Assembly (NCBI RefSeq): GCF_007994135.1
Contig: NZ_VLKF01000001.1
Coordinates: forward strand, 992,001-1,056,000
Source of the DNA: Modestobacter roseus
Lineage (GTDB): Bacteria > Actinomycetota > Actinomycetes > Mycobacteriales > Geodermatophilaceae
Reading direction: 5' to 3'
Length of the DNA stretch: 64,000 nucleotides
The notes below the pieces were generated by a model. The model was given only the letters and a program-made list of their open reading frames with translations. It was not told the origin of the DNA and searched no databases. A program made the position numbers and the translations under genes. Of this stretch, positions 1-64,000 are shown one piece after another; position 1 is the stretch's first letter, and the number at the start of each line of letters is the position of its first letter.

Positions 1-805
1 CGGACGACGTCCATGTCGTGCTCGACGAAGATGACCGTCATGCCCTCCTCGCGGAGGTCCTTGACGTGCCCGAGCAGGCTCTGGGTGAGGGCGGGGTTCA
101 CCCCGGCCATCGGCTCGTCGAGCATCACCACCTGCGGCTCGCTCATCAGGGCGCGGGCCATCTCCAGCAGTTTGCGCTGGCCGCCGGAGAGGCTGCCGGC
201 GAAGTCGTCCTTCTTGGCGTCGAGCTTGAACCGCCGCAGCAGGTCCATCGCCCGCTCGGTGTTCGCCGTCTCCTGTGCCCGCCACGTGCCGGGGACCAGC
301 GCGCGCAGGAAGCTCTCGCCGCGCTGGCTCTGCGCCCCGAGCAGCATGTTCTGCAGCACGGTGAGCCGGGAGAGCGCCTTGGTCAGCTGGAAGGTGCGGA
401 CCACGCCGAGCCGGGCGACCTGGTGCGGGCTGAGCTTGCCCAGGTCGCGACCGTTGAACGACCAGGTGCCGGTGTTGGGCTGGTCGAACCCGGTGAGCAG
501 GTTGAACAGGGTCGTCTTCCCGGCACCGTTGGGCCCGATGAGACCGGTGATGCCGCCCCGCTGGACCTCCAGGTGGTCGACCGACACCGCGGTCAGGCCA
601 CCGAAGGTGCGGGTCACGTGGTCGACGACGATCGCCGGGTCGGGCTTGGCGACCCCGACCTCCCACGGGACGTCGCGGAGCGCCGCCTGGGCCAGCCGCT
701 GGGGCGCCGCCCGGTGCGCACCGCCGCCGGAGGGGGTCGCCCCCCGGGCCGGGCGGCGGAGGCGCCGTGCGGCCCGGCGCCGGTGGGCTTGTCGTCAGCG
801 GGCAT
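1..805 (-). CDS. livG: LivG-type ABC transporter ATPase, partial, with apparent frameshift
   Basis: ATP-binding subunit of a branched-chain amino acid type ABC importer, acting at the inner face of the membrane with LivH and LivM. The reverse-strand frame from about 745 down to 1 has Walker A GPNGAGKTT, signature LSGGQRKLLEMARALM, Walker B VVMLDEPMAGVNP and the switch histidine in EHDMDVV. The natural start is the ATG at 805, which overlaps the livM stop as ATGCCCGCTGA, but that ATG is one frame off the ATPase frame. One extra C in the run of six C at 740-745 would join MPADDKPTGAGPHG... to ...ATPSGGGAHRAAPQ and restore the gene. The ATPase frame itself has no ATG or GTG start upstream of its first conserved residues. 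The C-terminus lies beyond the left edge. Function is secure; the frameshift may be a sequencing error. Confidence 0.85.
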
Positions 806-1793
806 CGAGCATCACCTCTCGTCGGTCACCGAAGATGCCCTGGGGCCGGAACACCAGCAACAGCATGAGCCCGATCCCGACCAGGACGTAGCGCAGCTGC
901 GCGACGTCGGTGGAGGAGAGCAGCTCCGCCGGGATCACCCCGTTGTCGATCAGTGCGCGCAGCCCGGTGTCGGCGAACTGCAGGATGAACAGCAGCAGCA
1001 TCGAGCCGATCACCGGCCCGAGGACGCGGGCGGCGCCCCCGAGGATCAGTGCCGCGTAGGCCAGGAAGGTGTTGGCGTTCTGGTACTGGTCGGGGATCGC
1101 CGAGCCGGTGCCGACGGCGTAGACCATGCCGCCGAACGCACCGAAGATCCCGCCGAGCACCAGCGCCTGCATCTTGTAGGCGTAGACGTTCTTGCCCAGC
1201 GAGCGGACGGCGTCCTCGTCCTCGCGGATGGCCTTGACCACGCGCCCCCAGGGAGCGCGCATGAGGGCCCACACCAGCAGCGAGCAGAGCGCCACCAGGA
1301 TCCACCCGACGGTGCAGACCCAGAGCTCGCCGCCGCTCCACGTGGTGCCCAGCAGGTCGTAGCGCCGGCCGGTGTCCCACGGCGCGAGGGCGATGAAGTC
1401 CCGGTTGAACGCCGACAGGCCACGGGTGCCGCCGGTGACCGGGGTGGCCGACACCGACCGGAAGACCAGCCGCAGCCCCTCCGCCGTGGCGATCGTGACG
1501 ATCGCGAGGTAGTCGGCCCGCAGGCGCAGGGTCGGCAGCCCGAGCAGCAGCGCGAGGGCCACCGCGGCGAGCACCCCGACCAGGACACCGACCCAGAAGG
1601 GCAGCCCCCACTGGCTCACCGAGATCGCGATGCCGAACCCGCCGAGCATGGCGAAGGCGATCTGCCCGAAGTTCAGCAGCCCGGTGTACCCGAAGTGCAC
1701 GTTGATGCCGATGGCCAGCAGGGCGAAGAAGATCGCCTGGAAGCCGAAGAACGCCTTGCCCGCGATGGCGAACGCGTTGAGGAGGTCGGCCAT
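795..1793 (-). CDS. livM: LivM-type branched-chain amino acid permease
   Basis: Integral membrane permease subunit (332 aa), partner of LivH, forming the transmembrane pore of a branched-chain amino acid, amide or urea importer. Hydrophobic segments run along the whole length. The family motif GYTGLLNFGQIAFAMLGGFG lies at about residues 35-54, and the C-terminal FRPQGIFGDRR tail is typical of LivM. The ATG start at 1793 sits three bases after the livH stop, and the stop overlaps the ATG of livG, so the three genes are translationally coupled. The length is normal for the family. The substrate cannot be told from the permease alone, and the periplasmic binding protein gene is not in this window. 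Confidence 0.93.
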   Translation of the reverse strand: MADLLNAFAIAGKAFFGFQAIFFALLAIGINVHFGYTGLLNFGQIAFAMLGGFGIAISVSQWGLPFWVGVLVGVLAAVALALLLGLPTLRLRADYLAIVTIATAEGLRLVFRSVSATPVTGGTRGLSAFNRDFIALAPWDTGRRYDLLGTTWSGGELWVCTVGWILVALCSLLVWALMRAPWGRVVKAIREDEDAVRSLGKNVYAYKMQALVLGGIFGAFGGMVYAVGTGSAIPDQYQNANTFLAYAALILGGAARVLGPVIGSMLLLFILQFADTGLRALIDNGVIPAELLSSTDVAQLRYVLVGIGLMLLLVFRPQGIFGDRREVMLDAR

Positions 1794-1796
1794 CGG

Positions 1797-3164
1797 TCAG
1801 CCGATCCTGGCGCGACTGCCCAGGATGCCCTGGGGACGGACGACGAGGATGACGATCAAGAGGAGCAGCCCTCCGACGTACTTCATGTCATTCGGGATGA
1901 CGAGGGTGGACATCTGCACGAAGACGCCGACGATCAGGCTGCCGAGCAGGGCGCCGTAGGCGGTGCCCAGCCCGCCGAGGGTGACCCCGGCGAACATCAG
2001 CAGCAGGAGCCGGAAGCCCATGTCCCACTGGACCTGGTCGGAGAGGCCGAGGAGCACCCCGCCGAGCGCGGCGAGTGCCCCGCCCAGGACCCAGACGAAG
2101 AGGACGACGCGGTTGACGTCGATGCCCGAGGACGCGGCGAGGTCGCGGTTGTCCGCGACGGCGCGCATGGCCTTGCCGATCTTCGTGCGCTGCAGCATCA
2201 GCGCGACCAGCACCAGCACCACGACCGCGATGACGATCGAGGCGATGTCCCGGTCCTGCAGGGTGAAGACGCCGTAGTCGCGCGCCCGCTGGCCCTGGTA
2301 GTCGGCGTAGGGGTTGGAGAACCCGCCGTAGAAGATCTGGTAGCCGTAGCGCAGCGCCAGGGAGAGCCCGATCGAGACGACCAGCGCCGCGATCAGCCCG
2401 GTGCCGCGACGCCGTAGCGGCCGCCAGACGGCCAGCTCGTTCAGGGCGCCGACGACGCCGCCGACCACCATGGCGAGCAGGGCCGCCGGGATCAGCGGCA
2501 CGCCGCCCTGCACGTTGATGTACCAGGCGGCGATGGCGCCGATGGTCACCAGCTCGCCGTGGGCGAAGTTGGTCAGCCCGGTGGTGCCGTAGATGAGCGA
2601 CAGGCCCACCGCGGCCATGGCGATCAGGAGCCCGAAGCGGAGGCCGTCGACGAACAGCTGGACGGCGCGGATGGTGCCGCCCCCGTCGTTGCGGCTGCCG
2701 TCGTTCAGCCCGATGTTGACCGGCTGCGCCCGCCCGCTGTCCACGGTGACCGTCCGGCTGGGCTCGCCGTTGGGCTCGACCCCGTCCGGCAGGTCGTCCG
2801 GGTCGATGCTGACGACGTACTGGCCGGGACCCGGGAGGTCGACCTCCCACCGACCGTCCTCGCCGGTCTGGACCGTGTCGACGGTGTCGCCGTCCGGCGT
2901 GGCCACCTCGACGGTGACGCCCTCGATCGGTCCGCTCAGGCTCGTCTGCAGGGTGCCGCGCACCTGCTCGCCGGCCTCCGCCGCGGAGGCGACGCCGGGC
3001 ACCAGGGTGGCGAAGGCCATCCCGAGAGCGGCGACGAGCAGCGTCAGGACGAGCGGACGACGGGCGCTGCGCCACCGGCGTGCGCTCCGCCGGGATGCTG
3101 ACCGGTCCTCCCGGGTGGAGCTGCGTTCCCCGTACCTCGCGGCACGGTGGGGCGCGTGCGTCAC
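1797..3164 (-). CDS. livH: LivH-type permease with N-terminal carboxypeptidase-regulatory-like domain
   Basis: Permease subunit of the same importer, but 455 aa instead of the usual 290-310. Residues 1-37 are strongly basic. A signal-peptide-like segment follows (residues 38-61, ending VPGVASAA). Residues about 65-155 form a beta-rich domain with the pattern VRGTLQTSLSGPIEGVTVEV ... TGEDGRWEVDLPGPGQYVVSI, as in carboxypeptidase regulatory or prealbumin-like domains. The LivH permease starts at about residue 165 and includes YGTTGLTNFAHGELVTIGA; it ends in RPQGILGSR. The start is GTG with a GGGAGG ribosome binding site 4 bases upstream. The extra domain should lie outside the membrane, where it could contact the binding protein or the cell wall; that role is inferred. 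About 137 bases upstream hold no gene. Confidence 0.9.
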   Translation of the reverse strand: MTHAPHRAARYGERSSTREDRSASRRSARRWRSARRPLVLTLLVAALGMAFATLVPGVASAAEAGEQVRGTLQTSLSGPIEGVTVEVATPDGDTVDTVQTGEDGRWEVDLPGPGQYVVSIDPDDLPDGVEPNGEPSRTVTVDSGRAQPVNIGLNDGSRNDGGGTIRAVQLFVDGLRFGLLIAMAAVGLSLIYGTTGLTNFAHGELVTIGAIAAWYINVQGGVPLIPAALLAMVVGGVVGALNELAVWRPLRRRGTGLIAALVVSIGLSLALRYGYQIFYGGFSNPYADYQGQRARDYGVFTLQDRDIASIVIAVVVLVLVALMLQRTKIGKAMRAVADNRDLAASSGIDVNRVVLFVWVLGGALAALGGVLLGLSDQVQWDMGFRLLLLMFAGVTLGGLGTAYGALLGSLIVGVFVQMSTLVIPNDMKYVGGLLLLIVILVVRPQGILGSRARIG

Positions 3165-3301
3165 TCGACCTCCCAGCCGTTGGATGTGGAGCGGGACAGT
3201 AGCCCACGTCTGTTACGCGGATCGACCTGCTGAGACGCTTCGTGACCCATCTGCGACACGCCGGTGTGCTAGCGATCGGTCGCGCACGACCGGTCCGGGG
3301 C

Positions 3302-3724
3302 TCAGCCGGCGCGCGCCGGACGGGCCGGCCGGATCATGCAGGTCAGCCTCGCGCTGGCCGTCGGACGGCCTGCGTCGTCGGTGACCGAGATGAGGAAGGT
3401 GGCCAGCGTCCGGCCGCGGCGGACCGGGGTGCAGACCGCGGTGACGAGGCCGGAGCGGGCGGCGCTGAGGTAGCTCGCGTTGAGCTCGATGCCGACCACG
3501 GATCCGCCGGGGCCGGCGTGCAGCACCGCCGCGTACGAGCCGATGCTCTCGGCCAGCGCACAGGTGGCGCCGCCGTGGAGCAGGCCGAAGGGTTGCTCGT
3601 TGCCGGCCACCGGCATGGTCGCGACCAGGCGGTCGGGGTCCCACTCGGTGATCCGGATGCCCAGCTTGTCGTCGAGTGGGCCCTGGGTGTCGGCCGGCAG
3701 CCAGTCGGGGCGGGGATGCGTCAC
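3302..3724 (-). CDS. Hotdog-fold PaaI-type acyl-CoA thioesterase
   Basis: Cytoplasmic hotdog thioesterase of about 140 aa, predicted to hydrolyse an acyl-CoA thioester (phenylacetyl-CoA or dihydroxynaphthoyl-CoA type). The core GNEQPFGLLHGGATCALAES carries the HGG motif and the downstream acidic residue of the PaaI branch, followed by GIELNASYLSAARSG and the strand VTAVCTPVRRGRTLATFLIS. I chose the GTG at 3724 (VTHPRPDWLPADTQG). Longer upstream extension is possible in frame but is low-complexity Ala/Pro and would run into polA. The gene is divergent from polA across 67 bases. The substrate is unknown. Confidence 0.82.
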   Translation of the reverse strand: MTHPRPDWLPADTQGPLDDKLGIRITEWDPDRLVATMPVAGNEQPFGLLHGGATCALAESIGSYAAVLHAGPGGSVVGIELNASYLSAARSGLVTAVCTPVRRGRTLATFLISVTDDAGRPTASARLTCMIRPARPARAG

Positions 3725-3791
3725 GCCGTCGCACGCTAGCCACTGCGGCACCGGGCCGGGATGTCGGTGGGCGGACCTAGGATCGGCCCCG

Positions 3792-6575
3792 ATGTCCGCT
3801 CCGGTCCCTGCCTCCGTGTCCGCCGCCCCCGCGCCCGCCGCCCCCTCGACCACCGAGGGCACGCGCCCGCGGCTGCTGCTGCTCGATGGTCACTCGCTGG
3901 CCTACCGGGCCTTCTTCGCCCTCCCGGTCGAGAACTTCTCCACCACCACCGGGCAGCCGACCAACGCGGTCTACGGCTTCACCTCGATGCTGATCAACGT
4001 GCTGCGCGACGAGCAGCCCTCCCACCTGGCGGTCGCGTTCGACGTCAGCCGGAAGACCTTCCGCAGCGAGATCTACGCCGAGTACAAGGCCAACCGGGCC
4101 GAGAGCCCCACCGACTTCCGCGGCCAGGTCAGCCTGGTCCAGGAGGTCCTCGGCGCGCTGCACGTGCCGGTGATCACCGCGGAGAACTACGAGGCCGACG
4201 ACGTCATCGCCACGCTCGCCGTGCAGGCGGTCGAGCAGGGCATGGACGTGCTCATCTGCACCGGCGACCGCGACGCGCTCCAGCTGGTGAACGAGCACGT
4301 CACGGTGCTCTACCCCCGCAAGGGGGTCTCCGACCTGACCCGGTTCACCCCGGAGGAGGTCGAGGCGAAGTACGGCCTGAGCCCGGTGCAGTACCCGGAC
4401 TTCGCGGCACTGCGCGGCGACCCCAGCGACAACCTGCCGAACATCCCTAGCGTGGGGGAGAAGACCGCGGCCAAGTGGGTGCGCGAGTACGGCTCGCTCG
4501 ACGCGCTGGTCGACCAGGTCGACACGGTCAAGGGCAAGGTGGGGGAGAAGCTGCGCGAGCACCTGTCCCAGGTGCTGCAGAACCGGCGGCTCACCGAGCT
4601 CGACCGGCAGGTCCCGCTGGAGCTGGGCCCGGCCGACCTCGCCGTCCAACCCTGGGACCGCAACGAGGTGCACACCCTCTTCGACAACCTGCAGTTCCGG
4701 GTGCTGCGCGACCGGCTCTTCGCCACCCTCTCCAGCGCCGAGCCGGAGGTGGACGGCGGGTTCGACGTCACCGCCGACGAGGTGCCCGCCGGTGGCCTCG
4801 CCGACTGGCTCGCCGCGCACGCCGGCGGCACCACGGGCGTCGTCTTCCGCGGCACGTGGGGCCGCGGCACCGGGCAGCTGACCGGGCTCGCCCTGGCCAC
4901 CGCCGACGACCACGCGACGTTCGTCGACCTCACCGACCACGACCACGGCGACCAGGGGCAGGGCCCGGCCCTGGACGTCACCGACGAGCAGGCGCTGGCC
5001 ACCTGGCTGGCCGACCCGGACACCCGCAAGGTGGTGCACGAGGTCAAGGGCCCGCTGCTGGCGATCTGGGCGCGTGGCTGGGACCTCCGCGGCGTGGTCA
5101 GCGACACGGCGCTCGCCGCCTACCTCGCCACGCCCGGTCAGCGGTCGTTCGACCTGGGTGACCTGGCGGTGCGCTACCTGCGCCGTGAGCTGAAGGACGC
5201 CGCCGAGCAGGAGGAGCAGCTCACCCTCGACGGCCTCGGCCCCACCGACGCCGACGTCGCCGCGGAGGCCGCCAAGGCCGACGTGCTCAAGGCCGTGGCG
5301 GTCAACGACCTCTCCGACGCCCTCGAGCAGGTGCTCGGCCAGCGGGGCGGGGACCACCTGCTCGGGGAGATCGAGCTGCCGCTGACCCGGGTGCTGGCCC
5401 GGATGGAGCAGCGGGGCATCGCCGCCGACCTGGACTTCCTGCACGACCTGCAGAAGGAGTTCGCCGCGGGCGTCACCGCCGCCGCGCAGGAGTGCTACGA
5501 CGTCATCGGCAAGGAGATCAACCTCGGCTCGCCCAAGCAGCTGCAGGTGGTGCTCTTCGACGAGCTCGGCCTGCCCAAGACGAAGAAGATCAAGAGCGGC
5601 TACACCACCGACGCCGAGGCGCTGACCTCGCTGCTGGCCTCGACCGGGCACCCGTTCCTGGAGCACCTGCTCCGGCACCGCGACGTCACCCGGCTGCGCA
5701 CCGTCATCGACGGGCTGATCCCGATGGTCGACGACGGCGGACGCATCCACACCACCTTCCAGCAGATGATCGCCGCCACCGGTCGGCTCTCCTCGACCGA
5801 CCCGAACCTGCAGAACATCCCGATCCGCAGCGCCGAGGGCCGGCGGATCCGCCAGGCGTTCGTCGTGGGCGCCGGCTACGAGTCGCTGATGACCGCCGAC
5901 TACAGCCAGATCGAGATGCGGATCATGGCGCACCTGTCCGAGGACGCCGGCCTCATCGAGGCATTCACCTCGGGGGAGGACCTGCACTCCTTCGTGGCCT
6001 CGCGGGCCTTCGACATCCCGATCTCCGACGTCGACCCCGAGATGCGTCGCCGCATCAAGGCGATGAGCTACGGGCTGGCGTACGGGCTGAGCGCGTACGG
6101 GCTGTCCCAGCAGCTGCGGATCACCCCGGAGGAGGCGCGGGCGCAGATGCACGCCTACTTCGAGCGGTTCGGCGGCATCCGCGACTACCTCGACGGCGTG
6201 GTCGACGACGCCCGGCAGACCGGGTACACCGAGACGACGCTGGGCCGGCGGCGCTACCTGCCCGACCTGACCAGCGACAACCGGCAGCGCCGGGAGATGG
6301 CCGAGCGGATGGCGCTCAACGCCCCGATCCAGGGCTCGGCGGCCGATGTCATCAAGGTCGCCATGCTGGGTGTGGAGCGGGCCATCGAGGCCGAGGGCCT
6401 GCGCTCGCGGATGCTGCTGCAGGTGCACGACGAGCTGGTGCTCGAGGTCGCCCCGGGGGAGCGGGAGCAGCTGGAGGCCCTGGTGCGCCGGGAGATGGCC
6501 GGGGCGGCGCAGCTGTCGGTGGCGCTGGAGGTCTCCGTGGGCGTCGGCGCCAGCTGGGACACCGCCGCGCACTAG
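3792..6575 (+). CDS. polA: DNA polymerase I
   Basis: Repair and Okazaki-fragment polymerase, 927 aa. Residues about 25-300 are the 5'-3' flap nuclease (LLLLDGHSLAYRAFFA, GDRDALQLV, GDPSDNLPNIPSVGEKTAAK). Residues about 330-530 are a 3'-5' exonuclease-like domain in which the first acidic pair is gone: GVVFRGTWG stands where active enzymes have DTET, so proofreading should be absent, as in other actinobacterial Pol I. The polymerase domain has motif A MTADYSQIEMRIMAHLSED, motif B RRRIKAMSYGLAYGLSAYG and motif C LQVHDELVLEV. The start is the ATG at 3792. The stop is 21 bases from the convergent 2H gene. Confidence 0.97.
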   Translation: MSAPVPASVSAAPAPAAPSTTEGTRPRLLLLDGHSLAYRAFFALPVENFSTTTGQPTNAVYGFTSMLINVLRDEQPSHLAVAFDVSRKTFRSEIYAEYKANRAESPTDFRGQVSLVQEVLGALHVPVITAENYEADDVIATLAVQAVEQGMDVLICTGDRDALQLVNEHVTVLYPRKGVSDLTRFTPEEVEAKYGLSPVQYPDFAALRGDPSDNLPNIPSVGEKTAAKWVREYGSLDALVDQVDTVKGKVGEKLREHLSQVLQNRRLTELDRQVPLELGPADLAVQPWDRNEVHTLFDNLQFRVLRDRLFATLSSAEPEVDGGFDVTADEVPAGGLADWLAAHAGGTTGVVFRGTWGRGTGQLTGLALATADDHATFVDLTDHDHGDQGQGPALDVTDEQALATWLADPDTRKVVHEVKGPLLAIWARGWDLRGVVSDTALAAYLATPGQRSFDLGDLAVRYLRRELKDAAEQEEQLTLDGLGPTDADVAAEAAKADVLKAVAVNDLSDALEQVLGQRGGDHLLGEIELPLTRVLARMEQRGIAADLDFLHDLQKEFAAGVTAAAQECYDVIGKEINLGSPKQLQVVLFDELGLPKTKKIKSGYTTDAEALTSLLASTGHPFLEHLLRHRDVTRLRTVIDGLIPMVDDGGRIHTTFQQMIAATGRLSSTDPNLQNIPIRSAEGRRIRQAFVVGAGYESLMTADYSQIEMRIMAHLSEDAGLIEAFTSGEDLHSFVASRAFDIPISDVDPEMRRRIKAMSYGLAYGLSAYGLSQQLRITPEEARAQMHAYFERFGGIRDYLDGVVDDARQTGYTETTLGRRRYLPDLTSDNRQRREMAERMALNAPIQGSAADVIKVAMLGVERAIEAEGLRSRMLLQVHDELVLEVAPGEREQLEALVRREMAGAAQLSVALEVSVGVGASWDTAAH

Positions 6576-6596
6576 CCGCCGCGGGCCCGGCCGACG

Positions 6597-7265
6597 TCAG
6601 GTGGAGCTGGCCGACCCGGGGTCGTCGGCCAGCGGGAACTCGGCGACGACGTGCCAGGAGTCGGGTTCCCGGGTTCCGGCGAACAGGCTCACCGTGCCGA
6701 TCCGCGACCGGATCGGCAACTGCCCGGTGATCGTCTCCTCGACCCTGCGCAGGCCGGCCTCGTCACCGAGGCGCCGCTCGGCGAGCGACAGGTGCGGCTT
6801 GGGGTCCGCCCCGTGGGCGCCCCGGTAGGGCGGGTGGTCGGGGAAGGCGGCGACGACGGCCTCGGTGAGCCGGCGGAACGGCTCGTCGTCGGCGGGGGCC
6901 AGCCACAGCACCTCCTCGCCGAACCAGGCGGTGTGGTCCAGGACGCAGTCGAAGGCAGGGAGGCCGGCGAGGACCCGGCGCAGGCCGGTGAGCAGCCCCT
7001 GGTCGACCTGGTTGGGCGGTACGAAGGGGTAGACGACCGCGACGTGCGCCGGCACGCCCCAGGAGGCTGAGACGTCGAACTGCAGCCGGTGGTCGCCGAT
7101 CACCGGGTCGGCCTCGGGCACCAGCACCAGCACGGCGGTCTCGGTCGCGCCGGCCAGCGCCCGGCACGCGGCCTCGTCCAGGGGCTGGAAGGCGGCGTCC
7201 TGCTGATCCGGGGACCGGTCGGCGCGTGCCTGGTCGGTGCGGGCCTGCTCGGTCAGCTCGTCCAT
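6597..7265 (-). CDS. 2'-5' RNA ligase family (2H phosphoesterase) protein
   Basis: Small cytoplasmic protein (222 aa) of the 2H phosphoesterase superfamily, which acts on cyclic phosphodiesters or RNA ends. Two histidine motifs are spaced as in the family: HVAVVYPF near residue 73 and PHLSLAE near residue 155. The first has Ala where the usual H-x-T/S has Thr or Ser, so activity is not certain. The start at 7265 overlaps the 3' end of the methyltransferase gene by 13 bases, so the two are co-transcribed and probably coupled. The substrate is unknown. Confidence 0.78.
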   Translation of the reverse strand: MDELTEQARTDQARADRSPDQQDAAFQPLDEAACRALAGATETAVLVLVPEADPVIGDHRLQFDVSASWGVPAHVAVVYPFVPPNQVDQGLLTGLRRVLAGLPAFDCVLDHTAWFGEEVLWLAPADDEPFRRLTEAVVAAFPDHPPYRGAHGADPKPHLSLAERRLGDEAGLRRVEETITGQLPIRSRIGTVSLFAGTREPDSWHVVAEFPLADDPGSASST

Positions 7266-8155
7266 GCGGTCTCCTCCGGTCGGTCGGGCAGCTCGCAGAC
7301 CAGCACGAGCGTGCCCGGGACGAGCGCTCCCCGCGCGGGGGACCACTGGCCCCACGTCTGGGTGCGGCCCGGCGTCCACTCTGGTTCCAGCAGGTCCCGG
7401 AGCACCAGCCCTGCGCCCACCACGGCCCGGACCCAGTCACCCACGGTGCGGTGGTGCTCGACGTACACGGTCCGCCCGGCGTCGTCGGTCTCGACGTAGG
7501 GGGTGCGGTCGAAGTAGGAGGACGCGACCCGCAGGTCCGCCGGGTCGGGGGAGTCCGGCATCGGCCAGCGCATCGGGTGGTTCACCGAAGCGACGAAGCG
7601 CCCGCCGGGCCGCAGCACCCGGGCGACCTCGCCGAGCACGGCCTGCGCGTCCGCGACGAACGGCAGCCCGCCGAAGGCCGAGCACGCCAGGTCGACGCTG
7701 TCGGTGGCCAGCGGCAGCGCCCCGGCGTCGGCCTGCAGCAGCGGCACCGGCAGCCCGGTGGCCCGGTTCAGCTCCGCGGCCCGGGCCAGCATCCCGCCGG
7801 AGACGTCCAGGGCGATCGGGGAGGCGCCGGCGCGGCGCAGCCAGCGGGAGCAGGGCGCCGAGCCGCAGCCGATCTCCAGCACCCGGCGACCGGTCACGTC
7901 GCCGAGGAGGTGTGCGTCGGCCTCCCGGAGCCCCTCGGGGCACCACAGGAAGTCCGCGTCCCCCAGGTCGGTGCCGTGCTCGGCGAGGTAGGCCGGGGCG
8001 GCGGCATCCCACCAGCCCCGGTTGGCCCGGGCGGACTCGGCCTGGCCGACCGGCCGGCGCGTCACGTCGCCGGCCGCGGGGTAGCCGTCCGCGGCCAGCG
8101 GGAGGGTGGCTGGGGCTGGGGCTGGGATGGAGCCGGGCTCCGGGGCAGGGTCCAT
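7253..8155 (-). CDS. Class I SAM-dependent methyltransferase
   Basis: Methyltransferase of 300 aa. The Rossmann fold shows motif I VLEIGCGSAPCSRWLRRAG, the acidic residue after strand 2 (PIALDVSGGML), motif III QADAGALPLATDSVDLACSA and post-motif VLRPGGRFVASVNHPMRW. It resembles the Methyltransf_11/25 families found next to rpsA in actinobacteria. The start is the ATG at 8155. The N-terminal 40 residues are rich in Pro and Ala and probably disordered. It is divergent from rpsA and upstream of the 2H gene. The substrate is not predictable. Confidence 0.85.
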   Translation of the reverse strand: MDPAPEPGSIPAPAPATLPLAADGYPAAGDVTRRPVGQAESARANRGWWDAAAPAYLAEHGTDLGDADFLWCPEGLREADAHLLGDVTGRRVLEIGCGSAPCSRWLRRAGASPIALDVSGGMLARAAELNRATGLPVPLLQADAGALPLATDSVDLACSAFGGLPFVADAQAVLGEVARVLRPGGRFVASVNHPMRWPMPDSPDPADLRVASSYFDRTPYVETDDAGRTVYVEHHRTVGDWVRAVVGAGLVLRDLLEPEWTPGRTQTWGQWSPARGALVPGTLVLVCELPDRPEETAWTS

Positions 8156-8206
8156 GACGCGCCGATCGTGACACGCCGAGGTGCGGCACACCGGCCGGAC
8201 CCGTGG

Positions 8207-8235
8207 TGGACCTGCCCAGTCGGCGTCCGTACCAT
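8207..8235 (+). promoter_or_regulatory. Predicted housekeeping promoter of rpsA
   Basis: A TGGACC -35-like hexamer (8207-8212) and a TACCAT -10-like hexamer (8230-8235) are separated by exactly 17 bases. Each matches the sigma-70 consensus at four of six positions. Transcription would start near 8242 and give a leader of about 140 bases before the rpsA ATG. It is a prediction from pattern and spacing only. Confidence 0.4.
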
Positions 8236-8382
8236 GGGGAATTGCGCCAGAGGTCTGTGGTGTCGCCGTCCCCCTCGCCGGGGGGCGCGCCCCTGCCGCC
8301 CCCCGGCCGTGCACTTCTCCCGTGGCCCCTCGGTCGCGGGTTCCCTGTCCCTACGCACCCCCCGTCCGGAGCACTCGACCAC

Positions 8383-9870
8383 ATGACCTCCACCCAGGTC
8401 CGTCCCGACAGCACCCCCCAGATCGCGGTCAACGACATCGGCACCGCCGAGGACTTCCTCGCTGCGATCGACCAGACCATCAAGTACTTCAACGACGGCG
8501 ACATCGTCGAAGGCGTGATCGTCAAGGTCGACCGGGACGAGGTGCTGCTGGACATCGGCTACAAGACCGAGGGCGTCATCCCCTCGCGCGAGCTGTCCAT
8601 CAAGCACGACGTCGACCCGACTGAGGTCGTCAACGTCGGCGACGAGGTGGAAGCCCTCGTCCTCCAGAAGGAGGACAAGGAAGGCCGCCTCATCCTGTCC
8701 AAGAAGCGTGCGCAGTACGAGCGCGCCTGGGGCACGATCGAGGCGAAGAAGGAAGCCGACGAGGTCGTCACCGGCACCGTCATCGAGGTCGTCAAGGGCG
8801 GCCTGATCCTCGACATCGGCCTGCGCGGGTTCCTCCCCGCCTCGCTGGTCGAGATGCGTCGCGTCCGCGACCTGCAGCCCTACGTGGGCCGTGAGCTCGA
8901 GGCCAAGATCATCGAGCTGGACAAGAACCGCAACAACGTGGTCCTGTCCCGCCGTCAGTGGCTGGAGCAGACCCAGTCCGAGGTCCGCAGCGAGTTCCTC
9001 AACAAGCTCGCCAAGGGTCAGGTCCGCACGGGCGTCGTCTCCTCGATCGTCAACTTCGGTGCGTTCGTGGACCTGGGCGGCGTCGACGGCCTGGTGCACG
9101 TCTCCGAGCTGTCCTGGAAGCACATCGACCACCCGTCCGAGGTCGTCGAGGTCGGCCAGGAGGTCACCGTCGAGGTCCTCGACGTCGACCTGGACCGGGA
9201 GCGGGTCTCGCTGTCGCTGAAGGCGACGCAGGAGGACCCGTGGCGTCAGTTCGCCCGGACCCACCAGATCGGCCAGGTCGTCCCCGGCAAGGTCACCAAG
9301 CTGGTGCCCTTCGGTGCGTTCGTCCGCGTCGACGAGGGCATCGAGGGCCTGGTCCACATCTCCGAGCTGGCCGAGCGCCACGTGGAGATCCCGGAGCAGG
9401 TCGTGCAGGTCGGCGACGAGATCCTGGTCAAGGTCATCGACATCGACCTGGACCGCCGCCGCATCTCGCTGTCGCTGAAGCAGGCCAACGAGGGCGTCGT
9501 CGGCGACGAGGACCAGTTCGACCCGGCCGCCTACGGCATGGCCGCGTCCTACGACGAGCAGGGCAACTACATCTACCCGGAGGGCTTCGACCCGGAGACC
9601 GGCGAGTGGCTCGAGGGCTACGACGAGGCCCGCGAGACCTGGGAGAAGCAGTACGCCGACGCCCAGGCCCGGTTCGAGGCGCACCGCAAGCAGATCGCCG
9701 CGGCGAAGGAGGCCGACGCCGAGGCCGCTGCCGGTGGCAGCTACTCCAGCGCCGCCGAGCCCGAGGGTGACGACACCGTCTCCACCGGTGGTGGCGGCGG
9801 CGGTGGCGGCACCCTCGCCTCCGACGAGGCCCTGGCCGCGCTGCGCGCCAAGCTCGCCGGCGGGGAGTGA
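8383..9870 (+). CDS. rpsA: 30S ribosomal protein S1
   Basis: RNA-binding ribosomal protein that helps mRNA onto the 30S subunit; 495 aa. Four S1 OB-fold repeats can be read: about residues 40-110 ([20 protein letters not shown]), 125-195 ([19 protein letters not shown]), 212-282 ([20 protein letters not shown]) and 298-368 ([20 protein letters not shown]). This is the four-repeat actinobacterial form rather than the six-repeat form of proteobacteria. The C-terminal 120 residues are acidic, with a Gly8 tract before [17 protein letters not shown]. The ATG at 8383 was chosen because the first S1 repeat and the MTSTQ start are typical. A strong terminator follows. Confidence 0.97.
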
Positions 9871-9899
9871 CCTCGCAGCTTAAGTCGAGCAGCACCTGA

Positions 9900-9939
9900 A
9901 CAGTGCGCCGTCCACCCTCCGGGGTGGGCGGCGCACTGT
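9900..9939 (+). terminator. Hairpin terminator after rpsA
   Basis: An 18-bp stem (9900-9917 with 9922-9939) with one G-T pair and a 4-base loop begins 29 bases after the rpsA stop. There is no clear T tract, as is usual for actinobacterial terminators. Confidence 0.8.
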
Positions 9940-9975
9940 CTATCTCCCGCTGGGCCGGACAGCTGAGGGTCGCGC

Positions 9976-10317
9976 GATCGAGCGACGGAACGGCTCGGCC
10001 CGGATGGGGTACGGCACGTGGCCGCGGTGCGGGTGTCCGGTCGTGAGGAGTGGGGCCCGGAGGGTCCCGGGATCGAGCGACGGAACGGCTCGGCCCGGGT
10101 GGGGTACGGCACGTGGCCGCGGTGCGGGTGTCCGGTCGTGAGGAGTGGGGCCCGGAGGGTCCCGGGATCGAGCGACGGAACGGCTCGGCCCGGGTGGGGT
10201 ACGGCACGTGGCCGCGGTGTGGGTGTCCGGTCGTGAGGAGTGGGGCCCGGAGGGTCCCGGGATCGAGCGACGGAACGGCTCGGCCCGGGTGGGGTACGGC
10301 ACGTGGCCGCGGTGCGG
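9976..10317. repeat. 95-bp tandem repeat array, 3.6 copies
   Basis: Copies begin at 9976, 10071, 10166 and 10261, each with GATCGAGCGACGGAACGGCT, at a period of exactly 95 bases. The last copy stops after 57 bases. Copies are almost identical; I see one change in copy 1 (CCCGGATGG for CCCGGGTGG) and one in copy 3 (GTGTGGGTG for GTGCGGGTG). 95 is not a multiple of three, so the open frames across the array on both strands are by-products. Each unit holds a short inverted pair CGAGC/GCTCG and CCGC/GCGG. The array lies between the rpsA terminator and a second hairpin, outside any gene. Confidence 0.95.
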
Positions 10318-10337
10318 TCCGGAGGACCGCCATGTGA

Positions 10338-10380
10338 CACGACGGCCCCGCCGACCGGTGCGGTCGGCGGGGCCGTCGTG
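10338..10380. terminator. Perfect 19-bp hairpin terminator
   Basis: Arms 10338-10356 and 10362-10380 pair perfectly around a 5-base loop. A smaller hairpin (GCGGTCC/GGACCGC, 10314-10330) lies just before it. The position fits a terminator for the minus-strand gene ending at 10500 and a backstop for rpsA read-through. Confidence 0.7.
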
Positions 10381-10499
10381 GGTGGGCGTGTGGGCCGGTG
10401 TCCGGTCGTCCCTGACCGGATCAGCGCGAGGTCTGCCGTGACCTGGCTGCCGTGAGCCGCACGCCGAGCGGCGGGGAGCCGCTCAGGGTCGGGGAGGTG

Positions 10500-10754
10500 T
10501 CAGAGGCTGAGGATGATCGCGAACGCGGTGCGGGGGCGTCCGCCGGCGTTGGCCAGGAAGTCCCAGGTGTGGCGGCCGGAGGTGACGGTGGGCATCAGGG
10601 CCCGCAGGAAGGACGACGTCCGGCGCTGCGGCAGGCGCTCGCGGACGCCGGGCAGTTCGGAGCAACGGACCCCACCGGGGACGTCGATCCGGTGACGGCC
10701 ACGGCGGGCGGTGCCGCGGGCCGACTGCGTGCCGTCGAGCGTGCTGCGGGACAT
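10500..10754 (-). CDS. Small hypothetical protein, 84 aa
   Basis: I do not recognise this protein. The frame MSRSTLDGTQSARG... ends ...RPRTAFAIILSL. Third codon positions are almost all G or C, as in true genes here. A GAGAGG ribosome binding site lies 8 bases before the ATG at 10754. The N-terminal half is basic (RGTARRGRHR, RERLPQRRTSS) and the C-terminal end is hydrophobic; no signal peptide or full membrane helix is obvious. It is divergent from coaE across 165 bases that hold a TGTGA-type repeat pair, and a hairpin terminator follows 120 bases downstream. Longer open frames on the other strand cover the same DNA but lack a ribosome binding site. Confidence 0.55.
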   Translation of the reverse strand: MSRSTLDGTQSARGTARRGRHRIDVPGGVRCSELPGVRERLPQRRTSSFLRALMPTVTSGRHTWDFLANAGGRPRTAFAIILSL

Positions 10755-10809
10755 GGTCACTGCCTCTCTGCTGTGGCGGGGGAAGTCCACCGGGACGAAA
10801 GGTAAGCCC

Positions 10810-10867
10810 TGTGACTGCTGTGACTCGTGTGGCGCGCCGGGCGGGCGCTCCTGTGATCTGGCTGTGA
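10810..10867. promoter_or_regulatory. Two pairs of TGTGA direct repeats, one PhoP-box-like
   Basis: TGTGAC occurs at 10810 and 10819. CCTGTGA-TCTG-GCTGTGA occurs at 10850-10867. Read on the minus strand, the second pair is TCACAGC, four bases, TCACAGG: one mismatch from the mycobacterial PhoP direct repeat TCACAGC-N4-TCACAGC. It lies between the small gene (10754) and coaE (10920), so it could control either. The factor that binds is an inference. Confidence 0.4.
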
Positions 10868-10919
10868 CCTCACCGGTGCACGCGGCCGGGCCCGGCGTGG
10901 CCGGGCTTAGGGTCGCCGT

Positions 10920-11516
10920 GTGCTGAGGATCGGGTTGACCGGTGGCATCGGGTCGGGGAAGAGCACGGTGGCCGCGCTGCTCGCCGAGCGTGGGGCACGG
11001 GTGGTCGACGCCGACCGGCTGGCCCGCGAGGTGGTAGCCCCGGGGACGACGGGCCTCGCCGAGGTGGTCGCCGCCTTCGGGGACGGTGTGCTCGCGGCCG
11101 ACGGCTCGCTCGACCGGCCCGCGCTCGCCGCGATCGTGTTCCGGGACCCCGCGGCACGGGCCCGGCTGGACGGCATCGTGCACCCGCTCGTGCGCGCCCG
11201 GGCCGCCGAGCTGGTCGCTGCGGCCCCGCCGGACGCCGTGGTGGTCCAGGACGTCCCCCTGCTGGTCGAGACCGGTCAGGCGGGCTCCTACGACCTCGTG
11301 CTGGTCGTCGAGGCGCCGCTGGAGACGCGGGTGTCCCGGCTGGTCGACCGGGGGCTCGTCGAGGACGACGCCCGCGCGCGGATCGCCAGCCAGGCCACCG
11401 ACGAACAGCGGCGGGCGGTGGCCGACGTCGTGCTGGCCAACGACGGGGACCGGGCCGGGCTGGCCGCTCAGGTCGACCGCTTCTGGACCGAACGGGTGGC
11501 GCCCGCGCCGCGCTGA
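10920..11516 (+). CDS. coaE: Dephospho-CoA kinase
   Basis: Last step of coenzyme A synthesis: phosphorylates the 3'-hydroxyl of dephospho-CoA with ATP. The protein has 198 aa, the usual length for a single-domain CoaE. It opens with [20 protein letters not shown] (P-loop), then [16 protein letters not shown] (substrate-binding Asp), [24 protein letters not shown] and the lid region [19 protein letters not shown]. The start is GTG at 10920. The UPF0157 domain fused to CoaE in mycobacteria is missing. Confidence 0.95.
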
Positions 11517-11620
11517 TCTCCCGACGGCCGCCGCCGGTGCGATGACTTCCGATGTCCGGGCCGGTCCCCTCTCCCGTCACCCCGAGCGGGCGCGGGCCCG
11601 CCACCCCGAGAGGACGCGCC

Positions 11621-12109
11621 ATGGCCCAGAAGATCGTCCCCAGCCTCTGGTTCGACATGCAGGCCGAGGAGGCGGCGCTCTACTACATCGACGTGTTCGG
11701 GGACGGGCGCATCGTGTCCACCGCCCGGTATCCGGAGGGCGCGCCCGGCCCGGCCGGTGAGGTGATGAGCGTGGAGTTCGAGGTGGCCGGCATGCGGCTG
11801 GACGGGATCAACGGCGGGCCGCAGTTCCCGTTCACCGAGGCCGTCTCCCTGCAGGTGAAGTGCGCCGACCAGGCCGAGGTCGACCGGCTGTGGGACCGGT
11901 TCGTCGGCGACGGGGGAGAGGAGGGCCAGTGCGGTTGGCTGAAGGACCGCTACGGGCTGAGTTGGCAGATCATCCCGGAGGGCGTGGACGAGGTCTTCGC
12001 CGATCCGGATCCCGCGCGTGCCCAGCGGGCCGTGCAGGCGATGCTCGGCATGACCAGGCTGGACGTCGCGGCGCTGCGCGCTGCGGCCGACGGCGTGCCG
12101 GTCGGCTGA
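11621..12109 (+). CDS. VOC-fold (PhnB/3-dmu-9_3-mt-like) protein
   Basis: A 162-aa protein of the vicinal oxygen chelate superfamily, in the branch often called PhnB-like or 3-demethylubiquinone methyltransferase-like. The pattern QKIVPSLWFDMQAEEAALYY, the FPFTEAVSLQVKCADQAEVD strand and the closing YGLSWQIIPEGVDEVFADPD are typical. The ATG at 11621 has a GAGAGGA ribosome binding site 8 bases before it. The reaction is unknown; these proteins often lack proven enzymatic function. It stands alone after coaE and ends at a bidirectional terminator. Confidence 0.8.
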   Translation: MAQKIVPSLWFDMQAEEAALYYIDVFGDGRIVSTARYPEGAPGPAGEVMSVEFEVAGMRLDGINGGPQFPFTEAVSLQVKCADQAEVDRLWDRFVGDGGEEGQCGWLKDRYGLSWQIIPEGVDEVFADPDPARAQRAVQAMLGMTRLDVAALRAAADGVPVG

Positions 12110-12141
12110 CCGTCGCGGCCGGTCGTCGCACCCGTGAACGC

Positions 12142-12178
12142 GGAGAGGCCCCCAGGTCAGTGACCTGGGGGCCTCTCC
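12142..12178. terminator. Bidirectional terminator between VOC gene and tRNAs
   Basis: An 18-bp perfect stem with almost no loop (GGAGAGGCCCCCAGGTCA and its complement) lies between the converging VOC gene and the minus-strand tRNA cluster. Confidence 0.85.
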
Positions 12179-12181
12179 GGC

Positions 12182-12256
12182 TGGTGGGCGATACTGGGAT
12201 CGAACCAGTGACCTCTTCCGTGTCAGGGAAGCGCTCTACCGCTGAGCCAATCGCCC
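12182..12256 (-). tRNA. tRNA-Val (GAC)
   Basis: A complete cloverleaf on the minus strand: acceptor GGGCGAT/ATCGCCC, D arm GCTCAGCGGTAGAGC, anticodon loop CTGACAC giving anticodon GAC, and T arm CTGGTTCGATCCCAG. The 3' CCA is encoded (12182-12184). It is the last of three tandem tRNAs. Confidence 0.97.
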
Positions 12257-12313
12257 GTTCCGGCCCGCTGGCCGGATCCGCCTCCCCCGTCGACACACCA
12301 CAGGGTGGCGCCG

Positions 12314-12384
12314 AGGTGGAGACGGGATTTGAACCCGTGTAGACGGCTTTGCAGGCCGTTGCCTCGCCTCTCGGCCACTCCACC
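12314..12384 (-). tRNA. tRNA-Cys (GCA)
   Basis: Acceptor GGTGGAG/CTCCACC, anticodon loop CTGCAAA giving GCA, T arm ACGGGTTCAAATCCCGT. The discriminator base is U, the main identity element for cysteinyl-tRNA synthetase. CCA is not encoded. Confidence 0.97.
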
Positions 12385-12426
12385 GCACGCCGGGCGCCGG
12401 TCTACGACCAGCGCCCGGGAGTTCCG

Positions 12427-12498
12427 AGCGGACGACGGGATTCGAACCCGCGACCCTCACCTTGGCAAGGTGATGCTCTACCACTGAGCCACGTCCGC
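12427..12498 (-). tRNA. tRNA-Gly (GCC)
   Basis: Acceptor GCGGACG/CGTCCGC, D arm GCTCAGTGGTAGAGC, anticodon loop TTGCCAA giving GCC, T arm GCGGGTTCGAATCCCGT. The discriminator is U and CCA is not encoded. It is the first gene of the Gly-Cys-Val cluster. Confidence 0.97.
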
Positions 12499-12634
12499 TT
12501 GCTCGTTGCGTACTGCGCTGTGCAACGGGAAGAACTCTAACCGATGCCCTCCGGGCCTCCAAACCCGGGGGGTACCCAGGGTGTCGGGGAGGGGTGTCCG
12601 CCCAGGTCAGCCGCCTGCGGTGGCCCGCCGGACG

Positions 12635-13195
12635 TCAGAGCGCGGTGGGGTTGTCGGTGCCGCCGCGGAGCAGTTCGGACAGCTCCTCGTCGACCGACGT
12701 CGCGTCGCTCTCCGTGCCGACGGGCACCAGCAGCTCGCTCTCCCGCAGGAAGTCGCCGACGACGCTGGCCGACAGCTCGAACAGCGCCTCGCCGGAGGGC
12801 GCCCGCAGCTGCAGGAAGAGCACGTCCAGCCCGCCACGGGCCGGCCACAGGCGGACGTCGCCGTCACCGGCCGGGGTGCTGAGGCCCGCGCGGAGCAGGT
12901 CGCGGCTGAGCAGCCACTCGACGCCGTCGTCCTCCGCCTCGTCCAGCAGGTCCTCGTGGGCGAGGTCGGCGTCGAGGAGACCGCCGTCGACGAGGTCGCT
13001 GCCGGGCAGCTCCTCGGCGAGGGCGTCGGCGAGGGCGTCGGCCGGGTCGTCCCCGCCGTCGCCGAACCGGATCCGGACGGCGAAGGGGTCGGTGGAGTCG
13101 TAGACCAGCGCGGCCGGCACCGCCGTCCAGGACTGCGGGCCGACCAGGTGGAGGGTCGTTCGAGCAGTGCAGCCGGACCTCGGGAAGCGCGCCAT
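12635..13195 (-). CDS. ssgB: SsgA/SsgB family cell division and sporulation protein with acidic insertion
   Basis: Actinobacterial SsgA-like protein; in Streptomyces SsgB places FtsZ at sporulation septa. The 186-aa product has the family blocks TARTTLHLVG, PAALVYDSTDPFAVRIRF, GVEWLLSRDLLRAGLSTPAG, DVRLWPARGGLD and LRAPSGEALFELSASVVGDF. Between RIRF and VEWLL lies about 47 residues, very rich in Asp, Ala and Leu, where SsgB normally has about 7. The symbol is given because the setting (near thrS, pgsA, pdxS, relA, alaS) matches the neighbourhood I recall for Streptomyces ssgB. I took the ATG at 13195; GTG or TTG codons just upstream (VVVKDM) are also possible. It is divergent from the ECF sigma gene. 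Confidence 0.82.
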   Translation of the reverse strand: MARFPRSGCTARTTLHLVGPQSWTAVPAALVYDSTDPFAVRIRFGDGGDDPADALADALAEELPGSDLVDGGLLDADLAHEDLLDEAEDDGVEWLLSRDLLRAGLSTPAGDGDVRLWPARGGLDVLFLQLRAPSGEALFELSASVVGDFLRESELLVPVGTESDATSVDEELSELLRGGTDNPTAL

Positions 13196-13353
13196 GTCCT
13201 TCACAACGACCAACCGTGGGGGAGGTGACGCCCCGCTGCGGCGTGTCGCACCCCAGCCGTCCCAGCTGTCACACCGGCCCCGCCGCCCACCCGGTCGGGT
13301 GGCTCCCGGGGGAGTGGTGAACCGATCGGTCGGGAACAGGCGAACCCCCCCGT

Positions 13354-13983
13354 GTGACGATGGTCCTCGTGAGCCGACCGCTGCGCCGCCCCGAGGACGG
13401 CGCGGCCGACCGCCAGCTGCTCGCACGGATCGCCGCGGGTGACCGGACGGCGGTCGACGACCTGTACGAGCGGTTCCGGCGGCCGGCGTTCGCCCTGGCC
13501 CGCCGGGTGGTCGCCGACGACGTCCTCGCCGAGGACGTGCTGCAGGACGTGTTCCTCGCCGTCTGGCGGGACCCGGGTGCCTTCGACGGCAGCCGCGGCA
13601 CGGTCGCCTCGTGGCTGCTGGCGATGGTCCACCACAAGGCGGTCGACGCCGTGCGCCGCGAGGAGTCCCACCGCCGGCGGCAGGCCCGGGCGGAGGACGA
13701 GCTGGCCCTCGCCGCACCGGTCGCGGTCTCCGACGTCGCCGACGAGGCGGCCGACCGGGTCGCCGCGGCCACGGTCCGCAGCGCGCTGCAGGCGCTGCCG
13801 GACTCCCAGCGCGAGGCGCTCACGCTGGCCTACTACGGCGGCTACACCCAGCGGGAGGTGGCCGCCCTCACCGGCGCACCGCTGGGCACGGTCAAGACGC
13901 GCATGCTCGCGGGCATGCGCCGGCTCAAGGACGCGCTCGGTACCGGGGTGCCCGGCGAGACGCCCGCAGACGGGACCGCTTGA
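13354..13983 (+). CDS. ECF RNA polymerase sigma factor (SigK/SigJ-like)
   Basis: A group 4 sigma factor of 209 aa that would direct RNA polymerase to a small stress regulon. Region 2 runs about residues 28-95 (DLYERFRRPAFALARRVV, AEDVLQDVFLAVWRDPGAFD, GTVASWLLAMVHHKAVDAVR). Region 4 runs about 140-195 (LPDSQREALTLAYYGGYTQR, EVAALTGAPLGTVKTRMLAG). The start could be GTG 13354, ATG 13360 or GTG 13369; none has a strong ribosome binding site. Its stop overlaps the start of the RskA-type gene, so sigma and anti-sigma are coupled. Confidence 0.92.
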   Translation: MTMVLVSRPLRRPEDGAADRQLLARIAAGDRTAVDDLYERFRRPAFALARRVVADDVLAEDVLQDVFLAVWRDPGAFDGSRGTVASWLLAMVHHKAVDAVRREESHRRRQARAEDELALAAPVAVSDVADEAADRVAAATVRSALQALPDSQREALTLAYYGGYTQREVAALTGAPLGTVKTRMLAGMRRLKDALGTGVPGETPADGTA

Positions 13984-14882
13984 TGACCATCCACGGGACG
14001 TCGGAGCCCGCTCCCGGCGAGGACCACCGGGCCTGGGACGAGCTGGCCGTCGGCTGGGCGGTGCACGCCCTGGAGCCGGAGGACGAGGACCGGTTCAGCG
14101 CGCACCTGCCCGGGTGCGGGCGCTGCGCTGCGACGGTCGCGGACACCCAGCAGGTGATGGGGGCGCTCGCCGCCGACCTGCCCGCCGCCGAGCCCTCCGA
14201 CGCCCTGCGCGACCGGCTGCGGGCCGCGGTGGAGGAGACCGAGCAGGTGCGCCGCGCCGACCCGGCCCCTGCCCGGCAGTCGGCTCCGCCGGCCGGCCCG
14301 CCGGCCGGCCCGCCGGTCCCCGCGGCTGCCCGGACCGGTGGGCGCGACCTCGACCTGGTGGTGCCCCGGCGCGGGGGTGACCCCGACCTGCGGCCCGCCT
14401 GGCGGCGGGTGCTGCCCACGGCGCTGGTCGCCGCGGCCGTCGCGGCGGTGCTGGCCCTGGGGGCGTGGAACGTCCTCCTGGCCGGCGACCGGGACGCCGC
14501 CCGCGCGGTGGCCGCCCAGCGGTCCCAGGTTCTGGACGAGCTGCTGGTCCCCGGTCGGGCCACGATCGCCCCGCTCACCGAGGAGGACGGCCGGCAGGTG
14601 GCCACCGTCGTCGCCCGGGACGGCCAGGTGCAGGTGCTCTCGACCGGCCTGGCACCCAACGACCCCACCGACACGACCTACGTCGTCTGGGGGGTGGCCG
14701 GCGACACCCCGGTCGCGATCGGGGAGTTCGACGTGGAGACCCCACAGATGGAGCTGCAGGTCGTAGGCTCTGCCGCGACCGGGCTGGACGAGTACGGCAC
14801 CTACGCCATCAGCATCGAGCCCGGCCGGCAGGCTCCGTCGGAACCCACGGAGATCGTCGCGAACGGGCAGGTGACGAGCTGA
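13983..14882 (+). CDS. RskA-type anti-sigma factor
   Basis: Membrane-bound anti-sigma factor of 299 aa that should hold the upstream ECF sigma factor inactive. The N-terminal cytoplasmic part carries the zinc-binding anti-sigma motif HLPGCGRC (H-x3-C-x2-C) near residue 41. A Pro/Ala/Gly-rich linker leads to one membrane helix at about 143-165 (ALVAAAVAAVLALGAWNVLL). The outer C-terminal domain (PTDTTYVVWGVAGDTPVAIG) is the RskA domain that is cut by proteolysis in M. tuberculosis. The start ATG overlaps the sigma stop. Confidence 0.9.
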   Translation: MTIHGTSEPAPGEDHRAWDELAVGWAVHALEPEDEDRFSAHLPGCGRCAATVADTQQVMGALAADLPAAEPSDALRDRLRAAVEETEQVRRADPAPARQSAPPAGPPAGPPVPAAARTGGRDLDLVVPRRGGDPDLRPAWRRVLPTALVAAAVAAVLALGAWNVLLAGDRDAARAVAAQRSQVLDELLVPGRATIAPLTEEDGRQVATVVARDGQVQVLSTGLAPNDPTDTTYVVWGVAGDTPVAIGEFDVETPQMELQVVGSAATGLDEYGTYAISIEPGRQAPSEPTEIVANGQVTS

Positions 14883-14980
14883 GCGGTCAGGAGACGGTCA
14901 CGGCGCCGGGGGAGCACCTCCCGCGCCGCACGGCGTCGTCCGGTGGTGACGTCGCCCCCGACGAGGACCAGCGCGAGCGG

Positions 14981-15415
14981 GTGGCCGAGCGGCGGGAACG
15001 GTTCGCCGACGACGGCGTGCACAGCCTGCGCGAGCGCGTCGCGGAGAGCGGCTGGCGCCGTCGGATCGCCGCACGGCGGTCCCTCGACGCGCCGTACCGG
15101 GTGGGCGTGGGCGTCGTCGGTGGGCTGGTGGTCGCGGTGGGGATCGTCACCATCCCGCTGCCCGGGCCGGGCTGGCTGACCGTGATCGCCGGGCTCTTCG
15201 TGCTCGCCTCGGAGTTCACCTGGGCCGAGCGGCTGCTGGAGTTCACCCGCCGCCACGTGAACAGCTGGACCGACTGGCTCGCGCGCCAGGCGCTGTGGGT
15301 ACGGCTGGCGGTCGCCGCGCTGACGGCGGCGTTCGTGGTGGCCGTCCTGGTCGTGACGCTGCACCTGATGGGCGTTCCGGACTGGGTCCCGGGGTGGGTG
15401 CCGCTCTGGCGCTGA
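14981..15415 (+). CDS. PGPGW-motif transmembrane protein (TIGR02611 type)
   Basis: A small membrane protein of about 144 aa with unknown role. It has a charged N-terminal part (RRERFADDGVHSLRERVAES), a first helix GVGVVGGLVVAVGIVTIPLP running into the family motif LPGPGWLTVIAGLFVLASEF, an amphipathic stretch (RLLEFTRRHVNSWTDWL) and a C-terminal helix AVAALTAAFVVAVLVVTLHL. The frame is open back to the RskA stop, but no ATG or GTG occurs before the GTG at 14981, so the start is uncertain. It probably reads in the same operon as the sigma/anti-sigma pair. Confidence 0.78.
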   Translation: MAERRERFADDGVHSLRERVAESGWRRRIAARRSLDAPYRVGVGVVGGLVVAVGIVTIPLPGPGWLTVIAGLFVLASEFTWAERLLEFTRRHVNSWTDWLARQALWVRLAVAALTAAFVVAVLVVTLHLMGVPDWVPGWVPLWR

Positions 15416-15440
15416 GCGTCTGGCAGAATCATCGACGTCC

Positions 15441-15512
15441 GGGCGATTGGCTCAGTGGTAGAGCGCTTCGTTCACACCGAAGAGGTCACTGGTTCGAACC
15501 CAGTATCGCCCA
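15441..15512 (+). tRNA. tRNA-Val (CAC)
   Basis: The same body as the tRNA-Val at 12182-12256 but on the plus strand: acceptor GGGCGAT/ATCGCCC and the same D and T arms. The anticodon stem-loop differs, with loop TTCACAC giving CAC. CCA is not encoded. Confidence 0.97.
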
Positions 15513-15520
15513 CCGGATGC

Positions 15521-15548
15521 GGCCCCCGACCTGATCAGGTCGGGGGCC
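15521..15548 (+). terminator. Hairpin terminator after tRNA-Val
   Basis: A perfect 28-base palindrome (GGCCCCCGACCTGA and its complement) starts 9 bases after the tRNA. Confidence 0.75.
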
Positions 15549-15592
15549 GTTCGCGTTCTGGTGCACGTCGGACCGGGTGGCAGCATGGCCGG

Positions 15593-16063
15593 GTGACCTT
15601 GGACGACGCGCCGCAGTTCCCCCTGCCCGGCTGGCCCGGACCCGACCGCTACACCCTCCGCGCCATGGCCGAGCTGGACGTGGCAGTGGGGGCCGGCGGC
15701 GTCGTCCTGGACGCCGCCCATGCCGTGGTCAGCGACCTGGCCGGCGCCGTGTTCGGGCGTGCCTGGCGGAGCTGGCTCACCGAGGCGCTGGCGGCTGAGG
15801 GCGAGCCGGACCTGCGCGGGCTGGTCGAGGACGAGGAGCTGCTGGGCCGGGTCCTCGACCGCCTGCACGACCGGATGCGAGCCGCCGCCGAGGGCGACGA
15901 GGAGGCCCCGCCGGTGCCCAGCGGCGAGCTGGTGTGGACCGCGACCAGCCCGCAGCACACCCGGCGCCGCTTCCACCGGGCGGCGCAGGTGCACCGGCGG
16001 GCGGTGGCCATGCTGCAGCCGCGGCGCCCGGACGTCGCGGGGGAGCGGGCCCGCCGCCGCTGA
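15593..16063 (+). CDS. Hypothetical protein
   Basis: I do not recognise this 156-aa protein. The GTG at 15593 (VTLDDAPQFPLPGWPGPDRY) opens a frame with a helical, acidic middle part (LRGLVEDEELLGRVLDRLHD) and a basic C-terminus (HTRRRFHRAAQVHRRAVAML). Codon use matches the neighbours. No membrane helix or known motif is visible. It stands between a terminator and the HNH gene on the same strand. Confidence 0.6.
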   Translation: MTLDDAPQFPLPGWPGPDRYTLRAMAELDVAVGAGGVVLDAAHAVVSDLAGAVFGRAWRSWLTEALAAEGEPDLRGLVEDEELLGRVLDRLHDRMRAAAEGDEEAPPVPSGELVWTATSPQHTRRRFHRAAQVHRRAVAMLQPRRPDVAGERARRR

Positions 16064-16098
16064 CGGCGCCGGCCGCCGATCGCGGGGACCATGGTGGC

Positions 16099-16476
16099 GT
16101 GCAACCCGATCGCGCCGCCCGGCTGGCCGGGGCGCTGGTGCGTGACGGCGGAACCTGCATCTGGTGCGGGCGCGCCTTCACCGGCCTGGTCCGGCCCACC
16201 ACCGAGCACCTGGTGCCCCGGGTGAAGGGCGGCCCGTCGTGGGCGGAGAACGAGGTGGCTGCCTGCGGCCGGTGCAACGGCGCCCGCGGGCACGCCGGGC
16301 CGGTCGACTGGCTCGCCGAGTGCCGCCGGCGGGGCTGGGAGCCGGACGAGGAGCGGCTCGCCCGCGTCCTCGGCTCACTGGCCGCGGCGATCGCCCGTCG
16401 CGGCGGGCAGCGCCGGGCGCGGCCCTACCTGGACGCCCAGCTGCGCCGGCTGCGCCGTCGCGGGCTGGCCGCGTAA
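16099..16476 (+). CDS. HNH endonuclease domain protein
   Basis: A 125-aa protein built almost wholly of an HNH (beta-beta-alpha metal) nuclease fold. CIWCGRAF and CGRCNGARG are the two CxxC zinc knuckles, and TEHLVPRVKGGPSWAENEVA carries the catalytic His and the Asn. The start is GTG at 16099 (VQPDRAARL). Stand-alone HNH proteins of this form are common in actinobacteria and their targets are mostly unknown. No methyltransferase or restriction partner is adjacent. Confidence 0.82.
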   Translation: MQPDRAARLAGALVRDGGTCIWCGRAFTGLVRPTTEHLVPRVKGGPSWAENEVAACGRCNGARGHAGPVDWLAECRRRGWEPDEERLARVLGSLAAAIARRGGQRRARPYLDAQLRRLRRRGLAA

Positions 16477-16487
16477 CGTCCGCGGGC

Positions 16488-17042
16488 ATGGGTGAGGTCG
16501 TCGGCAGCGTCGGTCAGGTGTCGGTCTACCCGGTGAAGTCCCTCGGCGGCCGCACCGTGGCCGAGGCGGAGATCGACGCGGCCGGCCTGCGCGGTGACCG
16601 CGCCTGGGCGGTGGTCGACGCCGACACCGGTGAGCGCGTCACGGTGAAGACCACGCCGCAGCTGCGCGAGGTCGTCGCCACCGGGGACGCCGAGGCGGAC
16701 ACCGTCACGCTGACCGGGGTGCTGGGCCGGCCGGTGCGGCTGGCGGCGTCCGCGGCCGGTCCCCAGGTCGACGCCGCCGCGGTGCACCTGGTCTCCCGGG
16801 AGTCGATCGACCGCGCCGAGGCCGGTGACGTGCCCGAGGGCTGCTCGGCCGACGACCCGCGGGCCAACCTGCTGCTGCACCTGCCCGCCGGCGACGAGCG
16901 CAGCTGGGTGGGCCGGCGGGTGCGGGTCGGGGAGGCCGTGCTGGACGTCGTCCGCACCCCGAAGCACTGCCTCGGCGTGTACGCAGAGGTGGTCACGCCC
17001 GGGCGGGTCGCCGCGGGTGACCCGGTGGAGCTGCTGGGCTGA
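16488..17042 (+). CDS. MOSC domain protein
   Basis: A 184-aa protein with the MOSC beta-barrel N-terminal part (VSVYPVKSLGGRTVAEAEID, GLRGDRAWAVVDADTGERVT) and a MOSC core. MOSC proteins carry activated sulfur or bind molybdenum cofactor. The usual cofactor-binding Cys is probably the one in RTPKHCLGVYAEV. It is shorter than YcbX-type proteins and has no ferredoxin domain. The ATG at 16488 follows the HNH stop by 11 bases. Confidence 0.8.
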   Translation: MGEVVGSVGQVSVYPVKSLGGRTVAEAEIDAAGLRGDRAWAVVDADTGERVTVKTTPQLREVVATGDAEADTVTLTGVLGRPVRLAASAAGPQVDAAAVHLVSRESIDRAEAGDVPEGCSADDPRANLLLHLPAGDERSWVGRRVRVGEAVLDVVRTPKHCLGVYAEVVTPGRVAAGDPVELLG

Positions 17043-17092
17043 GCTGCGCGTCGGCGCCGGTGCCGGCGCGGTCCGTGGCTAGGGTCGGGTAC

Positions 17093-18220
17093 GTGCGGAG
17101 CGGTCGGGGAACGGTGCTGGTCGCGCTCGCGGTGCTGCTGGTCGGCTGCGGTGCCGACGAGCCCGCACCGGCCGCGGCGCCGTCCAGCTCGCCGTCGTCC
17201 GCTGCTCCTGCGGCCCCCAGCACGACCGCCCCCGCGCCGGACTCCTTCTCGCTGGTCGCCACCGGGGACGTGCTGGTGCACCAGGGCCGCGCGCTCACCC
17301 GGGGCGCGCAGCAGCCGGACGGCTCCTGGGACTTCGCCCCGGTCTTCGCCCCGATCGCCCCGGTCATCGAGCAGGCCGACCTGGCGATCTGCCACCTGGA
17401 GACCCCGGTGGCCCCGGTCGGCGGCCCCTACTCCGGCTACCCGGCCTTCGCTGCTCAGCCCGAGATCGTCGACGCCCTGGCCGGCGCGGGGTACGACCTG
17501 TGCTCCACCGCCTCCAACCACTCGCTGGACGCCGGGTTCGCCGGGCTGGTCCGCACGCTGGACACCCTCGACGCCGCCGGCATCGCGCACACCGGCACCC
17601 ACCGCAGCGCGGGGGAGCCGCCCACGGTCGTCGACGTCGCAGGCGTGCGGGTGGGGCACGTGGCCACCACGTTCTCGCTGAACGGGGTGCCGCTGCCGGC
17701 CGACGCGCCCTTCGCCGTCGACACCTTCGCCGTGCCCGACGTCAGCGGGGTGCTGGCCGACGCGGCGGCCGCGCGGGCGGCGGGTGCCGAGGTCGTGGTG
17801 GCCAGCGTGCACTGCTGCGCCGAGTACGACCACGAGCCGACCGCGGCCCAGGAGCAGGCGGTGCGCACCCTGCTCGCCTCACCCGACGTCGACCTGGTGC
17901 TCGGCCACCACGCGCACGTCGTCCAGCCGTTCGAGGAGGTCGACGGCGAGTGGGCGGCCTACGGCCTGGGCAACCACCTCGCCGAGCACGCCACCCGGGG
18001 GTACGACACCGAGGACTCGGTGATCGCCCGGTTCACCTTCACCCGCGGCGACGACGGCCGGTTCGCCGTCACGCAGGCCGAGGCGGTGCCGGTGCGCATC
18101 GAGGTGGGCGCCGACGCGGTCACCCTGGTGCCCGCCGACCCGGTCAGCGCCGACCGGATCACCGCGGTGCTCGACGCCCGCGGCGCCGTCGCCGACGGCC
18201 TCCGGGTCGTCACCGGGTGA
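17093..18220 (+). CDS. CapA-family (poly-gamma-glutamate synthesis-like) lipoprotein
   Basis: An exported lipoprotein of 375 aa with a metallophosphoesterase-like CapA fold. The GTG at 17093 gives a short signal peptide with lipobox LLVGC (Cys 19), then a Ser/Pro/Ala linker. The fold motifs are [66 protein letters not shown] and [17 protein letters not shown]. Capsule synthesis partners (capB, capC) are absent, so the role in the envelope is unknown. thrS follows after 77 bases. Confidence 0.85.
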
Positions 18221-18297
18221 CCCGGCCGGGGCCGGGCGCGCACTACTCTCAGGGTCCCGGCCACCCGGCCGGACCGCGCCGACCCCCAGGAGCCAGA

Positions 18298-20352
18298 GTG
18301 TCCGCCCCGCCCTCCCCGACCGCCGTCACCCCGATCCGGGTCCCGGCCGGGACGACGGCGCTGCAGGCGCTCAAGGACGCCGGGGTGCCGCTCAAGGGCG
18401 CGGACGCCGCCGTCGTCGTCCGGGACCTGTCCACCGGTGAGCTCAAGGACCTGGCCTGGACCCCGGCGGCCGACGCCGAGGTCGAGCCGGTGCCCGCCTC
18501 CAGCGCCGACGGCCGGGCGGTCATCCGGCACTCCACCGCCCACGTGCTGGCCCAGGCGGTGCAGGACCTCTTCCCGGGCACCCGGCTGGGCATCGGCCCG
18601 CCGGTGGACAACGGCTTCTACTACGACTTCGACCCCGAGCGGCCGTTCACCCCCGAGGACCTGCAGGCGCTGGAGAAGCGCATGCAGGCGATCGTCAAGC
18701 AGGGGCAGCACTTCAGCCGCCGGGAGATCGGCGACGACGAGGCCCGGACCGAGCTGGCGCACGAGCCGTTCAAGCTCGAGCTCATCGGCCTCAAGGGCGG
18801 GGCTGGTCAGGACGGTGCGGACGAGGCAGCCGAGGGCGCCGACGTCGAGGTGGGCGGCGCGCAGCTGACCATGTACGACAACCTCGACCCGCGCACCGGC
18901 GACCGGCTGTGGACCGACCTGTGCCGTGGTCCCCACCTCCCGCGCACCTCGACCATCCCGGCCTTCGCGCTCACCCGCAGCGCCGCCGCCTACTGGCGGG
19001 GGAGCGAGAAGAACCCGCAGCTGCAGCGGGTGTACGGCACCGCCTGGGAGAGCAAGGACGCGCTCAAGGCGTACCAGGAGCAGGTGGCCGAGGCCGAGCG
19101 CCGTGACCACCGGCGCCTGGGCGTCGAGCTGGACCTGTTCAGCTTCCCCGACGAGATCGGCTCCGGCCTGGTCGTCTTCCACCCCAAGGGCGGGGTGGTG
19201 AAGCGGGAGATGGAGGACTACGTCCGCCGCCGGCACATCGAGGAGGGGTTCGACTACGTCGGCACCCCGCACATCAGCAAGGCCCAGCTGTTCGAGACCT
19301 CCGGCCACCTGCCGTACTACGCCGACACCATGTTCCCGCCGATGGAGCTGGAGAACAGCGAGTACTACCTCAAGGCCATGAACTGCCCGATGCACAACCT
19401 GATCTTCCGGTCGCGCGGGCGGTCCTACCGGGAGCTGCCGCTGCGGTTCTTCGAGTTCGGCTCGGTCTACCGGTACGAGAAGTCCGGTGTGGTGCACGGC
19501 CTGACCCGGGTGCGCGGCCTCACCCAGGACGACTCGCACAGCTACGTCACCCCCGAGCAGGCGCCCGGGGAGATCCGGCACCTGCTGGCGTTCGTGCTCG
19601 GGCTGCTGCGTGACTTCGGCCTGGACGACTACTACCTGGAGCTGTCCACCCGCGGCGAGTCGGAGAAGTTCATCGGCTCCGACGAGGAGTGGGCCGTCGC
19701 GACCGCGGTGCTGGAGGAGGCGGCGCGGGAGACCGGGCTGGAGCTGGTGCCCGACCCCGGAGGCGCCGCGTTCTACGGCCCGAAGATCTCGGTGCAGGCC
19801 CGGGATGCCATCGGTCGCACCTGGCAGATGTCGACCATCCAGTACGACTTCAACCAGCCGGCCCGCTTCGGCCTGGAGTTCAGCGCCGCCGACGGCACCC
19901 GGCAGCAGCCGGTGATGATCCACTCGGCCAAGTTCGGGTCGATCGAGCGGTTCTTCGGCGTGCTGACCGAGCACTACGCCGGCGCCTTCCCGGCCTGGCT
20001 GGCGCCGGTCCAGGTGGTCGGCATCCCGATCACCGACGAGCAGGTGCCCTACCTCACCGACGTCGCCCGGCAGCTGCGCGCCCGGGGCATCCGGGTGGAG
20101 GTCGACGACTCCGACGACCGGATGCAGAAGAAGATCCGCACCGCCAGCAAGCAGAAGGTGCCCTTCGTCCTCATCGCCGGGGCCACCGACGCCGAGGCCG
20201 GCGCGGTCTCCTTCCGCTACCGCGACGGCTCGCAGCGCAACGGGGTGCCGGTCGCCGAGGCCGTGGAGCAGGTCGCGGCCTGGATCAGCGCCCGGACCAA
20301 CACCGACCCGACGGCGGCCGAGCCCGCCGGCGAACCGGTGGCCGCCGGATGA
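18298..20352 (+). CDS. thrS: Threonyl-tRNA synthetase
   Basis: Charges tRNA-Thr; 684 aa. Residues about 10-70 form the TGS domain. The editing domain starts with [21 protein letters not shown] (the HxxxH site), and the acidic segment about 165-185 ([18 protein letters not shown]) is an insertion in the editing region. The class II core shows [20 protein letters not shown] (zinc Cys), [20 protein letters not shown] and [13 protein letters not shown]. The anticodon-binding domain begins near [15 protein letters not shown]. The start GTG has an AGGAG site 5 bases upstream. No T-box leader is present in the 77 bases upstream. Confidence 0.97.
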
Positions 20353-20933
20353 CCGACGCCCGGGAGGAGCTGCGGATCCCCGTCGTCAACGACGACGGGG
20401 GGCCCTCGGCGGGGTTCGAGCACCTGTGGACGCCGTACCGGATGGCCTACATCCGCGGGGAGAACAAGCCGGTCACCGACGCGGCCGACGACTGCCCGTT
20501 CGACCGGATCCCCGGCCTGGACGACGCCGACGGGCTCGTCGTCGCCCGGGGGGAGACCGTCTACGCGGTGCTCAACCTGTACCCCTACAACGCCGGCCAC
20601 CTGATGGTCGTGCCCTACCGGCACGTGCCGGACTACACCGACCTCACGCCCGCGGAGGTCGCCGAGCTGGGCGCCTTCACCCAGACGGCGATGCGCGTGG
20701 TCCGGGCGGTCAGCGGCGCGCACGGCTTCAACGTGGGGATGAACCAGGGCTCGATCGCCGGCGCCGGCATCGCCGACCACCTGCACCAGCACGTCGTCCC
20801 GCGCTGGGGCGGGGACACCAACTTCATGCCGGTGATCGGGCTGACCCGGGTCCTGCCGCAGGTGCTCACCGAGACCCGCCGGCTGCTCGCCGACGCCTGG
20901 CCGTCGGCGGGTCGCGCCGAGACGGGGGCCTGA
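20349..20933 (+). CDS. HIT-domain protein, Ap4A phosphorylase type
   Basis: A 194-aa histidine-triad protein. [20 protein letters not shown] carries the catalytic H-x-H-x-H, with [11 protein letters not shown] and [15 protein letters not shown] before it. The M. tuberculosis gene in the same place (between thrS and pgsA1) encodes a diadenosine tetraphosphate phosphorylase, which breaks Ap4A formed as a by-product of tRNA synthetases. That assignment fits both sequence and position. Its ATG overlaps the thrS stop, so coupling to thrS is likely. Confidence 0.87.
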
Positions 20934-21599
20934 GTGCTCGGGGTCAACCTGCGCCCGGCCGTCGCCCGGTTCTGGGCGCCGGTGGTGCGCGGGCTGCTGC
21001 GGGTCGGGGTGACCGCCGACGCCGTCACCGCCACGGGCACGGTCGGCGCGGTCGCCGCCGCGGTCTTCCTCATCGGCAACGGCTGGCTGTTCTGGGGTGC
21101 GGCGACCGTCACCGTCTTCGTGCTGCTCGACATGCTCGACGGCGCGCTGGCCCGGGCCCGTGGTGGCGGGTCGGTGTTCGGTGCGGTGCTGGACTCCACC
21201 GGCGACCGCGCGGCCGACGCCGCCATCTTCGCCGGCCTGGCCTGGTGGTTCTCCGGCGAGGGCGACAACCGGCTGCTGGTGCTCCTCGCGCTGATCTGCC
21301 TGGTGCTGGGCGTCCTCACCTCCTACGTGAAGGCCCGGGCCGAGGGCGTCGGCCTGACCTGCGACGTCGGGATCGTCGAGCGCACCGAGCGGCTGATCCT
21401 GGTCCTCGTGGGCACCGGCTTCACCGGCCTGGGCATCCCGTACGCGCTGCACGTCGCGCTGTGGGCGCTGCTGGCCGGCAGCGCGGTCACCGTGGCGCAG
21501 CGGTTCGCCGAGGTGCACCGCCAGTCCCGCGGCCGGGCCCTGCCGCCGGCTCCCTCCTCGGCGCCGGACGCGACCTCGGCCGCCGACCCGGCGCCGTGA
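20934..21599 (+). CDS. pgsA: Phosphatidylinositol phosphate synthase (CDP-alcohol phosphatidyltransferase)
   Basis: Membrane enzyme of 221 aa that joins CDP-diacylglycerol and inositol 3-phosphate. The CDP-alcohol phosphatidyltransferase signature is complete: DMLDGALARARGGG...GAVLDSTGD, supplying the four Asp ligands for two metal ions. About six membrane helices can be read. The C-terminal tail (RALPPAPSSAPDATSAADPA) is disordered. The GTG start directly follows the HIT stop. With patA and pimA behind it, it begins phosphatidylinositol mannoside synthesis. Confidence 0.92.
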   Translation: MLGVNLRPAVARFWAPVVRGLLRVGVTADAVTATGTVGAVAAAVFLIGNGWLFWGAATVTVFVLLDMLDGALARARGGGSVFGAVLDSTGDRAADAAIFAGLAWWFSGEGDNRLLVLLALICLVLGVLTSYVKARAEGVGLTCDVGIVERTERLILVLVGTGFTGLGIPYALHVALWALLAGSAVTVAQRFAEVHRQSRGRALPPAPSSAPDATSAADPAP

Positions 21600-22555
21600 G
21601 CCCCGGCCGGGGCCCGGGCGCCCTGAGCCGGGACCGCGTGACCGTCCTGCGCGACCGGCTGACCGACGGCGGGTACGCGGCGGGCTGGCGCGCCGTCCGG
21701 CTGCTGCCCGCGCCGGTGGCGTCGGCGGCGTTCGGCGCCGGCGGCTCCTGGGCCGCGGCGCGCAACGGGCGGGGCGTGCGCCAGCTGCGGGCCAACCTGC
21801 GGGTCGTCACGGGGCTGGACGGGGCAGCGCTGGACGAGCTGACCCGACGGGCCATGCGCTCCTACGCGCGGTACTGGCAGGAGGCCTTCCGGTTGCCGGC
21901 GATGGGACCGGCCACGGTGCTCGCCGGGGCCACGGTGGCGGGTCGCGAGCACCTGGAGCAGGTGCGCGCCCAGGGCCGCGGCGCGGTCCTCGCCCTGCCG
22001 CACAGCGGCAACTGGGACGCAGCCGGGGTCTGGCTGATCGAGTGGCTGGGCGGCCCCTTCGTCACCGTCGCCGAGCGGCTGCGACCGGAGTCGCTCTACC
22101 GGCGCTTCGTCGACTACCGGGAGGGGCTGGGCATGCGGATCCTGCCGCTGACCGGCGGTGAGCGACCGGTGTCGGCGGTGCTGCGCGAGTGGCTGGCCGA
22201 CGGGGGCACCACCTGCCTCCTGGTCGACCGCGACCTCTCCGGCGACGGCGTGCCGGTGGAGTTCTTCGGCCGGCCCACCACCATGCCGGGCGGCCCGGCC
22301 CTGCTCGCGGCGCAGACCGGCGCGGCCCTGCTGCCGGCGGTCTGCCGGTTCGACGGCGCCGGCTGGCGCTTCGTCGTCCACCCCGAGGTGCCGGTCGCCG
22401 GGCCGGGCCGGTTGCGCGACCGGGTGGGCGCCGCCATGCAGCAGGTCGCGGACGCGTTCGCCGCCACGATCGCCGAGCAGCCCGAGGACTGGCACGTGCT
22501 CGGCCGCATCTGGCCCGACGTCGGACCCGACCCGGTCGAGGCAGGGGGGCCTTGA
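21596..22555 (+). CDS. patA: Phosphatidylinositol mannoside acyltransferase
   Basis: LpxL-like membrane-associated acyltransferase of about 319 aa that adds an acyl chain to the mannose of PIM. The catalytic H-x4-D motif is ALPHSGNWDAAGVW; other family blocks are LLVDRDLSGDGVPVEFFGRP and TTMPGGPALLAAQTGAALLP. I took GTG 21596, which overlaps the pgsA stop; a GTG near 21638 (VTVLRDRLTDGG) is an alternative. The gene order pgsA-patA-pimA is the same as in M. tuberculosis. Confidence 0.9.
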   Translation: MSPGRGPGALSRDRVTVLRDRLTDGGYAAGWRAVRLLPAPVASAAFGAGGSWAAARNGRGVRQLRANLRVVTGLDGAALDELTRRAMRSYARYWQEAFRLPAMGPATVLAGATVAGREHLEQVRAQGRGAVLALPHSGNWDAAGVWLIEWLGGPFVTVAERLRPESLYRRFVDYREGLGMRILPLTGGERPVSAVLREWLADGGTTCLLVDRDLSGDGVPVEFFGRPTTMPGGPALLAAQTGAALLPAVCRFDGAGWRFVVHPEVPVAGPGRLRDRVGAAMQQVADAFAATIAEQPEDWHVLGRIWPDVGPDPVEAGGP

Positions 22556-23784
22556 TGCGCATCGGCCTGGTCTGCCCCTACCAGTGGGACGTGCCCGGTG
22601 GGGTCCAGTACCACGTGCGGGACCTCGCCGACACGCTGCGCGCGCTCGGGCACCACGTCGAGGTGCTCACCCCCGCCGAGCACGAGGAGAACCTGCCGGC
22701 CGAGCACGTGACCTGGGCCGGGCGAGCGGTGCCGATCCCCTACAACGGCTCGATGGCCAGCGTGCAGTTCGGGCTGGTCTCCGCCGCCCGGGCCCGCCGG
22801 TGGCTGCGGGAGGGCGCGTTCGACGTCGTCCACGTGCACGAGCCGGCGTCGGTGTCGCTGTCGCTGCTGGTCTGCATCATCGCGCAGGGCCCGATCGTGG
22901 CGACGTTCCACGCGGCGACGACCCGCTCCAAGGTGCTCGCGGCGCTCGGGCCCTGGGCCCGGCCCTGGCTGGAGAAGGTGAACGGCCGGATCGCCGTCTC
23001 CGACTTCGCGCGCCGGGTGCAGGTCGAGCACCTCGGCGGGGACGCCGTGGTCATCCCCAACGGGGTGCACGTGCCGGCCTTCGCCGAGGGCCCGTCGCTG
23101 CCCGGCCACCAGCGCGGCACGGGCGGCCCCACGATCGGCTTCCTGGGCCGCTACGACGAGCCCCGCAAGGGACTGCCGGTGCTGCTGCAGGCGATGCGGA
23201 CCGTGGTGGCCGCCCACCCCGGGGCCCAGCTGCTGATCGCCGGCCGGGGCGACCCCGACGAGCTCGCCGAGCTGGTGGGGGAGGAGCTCCGCCCGCACGT
23301 GACGCTGCTCGGGGAGGTGGACGAGCCGGCGAAGGCCGCGTTCCTCCGGTCGGTCGACGTCTACTGCGCGCCGAACCTGCTGGGGGAGTCCTTCGGCGTC
23401 ATCCTGCTCGAGGCGATGGCCGCCGGGGCGCCGGTCGTGGCCAGCGACCTCGACGCGTTCGCCCGGGTGCTGGACGACGGCGCCGCCGGGGTGCTGGTCC
23501 GCCGGGGCGACGCGGCCGCGCTGGCGGCGGCGCTGACCGGGCTGCTGGCCGACCCGGCGCGGCGTGCGGAGCTGGCCGACGCCGGCCGCCGGGTCGTCGC
23601 CGGCTACGACTGGTCGGTGGTCGCCCAGCGGATCCTCGCGGTCTACGAGACCGTCGCGCTCCCGGGCGGGGCGCCGGTCACGGCCTCGACCCGCGACGAC
23701 GCGGCCCTGCTGGGCGAGGTCCCCGGCTCGCCCGGTGCACGCGCCGCGCCGCCGGGTCCCTTCCGCCGCCGGGTGCGCCGCTAA
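22555..23784 (+). CDS. pimA: Phosphatidylinositol alpha-mannosyltransferase
   Basis: GT-B glycosyltransferase (GT4 type), 409 aa, that transfers the first mannose from GDP-mannose to phosphatidylinositol on the cytoplasmic face. It begins MRIGLVCPYQWDVPGGVQYH, with the glycine-rich loop for the donor. Other marks are VVHVHEPASVSLSLLVC, ATFHAATTRSK, IPNGVHVPAF, GFLGRYDEPRKGLPVLLQAM and the ExxxxxxE motif in NLLGESFGVILLEAMAAG. The C-terminal 30 residues are Pro/Arg-rich. Its ATG overlaps the patA stop. Confidence 0.95.
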   Translation: MRIGLVCPYQWDVPGGVQYHVRDLADTLRALGHHVEVLTPAEHEENLPAEHVTWAGRAVPIPYNGSMASVQFGLVSAARARRWLREGAFDVVHVHEPASVSLSLLVCIIAQGPIVATFHAATTRSKVLAALGPWARPWLEKVNGRIAVSDFARRVQVEHLGGDAVVIPNGVHVPAFAEGPSLPGHQRGTGGPTIGFLGRYDEPRKGLPVLLQAMRTVVAAHPGAQLLIAGRGDPDELAELVGEELRPHVTLLGEVDEPAKAAFLRSVDVYCAPNLLGESFGVILLEAMAAGAPVVASDLDAFARVLDDGAAGVLVRRGDAAALAAALTGLLADPARRAELADAGRRVVAGYDWSVVAQRILAVYETVALPGGAPVTASTRDDAALLGEVPGSPGARAAPPGPFRRRVRR

Positions 23785-23795
23785 CCTCGGCAGTC

Positions 23796-24344
23796 ATGAC
23801 CACCGCCACCTGGCTGCTGCTCGCCGTCGCGGTGCTCGTCGTCCTGCTGCTGGGCTGGGCCGCCTGGACGCTGACCCGGTTGCGGCGGTTGGCCGGGCGG
23901 GTCCGCCGGGCGCGCGAGGTCCTCGACGCTGCCCTGCTGCGGCGGGCCGAGCTGGCCGCCGCGGTCGCCCGGGAGCGCGCCGACGACCTCGGCCCCGAGC
24001 TGGCCGCGGCGCTGGCGGCGGCCGCGGCGGGGGCCCGGGCGCCCACGGCCGGTGACCGCGAGGCGGCGGAGAACCGGCTGGGCGGCCTGCTGCGCCGGGT
24101 GCCGCCCGAGGCGCGCCCCCCGGAGCTGCAGGACACCGGGATGCGGGTGGGCCTGGCGCGCCGGTTCTACAACGACGCCGTGCGCGACACCCTCGTCCTG
24201 CGCCGCGGCCGGCCGGCCCGGCTGCTCCGGTTGCACACCGGCCGTCCCCTGCCGCGGTACTTCGACATCGACGACGGCCTGGACGCGGTGCTCACCGGCC
24301 CCGGGGCCGGTGCGGTCTCCGGGGCCGGGCGGCTCCCCGGCTGA
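23796..24344 (+). CDS. Membrane-anchored protein, possibly LemA-like
   Basis: A 182-aa protein with one N-terminal helix ([20 protein letters not shown]), then a long charged helical region ([20 protein letters not shown]) and the block [20 protein letters not shown] near residue 125. The FYNDAVRD pattern recalls LemA proteins (coiled-coil, N-terminal anchor), but the match is short. In M. tuberculosis a membrane protein gene also stands next to pimA. No function can be assigned. It is in line with pimA, 11 bases away, and pdxS follows. Confidence 0.6.
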
Positions 24345-24408
24345 CCCGCCGTACGCTGGGAGGTCCGCACGCGACGACTCCGTACGCCACCACCCGGAAG
24401 GCCCCACC

Positions 24409-25313
<905 letters not shown>

Positions 25314-25317
<4 letters not shown>

Positions 25318-26011
25318 CCGCCCTGCACGCGAGCGCGCGGCACTCGAACACCTCGGACGTCACGGTCGGGGTGCTGGCGCTGCAGGGCGACGTCCGCGAG
25401 CACCTGGCAGCGCTGGCCGCCGTCGGCGCGCGGGCGGTGCCCGTCCGCCGGCCCGGCGAGCTGGCCGACGTCGACGGGCTGGTGCTGCCCGGCGGGGAGT
25501 CGACCACGATGGCGAACCTCGCGCAGCGGTTCGGGCTGCTCGGGCCGCTGCGGGACGCCGTCCGGGCCGGGCTGCCCACCTACGGGTCGTGCGCCGGGAT
25601 GATCCTGCTCGCCGACCGGGTGCTGGACGCCCCCGCCGGCCAGCAGACCATCGGCGGGCTGGACGTCACCGTGCGCCGCAACGCCTTCGGCCGGCAGGTC
25701 GACTCCTTCGAGAGCGCGGTGGAGGTCGACGGCGTCGCCGGGGGGCCGGTGCACGCGGTCTTCATCCGCGCGCCGTGGGTCGAGCAGGCCGCCGAGGGCG
25801 TCGAGGTCATCGGCCGGGTCGTGGGCGGCCCGGCCGACGGTAAGATCGTCGCCGTCCGCCAGGGATCCCTGGTGGCCACCAGCTTCCACCCCGAGCTCAC
25901 CGGTGACACCCGGGTGCACGCGCTGTTCGTGGAACTGGTGCGGGCAGCCCGTGCCCGGTACCGGAGTTCCGACGGCGCCATCGCAGGCGTCGGCAGTGGA
26001 GGAGGCAAGTC

Positions 26012-26015
<4 letters not shown>
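25314..26015 (+). CDS. pdxT: Pyridoxal 5'-phosphate synthase glutaminase PdxT
   Basis: Glutaminase subunit that hands ammonia to PdxS; 233 aa. The class I amidotransferase triad is visible: Cys in [12 protein letters not shown], and His and Glu in [29 protein letters not shown] is the oxyanion region and IRAPWVEQ lies near the PdxS interface. The GTG start overlaps the pdxS stop, and the N-terminal 17 residues before VGVLALQGD are longer than usual. Its stop overlaps the start of yebC. Confidence 0.95.
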
Positions 26016-26770
<755 letters not shown>

Positions 26771-26777
26771 CGAAGGA

Positions 26778-26828
26778 CCCCCTCGCCCCCCACGCCTCGC
26801 GAGCTCAGCGTGGGACCCTGCGAGGGGG
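26778..26828 (+). terminator. Hairpin terminator after yebC
   Basis: The outer stem CCCCCTCGC/GCGAGGGGG (26778-26786, 26820-26828) encloses an inner stem CCCACGC/GCGTGGG. It separates the pdx-yebC transcript from ruvCAB. Confidence 0.75.
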
Positions 26829-26886
26829 CCGGCGGCTGGGCGCGTGTCGTGCCCGGCTCACGCGCCGTTCCGGGCTAGCGTTCCCA

Positions 26887-26902
26887 TCGAACAGGTGTTC
26901 GT
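26887..26902 (+). promoter_or_regulatory. LexA (SOS) box upstream of ruvCAB
   Basis: TCGAACAGGTGTTCGT matches the actinobacterial/Gram-positive LexA operator TCGAAC-N4-GTTCGA at 11 of 12 fixed positions. It ends 20 bases before the ruvC ATG, so LexA bound here would cover the promoter. ruvCAB is a known SOS operon in mycobacteria. Confidence 0.85.
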
Positions 26903-26922
26903 GCGATGGTGGGAGTGTGGGC

Positions 26923-27495
26923 ATGCGCGTGCTCGGCATCGACCCGGGCCTCACCCGGTGCGGCTGGGGAGTGGTCGAGGGGCGGCCGGGTGGACGGCCG
27001 ACCGCGCTGGGCGTCGGCGTGGTGCGCACGTCCCCCGACCTGGACCTGGAACTGAGGCTGCTGGAGGTGCACACCGCCGTGACCGCCCTGCTGCGTGAGC
27101 ACCGGCCCGCCGCCGTGGCCATCGAGCGCGTCTTCACCCAGAACAACAAGGGGACGGCGATGGGCACCGCCCAGGCCGCCGGGGTCGCCGCGCTCGCGGC
27201 CGCCCAGGCCGACCTGCCCGTCGCCTGGCACACCCCCAGCGAGGTGAAGGCCGCCATCTCCGGCAACGGCCGCGCCGACAAGGACCAGGTCACGCTCATG
27301 GTGACCCGGGTGCTGGGGCTGGCCACGCCGCCCAAACCGGCCGACGCCGCCGACGCGCTGGCGCTGGCGATCTGCCACACCTGGCGCGCCCCCGCGCAGC
27401 AGCGGCTGCGCACCGCGGCCCTCGCCGGCGGCATCGGTGCGCCGCTGCCCGCTGCCCGCACCCTGCCCCGCTGGACGGGGGTCTCCGCACGATGA
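26923..27495 (+). CDS. ruvC: Holliday junction resolvase RuvC
   Basis: Cuts Holliday junctions with symmetrical nicks in complex with RuvAB; 190 aa. The acidic active site can be followed: Asp in [14 protein letters not shown], Glu in [17 protein letters not shown], and the C-terminal Asp pair in [16 protein letters not shown] chose the ATG at 26923, which has GGGAG 8 bases before it; a GTG two codons earlier is also in frame. First gene of ruvCAB, under the LexA box. Confidence 0.96.
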
Positions 27496-28127
27496 TCGCC
27501 AGCGTGAGTGGCCGGGTGGCGGCCGTCTCGCCCGACGGTGCGGTCGTCGAGGTCGGCGGGGTCGGGCTCTCCGTCCAGTGCACCCCGGGCACGATCGCCC
27601 GCCTGCAGGTGGGCGAGCAGGCGCGGCTGTCGACCAGCCTCGTCGTCCGGGAGGACTCGCTCACCCTCTACGGCTTCGCCGACGACGACGAGCGGCAGCT
27701 GTTCGAGCTGCTGCAGACCGCCAACGGCGTCGGCCCCCGGCTCGCCCAGGCCGTGCTTGCGATCCACCCGCCCCGCGAGGTGCGCCGCGCCGTCTCGATG
27801 GGCGACCTCAAGGCCCTCATGCAGGTGCCCGGGATCGGCAAGAAGGGCGCCGAGCGGCTGGTGCTGGAGCTGCGCGACCGGCTCGGCACCACCGCCGTCG
27901 ACACCCAGCTCGACGGCCCGCTGCCCGCCGGGCTGGCGCCGGTCACCCCGGTGGCCCCGTGGCGTGACCAGCTCACCGCCGCGCTCGTCGGGCTGGGCTG
28001 GTCCGGCCGCGAGGCCGAGACGGCGCTGACCGCCCTGGAGCCGGTCGCCGACGAGCAGCAGGCCGCCGGCGGGGTGCAGGTCGCGGTCCTGCTGCGCCAG
28101 GCGCTGCAGATCCTGGGCCGGTCCTGA
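27492..28127 (+). CDS. ruvA: Holliday junction DNA helicase subunit RuvA
   Basis: Tetrameric junction-binding subunit, 211 aa. Domain I starts [20 protein letters not shown] with [20 protein letters not shown]. Domain II holds two helix-hairpin-helix motifs ([16 protein letters not shown] and [20 protein letters not shown]). Domain III ([16 protein letters not shown]) contacts RuvB. The ATG overlaps the ruvC stop. Confidence 0.96.
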
Positions 28128-28147
28128 CATGAGAGGGAGCGGGTCGT

Positions 28148-28187
28148 GAGCATCGCAGCGAGCGCCAGCGAGCGAGGAGCGGAGCGA
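28148..28187 (+). repeat. Dispersed short GC-rich repeat, copy 1
   Basis: GAGCATCGCAGCGAG followed by CGAGCGAGGAGCGGA, inside the 80-base ruvA-ruvB spacer. The same two 15-base blocks occur at 48043-48077 in the tail of rarA. In this copy an open frame of 20 codons runs from GTG 28146 to a TGA overlapping the ruvB ATG; it may mean nothing. Confidence 0.65.
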
Positions 28188-28207
28188 TCCGCGGGAACGG
28201 GGGGCTG

Positions 28208-29332
28208 ATGAGTTCGCCCTTCGACCGGTCGCTGACCGGGGAGGCTGCCGAGGGGTACGGCCGCGACTTCTCCGTCGAGGCCGGCGCCGGTGACGAGGAG
28301 CGCGTCGTCGAGTCGGCGCTGCGCCCGCACTCGCTGGCCGACTTCATCGGCCAGCCGAAGGTGGCCCGCCAGCTCGACCTGGTCCTGGAGGGCGCCAAGC
28401 GCCGCGGCCGCCCGCCGGACCACGTGCTGCTGTCCGGCCCGCCCGGGCTGGGCAAGACCAGCCTCGCGCTGATCATCGGCTCGGAGCTGGGCACCGCGGT
28501 GAAGATCACCAGCGGCCCGGCGATCGAGCGATCGGGCGACCTGGCCGCGATGCTGTCCAACCTCGGGCACGGCGACGTGCTGTTCATCGACGAGATCCAC
28601 CGCATCGCCCGCCCGGCCGAGGAACTGCTGTACATGGCGATGGAGGACTTCCGGGTCGACGTCGTCGTCGGCAAGGGCCCCGGCGCCACCGCGATCCCGC
28701 TGGAGATCAACCCGTTCACCCTGGTCGGTGCCACCACCCGGGCCGGGCTGCTCACCGGCCCGCTGCGCGACCGGTTCGGCTTCGTCGGGCAGATGGAGTT
28801 CTACGAGACCGCCGACCTGCAGCGGGTGCTCGCCCGCAGCGCCGACCTGCTCGGGGTCGAGCTGACCGACGACGGCTCGGTGGAGATCGCCGGCCGCTCC
28901 CGGGGCACCCCGCGGATCGCCAACCGGCTGCTGCGCCGGGTGCGCGACTTCGCCGAGGTGCGCGCCGACGGCCGGATCACCCGCGACGTCGCCCGGGCGG
29001 CCCTGGCCCTCTACGACGTCGACGACCTCGGCCTGGACCGGCTGGACCGGGCCGTGCTCGACGCGCTGGTGACCAAGTTCGGTGGCGGACCGGTCGGGGT
29101 GGCCACGCTCGCCGTCGCCGTGGGGGAGGAGCCGCACACCGTCGAGGAGGTCTGCGAGCCCTTCCTGGTGCGTGCCGGGCTGCTCGCCCGCACGCCCCGC
29201 GGGCGGGTCGCCACGGAAGCCGCGTTCGCCCACCTGGGGCACCCGGTGCCGCGTGGGGGTCCTGCGCTCAGTGGGGGCACAGCTGACCCGCCGTCGGACG
29301 GGGCGTCGTCACAGACCCTCTTCGACGCCTAG
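28208..29332 (+). CDS. ruvB: Holliday junction branch migration ATPase RuvB
   Basis: AAA+ hexameric motor that drives branch migration with RuvA; 374 aa. Walker A is [18 protein letters not shown], Walker [18 protein letters not shown], sensor 1 [20 protein letters not shown] and sensor 2 [21 protein letters not shown] winged-helix domain follows ([20 protein letters not shown]). The C-terminal 35 residues are a disordered Gly/Ser tail ending SSQTLFDA. The start is the ATG at 28208, 80 bases after ruvA. Confidence 0.97.
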
Positions 29333-29493
29333 ACTCCTCGGCGCTGGCGCGCAACCCGGCCCGCCCGGGCCGGCACGCCTGGCCCCGGGACCACTCCGCG
29401 TGGATGGGAGTGCCCCGGCGCCGATGTACCCGAGCGGCCCTCCCCGGGCCGCACCGACCGCGCGACCTGTCGCGGTAGAGAGGCTCACCAGTC

Positions 29494-29832
29494 GTGGAAC
29501 AGTTCTTCCCGTTCGTCCTGCTCGCCCTGGCGTTCGTCCTGCTCATCGTGCTGCCCGCCCGGCAGCGCAAGAAGATGCAGGCCAACGCGCAGGCGCTGCA
29601 GGAGTCGCTGACGGTGGGGACGCCGGTCATGCTGACCAGCGGCATCCACGGCACGGTCGCCGGCCTCGGTGACGGGACCGTCGACCTCGAGGTCGCCCCC
29701 GGCGTGGTCGTGACCGTCGCGCGCCCGGCGGTGATGGAGGTCCGCACCCCGGCCGCCCCGGCCGACGGCGCCCCGAACAGCACCGGCGGGACGGTCGACG
29801 GCGACGGCGACCCCACCGACCGCACTCGCTGA
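29494..29832 (+). CDS. yajC: Preprotein translocase subunit YajC
   Basis: Small single-span membrane protein (112 aa) that joins SecDF. The helix FFPFVLLALAFVLLIVLPAR is followed by the conserved basic RQRKKMQANAQALQESLTVG and VMLTSGIHGTVAGLGDGTVD. The C-terminal 25 residues are disordered. The GTG start at 29494 has AGAGAGG 12 bases upstream. The 160 bases before it hold no gene. It is first of yajC-secD-secF, 9 bases from secD. Confidence 0.93.
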   Translation: MEQFFPFVLLALAFVLLIVLPARQRKKMQANAQALQESLTVGTPVMLTSGIHGTVAGLGDGTVDLEVAPGVVVTVARPAVMEVRTPAAPADGAPNSTGGTVDGDGDPTDRTR

Positions 29833-29841
29833 CCCGGGTCC

Positions 29842-31389
29842 ATGGCTGCCCGTCAGCTCGCTGCGCGCCGCTACTTCGCGGCCTTCCTGCTGATCGTCGC
29901 GGGGTTGTACGCACTCGTCTTCCTCACCGGTGACCAGCGCACCCCCCAGCTCGGCCTGGACCTCCAGGGCGGCACCACCGTCACGCTGACCGCCCGCACC
30001 CCCGGTGGTGAGGCCCCGGCTCGCGAGGACCTCGAGCTCGCCCGGCGGATCATCGAGCAGCGGGTCAACGGCCTGGGCGTCGCCGAGGCCGAGGTGGTCA
30101 CCGAGGGCGACAGCAACATCGTCATCTCGGTGCCCGGTGACGACGGCGAGCGCGCCCGCGAGCTGGGCACCACCGCGCAGCTGCGCTTCCGCCCGGTGCT
30201 GCAGGGCGAGGCGGTGACCCCGCCCGCGGAGGACGCCGCGCCGACCGAGGCACCGGCCGAGGAGCCCGCCGAGGAGCAGGTCCCCGACCCGGGCGCGGCA
30301 CCGGTCACCCAGGAGGAGGCCGCCGCGGAGTACGCGACCCTCACCTGCGACGACCAGACGGGCTCCGTGGACCGGGCCGAGGACTTCATCGCCGCGTGCG
30401 GTGAGGACGGCGCGGTCAAGTACCTGCTGGGCCCCTCGGTGCTCGAGGGCACCGACGTCACCGACGCCACGGCCGGCACCCGCGCGGGCACCGGGGAGTG
30501 GATCGTCGACCTGTCGCTGAACAACTCCGGCGCCGACGCGTGGGCGACCTACACCACCGCCAACGTGGGCAACAGCGTGGCGATCACCCTGGACGGCCGG
30601 GTGGTCTCCGCCCCGACGATCAACAGCGCGATCGTCGGTGGCCGCACCGAGATCACCGGCAACTTCAGCCAGGCCGAGGCCACGGAGCTCGCCAACCAGC
30701 TGAAGTACGGGGCGCTGCCGCTGACCTTCGAGCAGGCCACCGCCCAGACGATCACCACCGAGCTGGGGGAGGAGCAGCTGCGCGCGGGGCTCATCGCCGG
30801 CGCCATCGGCGTCGCCCTGGTCTTCGTGTACGCACTGCTGTACTACCGCCTGCTCGGGCTGGTGATGATCGCCAGCCTGCTGCTGTCGGCGGTCGTCGTC
30901 TACGGCAGCCTGGTGCTGCTCAGCCGCGAACTGGGCCTGGCGCTCAGCCTGGCCGGCATCGCCGGGTTCATCGTCTCGATCGGCATCACCGCCGACTCGT
31001 TCGTCGTGTACTTCGAGCGGCTCAAGGACGAGATCCGCGAGGGGCGTTCGCTGCGCAGCGCCGTGCCCCGCGCCTGGGTCCGTGCCCGGCGGACCATCCT
31101 GTCCGCCGACGCGGTGAGCTTCCTGGCCGCGGCGATCCTCTACTGGCTGGCCATCGGTGACGTGAAGGGCTTCGCGTTCACCCTCGGCCTGTCCACCGTC
31201 CTCGACCTCATCGTGGTCTTCCTCTTCACCCACCCGCTGATGGCGGTGCTGAGCCGGGTCAAGTCCTTCGGCTCCAACCGCTTCTCCGGCCTGGGCCAGG
31301 TCGACCGCGGACGCCGCACCGCCCCGGCCACGGCGCGCGAGCCCGAGCTGGTCGGCGCCGGCAGCAGCACGAACGGGAGCACCCGATGA
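29842..31389 (+). CDS. secD: Protein translocase subunit SecD
   Basis: RND-type membrane protein, 515 aa, that pulls translocated proteins across the membrane using the proton gradient. The first helix is FAAFLLIVAGLYALVFLTGD, then GLDLQGGTTVTLTA and RRIIEQRVNGLGVAEAEV. The outer domain contains an acidic low-complexity insertion at about residues 130-160 (PTEAPAEEPAEEQVPDPGAA). Helices 2-6 run from EEQLRAGLIAGAIGVALVFV to FTLGLSTVLDLIVVFLFTHP. Its stop overlaps the secF start. Confidence 0.95.
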   Translation: MAARQLAARRYFAAFLLIVAGLYALVFLTGDQRTPQLGLDLQGGTTVTLTARTPGGEAPAREDLELARRIIEQRVNGLGVAEAEVVTEGDSNIVISVPGDDGERARELGTTAQLRFRPVLQGEAVTPPAEDAAPTEAPAEEPAEEQVPDPGAAPVTQEEAAAEYATLTCDDQTGSVDRAEDFIAACGEDGAVKYLLGPSVLEGTDVTDATAGTRAGTGEWIVDLSLNNSGADAWATYTTANVGNSVAITLDGRVVSAPTINSAIVGGRTEITGNFSQAEATELANQLKYGALPLTFEQATAQTITTELGEEQLRAGLIAGAIGVALVFVYALLYYRLLGLVMIASLLLSAVVVYGSLVLLSRELGLALSLAGIAGFIVSIGITADSFVVYFERLKDEIREGRSLRSAVPRAWVRARRTILSADAVSFLAAAILYWLAIGDVKGFAFTLGLSTVLDLIVVFLFTHPLMAVLSRVKSFGSNRFSGLGQVDRGRRTAPATAREPELVGAGSSTNGSTR

Positions 31390-32852
31390 CCACCCCCCGG
31401 GACGACGCCGGCCAGACGCCCGACCAGGCGCCCGACCAGACGCCCGACCAGACGCCCGGCCAGACCCCGGACCAGGCCCCCGTGCCGGCCGGGTCCGCCG
31501 CCGACGAGTCCGTCGACGACTCGGCGGTGACCAGCCAGGCCACCGAGGACAGCGTCGGTGACCAGGCGCTCGCCGACGCCGGCCTCCCCGCGGAGGGCGG
31601 CGACGCGCGGGGTGCGGCCGGGGCCCGCCCGCCGCACCGGGCGTCGCTGGCGCACCGGCTCTACAACGGCCAGGCCGGCCTGGCGGTCGTCGCCAAGCGC
31701 CGGTTCTGGTTCCGGGTCACCGCCGTCGTGGTGCTGCTCTGCGTGCTGGCGATGGGCGTGCGGGGGTTCAACTTCAGCATCGAGTTCTCCGGCGGGAACA
31801 GCCTGCGGGTGCCGGCCACGAGCGAGCAGCTCGCCGACGTCCGCGAGGCGGCCGAGGGCGCCGGGGCCGACGTGGCCAGCGCCCAGGTCGTCGGCGGTGA
31901 CTCCGTGCTGTTGCGCACCAGCGCGCTGGACAACGACACCGAGCGGGCCGTCGTCGACGCCGTGGCCGAGGCCGCCGGGGTCGAGCCGTCCGCGGTGAGC
32001 CCGCAGTCGGTGAGCGCCGACTGGGGCGGCGACGTCACCAACCAGGCGCTCATCGCGCTGGCGGTGTTCCTGGTCGCCGTCGTCGCCTTCCTCGCCGTGC
32101 GGTTCCAGCCGAAGATGGCCGTCGGGGCGATCGTCGCGCTGCTGCACGACATCGTCGTCACCGCGGGGATCTACGCCCTGGTCGGCTTCGAGGTGTCGCC
32201 GTCCACGGTGATCGGCCTGCTCACCATCCTCGGGTTCTCCCTCTACGACACCGTCGTCGTCTTCGACAAGGTCGACGAGAACGTCAAGGACCTCACGAAG
32301 AGCAACCGGTCGACCTTCACCGAGGCGTCGGACCTCGCGGTCAACCAGACGCTGATGCGCTCGATCAACACCTCGGTCATCGCGCTGCTGCCGGTCGCCG
32401 GGCTGCTGTTCGTCGGCGCCGGGCTCCTGGGCGCCGGCACCCTCAAGGACCTCGCGCTGGTGCTGTTCGTCGGCCTGGCGGCCGGTACCTACAGCTCCAT
32501 CTTCCTGGCCACCCCGGTGCTCGCCGCGCTCAAGGAGCGCGAGCCCGAGCAGCAGGCCCTTCGCAAGCGGGTGCTCGCCCGCCGGGCCTCGGAGGCACGC
32601 AACGCCGGCGTCCCGGCCCCCGGGCCGGTCGCCAGCGCGCGCCGCGGCGGGGCGACCCGCCGGTCGGCGGTGGCCGTCGCCGAGCGCCCCGGCAGCGGTG
32701 CGCTGCCGGCGCGGCCGGAGGCCGACGTCCAGATCGAGTCGCCGTCCTCGGTGCAGGCCGCCCCGGCGCAGCCCGGGGCCGCCCCGGGTGGCGCGAGCGC
32801 GCCCCGCCCGGGGCAGCGGCCGCAGCGACCGGCGGGCAAGAAGCGCCGGTGA
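31386..32852 (+). CDS. secF: Protein translocase subunit SecF
   Basis: Partner of SecD, 488 aa, longer than the usual 300-400. The N-terminal 95 residues are cytoplasmic and disordered and begin with repeats of TPDQ/APDQ. The SecF fold starts at RRFWFRVTAVVVLLCVLAMG with FSIEFSGGNSLRV, then ALIALAVFLVAVVAFLAVRF, ALLHDIVVTAGIYALVGFEV and TILGFSLYDTVVVFDKVDEN. The C-terminal 110 residues are Pro/Ala/Arg-rich and end GKKRR. The apt gene overlaps its stop. Confidence 0.95.
   Translation: MTTPRDDAGQTPDQAPDQTPDQTPGQTPDQAPVPAGSAADESVDDSAVTSQATEDSVGDQALADAGLPAEGGDARGAAGARPPHRASLAHRLYNGQAGLAVVAKRRFWFRVTAVVVLLCVLAMGVRGFNFSIEFSGGNSLRVPATSEQLADVREAAEGAGADVASAQVVGGDSVLLRTSALDNDTERAVVDAVAEAAGVEPSAVSPQSVSADWGGDVTNQALIALAVFLVAVVAFLAVRFQPKMAVGAIVALLHDIVVTAGIYALVGFEVSPSTVIGLLTILGFSLYDTVVVFDKVDENVKDLTKSNRSTFTEASDLAVNQTLMRSINTSVIALLPVAGLLFVGAGLLGAGTLKDLALVLFVGLAAGTYSSIFLATPVLAALKEREPEQQALRKRVLARRASEARNAGVPAPGPVASARRGGATRRSAVAVAERPGSGALPARPEADVQIESPSSVQAAPAQPGAAPGGASAPRPGQRPQRPAGKKRR
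31413..31484 (+). repeat. 12-bp coding repeats in secF
   Basis: Six units of the type CAGACGCCCGAC encode QTPD/QAPD repeats near the SecF N-terminus. The period is a multiple of three, so copy number can change without breaking the frame. Confidence 0.85.
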
Positions 32853-33463
32853 GCACGGGACCTGCCGCCGGTGTCCGCGGTGCCGGGACGCAGGTGCCGA
32901 TCGACGAGCTCATCGCGTCGATCGCGGTCAGCATCCCGGACTTCCCCGAGCCCGGGGTGCTGTTCCGCGACCTCACCCCGGTCTTCGGCGATGCGGAGGC
33001 CTTCCGCCGGGTCGTCGACGCCCTCGCCGAGCCGGCCGGGGTCGACCCGCGGGCGGCTGCCCTCGGCTCCGCGGACGGGACGTCGGACCCGGGCTTCGAC
33101 GTCGTCGCCGGCGTCGAGGCGCGTGGCTTCCTGCTGGCCGCCGCCGTCGCGGTGCGCACCGGCACCGGCGTCGTGCCCATCCGCAAGGCCGGCAAGCTGC
33201 CGCGCGAGCGGGTCTCGGCGGACTACGCGCTGGAGTACGGCACCGCCACCCTTGAGCTGCACACCGACTCCATCCGCCCCGGGCAGCGGGTGCTGCTCGT
33301 GGACGACGTGCTCGCCACCGGCGGCACGCTCGGCGCGGCCGTGGGGTTGCTCGAGCAACTCGGCGGCGTGGTCACCGCGGTGTCGGTGGTGATCGAGCTG
33401 AGCGCCCTCGGCGGGCGCCAGCGGATCGCGCCGCACCCGGTGCACACCCTCTGGACCACCTGA
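32849..33463 (+). CDS. apt: Adenine phosphoribosyltransferase
   Basis: Salvage enzyme joining adenine and PRPP to give AMP; 204 aa. Core runs: IPDFPEPGVLFRDLTPVFGD, VVAGVEARGFLLAAAVAVRT, PIRKAGKLPRERVSADYALE and the PRPP loop VLLVDDVLATGGTLGAAVGL. About 18 extra residues (DPRAAALGSADGTSDPG) split the segment between the first helix and the core strand. The GTG start overlaps the secF stop. Confidence 0.93.
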   Translation: MSTGPAAGVRGAGTQVPIDELIASIAVSIPDFPEPGVLFRDLTPVFGDAEAFRRVVDALAEPAGVDPRAAALGSADGTSDPGFDVVAGVEARGFLLAAAVAVRTGTGVVPIRKAGKLPRERVSADYALEYGTATLELHTDSIRPGQRVLLVDDVLATGGTLGAAVGLLEQLGGVVTAVSVVIELSALGGRQRIAPHPVHTLWTT

Positions 33464-33493
33464 GCCGACGGCACCGGATGACATGATCGGCCG

Positions 33494-35563
33494 GTGAGTC
33501 CAGCAGCTGAGGAGTCCGCGGGCCGGTTCCGCTCCGTCTACCGGCACGGGTTCGCGCGGGTCGCCGCGGTCACCCTGCCGGTGACGATCGCCGACCCCGC
33601 GGCCAACGCCGCCGCCGTGCTGGCACAGGGACGGGAGTGCTCCGCCGAGGGCGTCGCCGTCGCGGTGTTCCCGGAGCTGTGCCTGTCGGGGTACTCCATC
33701 GAGGACCTGCTGCTGCAGGACCCGCTGCTGGACGCCGTGGAGGCCGCGGTCGCCGACGTCGTCGCCGGCTCCGCCGACCTGACCACGGTGCTGGTGGTGG
33801 GCGCTCCGCTGCGCCACCGCAACCGGGTGTACAACACCGCCGTCGTCGTGCACCGCGGCCGCGTGCTCGGCGTCGTGCCGAAGTCCTACCTCCCCACCTA
33901 CCGGGAGTTCTACGAGGGCCGTCAGCTGGCGTCCGGGGTCGACGCCGCCGGTGACGTGCACACCGTGGCGGGGGAGTCGGTGCCCTTCGGCCCGGACCTG
34001 CTGTTCGATGCCGTCGACGTCCCCGGCCTGGTGCTCGCGGTGGAGCTCTGCGAGGACATGTGGATCCCGGTGCAGCCGAGCGCCGAGGCGGCGCTGGCCG
34101 GCGCCACCGTGCTGGCCAACCTCTCCGGCAGCCCGATCACCGTCGGCCGGGCCGAGCAGCGGGCCACCCTGGCGCAGGCGTCGTCGATCCGCTGCCTGGC
34201 CGCCTACGTCTACGCCGCCGCCGGGCAGGGCGAGTCGACCACCGACCTGTCCTGGGACGGGCAGACGATGGTGTGGGAGAACGGCGTCCTGCTCGCCGAG
34301 TCCGACCGCTTCCCCGACGGCCCGCGCCGGTCGGTCGCCGACGTGGACCTGGACGTGCTGCGCGCCGAGCGGGCCCGGATGGGCACCTTCGACGACAACC
34401 GGCGCGCGCTGGCGGGCCGCCCGGAGCACCGGCGGGTGGAGTTCCGGCTGCAGCCCCCGACCGGTGACCTGGGCCTGCGCCGCCGGCTCGACCGCTTCCC
34501 GTTCGTGCCGGCCGACCCGGCACGCCTGGCCCAGGACTGCTACGAGGCCTACAACATCCAGGTCGTCGGCCTGGAGCGGCGGCTGGCCGCCGTCGGCCAC
34601 CCGACCGTCGTCATCGGTGTCTCCGGCGGGCTGGACTCCACGCACGCACTGATCGTGGCCGCCCAGGCGATGGACCGGGCCGGCCGGCCGCGCAGCGACG
34701 TCCTGGCGTTCACCCTGCCCGGCTTCGCCACCGGCGAGGAGAGCAAGACCAACGCCGTCGCCCTCGCCACCGCGCTGGGGGTGACCCTCGAGGAGATCGA
34801 CATCCGCCCCGCGGCCACCCGGCTGCTCACCGACCTGGGCCACCCGGCCGGCCGCGGCGAGCCGGTCTACGACGTCACCTTCGAGAACGTGCAGGCCGGC
34901 CTGCGCACCGACTACCTCTTCCGGCTGGCCAACCAGCGCGGCGGGATCGTGCTGGGCACCGGCGACCTGTCGGAGATCGCGCTGGGGTGGTCGACCTACG
35001 GCGTCGGTGACCAGATGTCGCACTACAACGTCAACGGCGGGGTGCCGAAGACCCTCATCCAGCACCTCATCCGCTGGGTGGTCTCCTCCCGGCAGTTCGA
35101 CCAGCCGGTGCTGGCGACCCTGGAGCGGATCCTGGCCGCCGAGATCAGCCCGGAGCTGGTCCCGGCGGGCACCGGGGAACCGGTGCAGAGCACCGAGGCG
35201 GCGGTCGGCCCCTACGCCCTGCAGGACTTCACGCTCTTCCACGTGCTCCGCTACGGGATGCGGCCGTCGAAGATCGCCTTCCTCGCGATGCACGCCTGGG
35301 GCGACGCCGAGGCGGGGGAGTGGCCGGCGGGCTTCCCGGCCGACCGTCGCGCCGCCTACCAGCTGGGGGAGATCCGGCACTGGCTGGAGGTCTTCTGCCG
35401 GCGGTTCTTCGCCTTCAGCCAGTTCAAGCGCTCCGCGATGCCGAACGGCCCGAAGGTCTCCGCCGGGGGCTCGCTCTCCCCGCGGGGCGACTGGCGGGCG
35501 CCGTCGGACGCGACCGCCCGGGTGTGGCTGGCCGAGCTGGCCCGCGAGGTCCCCCAGAGCTGA
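33494..35563 (+). CDS. nadE: Glutamine-dependent NAD+ synthetase
   Basis: Makes NAD+ from deamido-NAD+, ATP and glutamine; 689 aa, the two-domain form. The N-terminal nitrilase-type amidase (about 20-300) has its triad: Glu in [11 protein letters not shown], Lys in [12 protein letters not shown], Cys in [11 protein letters not shown]. The synthetase domain (about 345-660) has the PP-loop [20 protein letters not shown] and [20 protein letters not shown]. The GTG start lies 30 bases after apt. It stands between apt and relA, which are direct neighbours in many actinobacteria. Confidence 0.95.
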
Positions 35564-35658
35564 CACCCACCCGCCCGGGGGGGACACGATCGGCCGACCC
35601 GCCCCGGGCGCGGCTAGCATGGGATGGGTCCCACCCTCCTCGACAGGCAGGAGCTCAC

Positions 35659-38058
35659 GTGGCCGGTGACGTCGCCGCACCGCGGACGTCCGACGCGCCC
35701 GCCGTCGAGGTCGAGCCGCCCCGCGCGGCCCTGCCCGAGCGGCCGGTCGTCCGCCGTCCCGACGACGTCGCGCCCGAGCCCGGTGGGGACGCCGAGGCGG
35801 TACCCCGCCGGCGGGTCCGGGACCGGCTGGCCCGCCGCATCGTCGCCGGCCAGCGCTCCACCGGCATCCGGCCCGTGCTCGAGCCGCTGGCGGTGCTGCA
35901 CCGGCAGAGCCACCCCAAGGCCGACCTGGCGCTGCTGCAGCGGGCCTACGACGTGGCCGAGGAGGCGCACGCCCCGCAGAAGCGGAAGAGCGGCGACCCC
36001 TACATCACGCACCCGCTGGCGGTCGCGACCGTGCTGGCCGGCCTCGGGATGGACACCACCACGCTGGTGGCCGCGCTGCTGCACGACACCGTCGAGGACA
36101 CCGGCGTCACGCTGGACACCATCCGGGCCGACTTCGGCCCCGAGGTCGCGCACCTGGTCGATGGCGTCACCAAGATCGACAAGGTCACGTTCGGGGACGC
36201 CGCGCAGGCCGAGACGATCCGCAAGATGATCGTGGCGATGTCCCGCGACCCGCGGGTGCTGGTCATCAAGCTCGCCGACCGGCTGCACAACATGCGCACG
36301 CTGCGCTTCCTCCCGCCGGAGAAGCAGGAGAAGAAGGCGCGCGAGACGCTGGAGATCCTCGCCCCGCTGGCGCACCGGCTGGGCATGAACACCATCAAGT
36401 GGGAGCTGGAGGACCTCGCGTTCGCCACGCTGTACCCCAAGCGCTACGACGAGATCGTCCGGCTGGTCGCCGAGCGCGCGCCCTCCCGGGACACCTTCAT
36501 CTCCGAGGTGACCAGCCAGGTCACCGAGCAGCTCAAGGCGTCGAAGATCGAGGCCACCGTCACCGGCCGGCCCAAGCACTACTACTCGATCTACCAGAAG
36601 ATGATCGTCCGCGGCCGGGACTTCACCGACATCTGGGACCTGGTCGGGATCCGCATCCTGGTCGAGTCGGTGCGGGACGTCTACGCCGCGCTGGGCATCA
36701 TGCACGCGCACTGGCAGCCGGTACCGGGCCGCTTCAAGGACTTCGTGGCGATGCCGAAGTTCAACATGTACCAGTCGCTGCACACCACGGTGATCGGCCC
36801 GCAGGGCAAGCCGGTCGAGCTGCAGATCCGCACCCACGAGATGCACCGCACCGCCGAGTACGGCATCGCGGCGCACTGGAAGTACAAGGACAAGCTGCGC
36901 ACCGGCGGCACCCAGGCCGGCCCCGCGCCGGGCACCGCCGGCGACGACATGCTGTGGCTGCGCCAGCTGCTGGACTGGCAGCGCGAGGCGCAGGAGCCCG
37001 GGGAGTTCCTGGAGACGCTGCGGTACGACCTCGGGCCGCAGGAGGTCTTCGTCTTCACGCCCAAGGGCGACGTCATCAGCCTGCCCGGCGAGGCGACCCC
37101 GGTCGACTTCGCCTACGCGGTGCACACCGAGGTCGGGCACCGCTGCATCGGCGCCCGGGTCAACGGCAACCTGGTCTCCCTGGACAGCAAGCTCGCCAAC
37201 GGCGACGTCGTCGAGGTCTTCACCTCCCGCTCGCCGACCGCCGGCCCGTCGAAGGACTGGCTGGCGTTCGTCGGCTCCTCGCGGGCGCGGACCAAGATCC
37301 GGCAGTGGTTCACCAAGGAGCGGCGCGAGGACGCCGTCGAGGCCGGCAAGGACGCGCTGACCAAGGCGATGCGCAAGGCCGGCCTGCCGCTGCAGCGGCT
37401 GCTCGGCGGGGAGGCGCTGGCCACGCTCGCCGCCGACCTGCACTTCTCCGACGTCAGCGCGCTGTACGCCGCGGTGGGGGAGAACCAGGTCTCCGCGGCC
37501 TCGATCGTGGAGAAGCTGCTCACCGCGCTGGGCGGGTCCGAGGGCGCCACCGAGGACATCGCCGAGACCGCGATCCCCACCAAGCGGACGGTCGCCCGCA
37601 CGGCCAGCGGCGACCCGGGCATCGTCGTGCACGGCATGACCGACGTGTGGGCCAAGCTCGCCAAGTGCTGCACCCCGGTGCCCGGCGACGACATCCTGGG
37701 CTTCGTCACCCGCGGTGGCGGGGTGAGCGTGCACCGCACCGACTGCACCAACGCCGCCGACCTGCAGAGCAAGCCCGAGCGGCTGGTGGAGGTCGACTGG
37801 GCCTCCCAGCCCGGCGCGGTGTTCCTGGTGGCCATCCAGGTCGAGGCGCTGGACCGGCACCGGCTGCTCTCCGACGTCACCCGGGCGCTGGCCGACGAGC
37901 GGGTCAACATCCTCTCCGCGTCGGTGCAGACCAGCCGGGACCGGGTGGCGATCAGCCGGTTCACCTTCGAGCTGGCCGACCCCGCCCACCTGGGCGCGGT
38001 GCTGCAGACCGTGCGCAACGTCGACGGCGTCTTCGACGTGGAGCGCGTCACGGCCTAG
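35659..38058 (+). CDS. relA: Bifunctional (p)ppGpp synthetase/hydrolase RelA/SpoT
   Basis: Makes and breaks the stringent-response alarmone; 799 aa. The HD hydrolase domain is intact ([50 protein letters not shown]). The synthetase domain has [29 protein letters not shown] and [20 protein letters not shown]. The TGS domain ([20 protein letters not shown]), a Cys-containing region ([20 protein letters not shown]) and a C-terminal ACT domain follow. A GTG at 35659 with AGGAG 6 bases before it was chosen. The first 60 residues are disordered. Confidence 0.97.
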
Positions 38059-38131
38059 ACGGCGATCCTCCGGATCGCACCGCGGCCAGGAGCCGTGCCC
38101 CTGCTGAGCTGAGCACAGCCCTCCCGTCGGC

Positions 38132-38152
38132 GAGAGGGGACGAGTCCCCCTC
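38132..38152. terminator. Hairpin between relA and the converging methyltransferase
   Basis: GAGAGGGGA with TCCCCCTC around CGAG, within an outer CTGAGC/GCTCAG pair. It lies in the 134-base gap between converging genes. Confidence 0.5.
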
Positions 38153-38192
38153 CGGGCCCCGCTCAGGAGGACGGTGTCGTACCCCTGGCGGG

Positions 38193-38837
38193 TTACCCGG
38201 TGCGGGTGGCGACCACGGCGTAGAGCGGGTCGCCGGGGCCCGGCGGGGTGCGCAGGGCCACCGTCGGCTCGGTGAACCGGCCGGTGCGGCGCACCAGCTC
38301 GGCGACGACGGCGCCGTGCTGCTGGTCGTCGGTGGCCAGCCAGCCGCGGACGGCCTTGGTGGGGAAGCAGCGGTTGGAGAAGGTGATCGCCAGCGCGCCC
38401 CCCGGGCGCAGCACCCGGCCCACCTCGGCCAGCACCTCGACCGGCCGGGTGAGGTAGTCGATCGACACGCAGCAGACGGCGGCGTCCACGTCGTCGTCGG
38501 GCAGCGGGATGCGCGGGTCGGCGTTCAGGTCGTGCACCAGCCGCTGCGTCGCCGCCGGGTTGGCGGCCAGCTCCGCGGCGTTCATGCCGAGCACCACCAG
38601 CTCCGCCGGCGGCGTGCGGAAGTGCGACACCCAGGACGACATCAGGTCCAGCACCCGCGTGGGCCGCGACGCCGCACCGTCGATGCCCAGCTCCGCGTAC
38701 AGCGCACCGACGGCGGCGATCGCGCCGTCGTCGATGTGCGTGACGAGCCGGGGCCGGTCGTAGAACCCGGCGTCCGGCCCGTCGTCGCTGCGGTCGAAGA
38801 ACCCCGGCGGGAAGCCGGCGTAGGGGTCGGCGTCCAT
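38193..38837 (-). CDS. Class I SAM-dependent methyltransferase
   Basis: A 214-aa methyltransferase. Motif I is weak: VLDLMSSWVSHF replaces the usual glycine-rich loop. Later blocks are clear: VVLGMNAAELAANPAATQRL, DLNADPRIPLPDDDVDAAVC, CVSIDYLTRPVEVLAEVGRV and LRPGGALAITFSNRCFPTKA. This variant set, with D-L-M-S-S-W in motif I, is a recognisable methyltransferase subgroup. The start is the ATG at 38837. It lies 41 bases after the cyclophilin on the same strand, so they may be co-transcribed. The substrate is unknown. Confidence 0.75.
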   Translation of the reverse strand: MDADPYAGFPPGFFDRSDDGPDAGFYDRPRLVTHIDDGAIAAVGALYAELGIDGAASRPTRVLDLMSSWVSHFRTPPAELVVLGMNAAELAANPAATQRLVHDLNADPRIPLPDDDVDAAVCCVSIDYLTRPVEVLAEVGRVLRPGGALAITFSNRCFPTKAVRGWLATDDQQHGAVVAELVRRTGRFTEPTVALRTPPGPGDPLYAVVATRTG

Positions 38838-38878
38838 CGCGCCCCAGTGTGCGGCGCGCGGCGCAGCCCCGCGAACGG

Positions 38879-39685
38879 TCAGGGTGCGGCGACGGTCGCC
38901 GAGTCGATGGTCACCGGAGTGGCCGGGGCGCCGTCGGAGGCGCCGCCCTCGATGCCGGCGGCCGCGATGGCGTCCAGCGTGGCCAGCCCGGCCTCGTCGA
39001 TCGTGCCGACGACGGTGTAGTCCGGCTGCAGCTGGCTGTCGGCGTAGACCAGGAAGAACTGGCTGGCGTCGGTGCCCTGCCCGGCGTTCGCCATCGCCAG
39101 CGTGCCGCGGGGGTAGGTCTCCGACCCGGTGACCTGGGTCGGGAAGTCGTAGGTGGGGCCACCGGTGCCGGTGCCGCTGGGGTCGCCGCACTGCAGCACG
39201 CTCAGGCCGCCGCTGGTCAGCCGGTGGCAGGGCGTGTCGTCGAAGAAGCCCTGCTGGGCCAGGTAGACCATGCTCGCCGAGGCGCAGGGCGCGTTCGCCT
39301 GGTCCAGGGTGAGCCCGATGTCACCGGCGGAGGTGGCCAGCGTCAGGCCCGTCGTGCCGGTCGTCGGCACCTCGGCAGGCGGGATGCCGACGTCGGTGAG
39401 GGTGTCGCTGCCGGAGGTGTCCGGGACGAAGTCGCAGGTGCCGTCGCTGCCGTCGACGACCGGCGCCGTGGTGGTGTCGGTCGCGCCGGAGGCGGTGTCG
39501 GTCGTGTCGTCCTCGCCGGTGATCCCGGTGATGATGAAGACGGCGGCCACCACGGCCAGCACCGCGATGACCGTCACGCCGATCAGCGCGTTCCGGCGCC
39601 GCTTGCGGGCCAGCTGCTCACGGCGCTCCAGCTGACGCTGCAGGTGGCGCTGGGCGGCCTCACGGCGCTGCTTGTTGGTCGGCAC
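38879..39685 (-). CDS. Membrane-anchored cyclophilin-type peptidyl-prolyl isomerase
   Basis: A 268-aa protein with a very basic cytoplasmic N-terminus (QRREAAQRHLQRQLERREQL), one helix (LIGVTVIAVLAVVAAVFIIT), a Thr/Ser/Asp linker and an extracytoplasmic cyclophilin domain from about residue 105. Marks include MVYLAQQGFFDDTPCHRL, LQCGDPSGTGTGGPTYDFPT, GTLAMANAGQGTDASQFFLV and YTVVGTIDEAGLATLD. It would help fold exported proteins. The order relA - cyclophilin - MBL hydrolase - hisS is conserved in actinobacteria. It is divergent from the MBL gene across 149 bases. Confidence 0.92.
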   Translation of the reverse strand: MPTNKQRREAAQRHLQRQLERREQLARKRRRNALIGVTVIAVLAVVAAVFIITGITGEDDTTDTASGATDTTTAPVVDGSDGTCDFVPDTSGSDTLTDVGIPPAEVPTTGTTGLTLATSAGDIGLTLDQANAPCASASMVYLAQQGFFDDTPCHRLTSGGLSVLQCGDPSGTGTGGPTYDFPTQVTGSETYPRGTLAMANAGQGTDASQFFLVYADSQLQPDYTVVGTIDEAGLATLDAIAAAGIEGGASDGAPATPVTIDSATVAAP

Positions 39686-39834
39686 GGTGTCGGGCTCCTC
39701 GGACGGGGTGGGCGTCGGGCCCGGGGCGGCGGCGGCCGTGCGCCCGGGCGGCGTCAGGTGCGCAGTGTAGGGGCGCTCCCTGGCGGCTCCCTGGCAGCGC
39801 GGCCGGCGTGATCACCGCCGCGTAACCTGCACGG

Positions 39835-40533
39835 GTGCTCATCCGCTCGTTCCCCGCCGGCGCGTTCGGCACGAACTGCTACGCGGTGGCGCCCCGCGCT
39901 GGCTCGTCGGCGCTGAAGCAGGAGTGCGTCGTCGTCGACCCGGGGATGGACGCCGTCGAGCCGCTGCGCGCCATGCTCGCCGACAACGGCCTGCAGCCGG
40001 TCGCCGTCGTGCTGACCCACGGCCACCTGGACCACACCTTCTCGGTCGTGCCGGTGTGCTCGGGCTACGACATCCCGGCCTACCTGCACTCGGCCGACCA
40101 CCCCATGCTCGCCGACCCGGTGCGCTGGCACGGGCCGCAGCTGGCGCCGCTGATCGGGGCGGCCGACCTCCCCGAGCCCGACGACGTGCGGGTGCTGACC
40201 GACGGCGCCACGCTCTCGCTGGCCGGGGTGGACCTGACCGTCCGGCACGCGCCGGGGCACACCCAGGGCTCGGTGGTCTTCTCCCTCGACCTCGCGGACT
40301 CGCCCGGGCTGCTCGCCGGGGACGTGCTGTTCGCCGGGTCGGTGGGCCGGGTCGACCTGCCCGGCGGTTCGTGGGACGACATGCTGCGGTCGCTGCGCGA
40401 CGTCGTCCTCCCGCTGGACGACGAGACCGTCGTCCTCCCCGGGCACGGGCCGGCTACGACGATCGGGCGCGAGCGCGCCACCAACCCGTATCTCGCCGAG
40501 GCCGCTTCGGCACCGAAGGGACCTGGACTGTGA
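39835..40533 (+). CDS. Metallo-beta-lactamase-fold hydrolase (glyoxalase II-like)
   Basis: A 232-aa MBL-fold protein. Metal-binding motifs are [13 protein letters not shown] (H-x-H-x-D-H), [33 protein letters not shown] and [20 protein letters not shown]. It belongs to the YcbL/GloB-like group that hydrolyses thioesters such as S-lactoylglutathione analogues; the natural substrate in an organism using mycothiol is open. The GTG start follows the cyclophilin promoter region. The hisS start overlaps its stop. Confidence 0.88.
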
Positions 40534-41792
40534 GTGGGCTGACCGCCCCCAAGGGCACGTTCGACACGCTGCCGCCGGCGTCGGCGCAGTTCCTCGCCGT
40601 GCGCGACACCCTGACCGCGCCGCTGCGCCGGGCGGGCTACGGGTACGTCGAGACGCCGACGTTCGAGGACACCGCGGTGTTCTCCCGCGGGGTGGGGGAG
40701 TCCACCGACGTCGTCGCCAAGGAGATGTACACCTTCACCGACCGTGGCGGCCGGTCGCTGACGCTGCGCCCTGAGCTCACCGCCGGGCTGATGCGCGCGT
40801 TCATCGAGCACCGGCTGTACTCCGGTGCGCTGCCGGTGAAGATGTGGGCGGTCGGTTCGGCGTTCCGCTACGAGCGGCCGCAGGCCGGCCGGTACCGGCA
40901 CTTCACCCAGGTCGACTGCGAGGCCCTCGGCGTCGACGACCCGGCGCTGGACGCCGAGGTGGTGGCGCTGGCCGCCCAGGGGTTCCGCGACCTGGGCCTG
41001 CGCGACGTCGAGCTGCTGCTCACCTCGCTCGGCGACGCGACGTGCCGGCCGCAGTACCGCGAGCTGCTGGTGGACTACCTGGCTGGTCTCGACCTCGACG
41101 AGGACACCCGGCGCCGGGCGGAGATCAACCCGCTGCGGGTGCTGGACGACAAGCGGCCCGAGGTGCAGGCCCAGCTCACCGACGCCCCGCTGATGGTCGA
41201 CCACCTCTCGGACACCACCAAGGCGCACTACGACGCCGTCCGGCAGCACCTCAGCGACCTGGGCGTGCCCTGGACCGAGGCGCCGCGGCTGGTCCGCGGC
41301 CTGGACTACTACACGAAGACGACGTTCGAGTTCGTGCACTCCGGCCTGGGCGCGCAGTCGGCGATCGGCGGCGGTGGGCGCTACGACGGGCTCTCCGCCG
41401 CGCTCGGCGGTCCGGACCTGTCCGGCATCGGGTACGCCGTCGGCGTCGACCGCACCCTGCTGGCGGTGCAGGCCGAGGGGCTCGACATCGGTGCGGCCGC
41501 GGGGGTGCAGGCCTTCGTGGTGCCGTTGGGCGCGGAGGCCAAGCGCGTCGCCGTCCGGCTGGTCGGGCAGCTCCGCGAGGCCGGCGTCTCGGCCGACACC
41601 GTCTACGGCGACCGCGGCCTCAAGGGCGCGATGAAGGCCGCCGACCGCTCCGGCGCCACGCACGCCGTCGTCCTGGGCGAGCGGGACCTCGCCGACGGGG
41701 TGGCCCAGCTGAAGGACCTGCGCACCCAGGAGCAGGTCGCCGTCCCCCTGGGCGAGCTGTTCGAGCGCGTGCGTGCGACGGTTGGTGGGTGA
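40530..41792 (+). CDS. hisS: Histidyl-tRNA synthetase
   Basis: Class II synthetase for tRNA-His, 420 aa. Motifs: [29 protein letters not shown] (motif 1 region), [20 protein letters not shown] (motif 2), the His-specific [13 protein letters not shown], and [15 protein letters not shown] with [14 protein letters not shown] (motif 3). The C-terminal anticodon domain includes [20 protein letters not shown]. The GTG start overlaps the MBL stop, and the stop overlaps the aldo/keto reductase start. Confidence 0.96.
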
Positions 41793-42796
41793 CTGTGACT
41801 TCCTCGACCCCGCTCGAGACCCGCCCGCTCGGCCGCACCGGCGCCGACGTGTCCGTCGTCGGACTCGGCACCTGGCAGCTGGGTGGTGACTGGGGCGAGG
41901 TCACCGAGGCCGACGCCGCCGCCGTCCTGGACGCCGCGCTCGACGCCGGGGTGACCCTGCTCGACACCGCCGACGTCTACGGCGACGGCCGCTCCGAGCA
42001 GCGCATCCGCGCCGCGCTGGCCGCCCGCGGCGAGCGCCCGTTCGTCGCCACCAAGGCCGGCCGGCGCGCCGACCCGTTCACCGCCGAGGAGTACACCCCG
42101 GCGAACCTGCGCGCCTGGATCGACCGCTCGCGGACCAACCTCGGCGTCGACACCCTCGACCTGGTGCAGCTGCACTGCCCGCCGCCCACCGTCTACTCCG
42201 ACGAGCGGGTCTACGACACCCTGGACGCGCTGGTCGAGGAGCAGGCGATCGCCGCCTACGGCGTCTCGGTGGAGACCGTGACCGAGGGGCTCACCGCGCT
42301 GCAGCACCCCGGCGTGCAGTCCATCCAGGTCATCCTGAACATCTTCCGCCGCAAGCCGCTGGAGCAGCTGCTGCCCGCCGCGCAGCGCGCCGAGGTCGGC
42401 ATCCTCGCCCGGGTGCCGCTGGCCAGCGGCCTGCTGTCGGGGAAGTACTCCACCGACACCACCTTCGCCGCCGACGACCACCGCACCTACAACCGCAACG
42501 GCGAGGCCTTCGACGTCGGCGAGACGTTCGCCGGCGTGCCGTTCGAGGTCGGCGTGGCCGCTGCGCGCGAGGTCGCCGAGATCGCCGGGCCGGACGTCTC
42601 CACCGCCGGGTTCGCGCTGCGCTGGGTCATCGACCAGCCCGGCGTCACCACCGTCATCCCCGGCGCCCGCAACGTCCGGCAGGCGCTGGACAACGTCGCC
42701 GCCGCCTCGCTCCCGCCGCTCACCGAGGGCCAGCTGGCCGATCTCGAGCGCGTGTACGACGAGCGCATCCGCGCCTCCGTGCACGACCGCTGGTGA
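41789..42796 (+). CDS. Aldo/keto reductase
   Basis: NADPH-dependent oxidoreductase of about 335 aa with the AKR TIM barrel. It has [20 protein letters not shown], the catalytic Asp and Tyr in [17 protein letters not shown], the Lys in [13 protein letters not shown], the His in [12 protein letters not shown], and the C-terminal cofactor loop [19 protein letters not shown]. Starts at 41789 (GTG overlapping hisS) or 41795 (GTG) are both possible. The substrate is unknown. It lies between hisS and aspS. Confidence 0.9.
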
Positions 42797-42846
42797 ACCG
42801 CTCCCCTCATCCGTCCCACCCCACCACCCTCTGAAGGGCCTGAAAC

Positions 42847-44628
42847 GTGCTCCGCACCCACGACGCCGGAACGCTGCGCGCCTCCGACGCCGGCTCCACG
42901 GTCACCCTCGCCGGCTGGGTCGCCCGCCGCCGCGACCACGGCGGGGTCGTCTTCCTCGACCTGCGCGACTCCTCCGGCTACGCCCAGGTCGTCGTCCGCG
43001 AGGAGGAGGCGCACGCCCTGCGCAACGAGTACTGCGTGCTGGTGACCGGTCAGGTGCAGGCGCGCCCGGCCGGCAACGAGAACCCCGAGCTGCCCACCGG
43101 TGCCATCGAGGTGGTCGCGTCCACGCTGGAGGTGCTGTCGGCCTCGGCGCCGCTGCCGTTCCCGATCGAGACCGCGCAGGCCGCCGGGGACGACGTCCGG
43201 TACAAGTACCGCTACCTCGACCTGCGCCGGCAGGGCCCGGCTGCGGCGCTGCGGCTGCGCAGCGAGATCAACAGGATCGCCCGGAACGTGATGGCCGAGA
43301 AGGGCTTCGTCGAGGTCGAGACCCCGTCGCTGACCCGCTCCACCCCCGAGGGCGCCCGCGACTTCGTCGTCCCGGTGCGGTTGCAGCCCGGGCACTGGTA
43401 CGCCCTGCCGCAGTCGCCACAGCTGTTCAAGCAGCTGCTGATGATCGGTGGGCTGGAGCGGTACTACCAGATCGCCCGCGCCTTCCGAGACGAGGACTTC
43501 CGCGCCGACCGCCAGCCGGAGTTCACCCAGCTGGACTTCGAGATGAGCTTCGTCGACCGGGACGACGTGCTGGCCGTCGCCGAGGACGTCATCCGGGCGC
43601 TGTGGTCGCAGCTGGCGGCCTACGAGCTGCCCGCCATCCCGCGGATGACCTACCGCGAGGCGATGGACCGGTTCGGCTCCGACAAGCCCGACCTGCGGTT
43701 CGGCGTCGAGCTGACCGAGCTGACGTCGTACTTCGCCGACACCCCGTTCCGGGTGTTCCAGGCGCCCTACGTCGGCGCGATCGTGATGCCCGGCGGCGGC
43801 TCACAGCCGCGGCGGGCGTTCGACGCGTGGCAGGACTGGGCCCGTTCCCGCGGCGCCAAGGGCCTGGCCTACGTCACCATCGCCGAGGACGGCACCCTCG
43901 GTGGCCCGGTCGCGAAGAACATCTCCGAGGCCGAGCGGGCCGGGCTGGTCGAGGCCGTCGGCGCCGAGCCCGGTGACTGCGTCTTCTTCGCCGCCGGGGC
44001 CCGCCGCGGGGCGCAGGAGCTGCTGGGCGCCGCGCGCAACGAGGTGGCCAGGCGCCTCGAGCTGATCGAGCCGGGCTCGTGGTCGTTCCTGTTCGTCGTG
44101 GACTTCCCGATGTTCGAGGAGACCGAGGACGGCGACTGGACCTTCATGCACCACCCGTTCACCTCGCCCACCCCGGAGTTCCGCGACTCCTTCGAGGCCG
44201 ACAAGGGCGCGGCGCTGTCGGACGCCTACGACCTGGTGTGCAACGGCAACGAGCTGATGAGCGGCTCGGTCCGCATCGCCGACGCGGCGCTGCAGGAGCG
44301 GGTGTTCGAGGCGATCGGCATGTCGACGGAGGAGGCCCGCGAGCGGTTCGGCTTCTTCCTGGAGGCCTTCGACTACGGCCCGCCGCCACACGCCGGTGCC
44401 GCGATCGGCTGGGACCGGCTCACCGCGCTGCTGGCCGGGGTGGACTCCATCCGCGAGGTCATCGCCTTCCCGAAGACCGGCGCCGGCTACGACCCGCTGA
44501 CCGGCGCGCCGACGCCGATCACCGCGGCGCAGCGCACGGAGGCCGGCATCGACGTCGACCCCGACGCCGAGCCCGCCCCCGGCGAGCCGGGCGCGCCCGG
44601 CCCGAGCGACCCGTCGAAGAAGGCCTGA
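42847..44628 (+). CDS. aspS: Aspartyl-tRNA synthetase
   Basis: Class IIb synthetase, 593 aa, bacterial type with GAD insertion. The N-terminal OB fold ([20 protein letters not shown]) binds the anticodon. The core has [70 protein letters not shown] and [20 protein letters not shown]. The C-terminal 35 residues are acidic and Pro-rich. In many actinobacteria it also charges tRNA-Asn for later amidation; that cannot be told here. A GTG start at 42847 follows a 50-base gap. Confidence 0.96.
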
Positions 44629-44648
44629 CCCCTCGCCCTTCCCGGTTG

Positions 44649-44718
44649 TTGATCATGGGCGTCTTGCCCGGTGCCGCGCCGTCTCCCGGCGCGCCACTGG
44701 CAAGGCGCCCATGATCAA
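44649..44718. repeat. Palindromic element A, right end of aspS region
   Basis: The 20-base arms TTGATCATGGGCGTCTTGCC (44649-44668) and its complement (44699-44718) differ at one G-T position. The inside also pairs (GTG/CAC, GCGCC/GGCGC), so the whole 70 bases can fold as one hairpin. The stop codon of the minus-strand DUF559-like gene (44715-44717) lies inside the right arm. It sits between converging genes, so it may also end transcription. Confidence 0.9.
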
Positions 44719-45638
44719 TTCGGGGGCGGTCGCCAGCCGCGGCTGACCAACGCCCGGCGGGTCCGCTCGACCACGGTGCGCGGCCCGGTCAGGTGGTGGT
44801 CGGCGAACCTCAGCACCAGCCACCCGTCGAGCGCGGTCAGGGAGTAGCGGTCGACGTCACGGCGGAACTGCTCGGGCTCGGCGTGCTGCCGTCCCTCGTA
44901 CTCCAGCGCGATCTTCCAGTCGCGGTAACCGAGGTCGCCGTGCACGACCACACGGTCCCAGCGGTCGACCACGGCGACCTGGGGTTCCGGGTCAGGCAGG
45001 TCGCTGTCCACGAGCCAGAACCGCACCAGGCTCTCGGGCCGGGACATGGCCTCCCGACACAGCAGTGGAGCGCAGGCGCGGGCCCGGACGACACCGCGGA
45101 CCCGGCCCGCACGGGCCAGACGCTCGGCCAGTCGGTCGGGGTCGAGACGGTCCCGGCGGTACAGCGCATCACCGACGGCCACCAGCTCGGCCGGGGGCAG
45201 GCTCGCGGCCAGGTCGAGGAACGTCTGCGCACCGGACGTGACGCGGACGCCGTCGACCTCCGTCACGTCCTCGTCCGCCATGCAGCGCTCGTGGCGGACC
45301 AGCTGGGGCCGTGCGGGCACGACCACGCCCGACGGGACCACGACCGTCAGCCGGGACGGCTGGGCCAGGGGAGCGCCGAGCAGGACTGCCGCCGTCGAGC
45401 CACCGAAGACGGCGCCGGTCGGCAGCACCTGCGCCCACGCCCTGCAGAGCTCACGCAGCGAGGGCTCAGCAGCGCAGGAGAGGTAGAGCCCGTGCCCGAG
45501 ACGGCGGCCGTCGCGTTCCACCTGCCGTCGGCTCAGGCCCGCGGCGCGTGCGCCCGCCCACGTGTAGCTGCCGTCCAGTCCGACGTCGTCCACGACGCTG
45601 ACCCTCACGGCCGGGGCGGCCGCGGACGAGGTGTCCAC
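44715..45638 (-). CDS. DUF559/AbiEi-like protein with Vsr-type nuclease fold
   Basis: A 307-aa protein. The N-terminal part (about 20-200) resembles the AbiEi-type antitoxin/winged-helix region: GLSRRQVERDGRRLGHGLYL, GSTAAVLLGAPL and TSGAQTFLDLAASLPPAELV. The C-terminal part (about 225-300) looks like a DUF559 or very-short-patch-repair nuclease fold: GDLGYRDWKIALEYEGRQHA, then EQFRRDVDRYSLTALDGWLV and LRFADHHL. The Asp/Glu...Glu pattern could bind metal, but the catalytic set is not proven. The start is taken as the GTG at 45638. No toxin partner is next to it. Palindromes A and B bracket it, which suggests it came in as a unit. Confidence 0.75.
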   Translation of the reverse strand: MDTSSAAAPAVRVSVVDDVGLDGSYTWAGARAAGLSRRQVERDGRRLGHGLYLSCAAEPSLRELCRAWAQVLPTGAVFGGSTAAVLLGAPLAQPSRLTVVVPSGVVVPARPQLVRHERCMADEDVTEVDGVRVTSGAQTFLDLAASLPPAELVAVGDALYRRDRLDPDRLAERLARAGRVRGVVRARACAPLLCREAMSRPESLVRFWLVDSDLPDPEPQVAVVDRWDRVVVHGDLGYRDWKIALEYEGRQHAEPEQFRRDVDRYSLTALDGWLVLRFADHHLTGPRTVVERTRRALVSRGWRPPPN

Positions 45639-45696
45639 GGCTTCTGTGGACAGCCCGCTGGCTGTGGATGCAGTGGCTGTAACGACTGCGGGATTC

Positions 45697-45768
45697 GTTG
45701 ATCATGGGCGATCCGGCCGGGGACACGCCCTCCGGCGGCGTGTCATCGGCAAGACGCCCATGATCAAC
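45697..45768. repeat. Palindromic element B, upstream of DUF559-like gene
   Basis: Outer arms GTTGATCATGGGCG (45697-45710) and its complement (45755-45768) are the same sequence as element A. The right arm also keeps GGCAAGACGCCC. The inside differs from A but still pairs (GACACGCC/GGCGTGTC, GCCG/CGGC). So the fold is kept while the inner sequence has changed. Confidence 0.9.
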
Positions 45769-45770
45769 AC

Positions 45771-45806
45771 GGGGCGGGGCGGGGCGGGGCGGGGCGGGCG
45801 GGAGGG
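45771..45806 (+). repeat. GGGGC microsatellite, potential G-quadruplex
   Basis: Five tandem GGGGC units followed by GGGCGGGAGGG lie three bases after palindrome B and four bases before the stop of the aldo/keto reductase on the other strand. Seven G runs with one-base loops are a strong G-quadruplex pattern. Confidence 0.8.
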
Positions 45807-45809
45807 CGG

Positions 45810-46670
45810 TCAGCCGGCGGAGTCGAGGCGGGCGAGCTGGTCGGGGCTGAGCTGCAGGTCCGCGGCCGCAGCGGAGTTGGTGATCGACTCGGCGCGGGAG
45901 GCGCCGGGGATGGGCACGACGACGTCGGCCTGCGCCAGGTGCCAGGCGAGCGCAACCTGGAACACCGAGACCCCCAGCTCGTCGGCCACGGCGGCGAACG
46001 CGCCGGCGGTCGAGCCGAGCGACTTCGCCGAGCCCACCCCGCCGAACGGGCTCCACGGGATGAACGCCACCCCCAGCTCCGCGCAGTGCGCCAGCTCGCC
46101 GGCCGAGGAGCGCCAGCCGGGGGAGAACTGGTTCTGCACGCTCACCAGTGCCGGGCCGACGATCTGTCGGGCGCTGTCGATCTGGGCGACGTCGGCGTTG
46201 GAGATCCCGGCCAGCTGCACCAGCCCGTCGTCGACGAGCGAGCGCAGCGCACCCATCGACTCCTCCCACGGCACCGCCGGGTCGGGCCGGTGGAACTGGT
46301 ACAGCCCGATCGCCTCGACGCCCAGCCGGCGCAGCGAGGCCTCGCAGGCCCGGCGCAGGTAGGACGGCGACCCGTCCAGCTCCCAGTCGGCGCCGCGCCG
46401 GGTGTGTCCGCCCTTGGTGGCGACCAGCACGTCGTCGGAAGAGCCGGCCGAGCGCAGCGCCCGGGCGACCAGCTCCTCGTTGTGGCCGAACTCCGCCTCG
46501 TCGCGGGCGTAGGCGTCCGCGGTGTCGATCAGCGTCACGCCGGCGTCGAGCGCCGCGTGCACCACCGCCTCCGCGTCGGCCGGGGACGGGCGGTCGTCCT
46601 TGGTGGACAGGGGCATCGCCCCGAGCCCGATGGCGCTGACGGTGCGGTCGCCGATGCGTCGCTGCTGCAT
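45810..46670 (-). CDS. Aldo/keto reductase
   Basis: A 286-aa AKR-family oxidoreductase. Marks are [34 protein letters not shown] (Asp, Tyr), [16 protein letters not shown] (Lys), [20 protein letters not shown] (His) and the cofactor loop [20 protein letters not shown]. The ATG at 46670 was chosen; upstream in-frame sequence is antisense to rarA. It is 37% of the way to no clear subfamily, so only the fold is assigned. It is divergent from rarA across 34 bases. Confidence 0.88.
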
Positions 46671-46704
46671 GGGCCTGTCGTGCCCCGCGGGTAGCGTCGC
46701 AACC

Positions 46705-48093
46705 GTGAGTTCGCTGTTCGACCCCGCCCCCGACGAGGACGGCGCCGCGCCCGTCGACCCGGGTGCGCCGCTGGCGGTCCGCATGCGGCCCCGCTCGCTG
46801 GACGAGGTCGTCGGGCAGTCCCACCTCCTCGGCCCCCGGGCGCCCCTGCGCCGGCTGGTCGAGGCCGACGAACCGATGTCCCTGGTGCTCTACGGCCCGC
46901 CCGGCACCGGCAAGACCACGCTGGCGCACGTGATCAGCCTGGCCACCAAGCGCCAGTTCGTGCAGCTGTCCGCGCTGGACTCCGGGGTCAAGGAGGTCCG
47001 CGCCGTCATCAGCTCGGCCAAGCGCGAGCTGACCATGGCCGGCCGGCGCACCGTGCTGTTCATCGACGAGGTGCACCGCTTCTCCAAGACCCAGCAGGAC
47101 TCCCTGCTGTCCGCGGTGGAGGACCGGATCGTCAGCCTGATCGCGGCCACCACGGAGAACCCGTTCTTCTCCGTCGTCAGCCCGCTGCTGTCCCGCAGCC
47201 TGGTGCTCGCCCTGCAGCCGCTGGGCGACGACGACGTCCGCACGCTGCTGCGCCGGGCGCTGACCAGCGACCGGGGCCTGGACGGCGCGGTGACGCTGAG
47301 CGCCGAGGCCGAGGAGCACCTGGTGCGCATCGCCGGCGGCGACGGTCGCAAGGCGCTGACCGCGCTGGAGTCCGGGGCGGGGGCCGCGCTCGCCGCCGGC
47401 GCGACCGAGATCGACCTGCAGACGCTGGAGACCGCGGTGGCCCAGGCCGCGGTCCGCTACGACCGCGCCGGCGACATGCACTACGACGTCGCCAGCGCGC
47501 TGATCAAATCCATCCGCGGCTCCGACGTCGACGCCGCCATGCACTACCTGGCCCGGATGGTGGAGGCGGGGGAGGACCCCCGCTTCATCGCCCGCCGGCT
47601 GGTCATCTCCGCCAGCGAGGACATCGGCATGGCCGACCCCACCGCCTTGCAGACCGCGGTCGCCGCAGCCGAGGCGGTGGCCTTCATCGGCATGCCGGAG
47701 GGGCACTTCCCGCTGGCGCAGGCGGTCGCCCACCTGGCCACCGCCGCCAAGTCCAACGCGCTGACCGTGGCGATCGGGGAGTCCGTCGGTGACGTGCGCG
47801 CCGGGCTGGCCGGCCCGGTGCCACCGGGCCTGCGCGACGCGCACTACGCGGGGGCGAAGAAGCTCGGCCACGGGAAGACCTACTCCTACCCGCACGACCA
47901 CCCCGACGGCGTCGTGCCGCAGCAGTACCCGCCCGACGCCCTGGTGGGCCGCGACTACTACCGGCCGACCGGCCGCGGCGTGGAGGCACAGATCGGCGTC
48001 CGGCTGGCCAAGCTGCGGGCGATCGTCAGGCGACCGCTGCGGGAGCATCGCAGCGAGGGACGAGCGAGGAGCGGACCGGAGCAGGGCGCCTGA
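46705..48093 (+). CDS. rarA: Replication-associated recombination ATPase RarA (MgsA)
   Basis: AAA+ clamp-loader-like ATPase of 462 aa that acts at stalled forks. Walker A is [20 protein letters not shown], Walker [21 protein letters not shown], sensor 1 [20 protein letters not shown]. The tetramerisation domain has [40 protein letters not shown] and [20 protein letters not shown]. The GTG start at 46705 was chosen ([13 protein letters not shown]). The last 20 residues ([17 protein letters not shown]) come from a short repeat also found between ruvA and ruvB. Confidence 0.95.
48043..48077 (+). repeat. Dispersed short GC-rich repeat, copy 2
   Basis: GAGCATCGCAGCGAG plus CGAGCGAGGAGCGGA, as at 28148-28187. 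Here it forms the end of the rarA coding sequence and so adds a basic tail to the protein. Confidence 0.65.
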
Positions 48094-48203
48094 CCAGTGC
48101 GCACGGCCGACGGCGGGGCTGACCGTCGGCGGACACAGCTAGGGTTGCTCGACCGGTGGTCGGACCACCGCGCACGCAGAAGACGACGAAGGGGACCCAC
48201 CAC

Positions 48204-48629
48204 GTGTCCGCAGGAGAGATCGCCGGGCTGATCGCAGCCATCGCGGTGGCGTTGCTGGTGCTCATCGTGGCCGTGCCGCTGATGAAGCTGGGCCGCACGC
48301 TGGACGAGACCACGCTGACCATCCGGCAGGTCCGGGAGCAGAGCCAGCCGATCCTGAGCCAGGCGTCGACGACGGTCACCCACGTCAACGCCAACCTGGA
48401 GCGGGTCGACGACATCACCGGCAACGCGGCCAACGTCTCGAGCAACGTGGCCGCGCTGACCAGCGTCTTCGCCGCCACCCTCGGCAGCCCGCTGATCAAG
48501 GTGGCCGCGTTCAGCTACGGCGTGCGCAGCGCCGCCCGCAAGAAGCGCGAGGGCCAGGCGCTCGCCGACGCCCAGCGCTCGGTCAAGGACGAGCGGCGGG
48601 CCCGCCGCTCCGCCCGGAAGGCCGCCTGA
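48204..48629 (+). CDS. DUF948-type membrane protein
   Basis: A 141-aa protein with one N-terminal helix (EIAGLIAAIAVALLVLIVAV) and a long helical part (LMKLGRTLDETTLTIRQVRE, HVNANLERVDDITGNAANVS), as in DUF948 proteins. The C-terminus is very basic (KDERRARRSARKAA). The role is unknown. The GTG at 48204 has an AGGGG site. With the next gene it forms a pair upstream of alaS that is common in actinobacteria. Confidence 0.8.
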   Translation: MSAGEIAGLIAAIAVALLVLIVAVPLMKLGRTLDETTLTIRQVREQSQPILSQASTTVTHVNANLERVDDITGNAANVSSNVAALTSVFAATLGSPLIKVAAFSYGVRSAARKKREGQALADAQRSVKDERRARRSARKAA

Positions 48630-48916
48630 TGCGCCGGCTGTTCTGGCTGACCATGGGGGTCACCATCGGCGTCCTGGTCGTGCGCAAGCTGTCCCAGACC
48701 GCGGAGAAGCTGACGCCGCAGTCGATGGCCGGCAACCTCGCCGACGGGCTCCGCGAGCTGGCCGACGCGATCGGTGACTTCGGTGCCGACGTCCGGGCCG
48801 CGATGGTCGAGCGCGAGGAGGAGCTGCGCGCGGGCACCGGCCTGGACGCGCCGCTGCCCGACAGCTCGCAGGTCGAGCTGCCCTCCCGCCGCGGCGCGCA
48901 CGCCGCGGACAGCTGA
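48629..48916 (+). CDS. Small membrane-anchored protein (DUF6167-like)
   Basis: A 95-aa protein starting with a short helix ([15 protein letters not shown]), then [20 protein letters not shown] and an acidic helix ([17 protein letters not shown]). I know this as a conserved unknown next to alaS in actinobacteria; the family name is tentative. Its ATG overlaps the stop of the DUF948 gene. Confidence 0.75.
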
Positions 48917-48980
48917 GCCCCACCCTCCCCGCTGCCCCGACCGGGCAGCACCCGCTGGCTGGAGAACCGAGACCCACCGC

Positions 48981-51662
48981 ATGCAGACCGCCGAGATCCG
49001 CCGCCGCTTCCTGGAGCACTTCGAGCAGCGTGGGCACACCGTCGTCCCCAGCGCCTCGCTGGTGTCGCCCGACCCCTCGCTGCTGTTCACCGTGGCCGGG
49101 ATGGTGCCGTTCATCCCGTACCTGACCGGCCGGGAGCCCGCCCCGTACCCGCGGGCCACCAGCGTGCAGAAGTGCGTCCGCACCCTCGACATCGAGGAGG
49201 TGGGCAAGACCACCCGGCACGGCACGTTCTTCCAGATGAACGGCAACTTCTCCTTCGGTGACTACTTCAAGACCGAGGCGATCCAGTACGCCTGGGAGCT
49301 GGTGACCGGGTCGGTGGCCGACGGCGGGCTGGGGCTCGACCCGGAGCGGATCTGGCCGACCGTCTACCTGGACGACGACGAGGCCTTTGCGGCCTGGCGC
49401 GCGTACGTCCCGGAGGAGCGCATCCAGCGGCGCGGGATGGACGACAACTACTGGTCGACGGGAGCGCCCGGCCCGGCCGGTCCCTGCTCGGAGATCCACT
49501 ACGACCGCGGTCCGGAGTTCGGGCCCGGTGGCGGCCCGGCGGTCGACCCGACCGGCGACCGCTACCTGGAGATCTGGAACCTGGTCTTCATGCAGTACGA
49601 GCGGGGCCCGGGGGAGGGCAAGGACTTCCCGATCCTCGGCGACCTGCCCAAGCAGAACATCGACACCGGCATGGGCCTGGAGCGGGTGGCCTACCTGCTG
49701 CAGGGCGTCGACAACATGTACGAGATCGACGAGGTCGCCCCGGTGCTGCGCCGGGCCGCCGACCTGGCCGGCGTCCGCTACGGCGCCGACCACGAGGCGG
49801 ACGTCCGGCTGCGGGTGGTCGCCGACCACGTGCGCAGCGGGCTGATGCTCATCGGCGACGGCGTCACCCCCGGCAACGAGGGGCGCGGGTACATCCTCCG
49901 GCGGCTGCTGCGCCGCGCCGTCCGGTCGATGAAGCTGCTCGGCGTCGACGAGGCCACGCTGCCGGAGCTGCTGCCGGTGTCCCGCGACGCGATGAGCGCC
50001 AGCTACCCCGAGCTCGCGGGCGACTTCGCCCGGATCTCCGGGGTCGCCTACGCCGAGGAGGAGGCGTTCCGGCGCACCCTCACCGCGGGGACGGCGCTGT
50101 TCGACACCGCGGTCGGCCAGGCGAAGCAGTCCGGCACGCCGGCCCTGTCGGGTGCGCAGGCGTTCTCGCTGCACGACACCTACGGCTTCCCGATCGACGT
50201 CACCCTGGAGATGGCCGCCGAGCAGGGCGTCACCGTCGACGAGTCCGGGTTCCGCGCCCTGATGAAGGAGCAGCGCGACCGCGCCCGCGCCGATGCCCGG
50301 GCCAAGCGCACCGGCTCGGTCGACGTGCTGGCCTACCGCCGGCTGCTCAGCGAGTTCGGCCCGACCGACTGGCGCGCGTACGACGCCCTGCGCACCGACT
50401 CCCGCGTGCTGGGCGTCGTCGACGAGTCCGACGACGCCACCAGCGGCGACGCCGAGCCGGTCGTCGGCGCCGGCGGCATCACCCGGGTCGTGCTGGACCG
50501 CACCCCCTTCTACGCCGAGTCCGGCGGTCAGGTCGCCGACGCCGGCGAGCTCACCTGGGACGGCGGCCGCGCCGAGGTCATCGACGTGCAGCGCCCGGTC
50601 AAGGGCCTGGTCGCCCACCAGGTGCGGGTCCTCGAGGGCGAGCTGCGCGCCGGCACCGAGCTCACCGCCCAGGTCGACCGCGAGTGGCGGCTGTCGGCGT
50701 GCCAGGCGCACTCCGGCACGCACGTCCTGCACGCCGCGCTGCGCCAGGTGCTCGGCCCGCAGGCCCTCCAGTCCGGCTCGTACAACCGACCCGGCTACCT
50801 GCGGCTGGACTTCGCCTGGCAGGGCGCGCTCACCCCGCAGCAGCGGCTGGACATCGAGGACGTCGCCAACGCCGCCGTCCGCGCCGACCACGGGGTCCGC
50901 GCCCTGTACATGACGCTCCCCGAGGCCCGGGAGTTCGGCGCGCTGGCGCTGTTCGGTGAGACCTACGGCGAGCAGGTCCGCGTCGTCGAGATCGGCGGTG
51001 AGTGGTCCCGTGAGCTCTGCGGTGGCACCCACGTGCGCGGGAGCGCGCAGATCGGCACCCTGGCCCTGACCGGCGAGAGCTCGGTCGGGTCCGGTGCCCG
51101 CCGGGTCGAGGCGGCCGTGGGCCTGGAGGGCTTCCGCTACCTGGCCCGGGAGCGCGACCTGGTGCGCCAGCTCGCCGACCTGCTCAAGACGCCGCAGGAC
51201 GGCATCGTCGACCGGGTCAGCGGCATGCTGTCCCGGCTCCGCGACGCCGACAAGGAGCTCGCCGACCTGCGCGCCCAGCAGACGCTGGCCGCCGCCGGTG
51301 ACCTGGCCGGGGCGGCGACCGACGTGGGCGGCGTCGCGGTGGTCACCGGGGCGCCGGCCGGCCTGTCCGGTGGCGACCTGCGCAGCCTCGCCCTGGACGT
51401 CCGGGGCCGCCTCGGGGAGAAGCCGGCCGCGGTCGTGCTCGCCTCCGCGGCCGACGGCAAGGTCGCCCTCATCGCCGCGGTGAACCCGGCCGCGCAGCAG
51501 CGCGGGCTCTCCGCCAACGACCTGCTCAAGGCGGCGGCCGGCCCGGTCGGCGGCCGTGGCGGCGGCAAGCCGGACGTCGCCCAGGGGGGCGGCACCGACC
51601 CCGCGGGCATCCCGGCGGCGCTCGCCGCCGTCCAGCAGGCGATCGGGGCGGCCGGCTCGTGA
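48981..51662 (+). CDS. alaS: Alanyl-tRNA synthetase
   Basis: Class II synthetase, 893 aa. The start [20 protein letters not shown] is typical. The catalytic core has [38 protein letters not shown] and [12 protein letters not shown], then [20 protein letters not shown]. The editing domain has [18 protein letters not shown] (HxxxH) and [20 protein letters not shown] (C-x3-H). The C-terminal DHHA1 domain ends [20 protein letters not shown]. The ATG at 48981 follows a 64-base gap. Confidence 0.97.
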
Positions 51663-52099
51663 CCAGTTCGTCCGACGGGCCCGGTACCGGACCGGGGGAG
51701 GAGCCGATCGCCCGGACCGGCCGTCCGCCGGTGCCCGGCCGGGCACCGACGGACGACGGTCCGGCCGGACCGCGGGGCGGTGAGTGGGCCGGCGAGGCGC
51801 AGCACGGCACCGGGCAGCACCACACCGGGCAGGACCACACCGGGCAGGACCACACCGGGCAGCACGGCACCGGGCAGCACCACACCGAGCGCGTGCCCTT
51901 CCCGCTGCCCGCGCTGCACCGGTCGTCGCCGCAGGCCCCGCAGACCGGCGAGCTCCGCCTGGGCGGCTACCCACCCCAGGTCCCCGGCGCGGCCCGCCGC
52001 GCCGAACCGGCCACCGCAGCGGAGCGCACCGCCGGGGAGTCCACCGTCGAGGAGCCCACCGCAGCGGCCGAGGACGCCGACCCGCGGAACCGACCGTGA
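51659..52099 (+). CDS. Disordered hypothetical protein with HTGQ repeats
   Basis: A 146-aa protein I do not recognise. It is low in hydrophobic residues and rich in Gly, Pro, His, Thr and Glu. Its middle holds five 5-residue repeats of the type H-H-T-G-Q / D-H-T-G-Q. The region after it ([20 protein letters not shown]) may be a short conserved segment. The GTG overlaps the alaS stop and its own stop overlaps the ruvX start, so it is read as part of the alaS-ruvX-mltG operon. It may be a fast-evolving linker gene. Confidence 0.6.
51803..51889 (+). repeat. 15-bp coding repeats
   Basis: Five 15-base units of the type GAC-CAC-ACC-GGG-CAG and a partial sixth (CACCACACCGAG). Their order is mirror-like: GGC variants at both ends and CAC variants inside. 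Confidence 0.85.
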
Positions 52100-52581
52100 C
52101 CGAGCCGGACGGGTCCGGCGCGGTCTGGGTCCCGGGTCGGCGGCTGGGCATCGACGTCGGCACGGTCCGGGTCGGCGTCGCCCTCTCCGACGCGACCGGC
52201 ATGCTCGCCAGCCCGTTGGAGACCGTGCGCCGCGCCAAGGACCAGCGGGACCTGGACCACCTGGCTGGGCTGGTTGTGACACACGAGGTGGTCGAGGTGG
52301 TTGTGGGATTGCCAAAGCACCTCTCCGGTGCGTCAGGGTCCTCGGCAAGAGATGCCAGCGCATACGCTCAGGATCTGGCCAGCCGCATCGGGGACGTCCC
52401 CGTGCACCTCGTCGACGAAAGGCTCTCCACCGTGACCGCCGCCACTCACCTGCGTGCCCGGGGCATCGACAGCCGCCGGCAGCGGTCGGTGATCGACCAG
52501 GCCGCCGCGGTCGTCATCTTGCAGAGCCATCTCGACAGGCGACCTCGCACTGGCCCCGACTCCGGGGGGCGCACCTCGTGA
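52096..52581 (+). CDS. ruvX: Holliday junction resolvase-like protein RuvX/YqgF
   Basis: RNase H-fold nuclease of about 161 aa, needed for 16S rRNA 5' maturation or DNA junction cutting. The acidic sites are Asp in RLGIDVGTVRVGVALSD, Glu in VEVVVGLPKHLSG, and Asp in VHLVDERLSTVTA and RSVIDQAAAVVILQ. The GTG overlaps the upstream stop, and its stop overlaps the mltG start. Confidence 0.93.
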   Translation: MTEPDGSGAVWVPGRRLGIDVGTVRVGVALSDATGMLASPLETVRRAKDQRDLDHLAGLVVTHEVVEVVVGLPKHLSGASGSSARDASAYAQDLASRIGDVPVHLVDERLSTVTAATHLRARGIDSRRQRSVIDQAAAVVILQSHLDRRPRTGPDSGGRTS

Positions 52582-54557
52582 CCGACCCGACGACGCCGCG
52601 CCCGCGCGGCCGACACTCCGGACTCGACGCGGTCGAGGGCTCCGGACGCCCCGCCGCCGAGCTGCTGGCCGCCTGGAACGGCGCCACGACGGGGCTGGCG
52701 GACGACCAGGACGACCGTCCCGCCGGCCGGCCCGGCCGTCGGCGGCACATGGCCGAGTCCGACACCGGCGCCCTGCCCGGCTCCCGGGTGCTGCGCGGCG
52801 GCGCCGCGGCTGCTGCGACGCCGGCCGGCTGGGCCCGCGCCGCCGGCACGGTGCCCGCCGCGCGGCCGGCCGCGGACGTCGCACCGCGCACCACCGAGCT
52901 CGACGTCCCACCGCTGGCACCGGGCCGTGTCCCGTCCGGCCGGCGGGTCCCGGCCGGGCGGACCCCCGACGACGACCGCCCGCAGCCGCGCGCCGGCGAC
53001 CCGGTCGAGCCCGCACTCGACGACGACCGCTTCACCGTGGGCGACACCGACCCGAGCTGGCGCGCCGGGCGCCGGCTGGTGCCCGATGTGCCGCCGCCGG
53101 CCGGCGGCCTGGGCGTGCTCGTCGGTGCCCGGCCAGCGGCTGCGGCCACGGCGCCGGCGCTGAACACCGGCGAGATCGCCACCGAGGTCCACCCCGTGGT
53201 CCGGGCCGACGGTCCCGCCCGGGAGCAGGACGCCGACGAGTTCGGTGCCGACGACGACACCGCCTGGACCCGCGACGACGCCCTCGCGTGGTCGGAGCAG
53301 GAGTGGCGCCAGGGCGGTGACCTGGACGGGGACGAGGGCCGCACCGACCACGGATCCCCCGACAACGTGCACCATGGCGGCATGGAGTCCGACGACCAGC
53401 ACCCCGACGACGTCCCGCACGACGGGACCGGTGGCCTGGACGTCCTGGGCGGCGGCGGCTCCGGTGGCGGCGGTCGCGGCCGTCGCGGCGGGTCCAGCCG
53501 TGGCGGAGGCGCACCGAGCGGCCGTCGCCGCCCGGTGACGATCGTGCTGTCGCTGCTGGTGCTCGGCGGGCTGGTCGCGGGCATCGTGTTCGGCGGGCAG
53601 GCGCTGTGGCGCACGCTCAACCCGGCGTCGGAGGACTACACCGGTGCCGGCACCGGCGCCGTCGAGGTGCGGGTGAACCAGGGCGACTCGTTGCGGGCGA
53701 TCGCCGGTGCGCTGGAGTCCGCCGGCGTCATCGCCTCGACCGGTCCGTTCCTGGAGGCGGCCGAGGCCGACTCCTCGGCCACCGGCATCCAGCCCGGCGT
53801 CTACGCGATGCGGGAGCAGATGTCCGGCGCCGCGGCCCTGGACCTGATGCTGCACCCCGAGACCCGCATGGTCACCAAGGTCACCCTGCGCGAAGGCCTC
53901 ACCGTCACCCAGACGCTGGCCCAGCTGGCCGAGGCGACCGGCATCCCGCTGGCCGAGTGGGAGGCGGCCGCGGCCGACCCGGCGGCGCTCGGTCTGCCGG
54001 CCTACGCCGGCGGCATGCTCGAGGGCTTCCTCTTCCCGGCGACCTACGACGTGACCCCCGACGACACCCCCACCTCGGTCCTCTCGGCGATGATCACGCG
54101 CGCCGACCAGGTGCTCACCCAGCTGAACGTGCCGGCCGAGCGGCGGCTGGAGGTCGTCACCAAGGCCAGCCTGGTGCAGGCCGAGGCCGGCAACGTCACC
54201 GACATGGGCATGGTGGCGCGGGTGCTGGAGAACCGGCTGGCCGACGGCATGGCGCTGCAGCTGGACACCACCGTCAACTACGCCAACGGCAAGAGCGGCA
54301 TCACCACGACGGCGGAGGACCGGGCCAACCCGTCGCCGTACAACACCTACGCGAACCCGGGGCTGCCGCCGGGCGCGATCAGCAACCCTGGCGAGGACGC
54401 GATCGCCGCGGTGCTCAACCCGACCCCGGGCGACTGGCGCTACTTCGTGGTGGTCGACCCCGACACCGGGGAGACCCGCTTCGCGGTGACCGGCCAGGAG
54501 CACCAGCAGAACGTCCTGCTCTTCCAGCAGTGGCTGCGGGACAACCCGGGCAACTGA
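52578..54557 (+). CDS. mltG: Endolytic murein transglycosylase MltG
   Basis: Cuts growing glycan strands to set peptidoglycan chain ends; 659 aa, about twice the E. coli length. Residues 1-315 are cytoplasmic and disordered (Pro, Arg, Asp, His-rich, ending in a Gly/Arg tract). One helix follows (TIVLSLLVLGGLVAGIVFGG), then a LysM-like part (VRVNQGDSLRAIAGALESAG) and the YceG domain: MLEGFLFPATYDVTPDDTPT, VTKASLVQAEAGNVTDMGMV (catalytic Glu in VQAE), NRLADGMALQLDTTVNYANG and YNTYANPGLPPGAISNPGED. It overlaps ruvX and precedes aroE. Confidence 0.94.
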   Translation: MTDPTTPRPRGRHSGLDAVEGSGRPAAELLAAWNGATTGLADDQDDRPAGRPGRRRHMAESDTGALPGSRVLRGGAAAAATPAGWARAAGTVPAARPAADVAPRTTELDVPPLAPGRVPSGRRVPAGRTPDDDRPQPRAGDPVEPALDDDRFTVGDTDPSWRAGRRLVPDVPPPAGGLGVLVGARPAAAATAPALNTGEIATEVHPVVRADGPAREQDADEFGADDDTAWTRDDALAWSEQEWRQGGDLDGDEGRTDHGSPDNVHHGGMESDDQHPDDVPHDGTGGLDVLGGGGSGGGGRGRRGGSSRGGGAPSGRRRPVTIVLSLLVLGGLVAGIVFGGQALWRTLNPASEDYTGAGTGAVEVRVNQGDSLRAIAGALESAGVIASTGPFLEAAEADSSATGIQPGVYAMREQMSGAAALDLMLHPETRMVTKVTLREGLTVTQTLAQLAEATGIPLAEWEAAAADPAALGLPAYAGGMLEGFLFPATYDVTPDDTPTSVLSAMITRADQVLTQLNVPAERRLEVVTKASLVQAEAGNVTDMGMVARVLENRLADGMALQLDTTVNYANGKSGITTTAEDRANPSPYNTYANPGLPPGAISNPGEDAIAAVLNPTPGDWRYFVVVDPDTGETRFAVTGQEHQQNVLLFQQWLRDNPGN

Positions 54558-54571
54558 GCGGCGGGCCGGGG

Positions 54572-55369
54572 GTGGGCGGGCGTGCCGCCGTCCTCGGCCG
54601 GCCGGTCAGCCACTCCTTGTCCCCGCTGCTGCACCGGGCGGCCTACGCGGCGCTGGGCCTGGACGGCTGGACGTACGACGCGCTGGACATCGGCGCGGAG
54701 GACCTGCCGGTGCTGCTGGCCGGGTTGGGCCCCGAGTGGCGCGGCTTCTCGGTGACCATGCCGTGCAAGCAGGCGGCGGTCGAGGTCGCCGACGAGGTCG
54801 ACCAGCTGCCCCGGCTGCTGCACGCGGCCAACACGCTGGTGCGCACCGACCGCGGCTGGCGGGCGGAGAACACCGACGTCCAGGGCGTCGGGATGGCCTT
54901 GCAGCTGGGCGGGGTCGAGCAGGTCGACCACGCCGCCGTGCTGGGCGCGGGCGGCACCGCGGCCGCCGCGGTCACCGCCCTGGCGTCGCTGGGCGCCCGG
55001 CGGATCGACGTCGTCGTCCGGGAGCCGGCCCGCGCCCGGGACCTGCTGCGGGTCATCGACGAGCTGGGCGTCACCGCCGACGTGCAGCGGCTGGACCGCA
55101 CCGGCACCGTGGCAGCACCCGTCGTGGTGAGCACCGTGCCCGTGGCCGGGCAGTCGGCCGTGGCCGACCTGGCCTGGTGGCGCGGGCAGACGGTGCTCGA
55201 CGTGCTCTACGCCGGCTGGCCCACCCCGCTGGCGCAGCGGGTGCAGGAGGCCGGCGGCGCCACGATCAGCGGCCTGGAGGTGCTGTTCTGGCAGGCCACC
55301 GCGCAGGTGGAGCTGATGACCGGGCTGCCCGCGCCGATCGCGGCGATGCGCGCCGCGCTGGACGCCTGA
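54572..55369 (+). CDS. aroE: Shikimate dehydrogenase
   Basis: NADPH-dependent reduction of 3-dehydroshikimate to shikimate; 265 aa. The substrate site has AVLGRPVSHSLSPLLHRAAY, the catalytic Lys in SVTMPCKQAAVEV and the Asp in AENTDVQGVGMAL. The NADP fold has AAVLGAGGTAAAAVTALASL. The GTG at 54572 was chosen (VGGRAAVLG); its ribosome binding site is poor, so coupling to mltG is likely. It begins the chorismate cluster. Confidence 0.94.
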   Translation: MGGRAAVLGRPVSHSLSPLLHRAAYAALGLDGWTYDALDIGAEDLPVLLAGLGPEWRGFSVTMPCKQAAVEVADEVDQLPRLLHAANTLVRTDRGWRAENTDVQGVGMALQLGGVEQVDHAAVLGAGGTAAAAVTALASLGARRIDVVVREPARARDLLRVIDELGVTADVQRLDRTGTVAAPVVVSTVPVAGQSAVADLAWWRGQTVLDVLYAGWPTPLAQRVQEAGGATISGLEVLFWQATAQVELMTGLPAPIAAMRAALDA

Positions 55370-55379
55370 CCCGCCCCCG

Positions 55380-56036
55380 GTGATCGCCGCGTTGGCCGCC
55401 GCCGGCGCCCTGCTCGGTGGGCTGCTGGGCCCGCGGCTGGCCGCCGCGACGGTGCGGCTGGCCCGGCGTGACCCCACTGCCCGGCCGGCTCCCCGCCGCG
55501 TCGTCGCCACCTGCCTGGTCGCCGCGGCGGCGATCGCGGCCGCGCCCGTCCTCGCCGGCCTGCGGCCGGCCGCCGTCGCGCTGGCCTGGTTCGGCGGGGC
55601 CGCCGTCGTCCTGGCCGGGGTCGACCTGGCCAGCCACCGGCTGCCCGACCGGGTCACCGCGCCGGCGGCGCTCGGCGTCGCCGCCGCGCTCACGGTGGAC
55701 GCCGCCGTCACCGGCACCTGGCCGGCCGTGGGCCGGGCCCTGCTCGCCGCCGCCGTGGCGTGGGCGGTGCTCACCGGGGTCCGGCTGGTCGACCCCCGGT
55801 CGTTCGGCGGCGGGGACGTCAAGCTGCTCGGGCTGCTCGGCCTGCTGCTGGGCTGGGCCGGGTGGGACGTGCTGCTCACCGGGGTGTTCGCCGGGCTGCT
55901 GATCGGCGCGCTCGGGTCGCTGCTGCTGATCGCCACCGGTCGCGCGCAGTGGCGGACGGCGATCGCGTTCGGCCCGCCGCTGCTGCTCGGCGCCTACGTC
56001 GCCCTCGCCCTGGCGGGACCGCTGCCGGGAGCCTGA
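55380..56036 (+). CDS. A24-family prepilin peptidase
   Basis: Integral membrane aspartyl protease of 218 aa that would cut type IV pilin-like leader peptides. Both Asp motifs are present: VVLAGVDLASHRLPDRVTAP and RSFGGGDVKLLGLLGLLLGW. The N-terminal methyltransferase domain of classic PilD is missing, as in Tad/TadV types. About seven helices. It stands between aroE and aroC; no pilin or pilus motor is in this window. The GTG start is at 55380. Confidence 0.88.
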   Translation: MIAALAAAGALLGGLLGPRLAAATVRLARRDPTARPAPRRVVATCLVAAAAIAAAPVLAGLRPAAVALAWFGGAAVVLAGVDLASHRLPDRVTAPAALGVAAALTVDAAVTGTWPAVGRALLAAAVAWAVLTGVRLVDPRSFGGGDVKLLGLLGLLLGWAGWDVLLTGVFAGLLIGALGSLLLIATGRAQWRTAIAFGPPLLLGAYVALALAGPLPGA

Positions 56037-56094
56037 GCCCGGGCGCCCGGGGTGAGCCCAGGGCCCGCGCCGGGCGGCTGGCATGATCTGGCCC

Positions 56095-57288
56095 ATGTTG
56101 CGCTGGCTGACCGCCGGTGAGTCGCACGGCCAGCAGCTCACCGCCATCCTCGAAGGTCTCCCCGCGGGCGTGCGGGTGCAGACCACCGACCTCGACGCCC
56201 AGCTCGCCCGCCGCCGCCTGGGGCACGGCCGCAGCGCTCGGATGAGCTTCGAGGAGGACGTCGTCACCCTCACCGGCGGCGTCCGGCACGGGATCACCCA
56301 GGGCGGGCCGATCGCCGTCCAGATCGGCAACACCGAGTGGCCCAAGTGGTCCACCGTGATGTCCGCCGACCCGGTCGACCCGCAGGTGCTCGAGGGGCAG
56401 GCGCGCAACGCCCCGCTCACCCGGCCCCGCCCCGGCCACGCCGACCTCGCCGGGCTGCAGAAGTACGGCTTCGACGACGTGCGCCCCGTGCTGGAGCGCG
56501 CCAGCGCCCGGGAGACCGCGGCCCGGGTGGCGCTCGGCACCGTGGCCCGCCAGTTCCTCGACCAGGTGCTCGGCGTGCAGGTGGTCAGCCACGTCGTCGG
56601 CATCGGTCCGGTCACCGTGCCGTCCGGCGTCCTCCCCGGTCCCGCGGACAACCCCCGGATCGACGAGGACCCGGTCCGCTGCGCCGACCCGGACACCAGC
56701 GGCCTGATGGTCGCCGAGGTCGACGACGCCCGGAAGTCCGGCGACACCCTCGGCGGCGTGATCGAGGTGGTCGTGCACGGCCTGCCGCCGGGTCTGGGCA
56801 GCCACGTGCACTGGGACCGCCGGCTGGACTCCCGGCTGGCCGGAGCGCTGATGGGCGTCCAGTCGGTGAAGGCCGTGGAGGTCGGTGACGGTCTGGAGAC
56901 CGCCCGCCGCCGCGGCTCGGTCGCCCACGACGAGATCGAGCTGGTCGACTCCGTGGACGGGGGGCAGAGCCTGTCGCGGCGCACCGACCGCGCCGGCGGC
57001 ATCGAGGGCGGCATGACCAACGGCGAGGTGCTCCGGGTGCGGGCGGCCATGAAGCCGATCAGTACCGTGCCCCGCGCCCTGGACACCGTCGACGTCAGCA
57101 CGAAGGAGGCGGCGGTCGCGATCAACCAGCGCTCCGACGCCTGCGCCGTGCCGCGCGGCAGCGTGGTGATGGAGGCGATGGTCGCCCTGGTCCTCGCCGA
57201 CGCCGTGCTGGAGAAGTTCGGCGGCGACTCGGTGCCCGAGACCCGGCGCAACGTGCAGGGCTACCTCGACGCGCTGCCGATCCGGTGA
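56095..57288 (+). CDS. aroC: Chorismate synthase
   Basis: Last step of the shikimate pathway: EPSP to chorismate with reduced FMN; 397 aa. Signature runs: [100 protein letters not shown] and [20 protein letters not shown]. The ATG at 56095 was preferred to the one four codons earlier because the family starts at [12 protein letters not shown]. Its stop overlaps aroK. Confidence 0.97.
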
Positions 57289-57824
57289 CGTCCGCGACCG
57301 GTCCGCGGCTGGTGCTCGTCGGCCCGCCGGCATCGGGCAAGACCACGGTCGGCACCGCGGTGGCCGCCGCGCTCGGCGCGTCGTTCCGGGACACCGACGC
57401 CGACGTCGAGGCGGAGACCGGCAGCACGATCGCCGACCTGTTCGTCCAGCAGGGGGAGCCGCACTTCCGCGCGCTGGAGGAGCGGGCGGTCGCCCGGGCG
57501 CTCGCCGAGCACCCCGGCGTGCTCGCCCTCGGCGGGGGCGCGGTGACCAGCGAGGCCAGCCGTGCCCTGCTGGTCGCGCACGGCCGGGCCGGTGGCGCGG
57601 TCGTCTGGCTGGACGTCGACGTGCCGTCCGCGGCCCGCCGGGTGGGGCTGTCCCGGGACCGGCCGCTGCTGGCGGTCAACCCGCGCGCCATGCTCCGCAC
57701 CATGCTCGAGGCCCGCGCTCCGCTCTACGCCGAGGTCGCCACCGCGACCGTCTCCACCAGTGACCGGGAGGTCGACGCCGTCGTGGCCGAGGTGCTCGCC
57801 AGCGTCCGTGAGGTGCGCCGGTGA
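57285..57824 (+). CDS. aroK: Shikimate kinase
   Basis: Phosphorylates shikimate; 179 aa. P-loop [20 protein letters not shown], substrate-binding Asp in [13 protein letters not shown], Walker B-like [14 protein letters not shown] and the lid Arg in [18 protein letters not shown]. The GTG overlaps the aroC stop; the stop overlaps aroB. Confidence 0.95.
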
Positions 57825-58912
57825 CCGCGCACCGGATCACCGTGGCCGGCGACCGGCCCTACGACGTCGTGATCGGCCCCGGCGTGCAGGCCGAGCTCGG
57901 CCTGCTGCTGGCGGGCACGCCCCGCGCGGTCGTCGTGCACAGCCGTGCGCTGGCCGCCGCGGCCGGGGCCGCGGTCGAGACGCTGCAGGAGGCCGGGGTC
58001 GCCGCCGAGGCGGTCGCCGTCCCCGACGGCGAGGCGGCCAAGACCGCCGAGGTCGCGGCCGGCGCCTGGGAGGAGTTCGGCCAGCTCGGGCTCACCCGCT
58101 CCGACGCGGTCGTCGGCGTCGGCGGGGGCGCGGTCACCGACCTCGCCGGGTTCCTCGCCGCCACCTGGCTGCGTGGCGTGCGGGTGGTGCAGGTGCCGAC
58201 GAGCCTGCTGGGCATGGTCGACGCCGCGGTCGGCGGCAAGACCGGCATCAACACCCGGGCCGGCAAGAACCTGGTCGGCGCCTTCCACCCGCCGGCCGGG
58301 GTGCTCGCCGACACCGACGCACTGGCGGGCCTGCCCGAGGCGGAGTTCTGCGCGGGGCTCGCCGAGGTGGTCAAGTGCGGGTTCATCGCCGACGGGCGGG
58401 TGCTCGAGCTGCTGGCGGCCGACCCCAGCGGCCGGGCCGACACCACCGAGCTGATCGCCCGGGCCGTGCAGGTGAAGGCCGACGCGGTGGCCGAGGACCT
58501 CTACGACACCGGCCGCCGCGAGTTCCTCAACTACGGGCACACCCTGGCCCACGCCATCGAGCGGGTGGAGGACTTCACCTGGCGGCACGGTGAGGCGGTC
58601 GCCGTCGGCCTGGTGTTCGCCGCCGAGCTCGCCGGCCAGGCCGGGCTGCTCGCCGCGGCCGACGTCGCCCGGCACCGCGACCTGATCGCCGCCATGGGGT
58701 TGCCCACCACCTACCGGGGCGACTGGGAGCAGTTGCAGGCGGTGATGCGGGTGGACAAGAAGGCCCGTGGCGCCTCGCTGCGCTTCGTCGTCCTCGACGG
58801 CCTGGGCAACCCGAGCATCCTGACCGACCCCGACCAGGCCTGGCTCGACGCCGCCTGGGCCGCAGTGAACGATCAGTCCACCCACCCCGCCACCCCGACG
58901 GAGACAGCATGA
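57821..58912 (+). CDS. aroB: 3-dehydroquinate synthase
   Basis: Turns DAHP into 3-dehydroquinate with NAD+ and zinc; 363 aa. Marks: [60 protein letters not shown] (Glu and Lys), [20 protein letters not shown] and [20 protein letters not shown] (zinc His). The GTG overlaps aroK; aroQ overlaps its stop. Confidence 0.96.
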
Positions 58913-59343
58913 CCATCCAGGTGCTCAACGGGGCCAACCTCGGCCGGCTCGGCACCCGCGAGCCCGAGGTCTACGGCACGACCACCTACGCCGAGCTGGT
59001 GCAGCTGATCGAGGCCGTGGCCGCCGAGCTGGGCCTGGACGTCGTCGTCCGGCAGACCGACTCCGAGGCCGAGCTGCTCGGCTGGGTGCACGCGGCCACC
59101 GACGCCGGGGACCCGATCGTGGTCAACCCCGGCGGCTGGTCGCACACCTCCGTGGTGCTGCACGACGCGCTGGCCGCGGTCGCCGCGCCGGTCGTCGAGG
59201 TGCACATCAGCAACATCCACCGGCGCGAGCAGTTCCGGCACCACTCCTACGTCTCCCGCGTCGCCGACGGCGTCATCGCCGGCCTGGGCGTGCAGGGCTA
59301 CGAGCTGGCACTGCGGTACCTCCTCGCCCAGGGTGCGCGATGA
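58909..59343 (+). CDS. aroQ: 3-dehydroquinate dehydratase, type II
   Basis: Dehydrates 3-dehydroquinate; 144 aa dodecameric enzyme. [19 protein letters not shown] holds the catalytic Arg and Tyr, [20 protein letters not shown] the substrate-binding region and [20 protein letters not shown] the catalytic His. The ATG overlaps the aroB stop. Confidence 0.97.
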
Positions 59344-60422
59344 CGCGCGACACCGCCCGCGAGGCGGGCCGCCGGGAGCGGCTGCGCGCCGTGGCCGCCG
59401 AGCAGGGCCTGGACGCCGTGCTGGTCACCAACCTGCTCAACGTGCGCTACCTGACCGGGTTCACCGGCTCCAACGGGGCGCTGCTGCTGCGCGCCGACGG
59501 GCGGGACCTGTTCGGCACCGACGGCCGGTACACCACCCAGGCGCAGGCCCAGGTGCCCGACGTGGAGCTGCTGGTCGACCGGGGCACCGCCACCGCGCTC
59601 GCCGCCCGCACCACCGGCCGGGTCGGTTACGAGTCGCACGAGGTGACCGTCGACGGGCTGCGCGCGCTGGAGCGCGCGGCCGGCGACGCCGAGCTGGTCA
59701 GCATCCGCCGCGCCGTCGAGGCACTGCGGGCGATCAAGGACGACGGCGAGGTCGAGTCGCTGCGCCGGGCGTGCGCGGTCGCCGACCGGGCGCTGGCCGA
59801 GCTGGCCGCCGAGGGGGCGCTGCGGCCCGGGCGCACCGAGCTCGAGGTGGGCCGGGAGCTGGACGCCCGGATGCTGGCGCTCGGCGCGGAGTCGCCGAGC
59901 TTCGAGACGATCGTGGCCACCGGCGCGAACTCGGCCATCCCGCACCACCGCCCCGACGCCACCGTGCTGCGCGACGGGGACTTCCTGAAGCTCGACTTCG
60001 GCGCGACCGTCGACGGCTACCACTCCGACATGACCCGCACCCTCGTGCTGGGGCAGGCCGCGGACTGGCAGCGCGAGGTCTACGAGCTGGTCGCCGCCTC
60101 CCAGGCGGCCGGCCGGGCGGCGCTGGCGGTCGGCGCGGACGTCGTCGCGGTCGATGCCGCGTCCCGCGACGTCATCGTGGCCGCCGGGCACGGTGACCAC
60201 TTCACCCACGGCCTGGGGCACGGGGTGGGGCTGGAGATCCACGAGGCACCGGGGATCTCGGCGCTCGGCGCAGGTACCCTGGCCGCTGGCATGGCCGTCA
60301 CCGTGGAGCCGGGTGTCTACCTGCCCGGGCACGGCGGTGTCCGGATCGAGGACACCCTGGTCGTCACGGCCGACGAGCCCGAGTTGTTGACCCTCACGAG
60401 CAAGGAACTGCTGGTTCTCTAG
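59340..60422 (+). CDS. pepQ: M24 aminopeptidase P / Xaa-Pro dipeptidase
   Basis: Metallopeptidase of 360 aa with the creatinase-like N-terminal domain and a pita-bread catalytic domain from about 130. Metal ligands: Asp in [20 protein letters not shown] (two), His in [20 protein letters not shown], and Glu in [20 protein letters not shown] (two). The ATG overlaps the aroQ stop and the stop touches efp. This pepQ-efp-nusB order is standard in Gram-positive bacteria. Confidence 0.92.
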
Positions 60423-60983
60423 ATGGCTACCACCAACGACCTCAAGAACGGCATCGTCCTCAACCTGGACGGCCAGCTCTGGACCGTCACCGACTTCCAG
60501 CACGTCAAGCCGGGCAAGGGCGGCGCCTTCGTGCGCACCACCCTGAAGAACGTGCTGTCGGGCAAGGTCGTCGACAAGACGTTCAACGCCGGCACCAAGG
60601 TGGAGACCGCGAACGTCGACAAGCGATCGATGACCTTCCTCTACAAGGAGGGCACCGACTTCGTCTTCATGGACGGCGACACCTTCGAGCAGATCTACGT
60701 CCCCGAGGCCACCGTCGGCGGCGGCGCGGACTACCTGCTGGACAACACCGAGGTCACCGTGGCGGTGCACGACGACACCCCGCTGTACGTCGAGCTGCCG
60801 GTGACCATGGAGCTGGTGGTGCAGCACACCGACCCGGGCCTGCAGGGTGACCGCTCGACCGGCGGCACGAAGCCCGCGACGCTGGAGACCGGCGCCGAGA
60901 TCCAGGTGCCGCTGTTCATCACCACCGGCGAGAAGCTGAAGGTCGACACCCGCGACGGCCGCTACCTCGGCCGGGTCAGCTGA
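60423..60983 (+). CDS. efp: Elongation factor P
   Basis: Rescues ribosomes stalled at proline runs; 186 aa, three beta-barrel domains. The tip loop that reaches the peptidyl centre is [18 protein letters not shown], with Lys at the tip. No modification genes (epmA, epmB) lie nearby. The ATG at 60423 directly follows pepQ, and nusB follows after 7 bases. Confidence 0.97.
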
Positions 60984-60990
60984 TCCGCTG

Positions 60991-61395
60991 ATGGCCGCCC
61001 GCTCCAAGGCGCGCAAGCGCGCGGTCGACGTCCTCTACGAGGCCGACCTGCGCAGCAGCGACCCGCTCCAGGTCCTCCGCGACCGGGTCGGCGACGACTC
61101 CCCGCCGGTGCCCGACCACGCCGTCCGGCTCGTGGAGGGCGTGGTCGAGCAGCAGGCGCGGATCGACGAGCTGATCGAGCGGCACGCCCAGGGCTGGTCG
61201 CTGGACCGGCTGCCCGACGTCGACCGCGCCATCCTGCGGATGGCCACCTACGAGCTGCTGTGGGTCGACGACGTCCCGGACGCCGTGGTGATCGACGAGG
61301 CGGTGACCTTGGCCAAGGCGCTGTCCACCGACGACTCGCCGGCCTACGTCAACGGCGTCCTCGGTGGCATCGTGAAGGCCGAGATCCCGACCTGA
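60991..61395 (+). CDS. nusB: Transcription antitermination factor NusB
   Basis: All-helical RNA-binding protein, 134 aa, for rRNA antitermination with NusE. KARKRAVDVLYEADLRSSDP is the Arg-rich boxA-binding start; RLPDVDRAILRMATYELLWV and VVIDEAVTLAKALSTDDSPA are family blocks. It closes the aro-pepQ-efp operon. Confidence 0.95.
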   Translation: MAARSKARKRAVDVLYEADLRSSDPLQVLRDRVGDDSPPVPDHAVRLVEGVVEQQARIDELIERHAQGWSLDRLPDVDRAILRMATYELLWVDDVPDAVVIDEAVTLAKALSTDDSPAYVNGVLGGIVKAEIPT

Positions 61396-61400
61396 GCACC

Positions 61401-61460
61401 CAGCACGGAACGCCCACGGCCCACTCTGCGCGCAGAGTGGGCCGTGGGCGTTCCGTGCTG
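61401..61460. repeat. Perfect 60-bp palindrome
   Basis: The 30-base arms starting CAGCACGGAACGCCCACGGC (61401-61430) and their exact complement (61431-61460) have no loop base and no mismatch. The palindrome starts 5 bases after the nusB stop. It can act as a terminator, but a perfect 30-bp arm is far more than termination needs. Confidence 0.95.
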
Positions 61461-61682
61461 TGCCACGATCGCGCGGTGCCCGGCGGACCGTCGTCTGGCT
61501 CGAGGTCGACCACTCCCGCTCATCGATCTCGGTCGACCTGTCCCCGGGGCTGATCAAGGTCTCCCGCTCGACGAGTACCGCCGCCGACTGCCCAGATCTG
61601 CGATGTCGTGGCCACCCAGGCCGGGAAGCCACGGGACCGCAGATGTCGCGTGGGCCCGCCGGCGGGCACGTCTCGGATCCGA
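61461..61682. other. Unexplained intergenic DNA
   Basis: About 220 bases with no gene I can support. It contains an imperfect inverted pair (AGATCTGCGATGTCGTGGC near 61590 with GCCACGGGACCGCAGATGT near 61630), two copies of CTCCCGCTC (near 61513 and 61560) and several GGTCGACC-like palindromes. It may be the remains of an inserted element. Confidence 0.5.
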
Positions 61683-61727
61683 CGCACGAGGGGCCCCGTC
61701 CGCGGTGCGGACGGGGCCCCTCGTGCG
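61683..61727. terminator. Bidirectional hairpin terminator before bldD end
   Basis: A 20-bp stem (CGCACGAGGGGCCCCGTCCG and its complement) with a 5-base loop lies 9 bases beyond the bldD stop. Confidence 0.85.
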
Positions 61728-61736
61728 CTGCTGAGC

Positions 61737-62279
61737 TCAGCGCGGAGCGCGGCGGCGGTCGCCCCAGTTCGGCTCGTCGTCGTCCTCGGTGGCGTAGCCG
61801 ACGCCGTCCGGGCCGGGGGAGAGCACGCCCCACTCGATGAGCCGGGTGGTCAGCTCGTCGGGGCTCATGTCGTAGATGATCGCCAGCGACTTGAGGTCCT
61901 CGGCGCGGATGGACAGCACCTTGCCGTTGTAGTCGTGGCGCTGGGCCTGGATGGTCGAGGCGTACCGGGCCAGCGGCCCCGCCTCGTCGGCCGGCAGCGA
62001 GCCCAGCGACTCCAGGTTCAGCACGATCTTGGTGCTCTTGGTGACGGCGCTGCTCGGGCGCGGGTCGGGCAGCAGCTCGGACACCGGGACGCCGTAGAAC
62101 ACCGCGAGCTCGGAGAGCCGCTGGACGGTGACCGCCCGGTCGCCCCGCTCGTAGGAGCCCACGACGACGGCCTTCCACCGCCCGTGCGACTTGTCCTCCA
62201 CGCCCTGCAGGGACAGGCCCTGCTGGTTGCGGATCGCCCGCAGGCGGGCGCCGAGTGCCCGCGAGTAGTCGGTGCTCAT
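61737..62279 (-). CDS. bldD: BldD-type developmental transcription regulator
   Basis: DNA-binding regulator of 180 aa. The N-terminal helix-turn-helix (about 5-75) has ALGARLRAIRNQQGLSLQGV and WKAVVVGSYERGDRAVTVQR. The C-terminal domain (about 85-160) carries the c-di-GMP signature RxD-x8-RxxD as RHD-YNGKVLSI-RAED, so BldD should dimerise on c-di-GMP as in Streptomyces. The ATG is at 62279. A BldD-type box lies 42 bases upstream, which suggests self-control. It is divergent from pyrR. Confidence 0.95.
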   Translation of the reverse strand: MSTDYSRALGARLRAIRNQQGLSLQGVEDKSHGRWKAVVVGSYERGDRAVTVQRLSELAVFYGVPVSELLPDPRPSSAVTKSTKIVLNLESLGSLPADEAGPLARYASTIQAQRHDYNGKVLSIRAEDLKSLAIIYDMSPDELTTRLIEWGVLSPGPDGVGYATEDDDEPNWGDRRRAPR

Positions 62280-62320
62280 CGTCTCTGCTCACTGACTGTC
62301 GTCGGATGGGAGCCGTACTG

Positions 62321-62335
62321 GTGACGCAGAGTACC
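62321..62335. promoter_or_regulatory. BldD-type operator upstream of bldD
   Basis: GTGACGCAGAGTACC fits the Streptomyces BldD box NTNACNCWGNGTNAN at eight of nine fixed positions (C instead of the last A). The reverse complement fits equally well. It lies 42-56 bases before the bldD start, in the bldD-pyrR divergent region. Confidence 0.6.
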
Positions 62336-62445
62336 GAGCCAGCGCGCCGAGCGACAGTCGGCCGCCCCCCGTGCGGGGCAGATCGTGCGATCCGGGCAGG
62401 GCGAAGGTCACATCCGCCGGTGCAGTACCGTCGTCGCCGGTCCCA

Positions 62446-62482
62446 CTCCTTTAACGACCCGTCCAGTGAGGCGGGGAAGGAG
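62446..62482 (+). promoter_or_regulatory. PyrR-binding hairpin over the pyrR ribosome binding site
   Basis: The upper stem CCGTC/GGCGG (62459-62463, 62470-62474) closes the hexaloop CAGTGA, as in the PyrR binding consensus ARUCCNGNGAGGYU (here GTCCAGTGAGGCG). Below it CTCCTT (62446-62451) pairs with AAGGAG (62477-62482), which is the pyrR ribosome binding site. PyrR with UMP would lock the site and stop translation of pyrR-pyrB-pyrC. Confidence 0.75.
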
Positions 62483-62487
62483 GCCTG

Positions 62488-63042
62488 ATGGCCGACTCGA
62501 CAGACCTGCCCGCACCGCCCCTGCTCGGCGCCGACGACCTCGGTCGCGTCGTCGACCGGATCGCCCACCAGCTGATCGAGAAGGCGGGCAGCTCCCTCGC
62601 CGACCTCGTGCTCGTCGGCATCCCCACCCGCGGCGCCCCGCTGGCCCGCCGGCTCGCCGCCCGGGTCGAGGCCTTCTCGCAGCAACCCGTCGACGTCGGC
62701 AGCGTCGACATCACCCTCTACCGGGACGACCTGCGGCGGCGCGGCGTGCGTGCCCTGGAGGACACCCGGCTGCCCGAGGCCGGGATCGACGACCGGCTCG
62801 TGGTGCTCGTCGACGACGTGCTGTTCTCCGGCCGCTCGGTGCGCGCCGCCCTGGACGCGCTGCGCGACCTGGGCCGCCCGCGCGCCGTCCAGCTCGCGGT
62901 GCTCGTCGACCGCGGCCACCGGGAGCTGCCGATCCGCGCCGACTACGTGGGCAAGAACGTGCCCACCGCGCGCAGCCAGTCGGTCAAGGTGAAGCTCGCC
63001 GAGGTCGACGGGGTCGACTCGGTGACGGTGGAGGACGCGTGA
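62488..63042 (+). CDS. pyrR: Pyrimidine operon regulator PyrR
   Basis: RNA-binding regulator and weak uracil phosphoribosyltransferase, 184 aa. The PRPP loop is [20 protein letters not shown]; other marks are [34 protein letters not shown] and [19 protein letters not shown]. The ATG at 62488 has a very strong GGAAGGAGG site, which lies in the PyrR-binding hairpin. Its stop overlaps pyrB. Confidence 0.96.
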
Positions 63043-63959
63043 AGCGGCACCTGCTGGAGGCCGGTGACCTCGACCGGGACGACGCGACCCTGGTGCTGGA
63101 CACCGCCGCGCAGATCGAGGCGGCGCTGGCCGGCCGGGAGGTCAAGAAGCTCCCCACCCTGCGCGGGCGCACGGTGGTCAACCTCTTCTACGAGGACTCC
63201 ACCCGCACCCGGATCTCCTTCGAGCTGGCCGCCAAGCGGCTCTCGGCCGACGTCATCAACTTCTCCGCCAAGGGCAGCAGCGTCTCGAAGGGCGAGAGCC
63301 TCAAGGACACCGCGCTGACCCTGGAGGCGATGGGCGCCGACGGCATCGTCGTCCGGCACGGGGCCTCCGGGGCGCCGCACCGGCTGGCCACCTGGGTCAA
63401 GGGCAGCGTGGTGAACGCCGGCGACGGCACCCACGAGCACCCCACCCAGGCGCTGCTGGACGCCTACACGATCCGGCAGCGGCTCGGCCGGCTGGACGGC
63501 GTGCGGGTCGCCGTCGTCGGCGACGTGCTGCACAGCCGGGTCGCCCGCTCCAACGTGTGGCTGCTGTCCACCCTCGGCGCCGAGGTCACCCTGGTCGCCC
63601 CACCCACCCTGCTGCCGGTGGGCGTGGGCAGCTGGCCGGTGACGGTCTCCTACGACCTGGACGCCGTCCTGCCCACCGCCGACGTGGTGATGATGCTGCG
63701 GGTGCAGGGCGAGCGGATGAACGCCTCGTTCTTCCCCAGCGCACGGGAGTACAGCCGCCGCTACGGCCTGGACGCCCGGCGGATGGCGGCGCTGCCCGAC
63801 GAGGCCATCGTCATGCACCCGGGCCCGATGAACCGGGGCATGGAGATCGCCGCCGAGGTGGCCGACTCGCCCCGCTCGACCATCGTCGACCAGGTCGGCA
63901 ACGGCGTGAGCGTGCGCATGGCCGTCCTGTACCTGCTGCTGGGAGGAGCTCCCGAATGA
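63039..63959 (+). CDS. pyrB: Aspartate carbamoyltransferase catalytic subunit
   Basis: Second step of pyrimidine synthesis; 306 aa. The carbamoyl-phosphate site is [20 protein letters not shown]; aspartate-binding runs are [40 protein letters not shown] and [18 protein letters not shown]. The GTG overlaps the pyrR stop, and the pyrC ATG overlaps its stop. Confidence 0.97.
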
Positions 63960-64000
63960 CGCTCATCAAGGGCGCCCGCCCGTACGGCGAGGACGCCGTC
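63956..64000 (+). CDS. pyrC: Dihydroorotase, 5' end only
   Basis: Only the first 15 codons are in the window ([15 protein letters not shown]). That start, together with the position directly after pyrB and an ATGA overlap, fits dihydroorotase. The rest lies beyond the right edge. Confidence 0.8.

Follow-up and report, generated by a model that had tools for sequence, protein, structure and literature searches.

A nuclease-like gene bracketed by matching palindromes in Modestobacter roseus

Background

REP elements and their REP-associated tyrosine transposases (RAYT/TnpA-REP, together 'REPtrons') are the closest described parallel to the locus presented here. In these systems a gene is flanked by two palindromes, cognate palindromes of 20-50 bp are dispersed in extragenic positions, gene and palindrome co-diversify, and copy number tracks the presence of the cognate gene (PMC2817692, PMC8266576). 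Three other families are relevant to the protein. AbiE type IV toxin-antitoxin systems are bicistronic AbiEi-AbiEii operons, and AbiEi and Rv2827c bind 23-bp inverted repeats in their promoters (PMC7319586). Free-standing homing endonucleases of the EDxHD family combine a nuclease with a DNA-binding part, and one of them, I-Bth0305I, dimerises on a target of nearly 60 bp (PMC3943268). The EDxHD family is akin to Vsr. Finally, DUF559, MTES_1575 and Vsr-like proteins share a restriction-endonuclease fold.

We analysed a window of 64,000 nucleotides (positions 992001-1056000 of contig NZ_VLKF01000001.1, assembly GCF_007994135.1) from the 4.5-Mb genome of Modestobacter roseus, family Geodermatophilaceae. 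A first-pass annotation, made from sequence alone, had noticed a DUF559/AbiEi-like gene between two related palindromes and proposed that it could be a nuclease gene spread with palindromic ends, perhaps by a REP-type mechanism. Below, G000 is this genome, other G numbers are the genomes compared with it and L numbers are individual loci; palindromes standing alone are called solos.

Results and discussion

Two palindromes and the gene between them

What the annotation had observed is confirmed: the two palindromes are there. Palindrome A (44648-44719) begins 19 nt after the stop of aspS, encoding aspartate--tRNA ligase (42847-44628, +), and palindrome B (45697-45768) ends 41 nt before the stop of a gene for an aldo/keto-type oxidoreductase (45810-46784, -; start codon uncertain). 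The arms, which we call type A (TTGATCATGGGCGTCTTGCC), carry TTGATCATGGGCG at all four ends (44649, 44706, 45698 and 45755), with five matches within 2 mismatches in the window against 0.6 expected by chance. The 20-base version of the arm is A's left arm and B's right arm, in a 22-nt perfect inverted repeat, and each palindrome folds far better than shuffled sequences (z of -10.2 and -7.6). Between them lies a gene of 307 aa (45638-44715, -) with a GTG start, as called, 58 nt from palindrome B. Its TGA stop codon (44715-44717, -) is supplied by the arm of palindrome A (TTGATCAT). A is thus downstream of the gene and B upstream. Elsewhere in the window, two very strong, GC-rich inverted repeats about 220 bp apart (61401-61460 and 61683-61727, arm scores 30 and 21) are possibly terminators or another palindrome family.

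One detail of the annotation, that structure is kept by compensating change, is not clearly supported. In 24 type-A copies the 11 outermost pairs hardly vary in sequence, and pairs with a change on both sides are as common as after shuffling (6 against 5.4, a value reached by 235 of 500 shuffles). Two other measures are only weakly raised: cells with a change on both sides (12 against 7.9, 33 of 500 shuffles) and a covariation score (0.079 against 0.064, 32 of 500). An ungapped count on 19 copies gave fewer inner pairs than shuffled partners (163 against 192). No Rfam family matched at E<=1 in 44000-46500, and neither a classical U-tailed terminator nor a sigma-70 promoter was found at 44500-46000.

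The palindrome is a genome-wide family

A covariance model built from nine copies found nine strong elements in the genome (each matched on both strands, 18 matches) and one weak one (two matches); the strong elements are the pair described above and seven solos. Of 59 genomes searched with the model, 33 have matches. In the part of these matches inspected by eye, elements closer than 2 kb stand in at least seven genomes (G000, G006, G007, G013, G015, G025 and G030; G006 is a congener matching Modestobacter altitudinis 1G4), and in each the intervening space holds a relative of this gene, split in two matches in G013. Of 19 type-A solos, 17 lie within 30 nt of the 3' end of a called gene and none lies inside one, although gene calling was crude here. 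Some solos are shared between species, since L002, L047 and L055 have the same neighbours.

Genes of this kind are usually bracketed

Relatives of the gene occur in 111 of 112 genomes of the family. A search of genome contigs with the single protein returned one locus only, in Modestobacter altitudinis. We examined 75 close relatives (48-100% identity, from 67 of the 112 genomes) and 24 paralogs (30-45% identity, from six genomes; of the 34 matches in the underlying search, four had no locus and are left out). A pair of similar palindromes within 500 nt on both sides was found for 52 of 75 close relatives and 14 of 24 paralogs, against 0 of 42 other genes in the window, 0 of 68 other genes in the same loci and 0 of 1445 random intervals; 23 close genes and 10 paralogs thus failed the test. 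The similarity threshold alone (0.6) is weak, since shuffled letters reach 0.57 on average; the force of the control is that other genes lack palindromes on both sides, a pair of any kind occurring in 1 of 110 genes and 1 of 1445 intervals. An alignment-free check with shared words of 16 or more gave 43 of 75 close relatives, 11 of 24 paralogs, 3 of 21 phylum-wide loci and 0 of 38 and 1 of 39 controls, whereas shared 12-mers proved useless (430 of 1000 random draws). The palindromes measure 51-94 bp as detected, with a median of 69. In the 52 loci with a pair, the stop codon overlaps the downstream palindrome in 38, and the upstream palindrome ends a median 84 nt before the start.

The bracket is not general across the phylum. 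Among 30 PF04480 loci, 27 had a called ORF (in five of these, L216, L217, L218, L222 and L223, it ran to a locus end, so that one flank was missing), and only L221 showed a clear pair. This DUF559 gene (G151, contig C1, about 412 kb) belongs to a far actinobacterial lineage and is bracketed by a near-perfect 48-50-nt palindrome pair (similarity 0.94). L228 shares short palindromes on both sides, and L234 a 31-nt inverted word of unclear kind. A search for plasmid and phage carriage gave two Arthrobacter records at 30-34% identity and no phage.

Gene and palindromes change together

Arms differ wholly between relatives, yet both flanks of a gene usually share a type. Paralogs carry arm pairs unlike type A, for example GGGCGGWAATGGCCATT (L140) or TTCTGCGATCTCGTGGC (L142), though L135, L144 and L151 keep GATCATG-like ends; the distant paralogs L140, L142, L148, L153, L156 and L158 are bracketed by their own palindrome pairs (short in L158). 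Among close relatives we distinguished eight types, A to H, by eye. On a tree of 66 of the 75 close proteins the types need 11 changes (least possible 7; shuffled mean 39.5). Nine loci with no clear or a mixed type, or a broken or badly called gene, were left out (L030, L044, L080, L083, L091, L094, L100, L106 and L121), and two proteins called too long (L115 and L117) were cut to their last 330 residues, L117 remaining a very long branch. Since types were assigned by eye, including 14 loci that did not pass the automatic pair test, the labelling could favour clustering. There are exceptions: L091 (G084) has a type-F palindrome upstream and a type-C palindrome downstream, and L074 (G114, contig C70) has type-A arms, with two tandem type-A palindromes about 100 bp apart behind the gene, like a small REP cluster, but its protein groups with type-B genes.

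The site between aspS and the oxidoreductase allows a direct comparison. In the 47 labelled loci with a readable oxidoreductase, arm types need 6 changes on the gene's tree (least possible 5) but 18 on the oxidoreductase's, while genus labels need 16 and 9, respectively. So gene and both palindromes are replaced together while the neighbour follows the species. In the 39 loci at this site that passed the pair test, and were therefore chosen for having a pair, similarity between the upstream and downstream copies of one gene is 0.794, against 0.646 between upstream copies of different types, and in 32 of 39 the upstream palindrome is more like its own downstream partner than like any upstream palindrome of another type. 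In REPtrons the flanking palindromes are always inverted; here, by eye, the core is inverted between the flanks in many type-C loci, but runs in the same direction in many loci of types B and F.

Solos follow the resident gene. The type-A 13-mer occurs 5-10 times in G000, G006, G007, G013, G015 and G114, which have a type-A bracket, and at most twice in the other 106 genomes, of which 61 had a close gene examined and none was seen with a type-A bracket, the count leaving out the close genes of the remaining 45. Without the hits at the bracket itself the six still have 3, 6, 6, 4, 6 and 6. G114 is of another genus and its gene sits at another site. The type-F 13-mer peaks in G024 (22), which has a type-F gene. 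However, G105 has five type-F 13-mers although its one examined gene is type B, and G053, a genome of another family, has about 38 palindromes related to types A/B while its only detected relative of the gene is 35% identical and has other arms.

Corresponding sites differ between relatives

We looked at 25 loci from 23 genomes for the aspS/oxidoreductase site, of which eight show aspS beside the oxidoreductase and bear on the question, two of them (G096 and G104) as occupied controls. G028 has a single palindrome and no detectable gene there, which could be either an uninterrupted target or a scar. G025 also has one palindrome and no detectable gene there, its genes being elsewhere; G004 keeps a gene remnant; G093 and G029 show neither; and G125 has no gene but a palindrome with other arms. 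Outside these eight, G076 keeps a remnant beside the oxidoreductase, without aspS. The unit occurs at up to seven further neighbourhoods: L065-L070 with L074; L045, L090, L092 and L107; L097 and L114; and L076, L112, L117 and L030 singly (L030 with one palindrome detected).

Solos vary likewise. L001 is missing from G007, G015 and G003, the three relatives where both flanks matched (of five searched), but these empty sites differ from the occupied one by more or less than the palindrome alone. At the L005 place G000 and G015 have type A, G006 a near-A, G003 a type-C-like palindrome (its gene is type C) and G013 a type F and a type A side by side, G007 not being comparable. A type-F and a type-A palindrome stand side by side at one intergenic place in G013 (L056, contig C42, around 16400-16570), as if two families used the same spot. 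At the L009 place G015 has a related palindrome and the other four are not comparable or carry another insert. No clean insertion boundary was obtained, and no target-site duplication was noticed by eye at the seven G000 solos, the flanks of relatives being too diverged for comparison.

An AbiEi-like protein with a putative nuclease domain

Residues 23-179 of the protein match AbiEi (PADLOC, 8e-14), the protein also matches Pfam AbiEi_1 (3.6e-6), and no AbiEii toxin gene stands beside it. The C-terminal part matches DUF559 at E<=0.01 in 21 of 27 aligned proteins and MTES_1575 in 2, the match of the window protein itself (0.0013) falling just below Pfam's cut-off. D235, E246, E248, G249, H252, D261 and R264 are invariant in the 27 proteins, and the putative nuclease motif D235 ... 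E246-x-E248-G-x-x-H252 (44883-44936, -) is as expected of PD-(D/E)XK enzymes, although four of 13 paralogs inspected lack the simple ExxGxxH motif. A structure model from two sequences reached a pLDDT of 34.6 and was discarded, and a profile search of the PDB gave no hit at E<=1; the nuclease fold is inferred from sequence alone. Nine pairs give dN/dS of 0.13-0.28, indicating purifying selection.

In the 52 loci that passed the pair test, the part that differs most between arm types is the N-terminal region (residues 14-62; 45453-45599, -), a putative DNA-binding domain whose winged-helix assignment is inferred from the AbiEi match. It is 63% identical within and 35% between types, compared with 69% and 55% for the middle and 73% and 67% for the DUF559 domain. 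Partial Mantel tests do not single out one domain, however: the middle, the nuclease domain and the N-terminal domain correlate about equally with arm similarity (r of 0.28, 0.21 and 0.22).

A unit carrying its own palindromes?

We consider it more likely than not, with moderate confidence, that the locus is a one-gene unit: an AbiEi-type DNA-binding protein with a DUF559 (PD-(D/E)XK, Vsr-like) nuclease domain, bracketed by two copies of its own cognate palindrome, with further single copies spread in the genome just behind gene ends. Our comparisons show that a matching pair is specific to this gene family among the genes tested, that gene and palindromes change type together at a fixed site, that genomes with a type-A bracket have type-A solos, and that solos and units are present or absent, or of different type, at corresponding places. 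The rest is inference from sequence: that the protein binds the two inverted arms as a dimer, as AbiEi does on inverted repeats, that it nicks or cuts there, and that repair of the break from another copy spreads palindromes and occasionally the whole unit. Arms of about 20 bp around a centre of about 30 nt fit a dimer site with nuclease domains meeting at the centre, where GACACGCC recurs. The upstream copy may also serve as the gene's operator and the downstream one as its terminator.

The interpretation in the first-pass annotation is partly supported. The arm is repeated across the genome, gene and palindromes behave as one unit that lies at other places in relatives, and G028 has one palindrome without the gene. 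On the other hand, solos are not known to lie next to other DUF559 genes, and their position at gene ends touches the annotation's own criterion for rejection, that copies sit only at transcript ends of unrelated genes. Movement is inferred from comparisons without clean insertion boundaries.

A REP-type mechanism fits the layout but not the enzyme. A search for Y1 transposases (PF01797, E<=0.001) found none in 14 of 14 genomes, while the same search was positive in 5 of 14 control genomes. No GTAG/GTRG head was seen by eye beside the type-A copies, palindromes are about 70 bp long, and this genome has nine strong copies rather than hundreds. The locus is not a member of the REP/RAYT class, though it may work alike. 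Compared with I-Bth0305I, the putative target is a true palindrome present on both sides and as solos, and the gene is not in an intron or phage gene; G028 offers one possible empty site. Compared with AbiE systems, the protein carries a C-terminal nuclease-like domain instead of having a toxin partner. For DUF559, MTES_1575 and Vsr-like proteins, no title or abstract opening describing a flanking palindrome pair turned up in literature searches on DUF559, DUF559 or AbiEi with palindromes, REP elements and endonucleases in Actinobacteria, RAYTs and REPINs, and palindromes in Geodermatophilaceae, which covered titles and abstract openings in an open-access collection without most subscription papers.

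Alternative explanations

Among alternatives, the one that survives best, though we think it unlikely, is that the palindromes are operators through which the AbiEi-like protein represses its own gene and perhaps a small regulon, type changes reflecting ordinary co-evolution of regulator and site without movement. The binding of AbiEi and Rv2827c to promoter repeats (PMC7319586), the position of the upstream palindrome and the fact that type follows the protein speak for it. It is less easily reconciled with a second copy at the stop codon, type-A solos lying behind genes, wholly different arms at the same site while the nuclease domain changes little, and a nuclease-type motif kept invariant. 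Slightly less likely still, the palindromes would be transcription terminators without a U tail that insulate the gene, match within a locus through gene conversion and travel with it by ordinary homologous exchange. They are strong hairpins just behind stop codons, often between convergent genes. However, no terminator-like site with a T run was found at 44500-46000, the other genes tested are not so bracketed, and site L001 lacks the palindrome in three relatives. Moreover, a terminator need not match its gene's protein, yet arm types track the protein and the genome's solos. Neither of these two readings is excluded, and both may be secondary uses.

We regard as very unlikely that the palindromes are REP or MITE elements moved in trans by an ordinary transposase elsewhere in the genome, with the DUF559 gene as a passenger. 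They are short dispersed extragenic palindromes, as REPs are (PMC8266576), but no Y1 transposase was found in a search that did not extend to DDE transposases, and a passenger would not explain why paralogs at 30-45% identity have their own arms or why type follows the protein. Least likely is a chromosomal defence or genome-maintenance nuclease that reads palindromes or hairpins, its own palindromes serving as recognition or control sites and its diversity driven by an arms race with phages, since, although PADLOC matches are AbiEi-type, types turn over at a fixed site and selection is purifying, there is no toxin partner within the bracket, PADLOC matches only the antitoxin-like part of the window protein, and solos at gene ends are unexplained.

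Implications

The evidence also leaves room for a more far-reaching reading, which we put forward tentatively: a new class of palindrome-spreading system in Actinobacteria, in which an AbiEi-type DNA-binding nuclease of the PD-(D/E)XK/Vsr kind would read and cut its own long palindrome as a dimer, repair would copy palindromes to new intergenic places and move the gene between them, and the AbiEi-like part would set specificity and be swapped with the arms. That would be a REP-like dispersal driven by hydrolytic cutting and repair instead of HUH strand transfer.

How short palindromes spread through bacterial genomes is, to our knowledge, partly understood only for REP/RAYT pairs. Even there, the dissemination mechanism is described as still to be elucidated (PMC8266576). 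Here a second, unrelated protein family presents the same genetic signature, in Actinobacteria where no Y1 transposase was found in the 14 genomes searched. The set of naturally matched protein/palindrome types, A to H as labelled by eye, allows direct specificity-swap experiments. For DUF559 genes, matched here only to unknown-function, antitoxin and restriction-enzyme-like models, it gives a concrete and testable partner: a specific DNA sequence for each gene.
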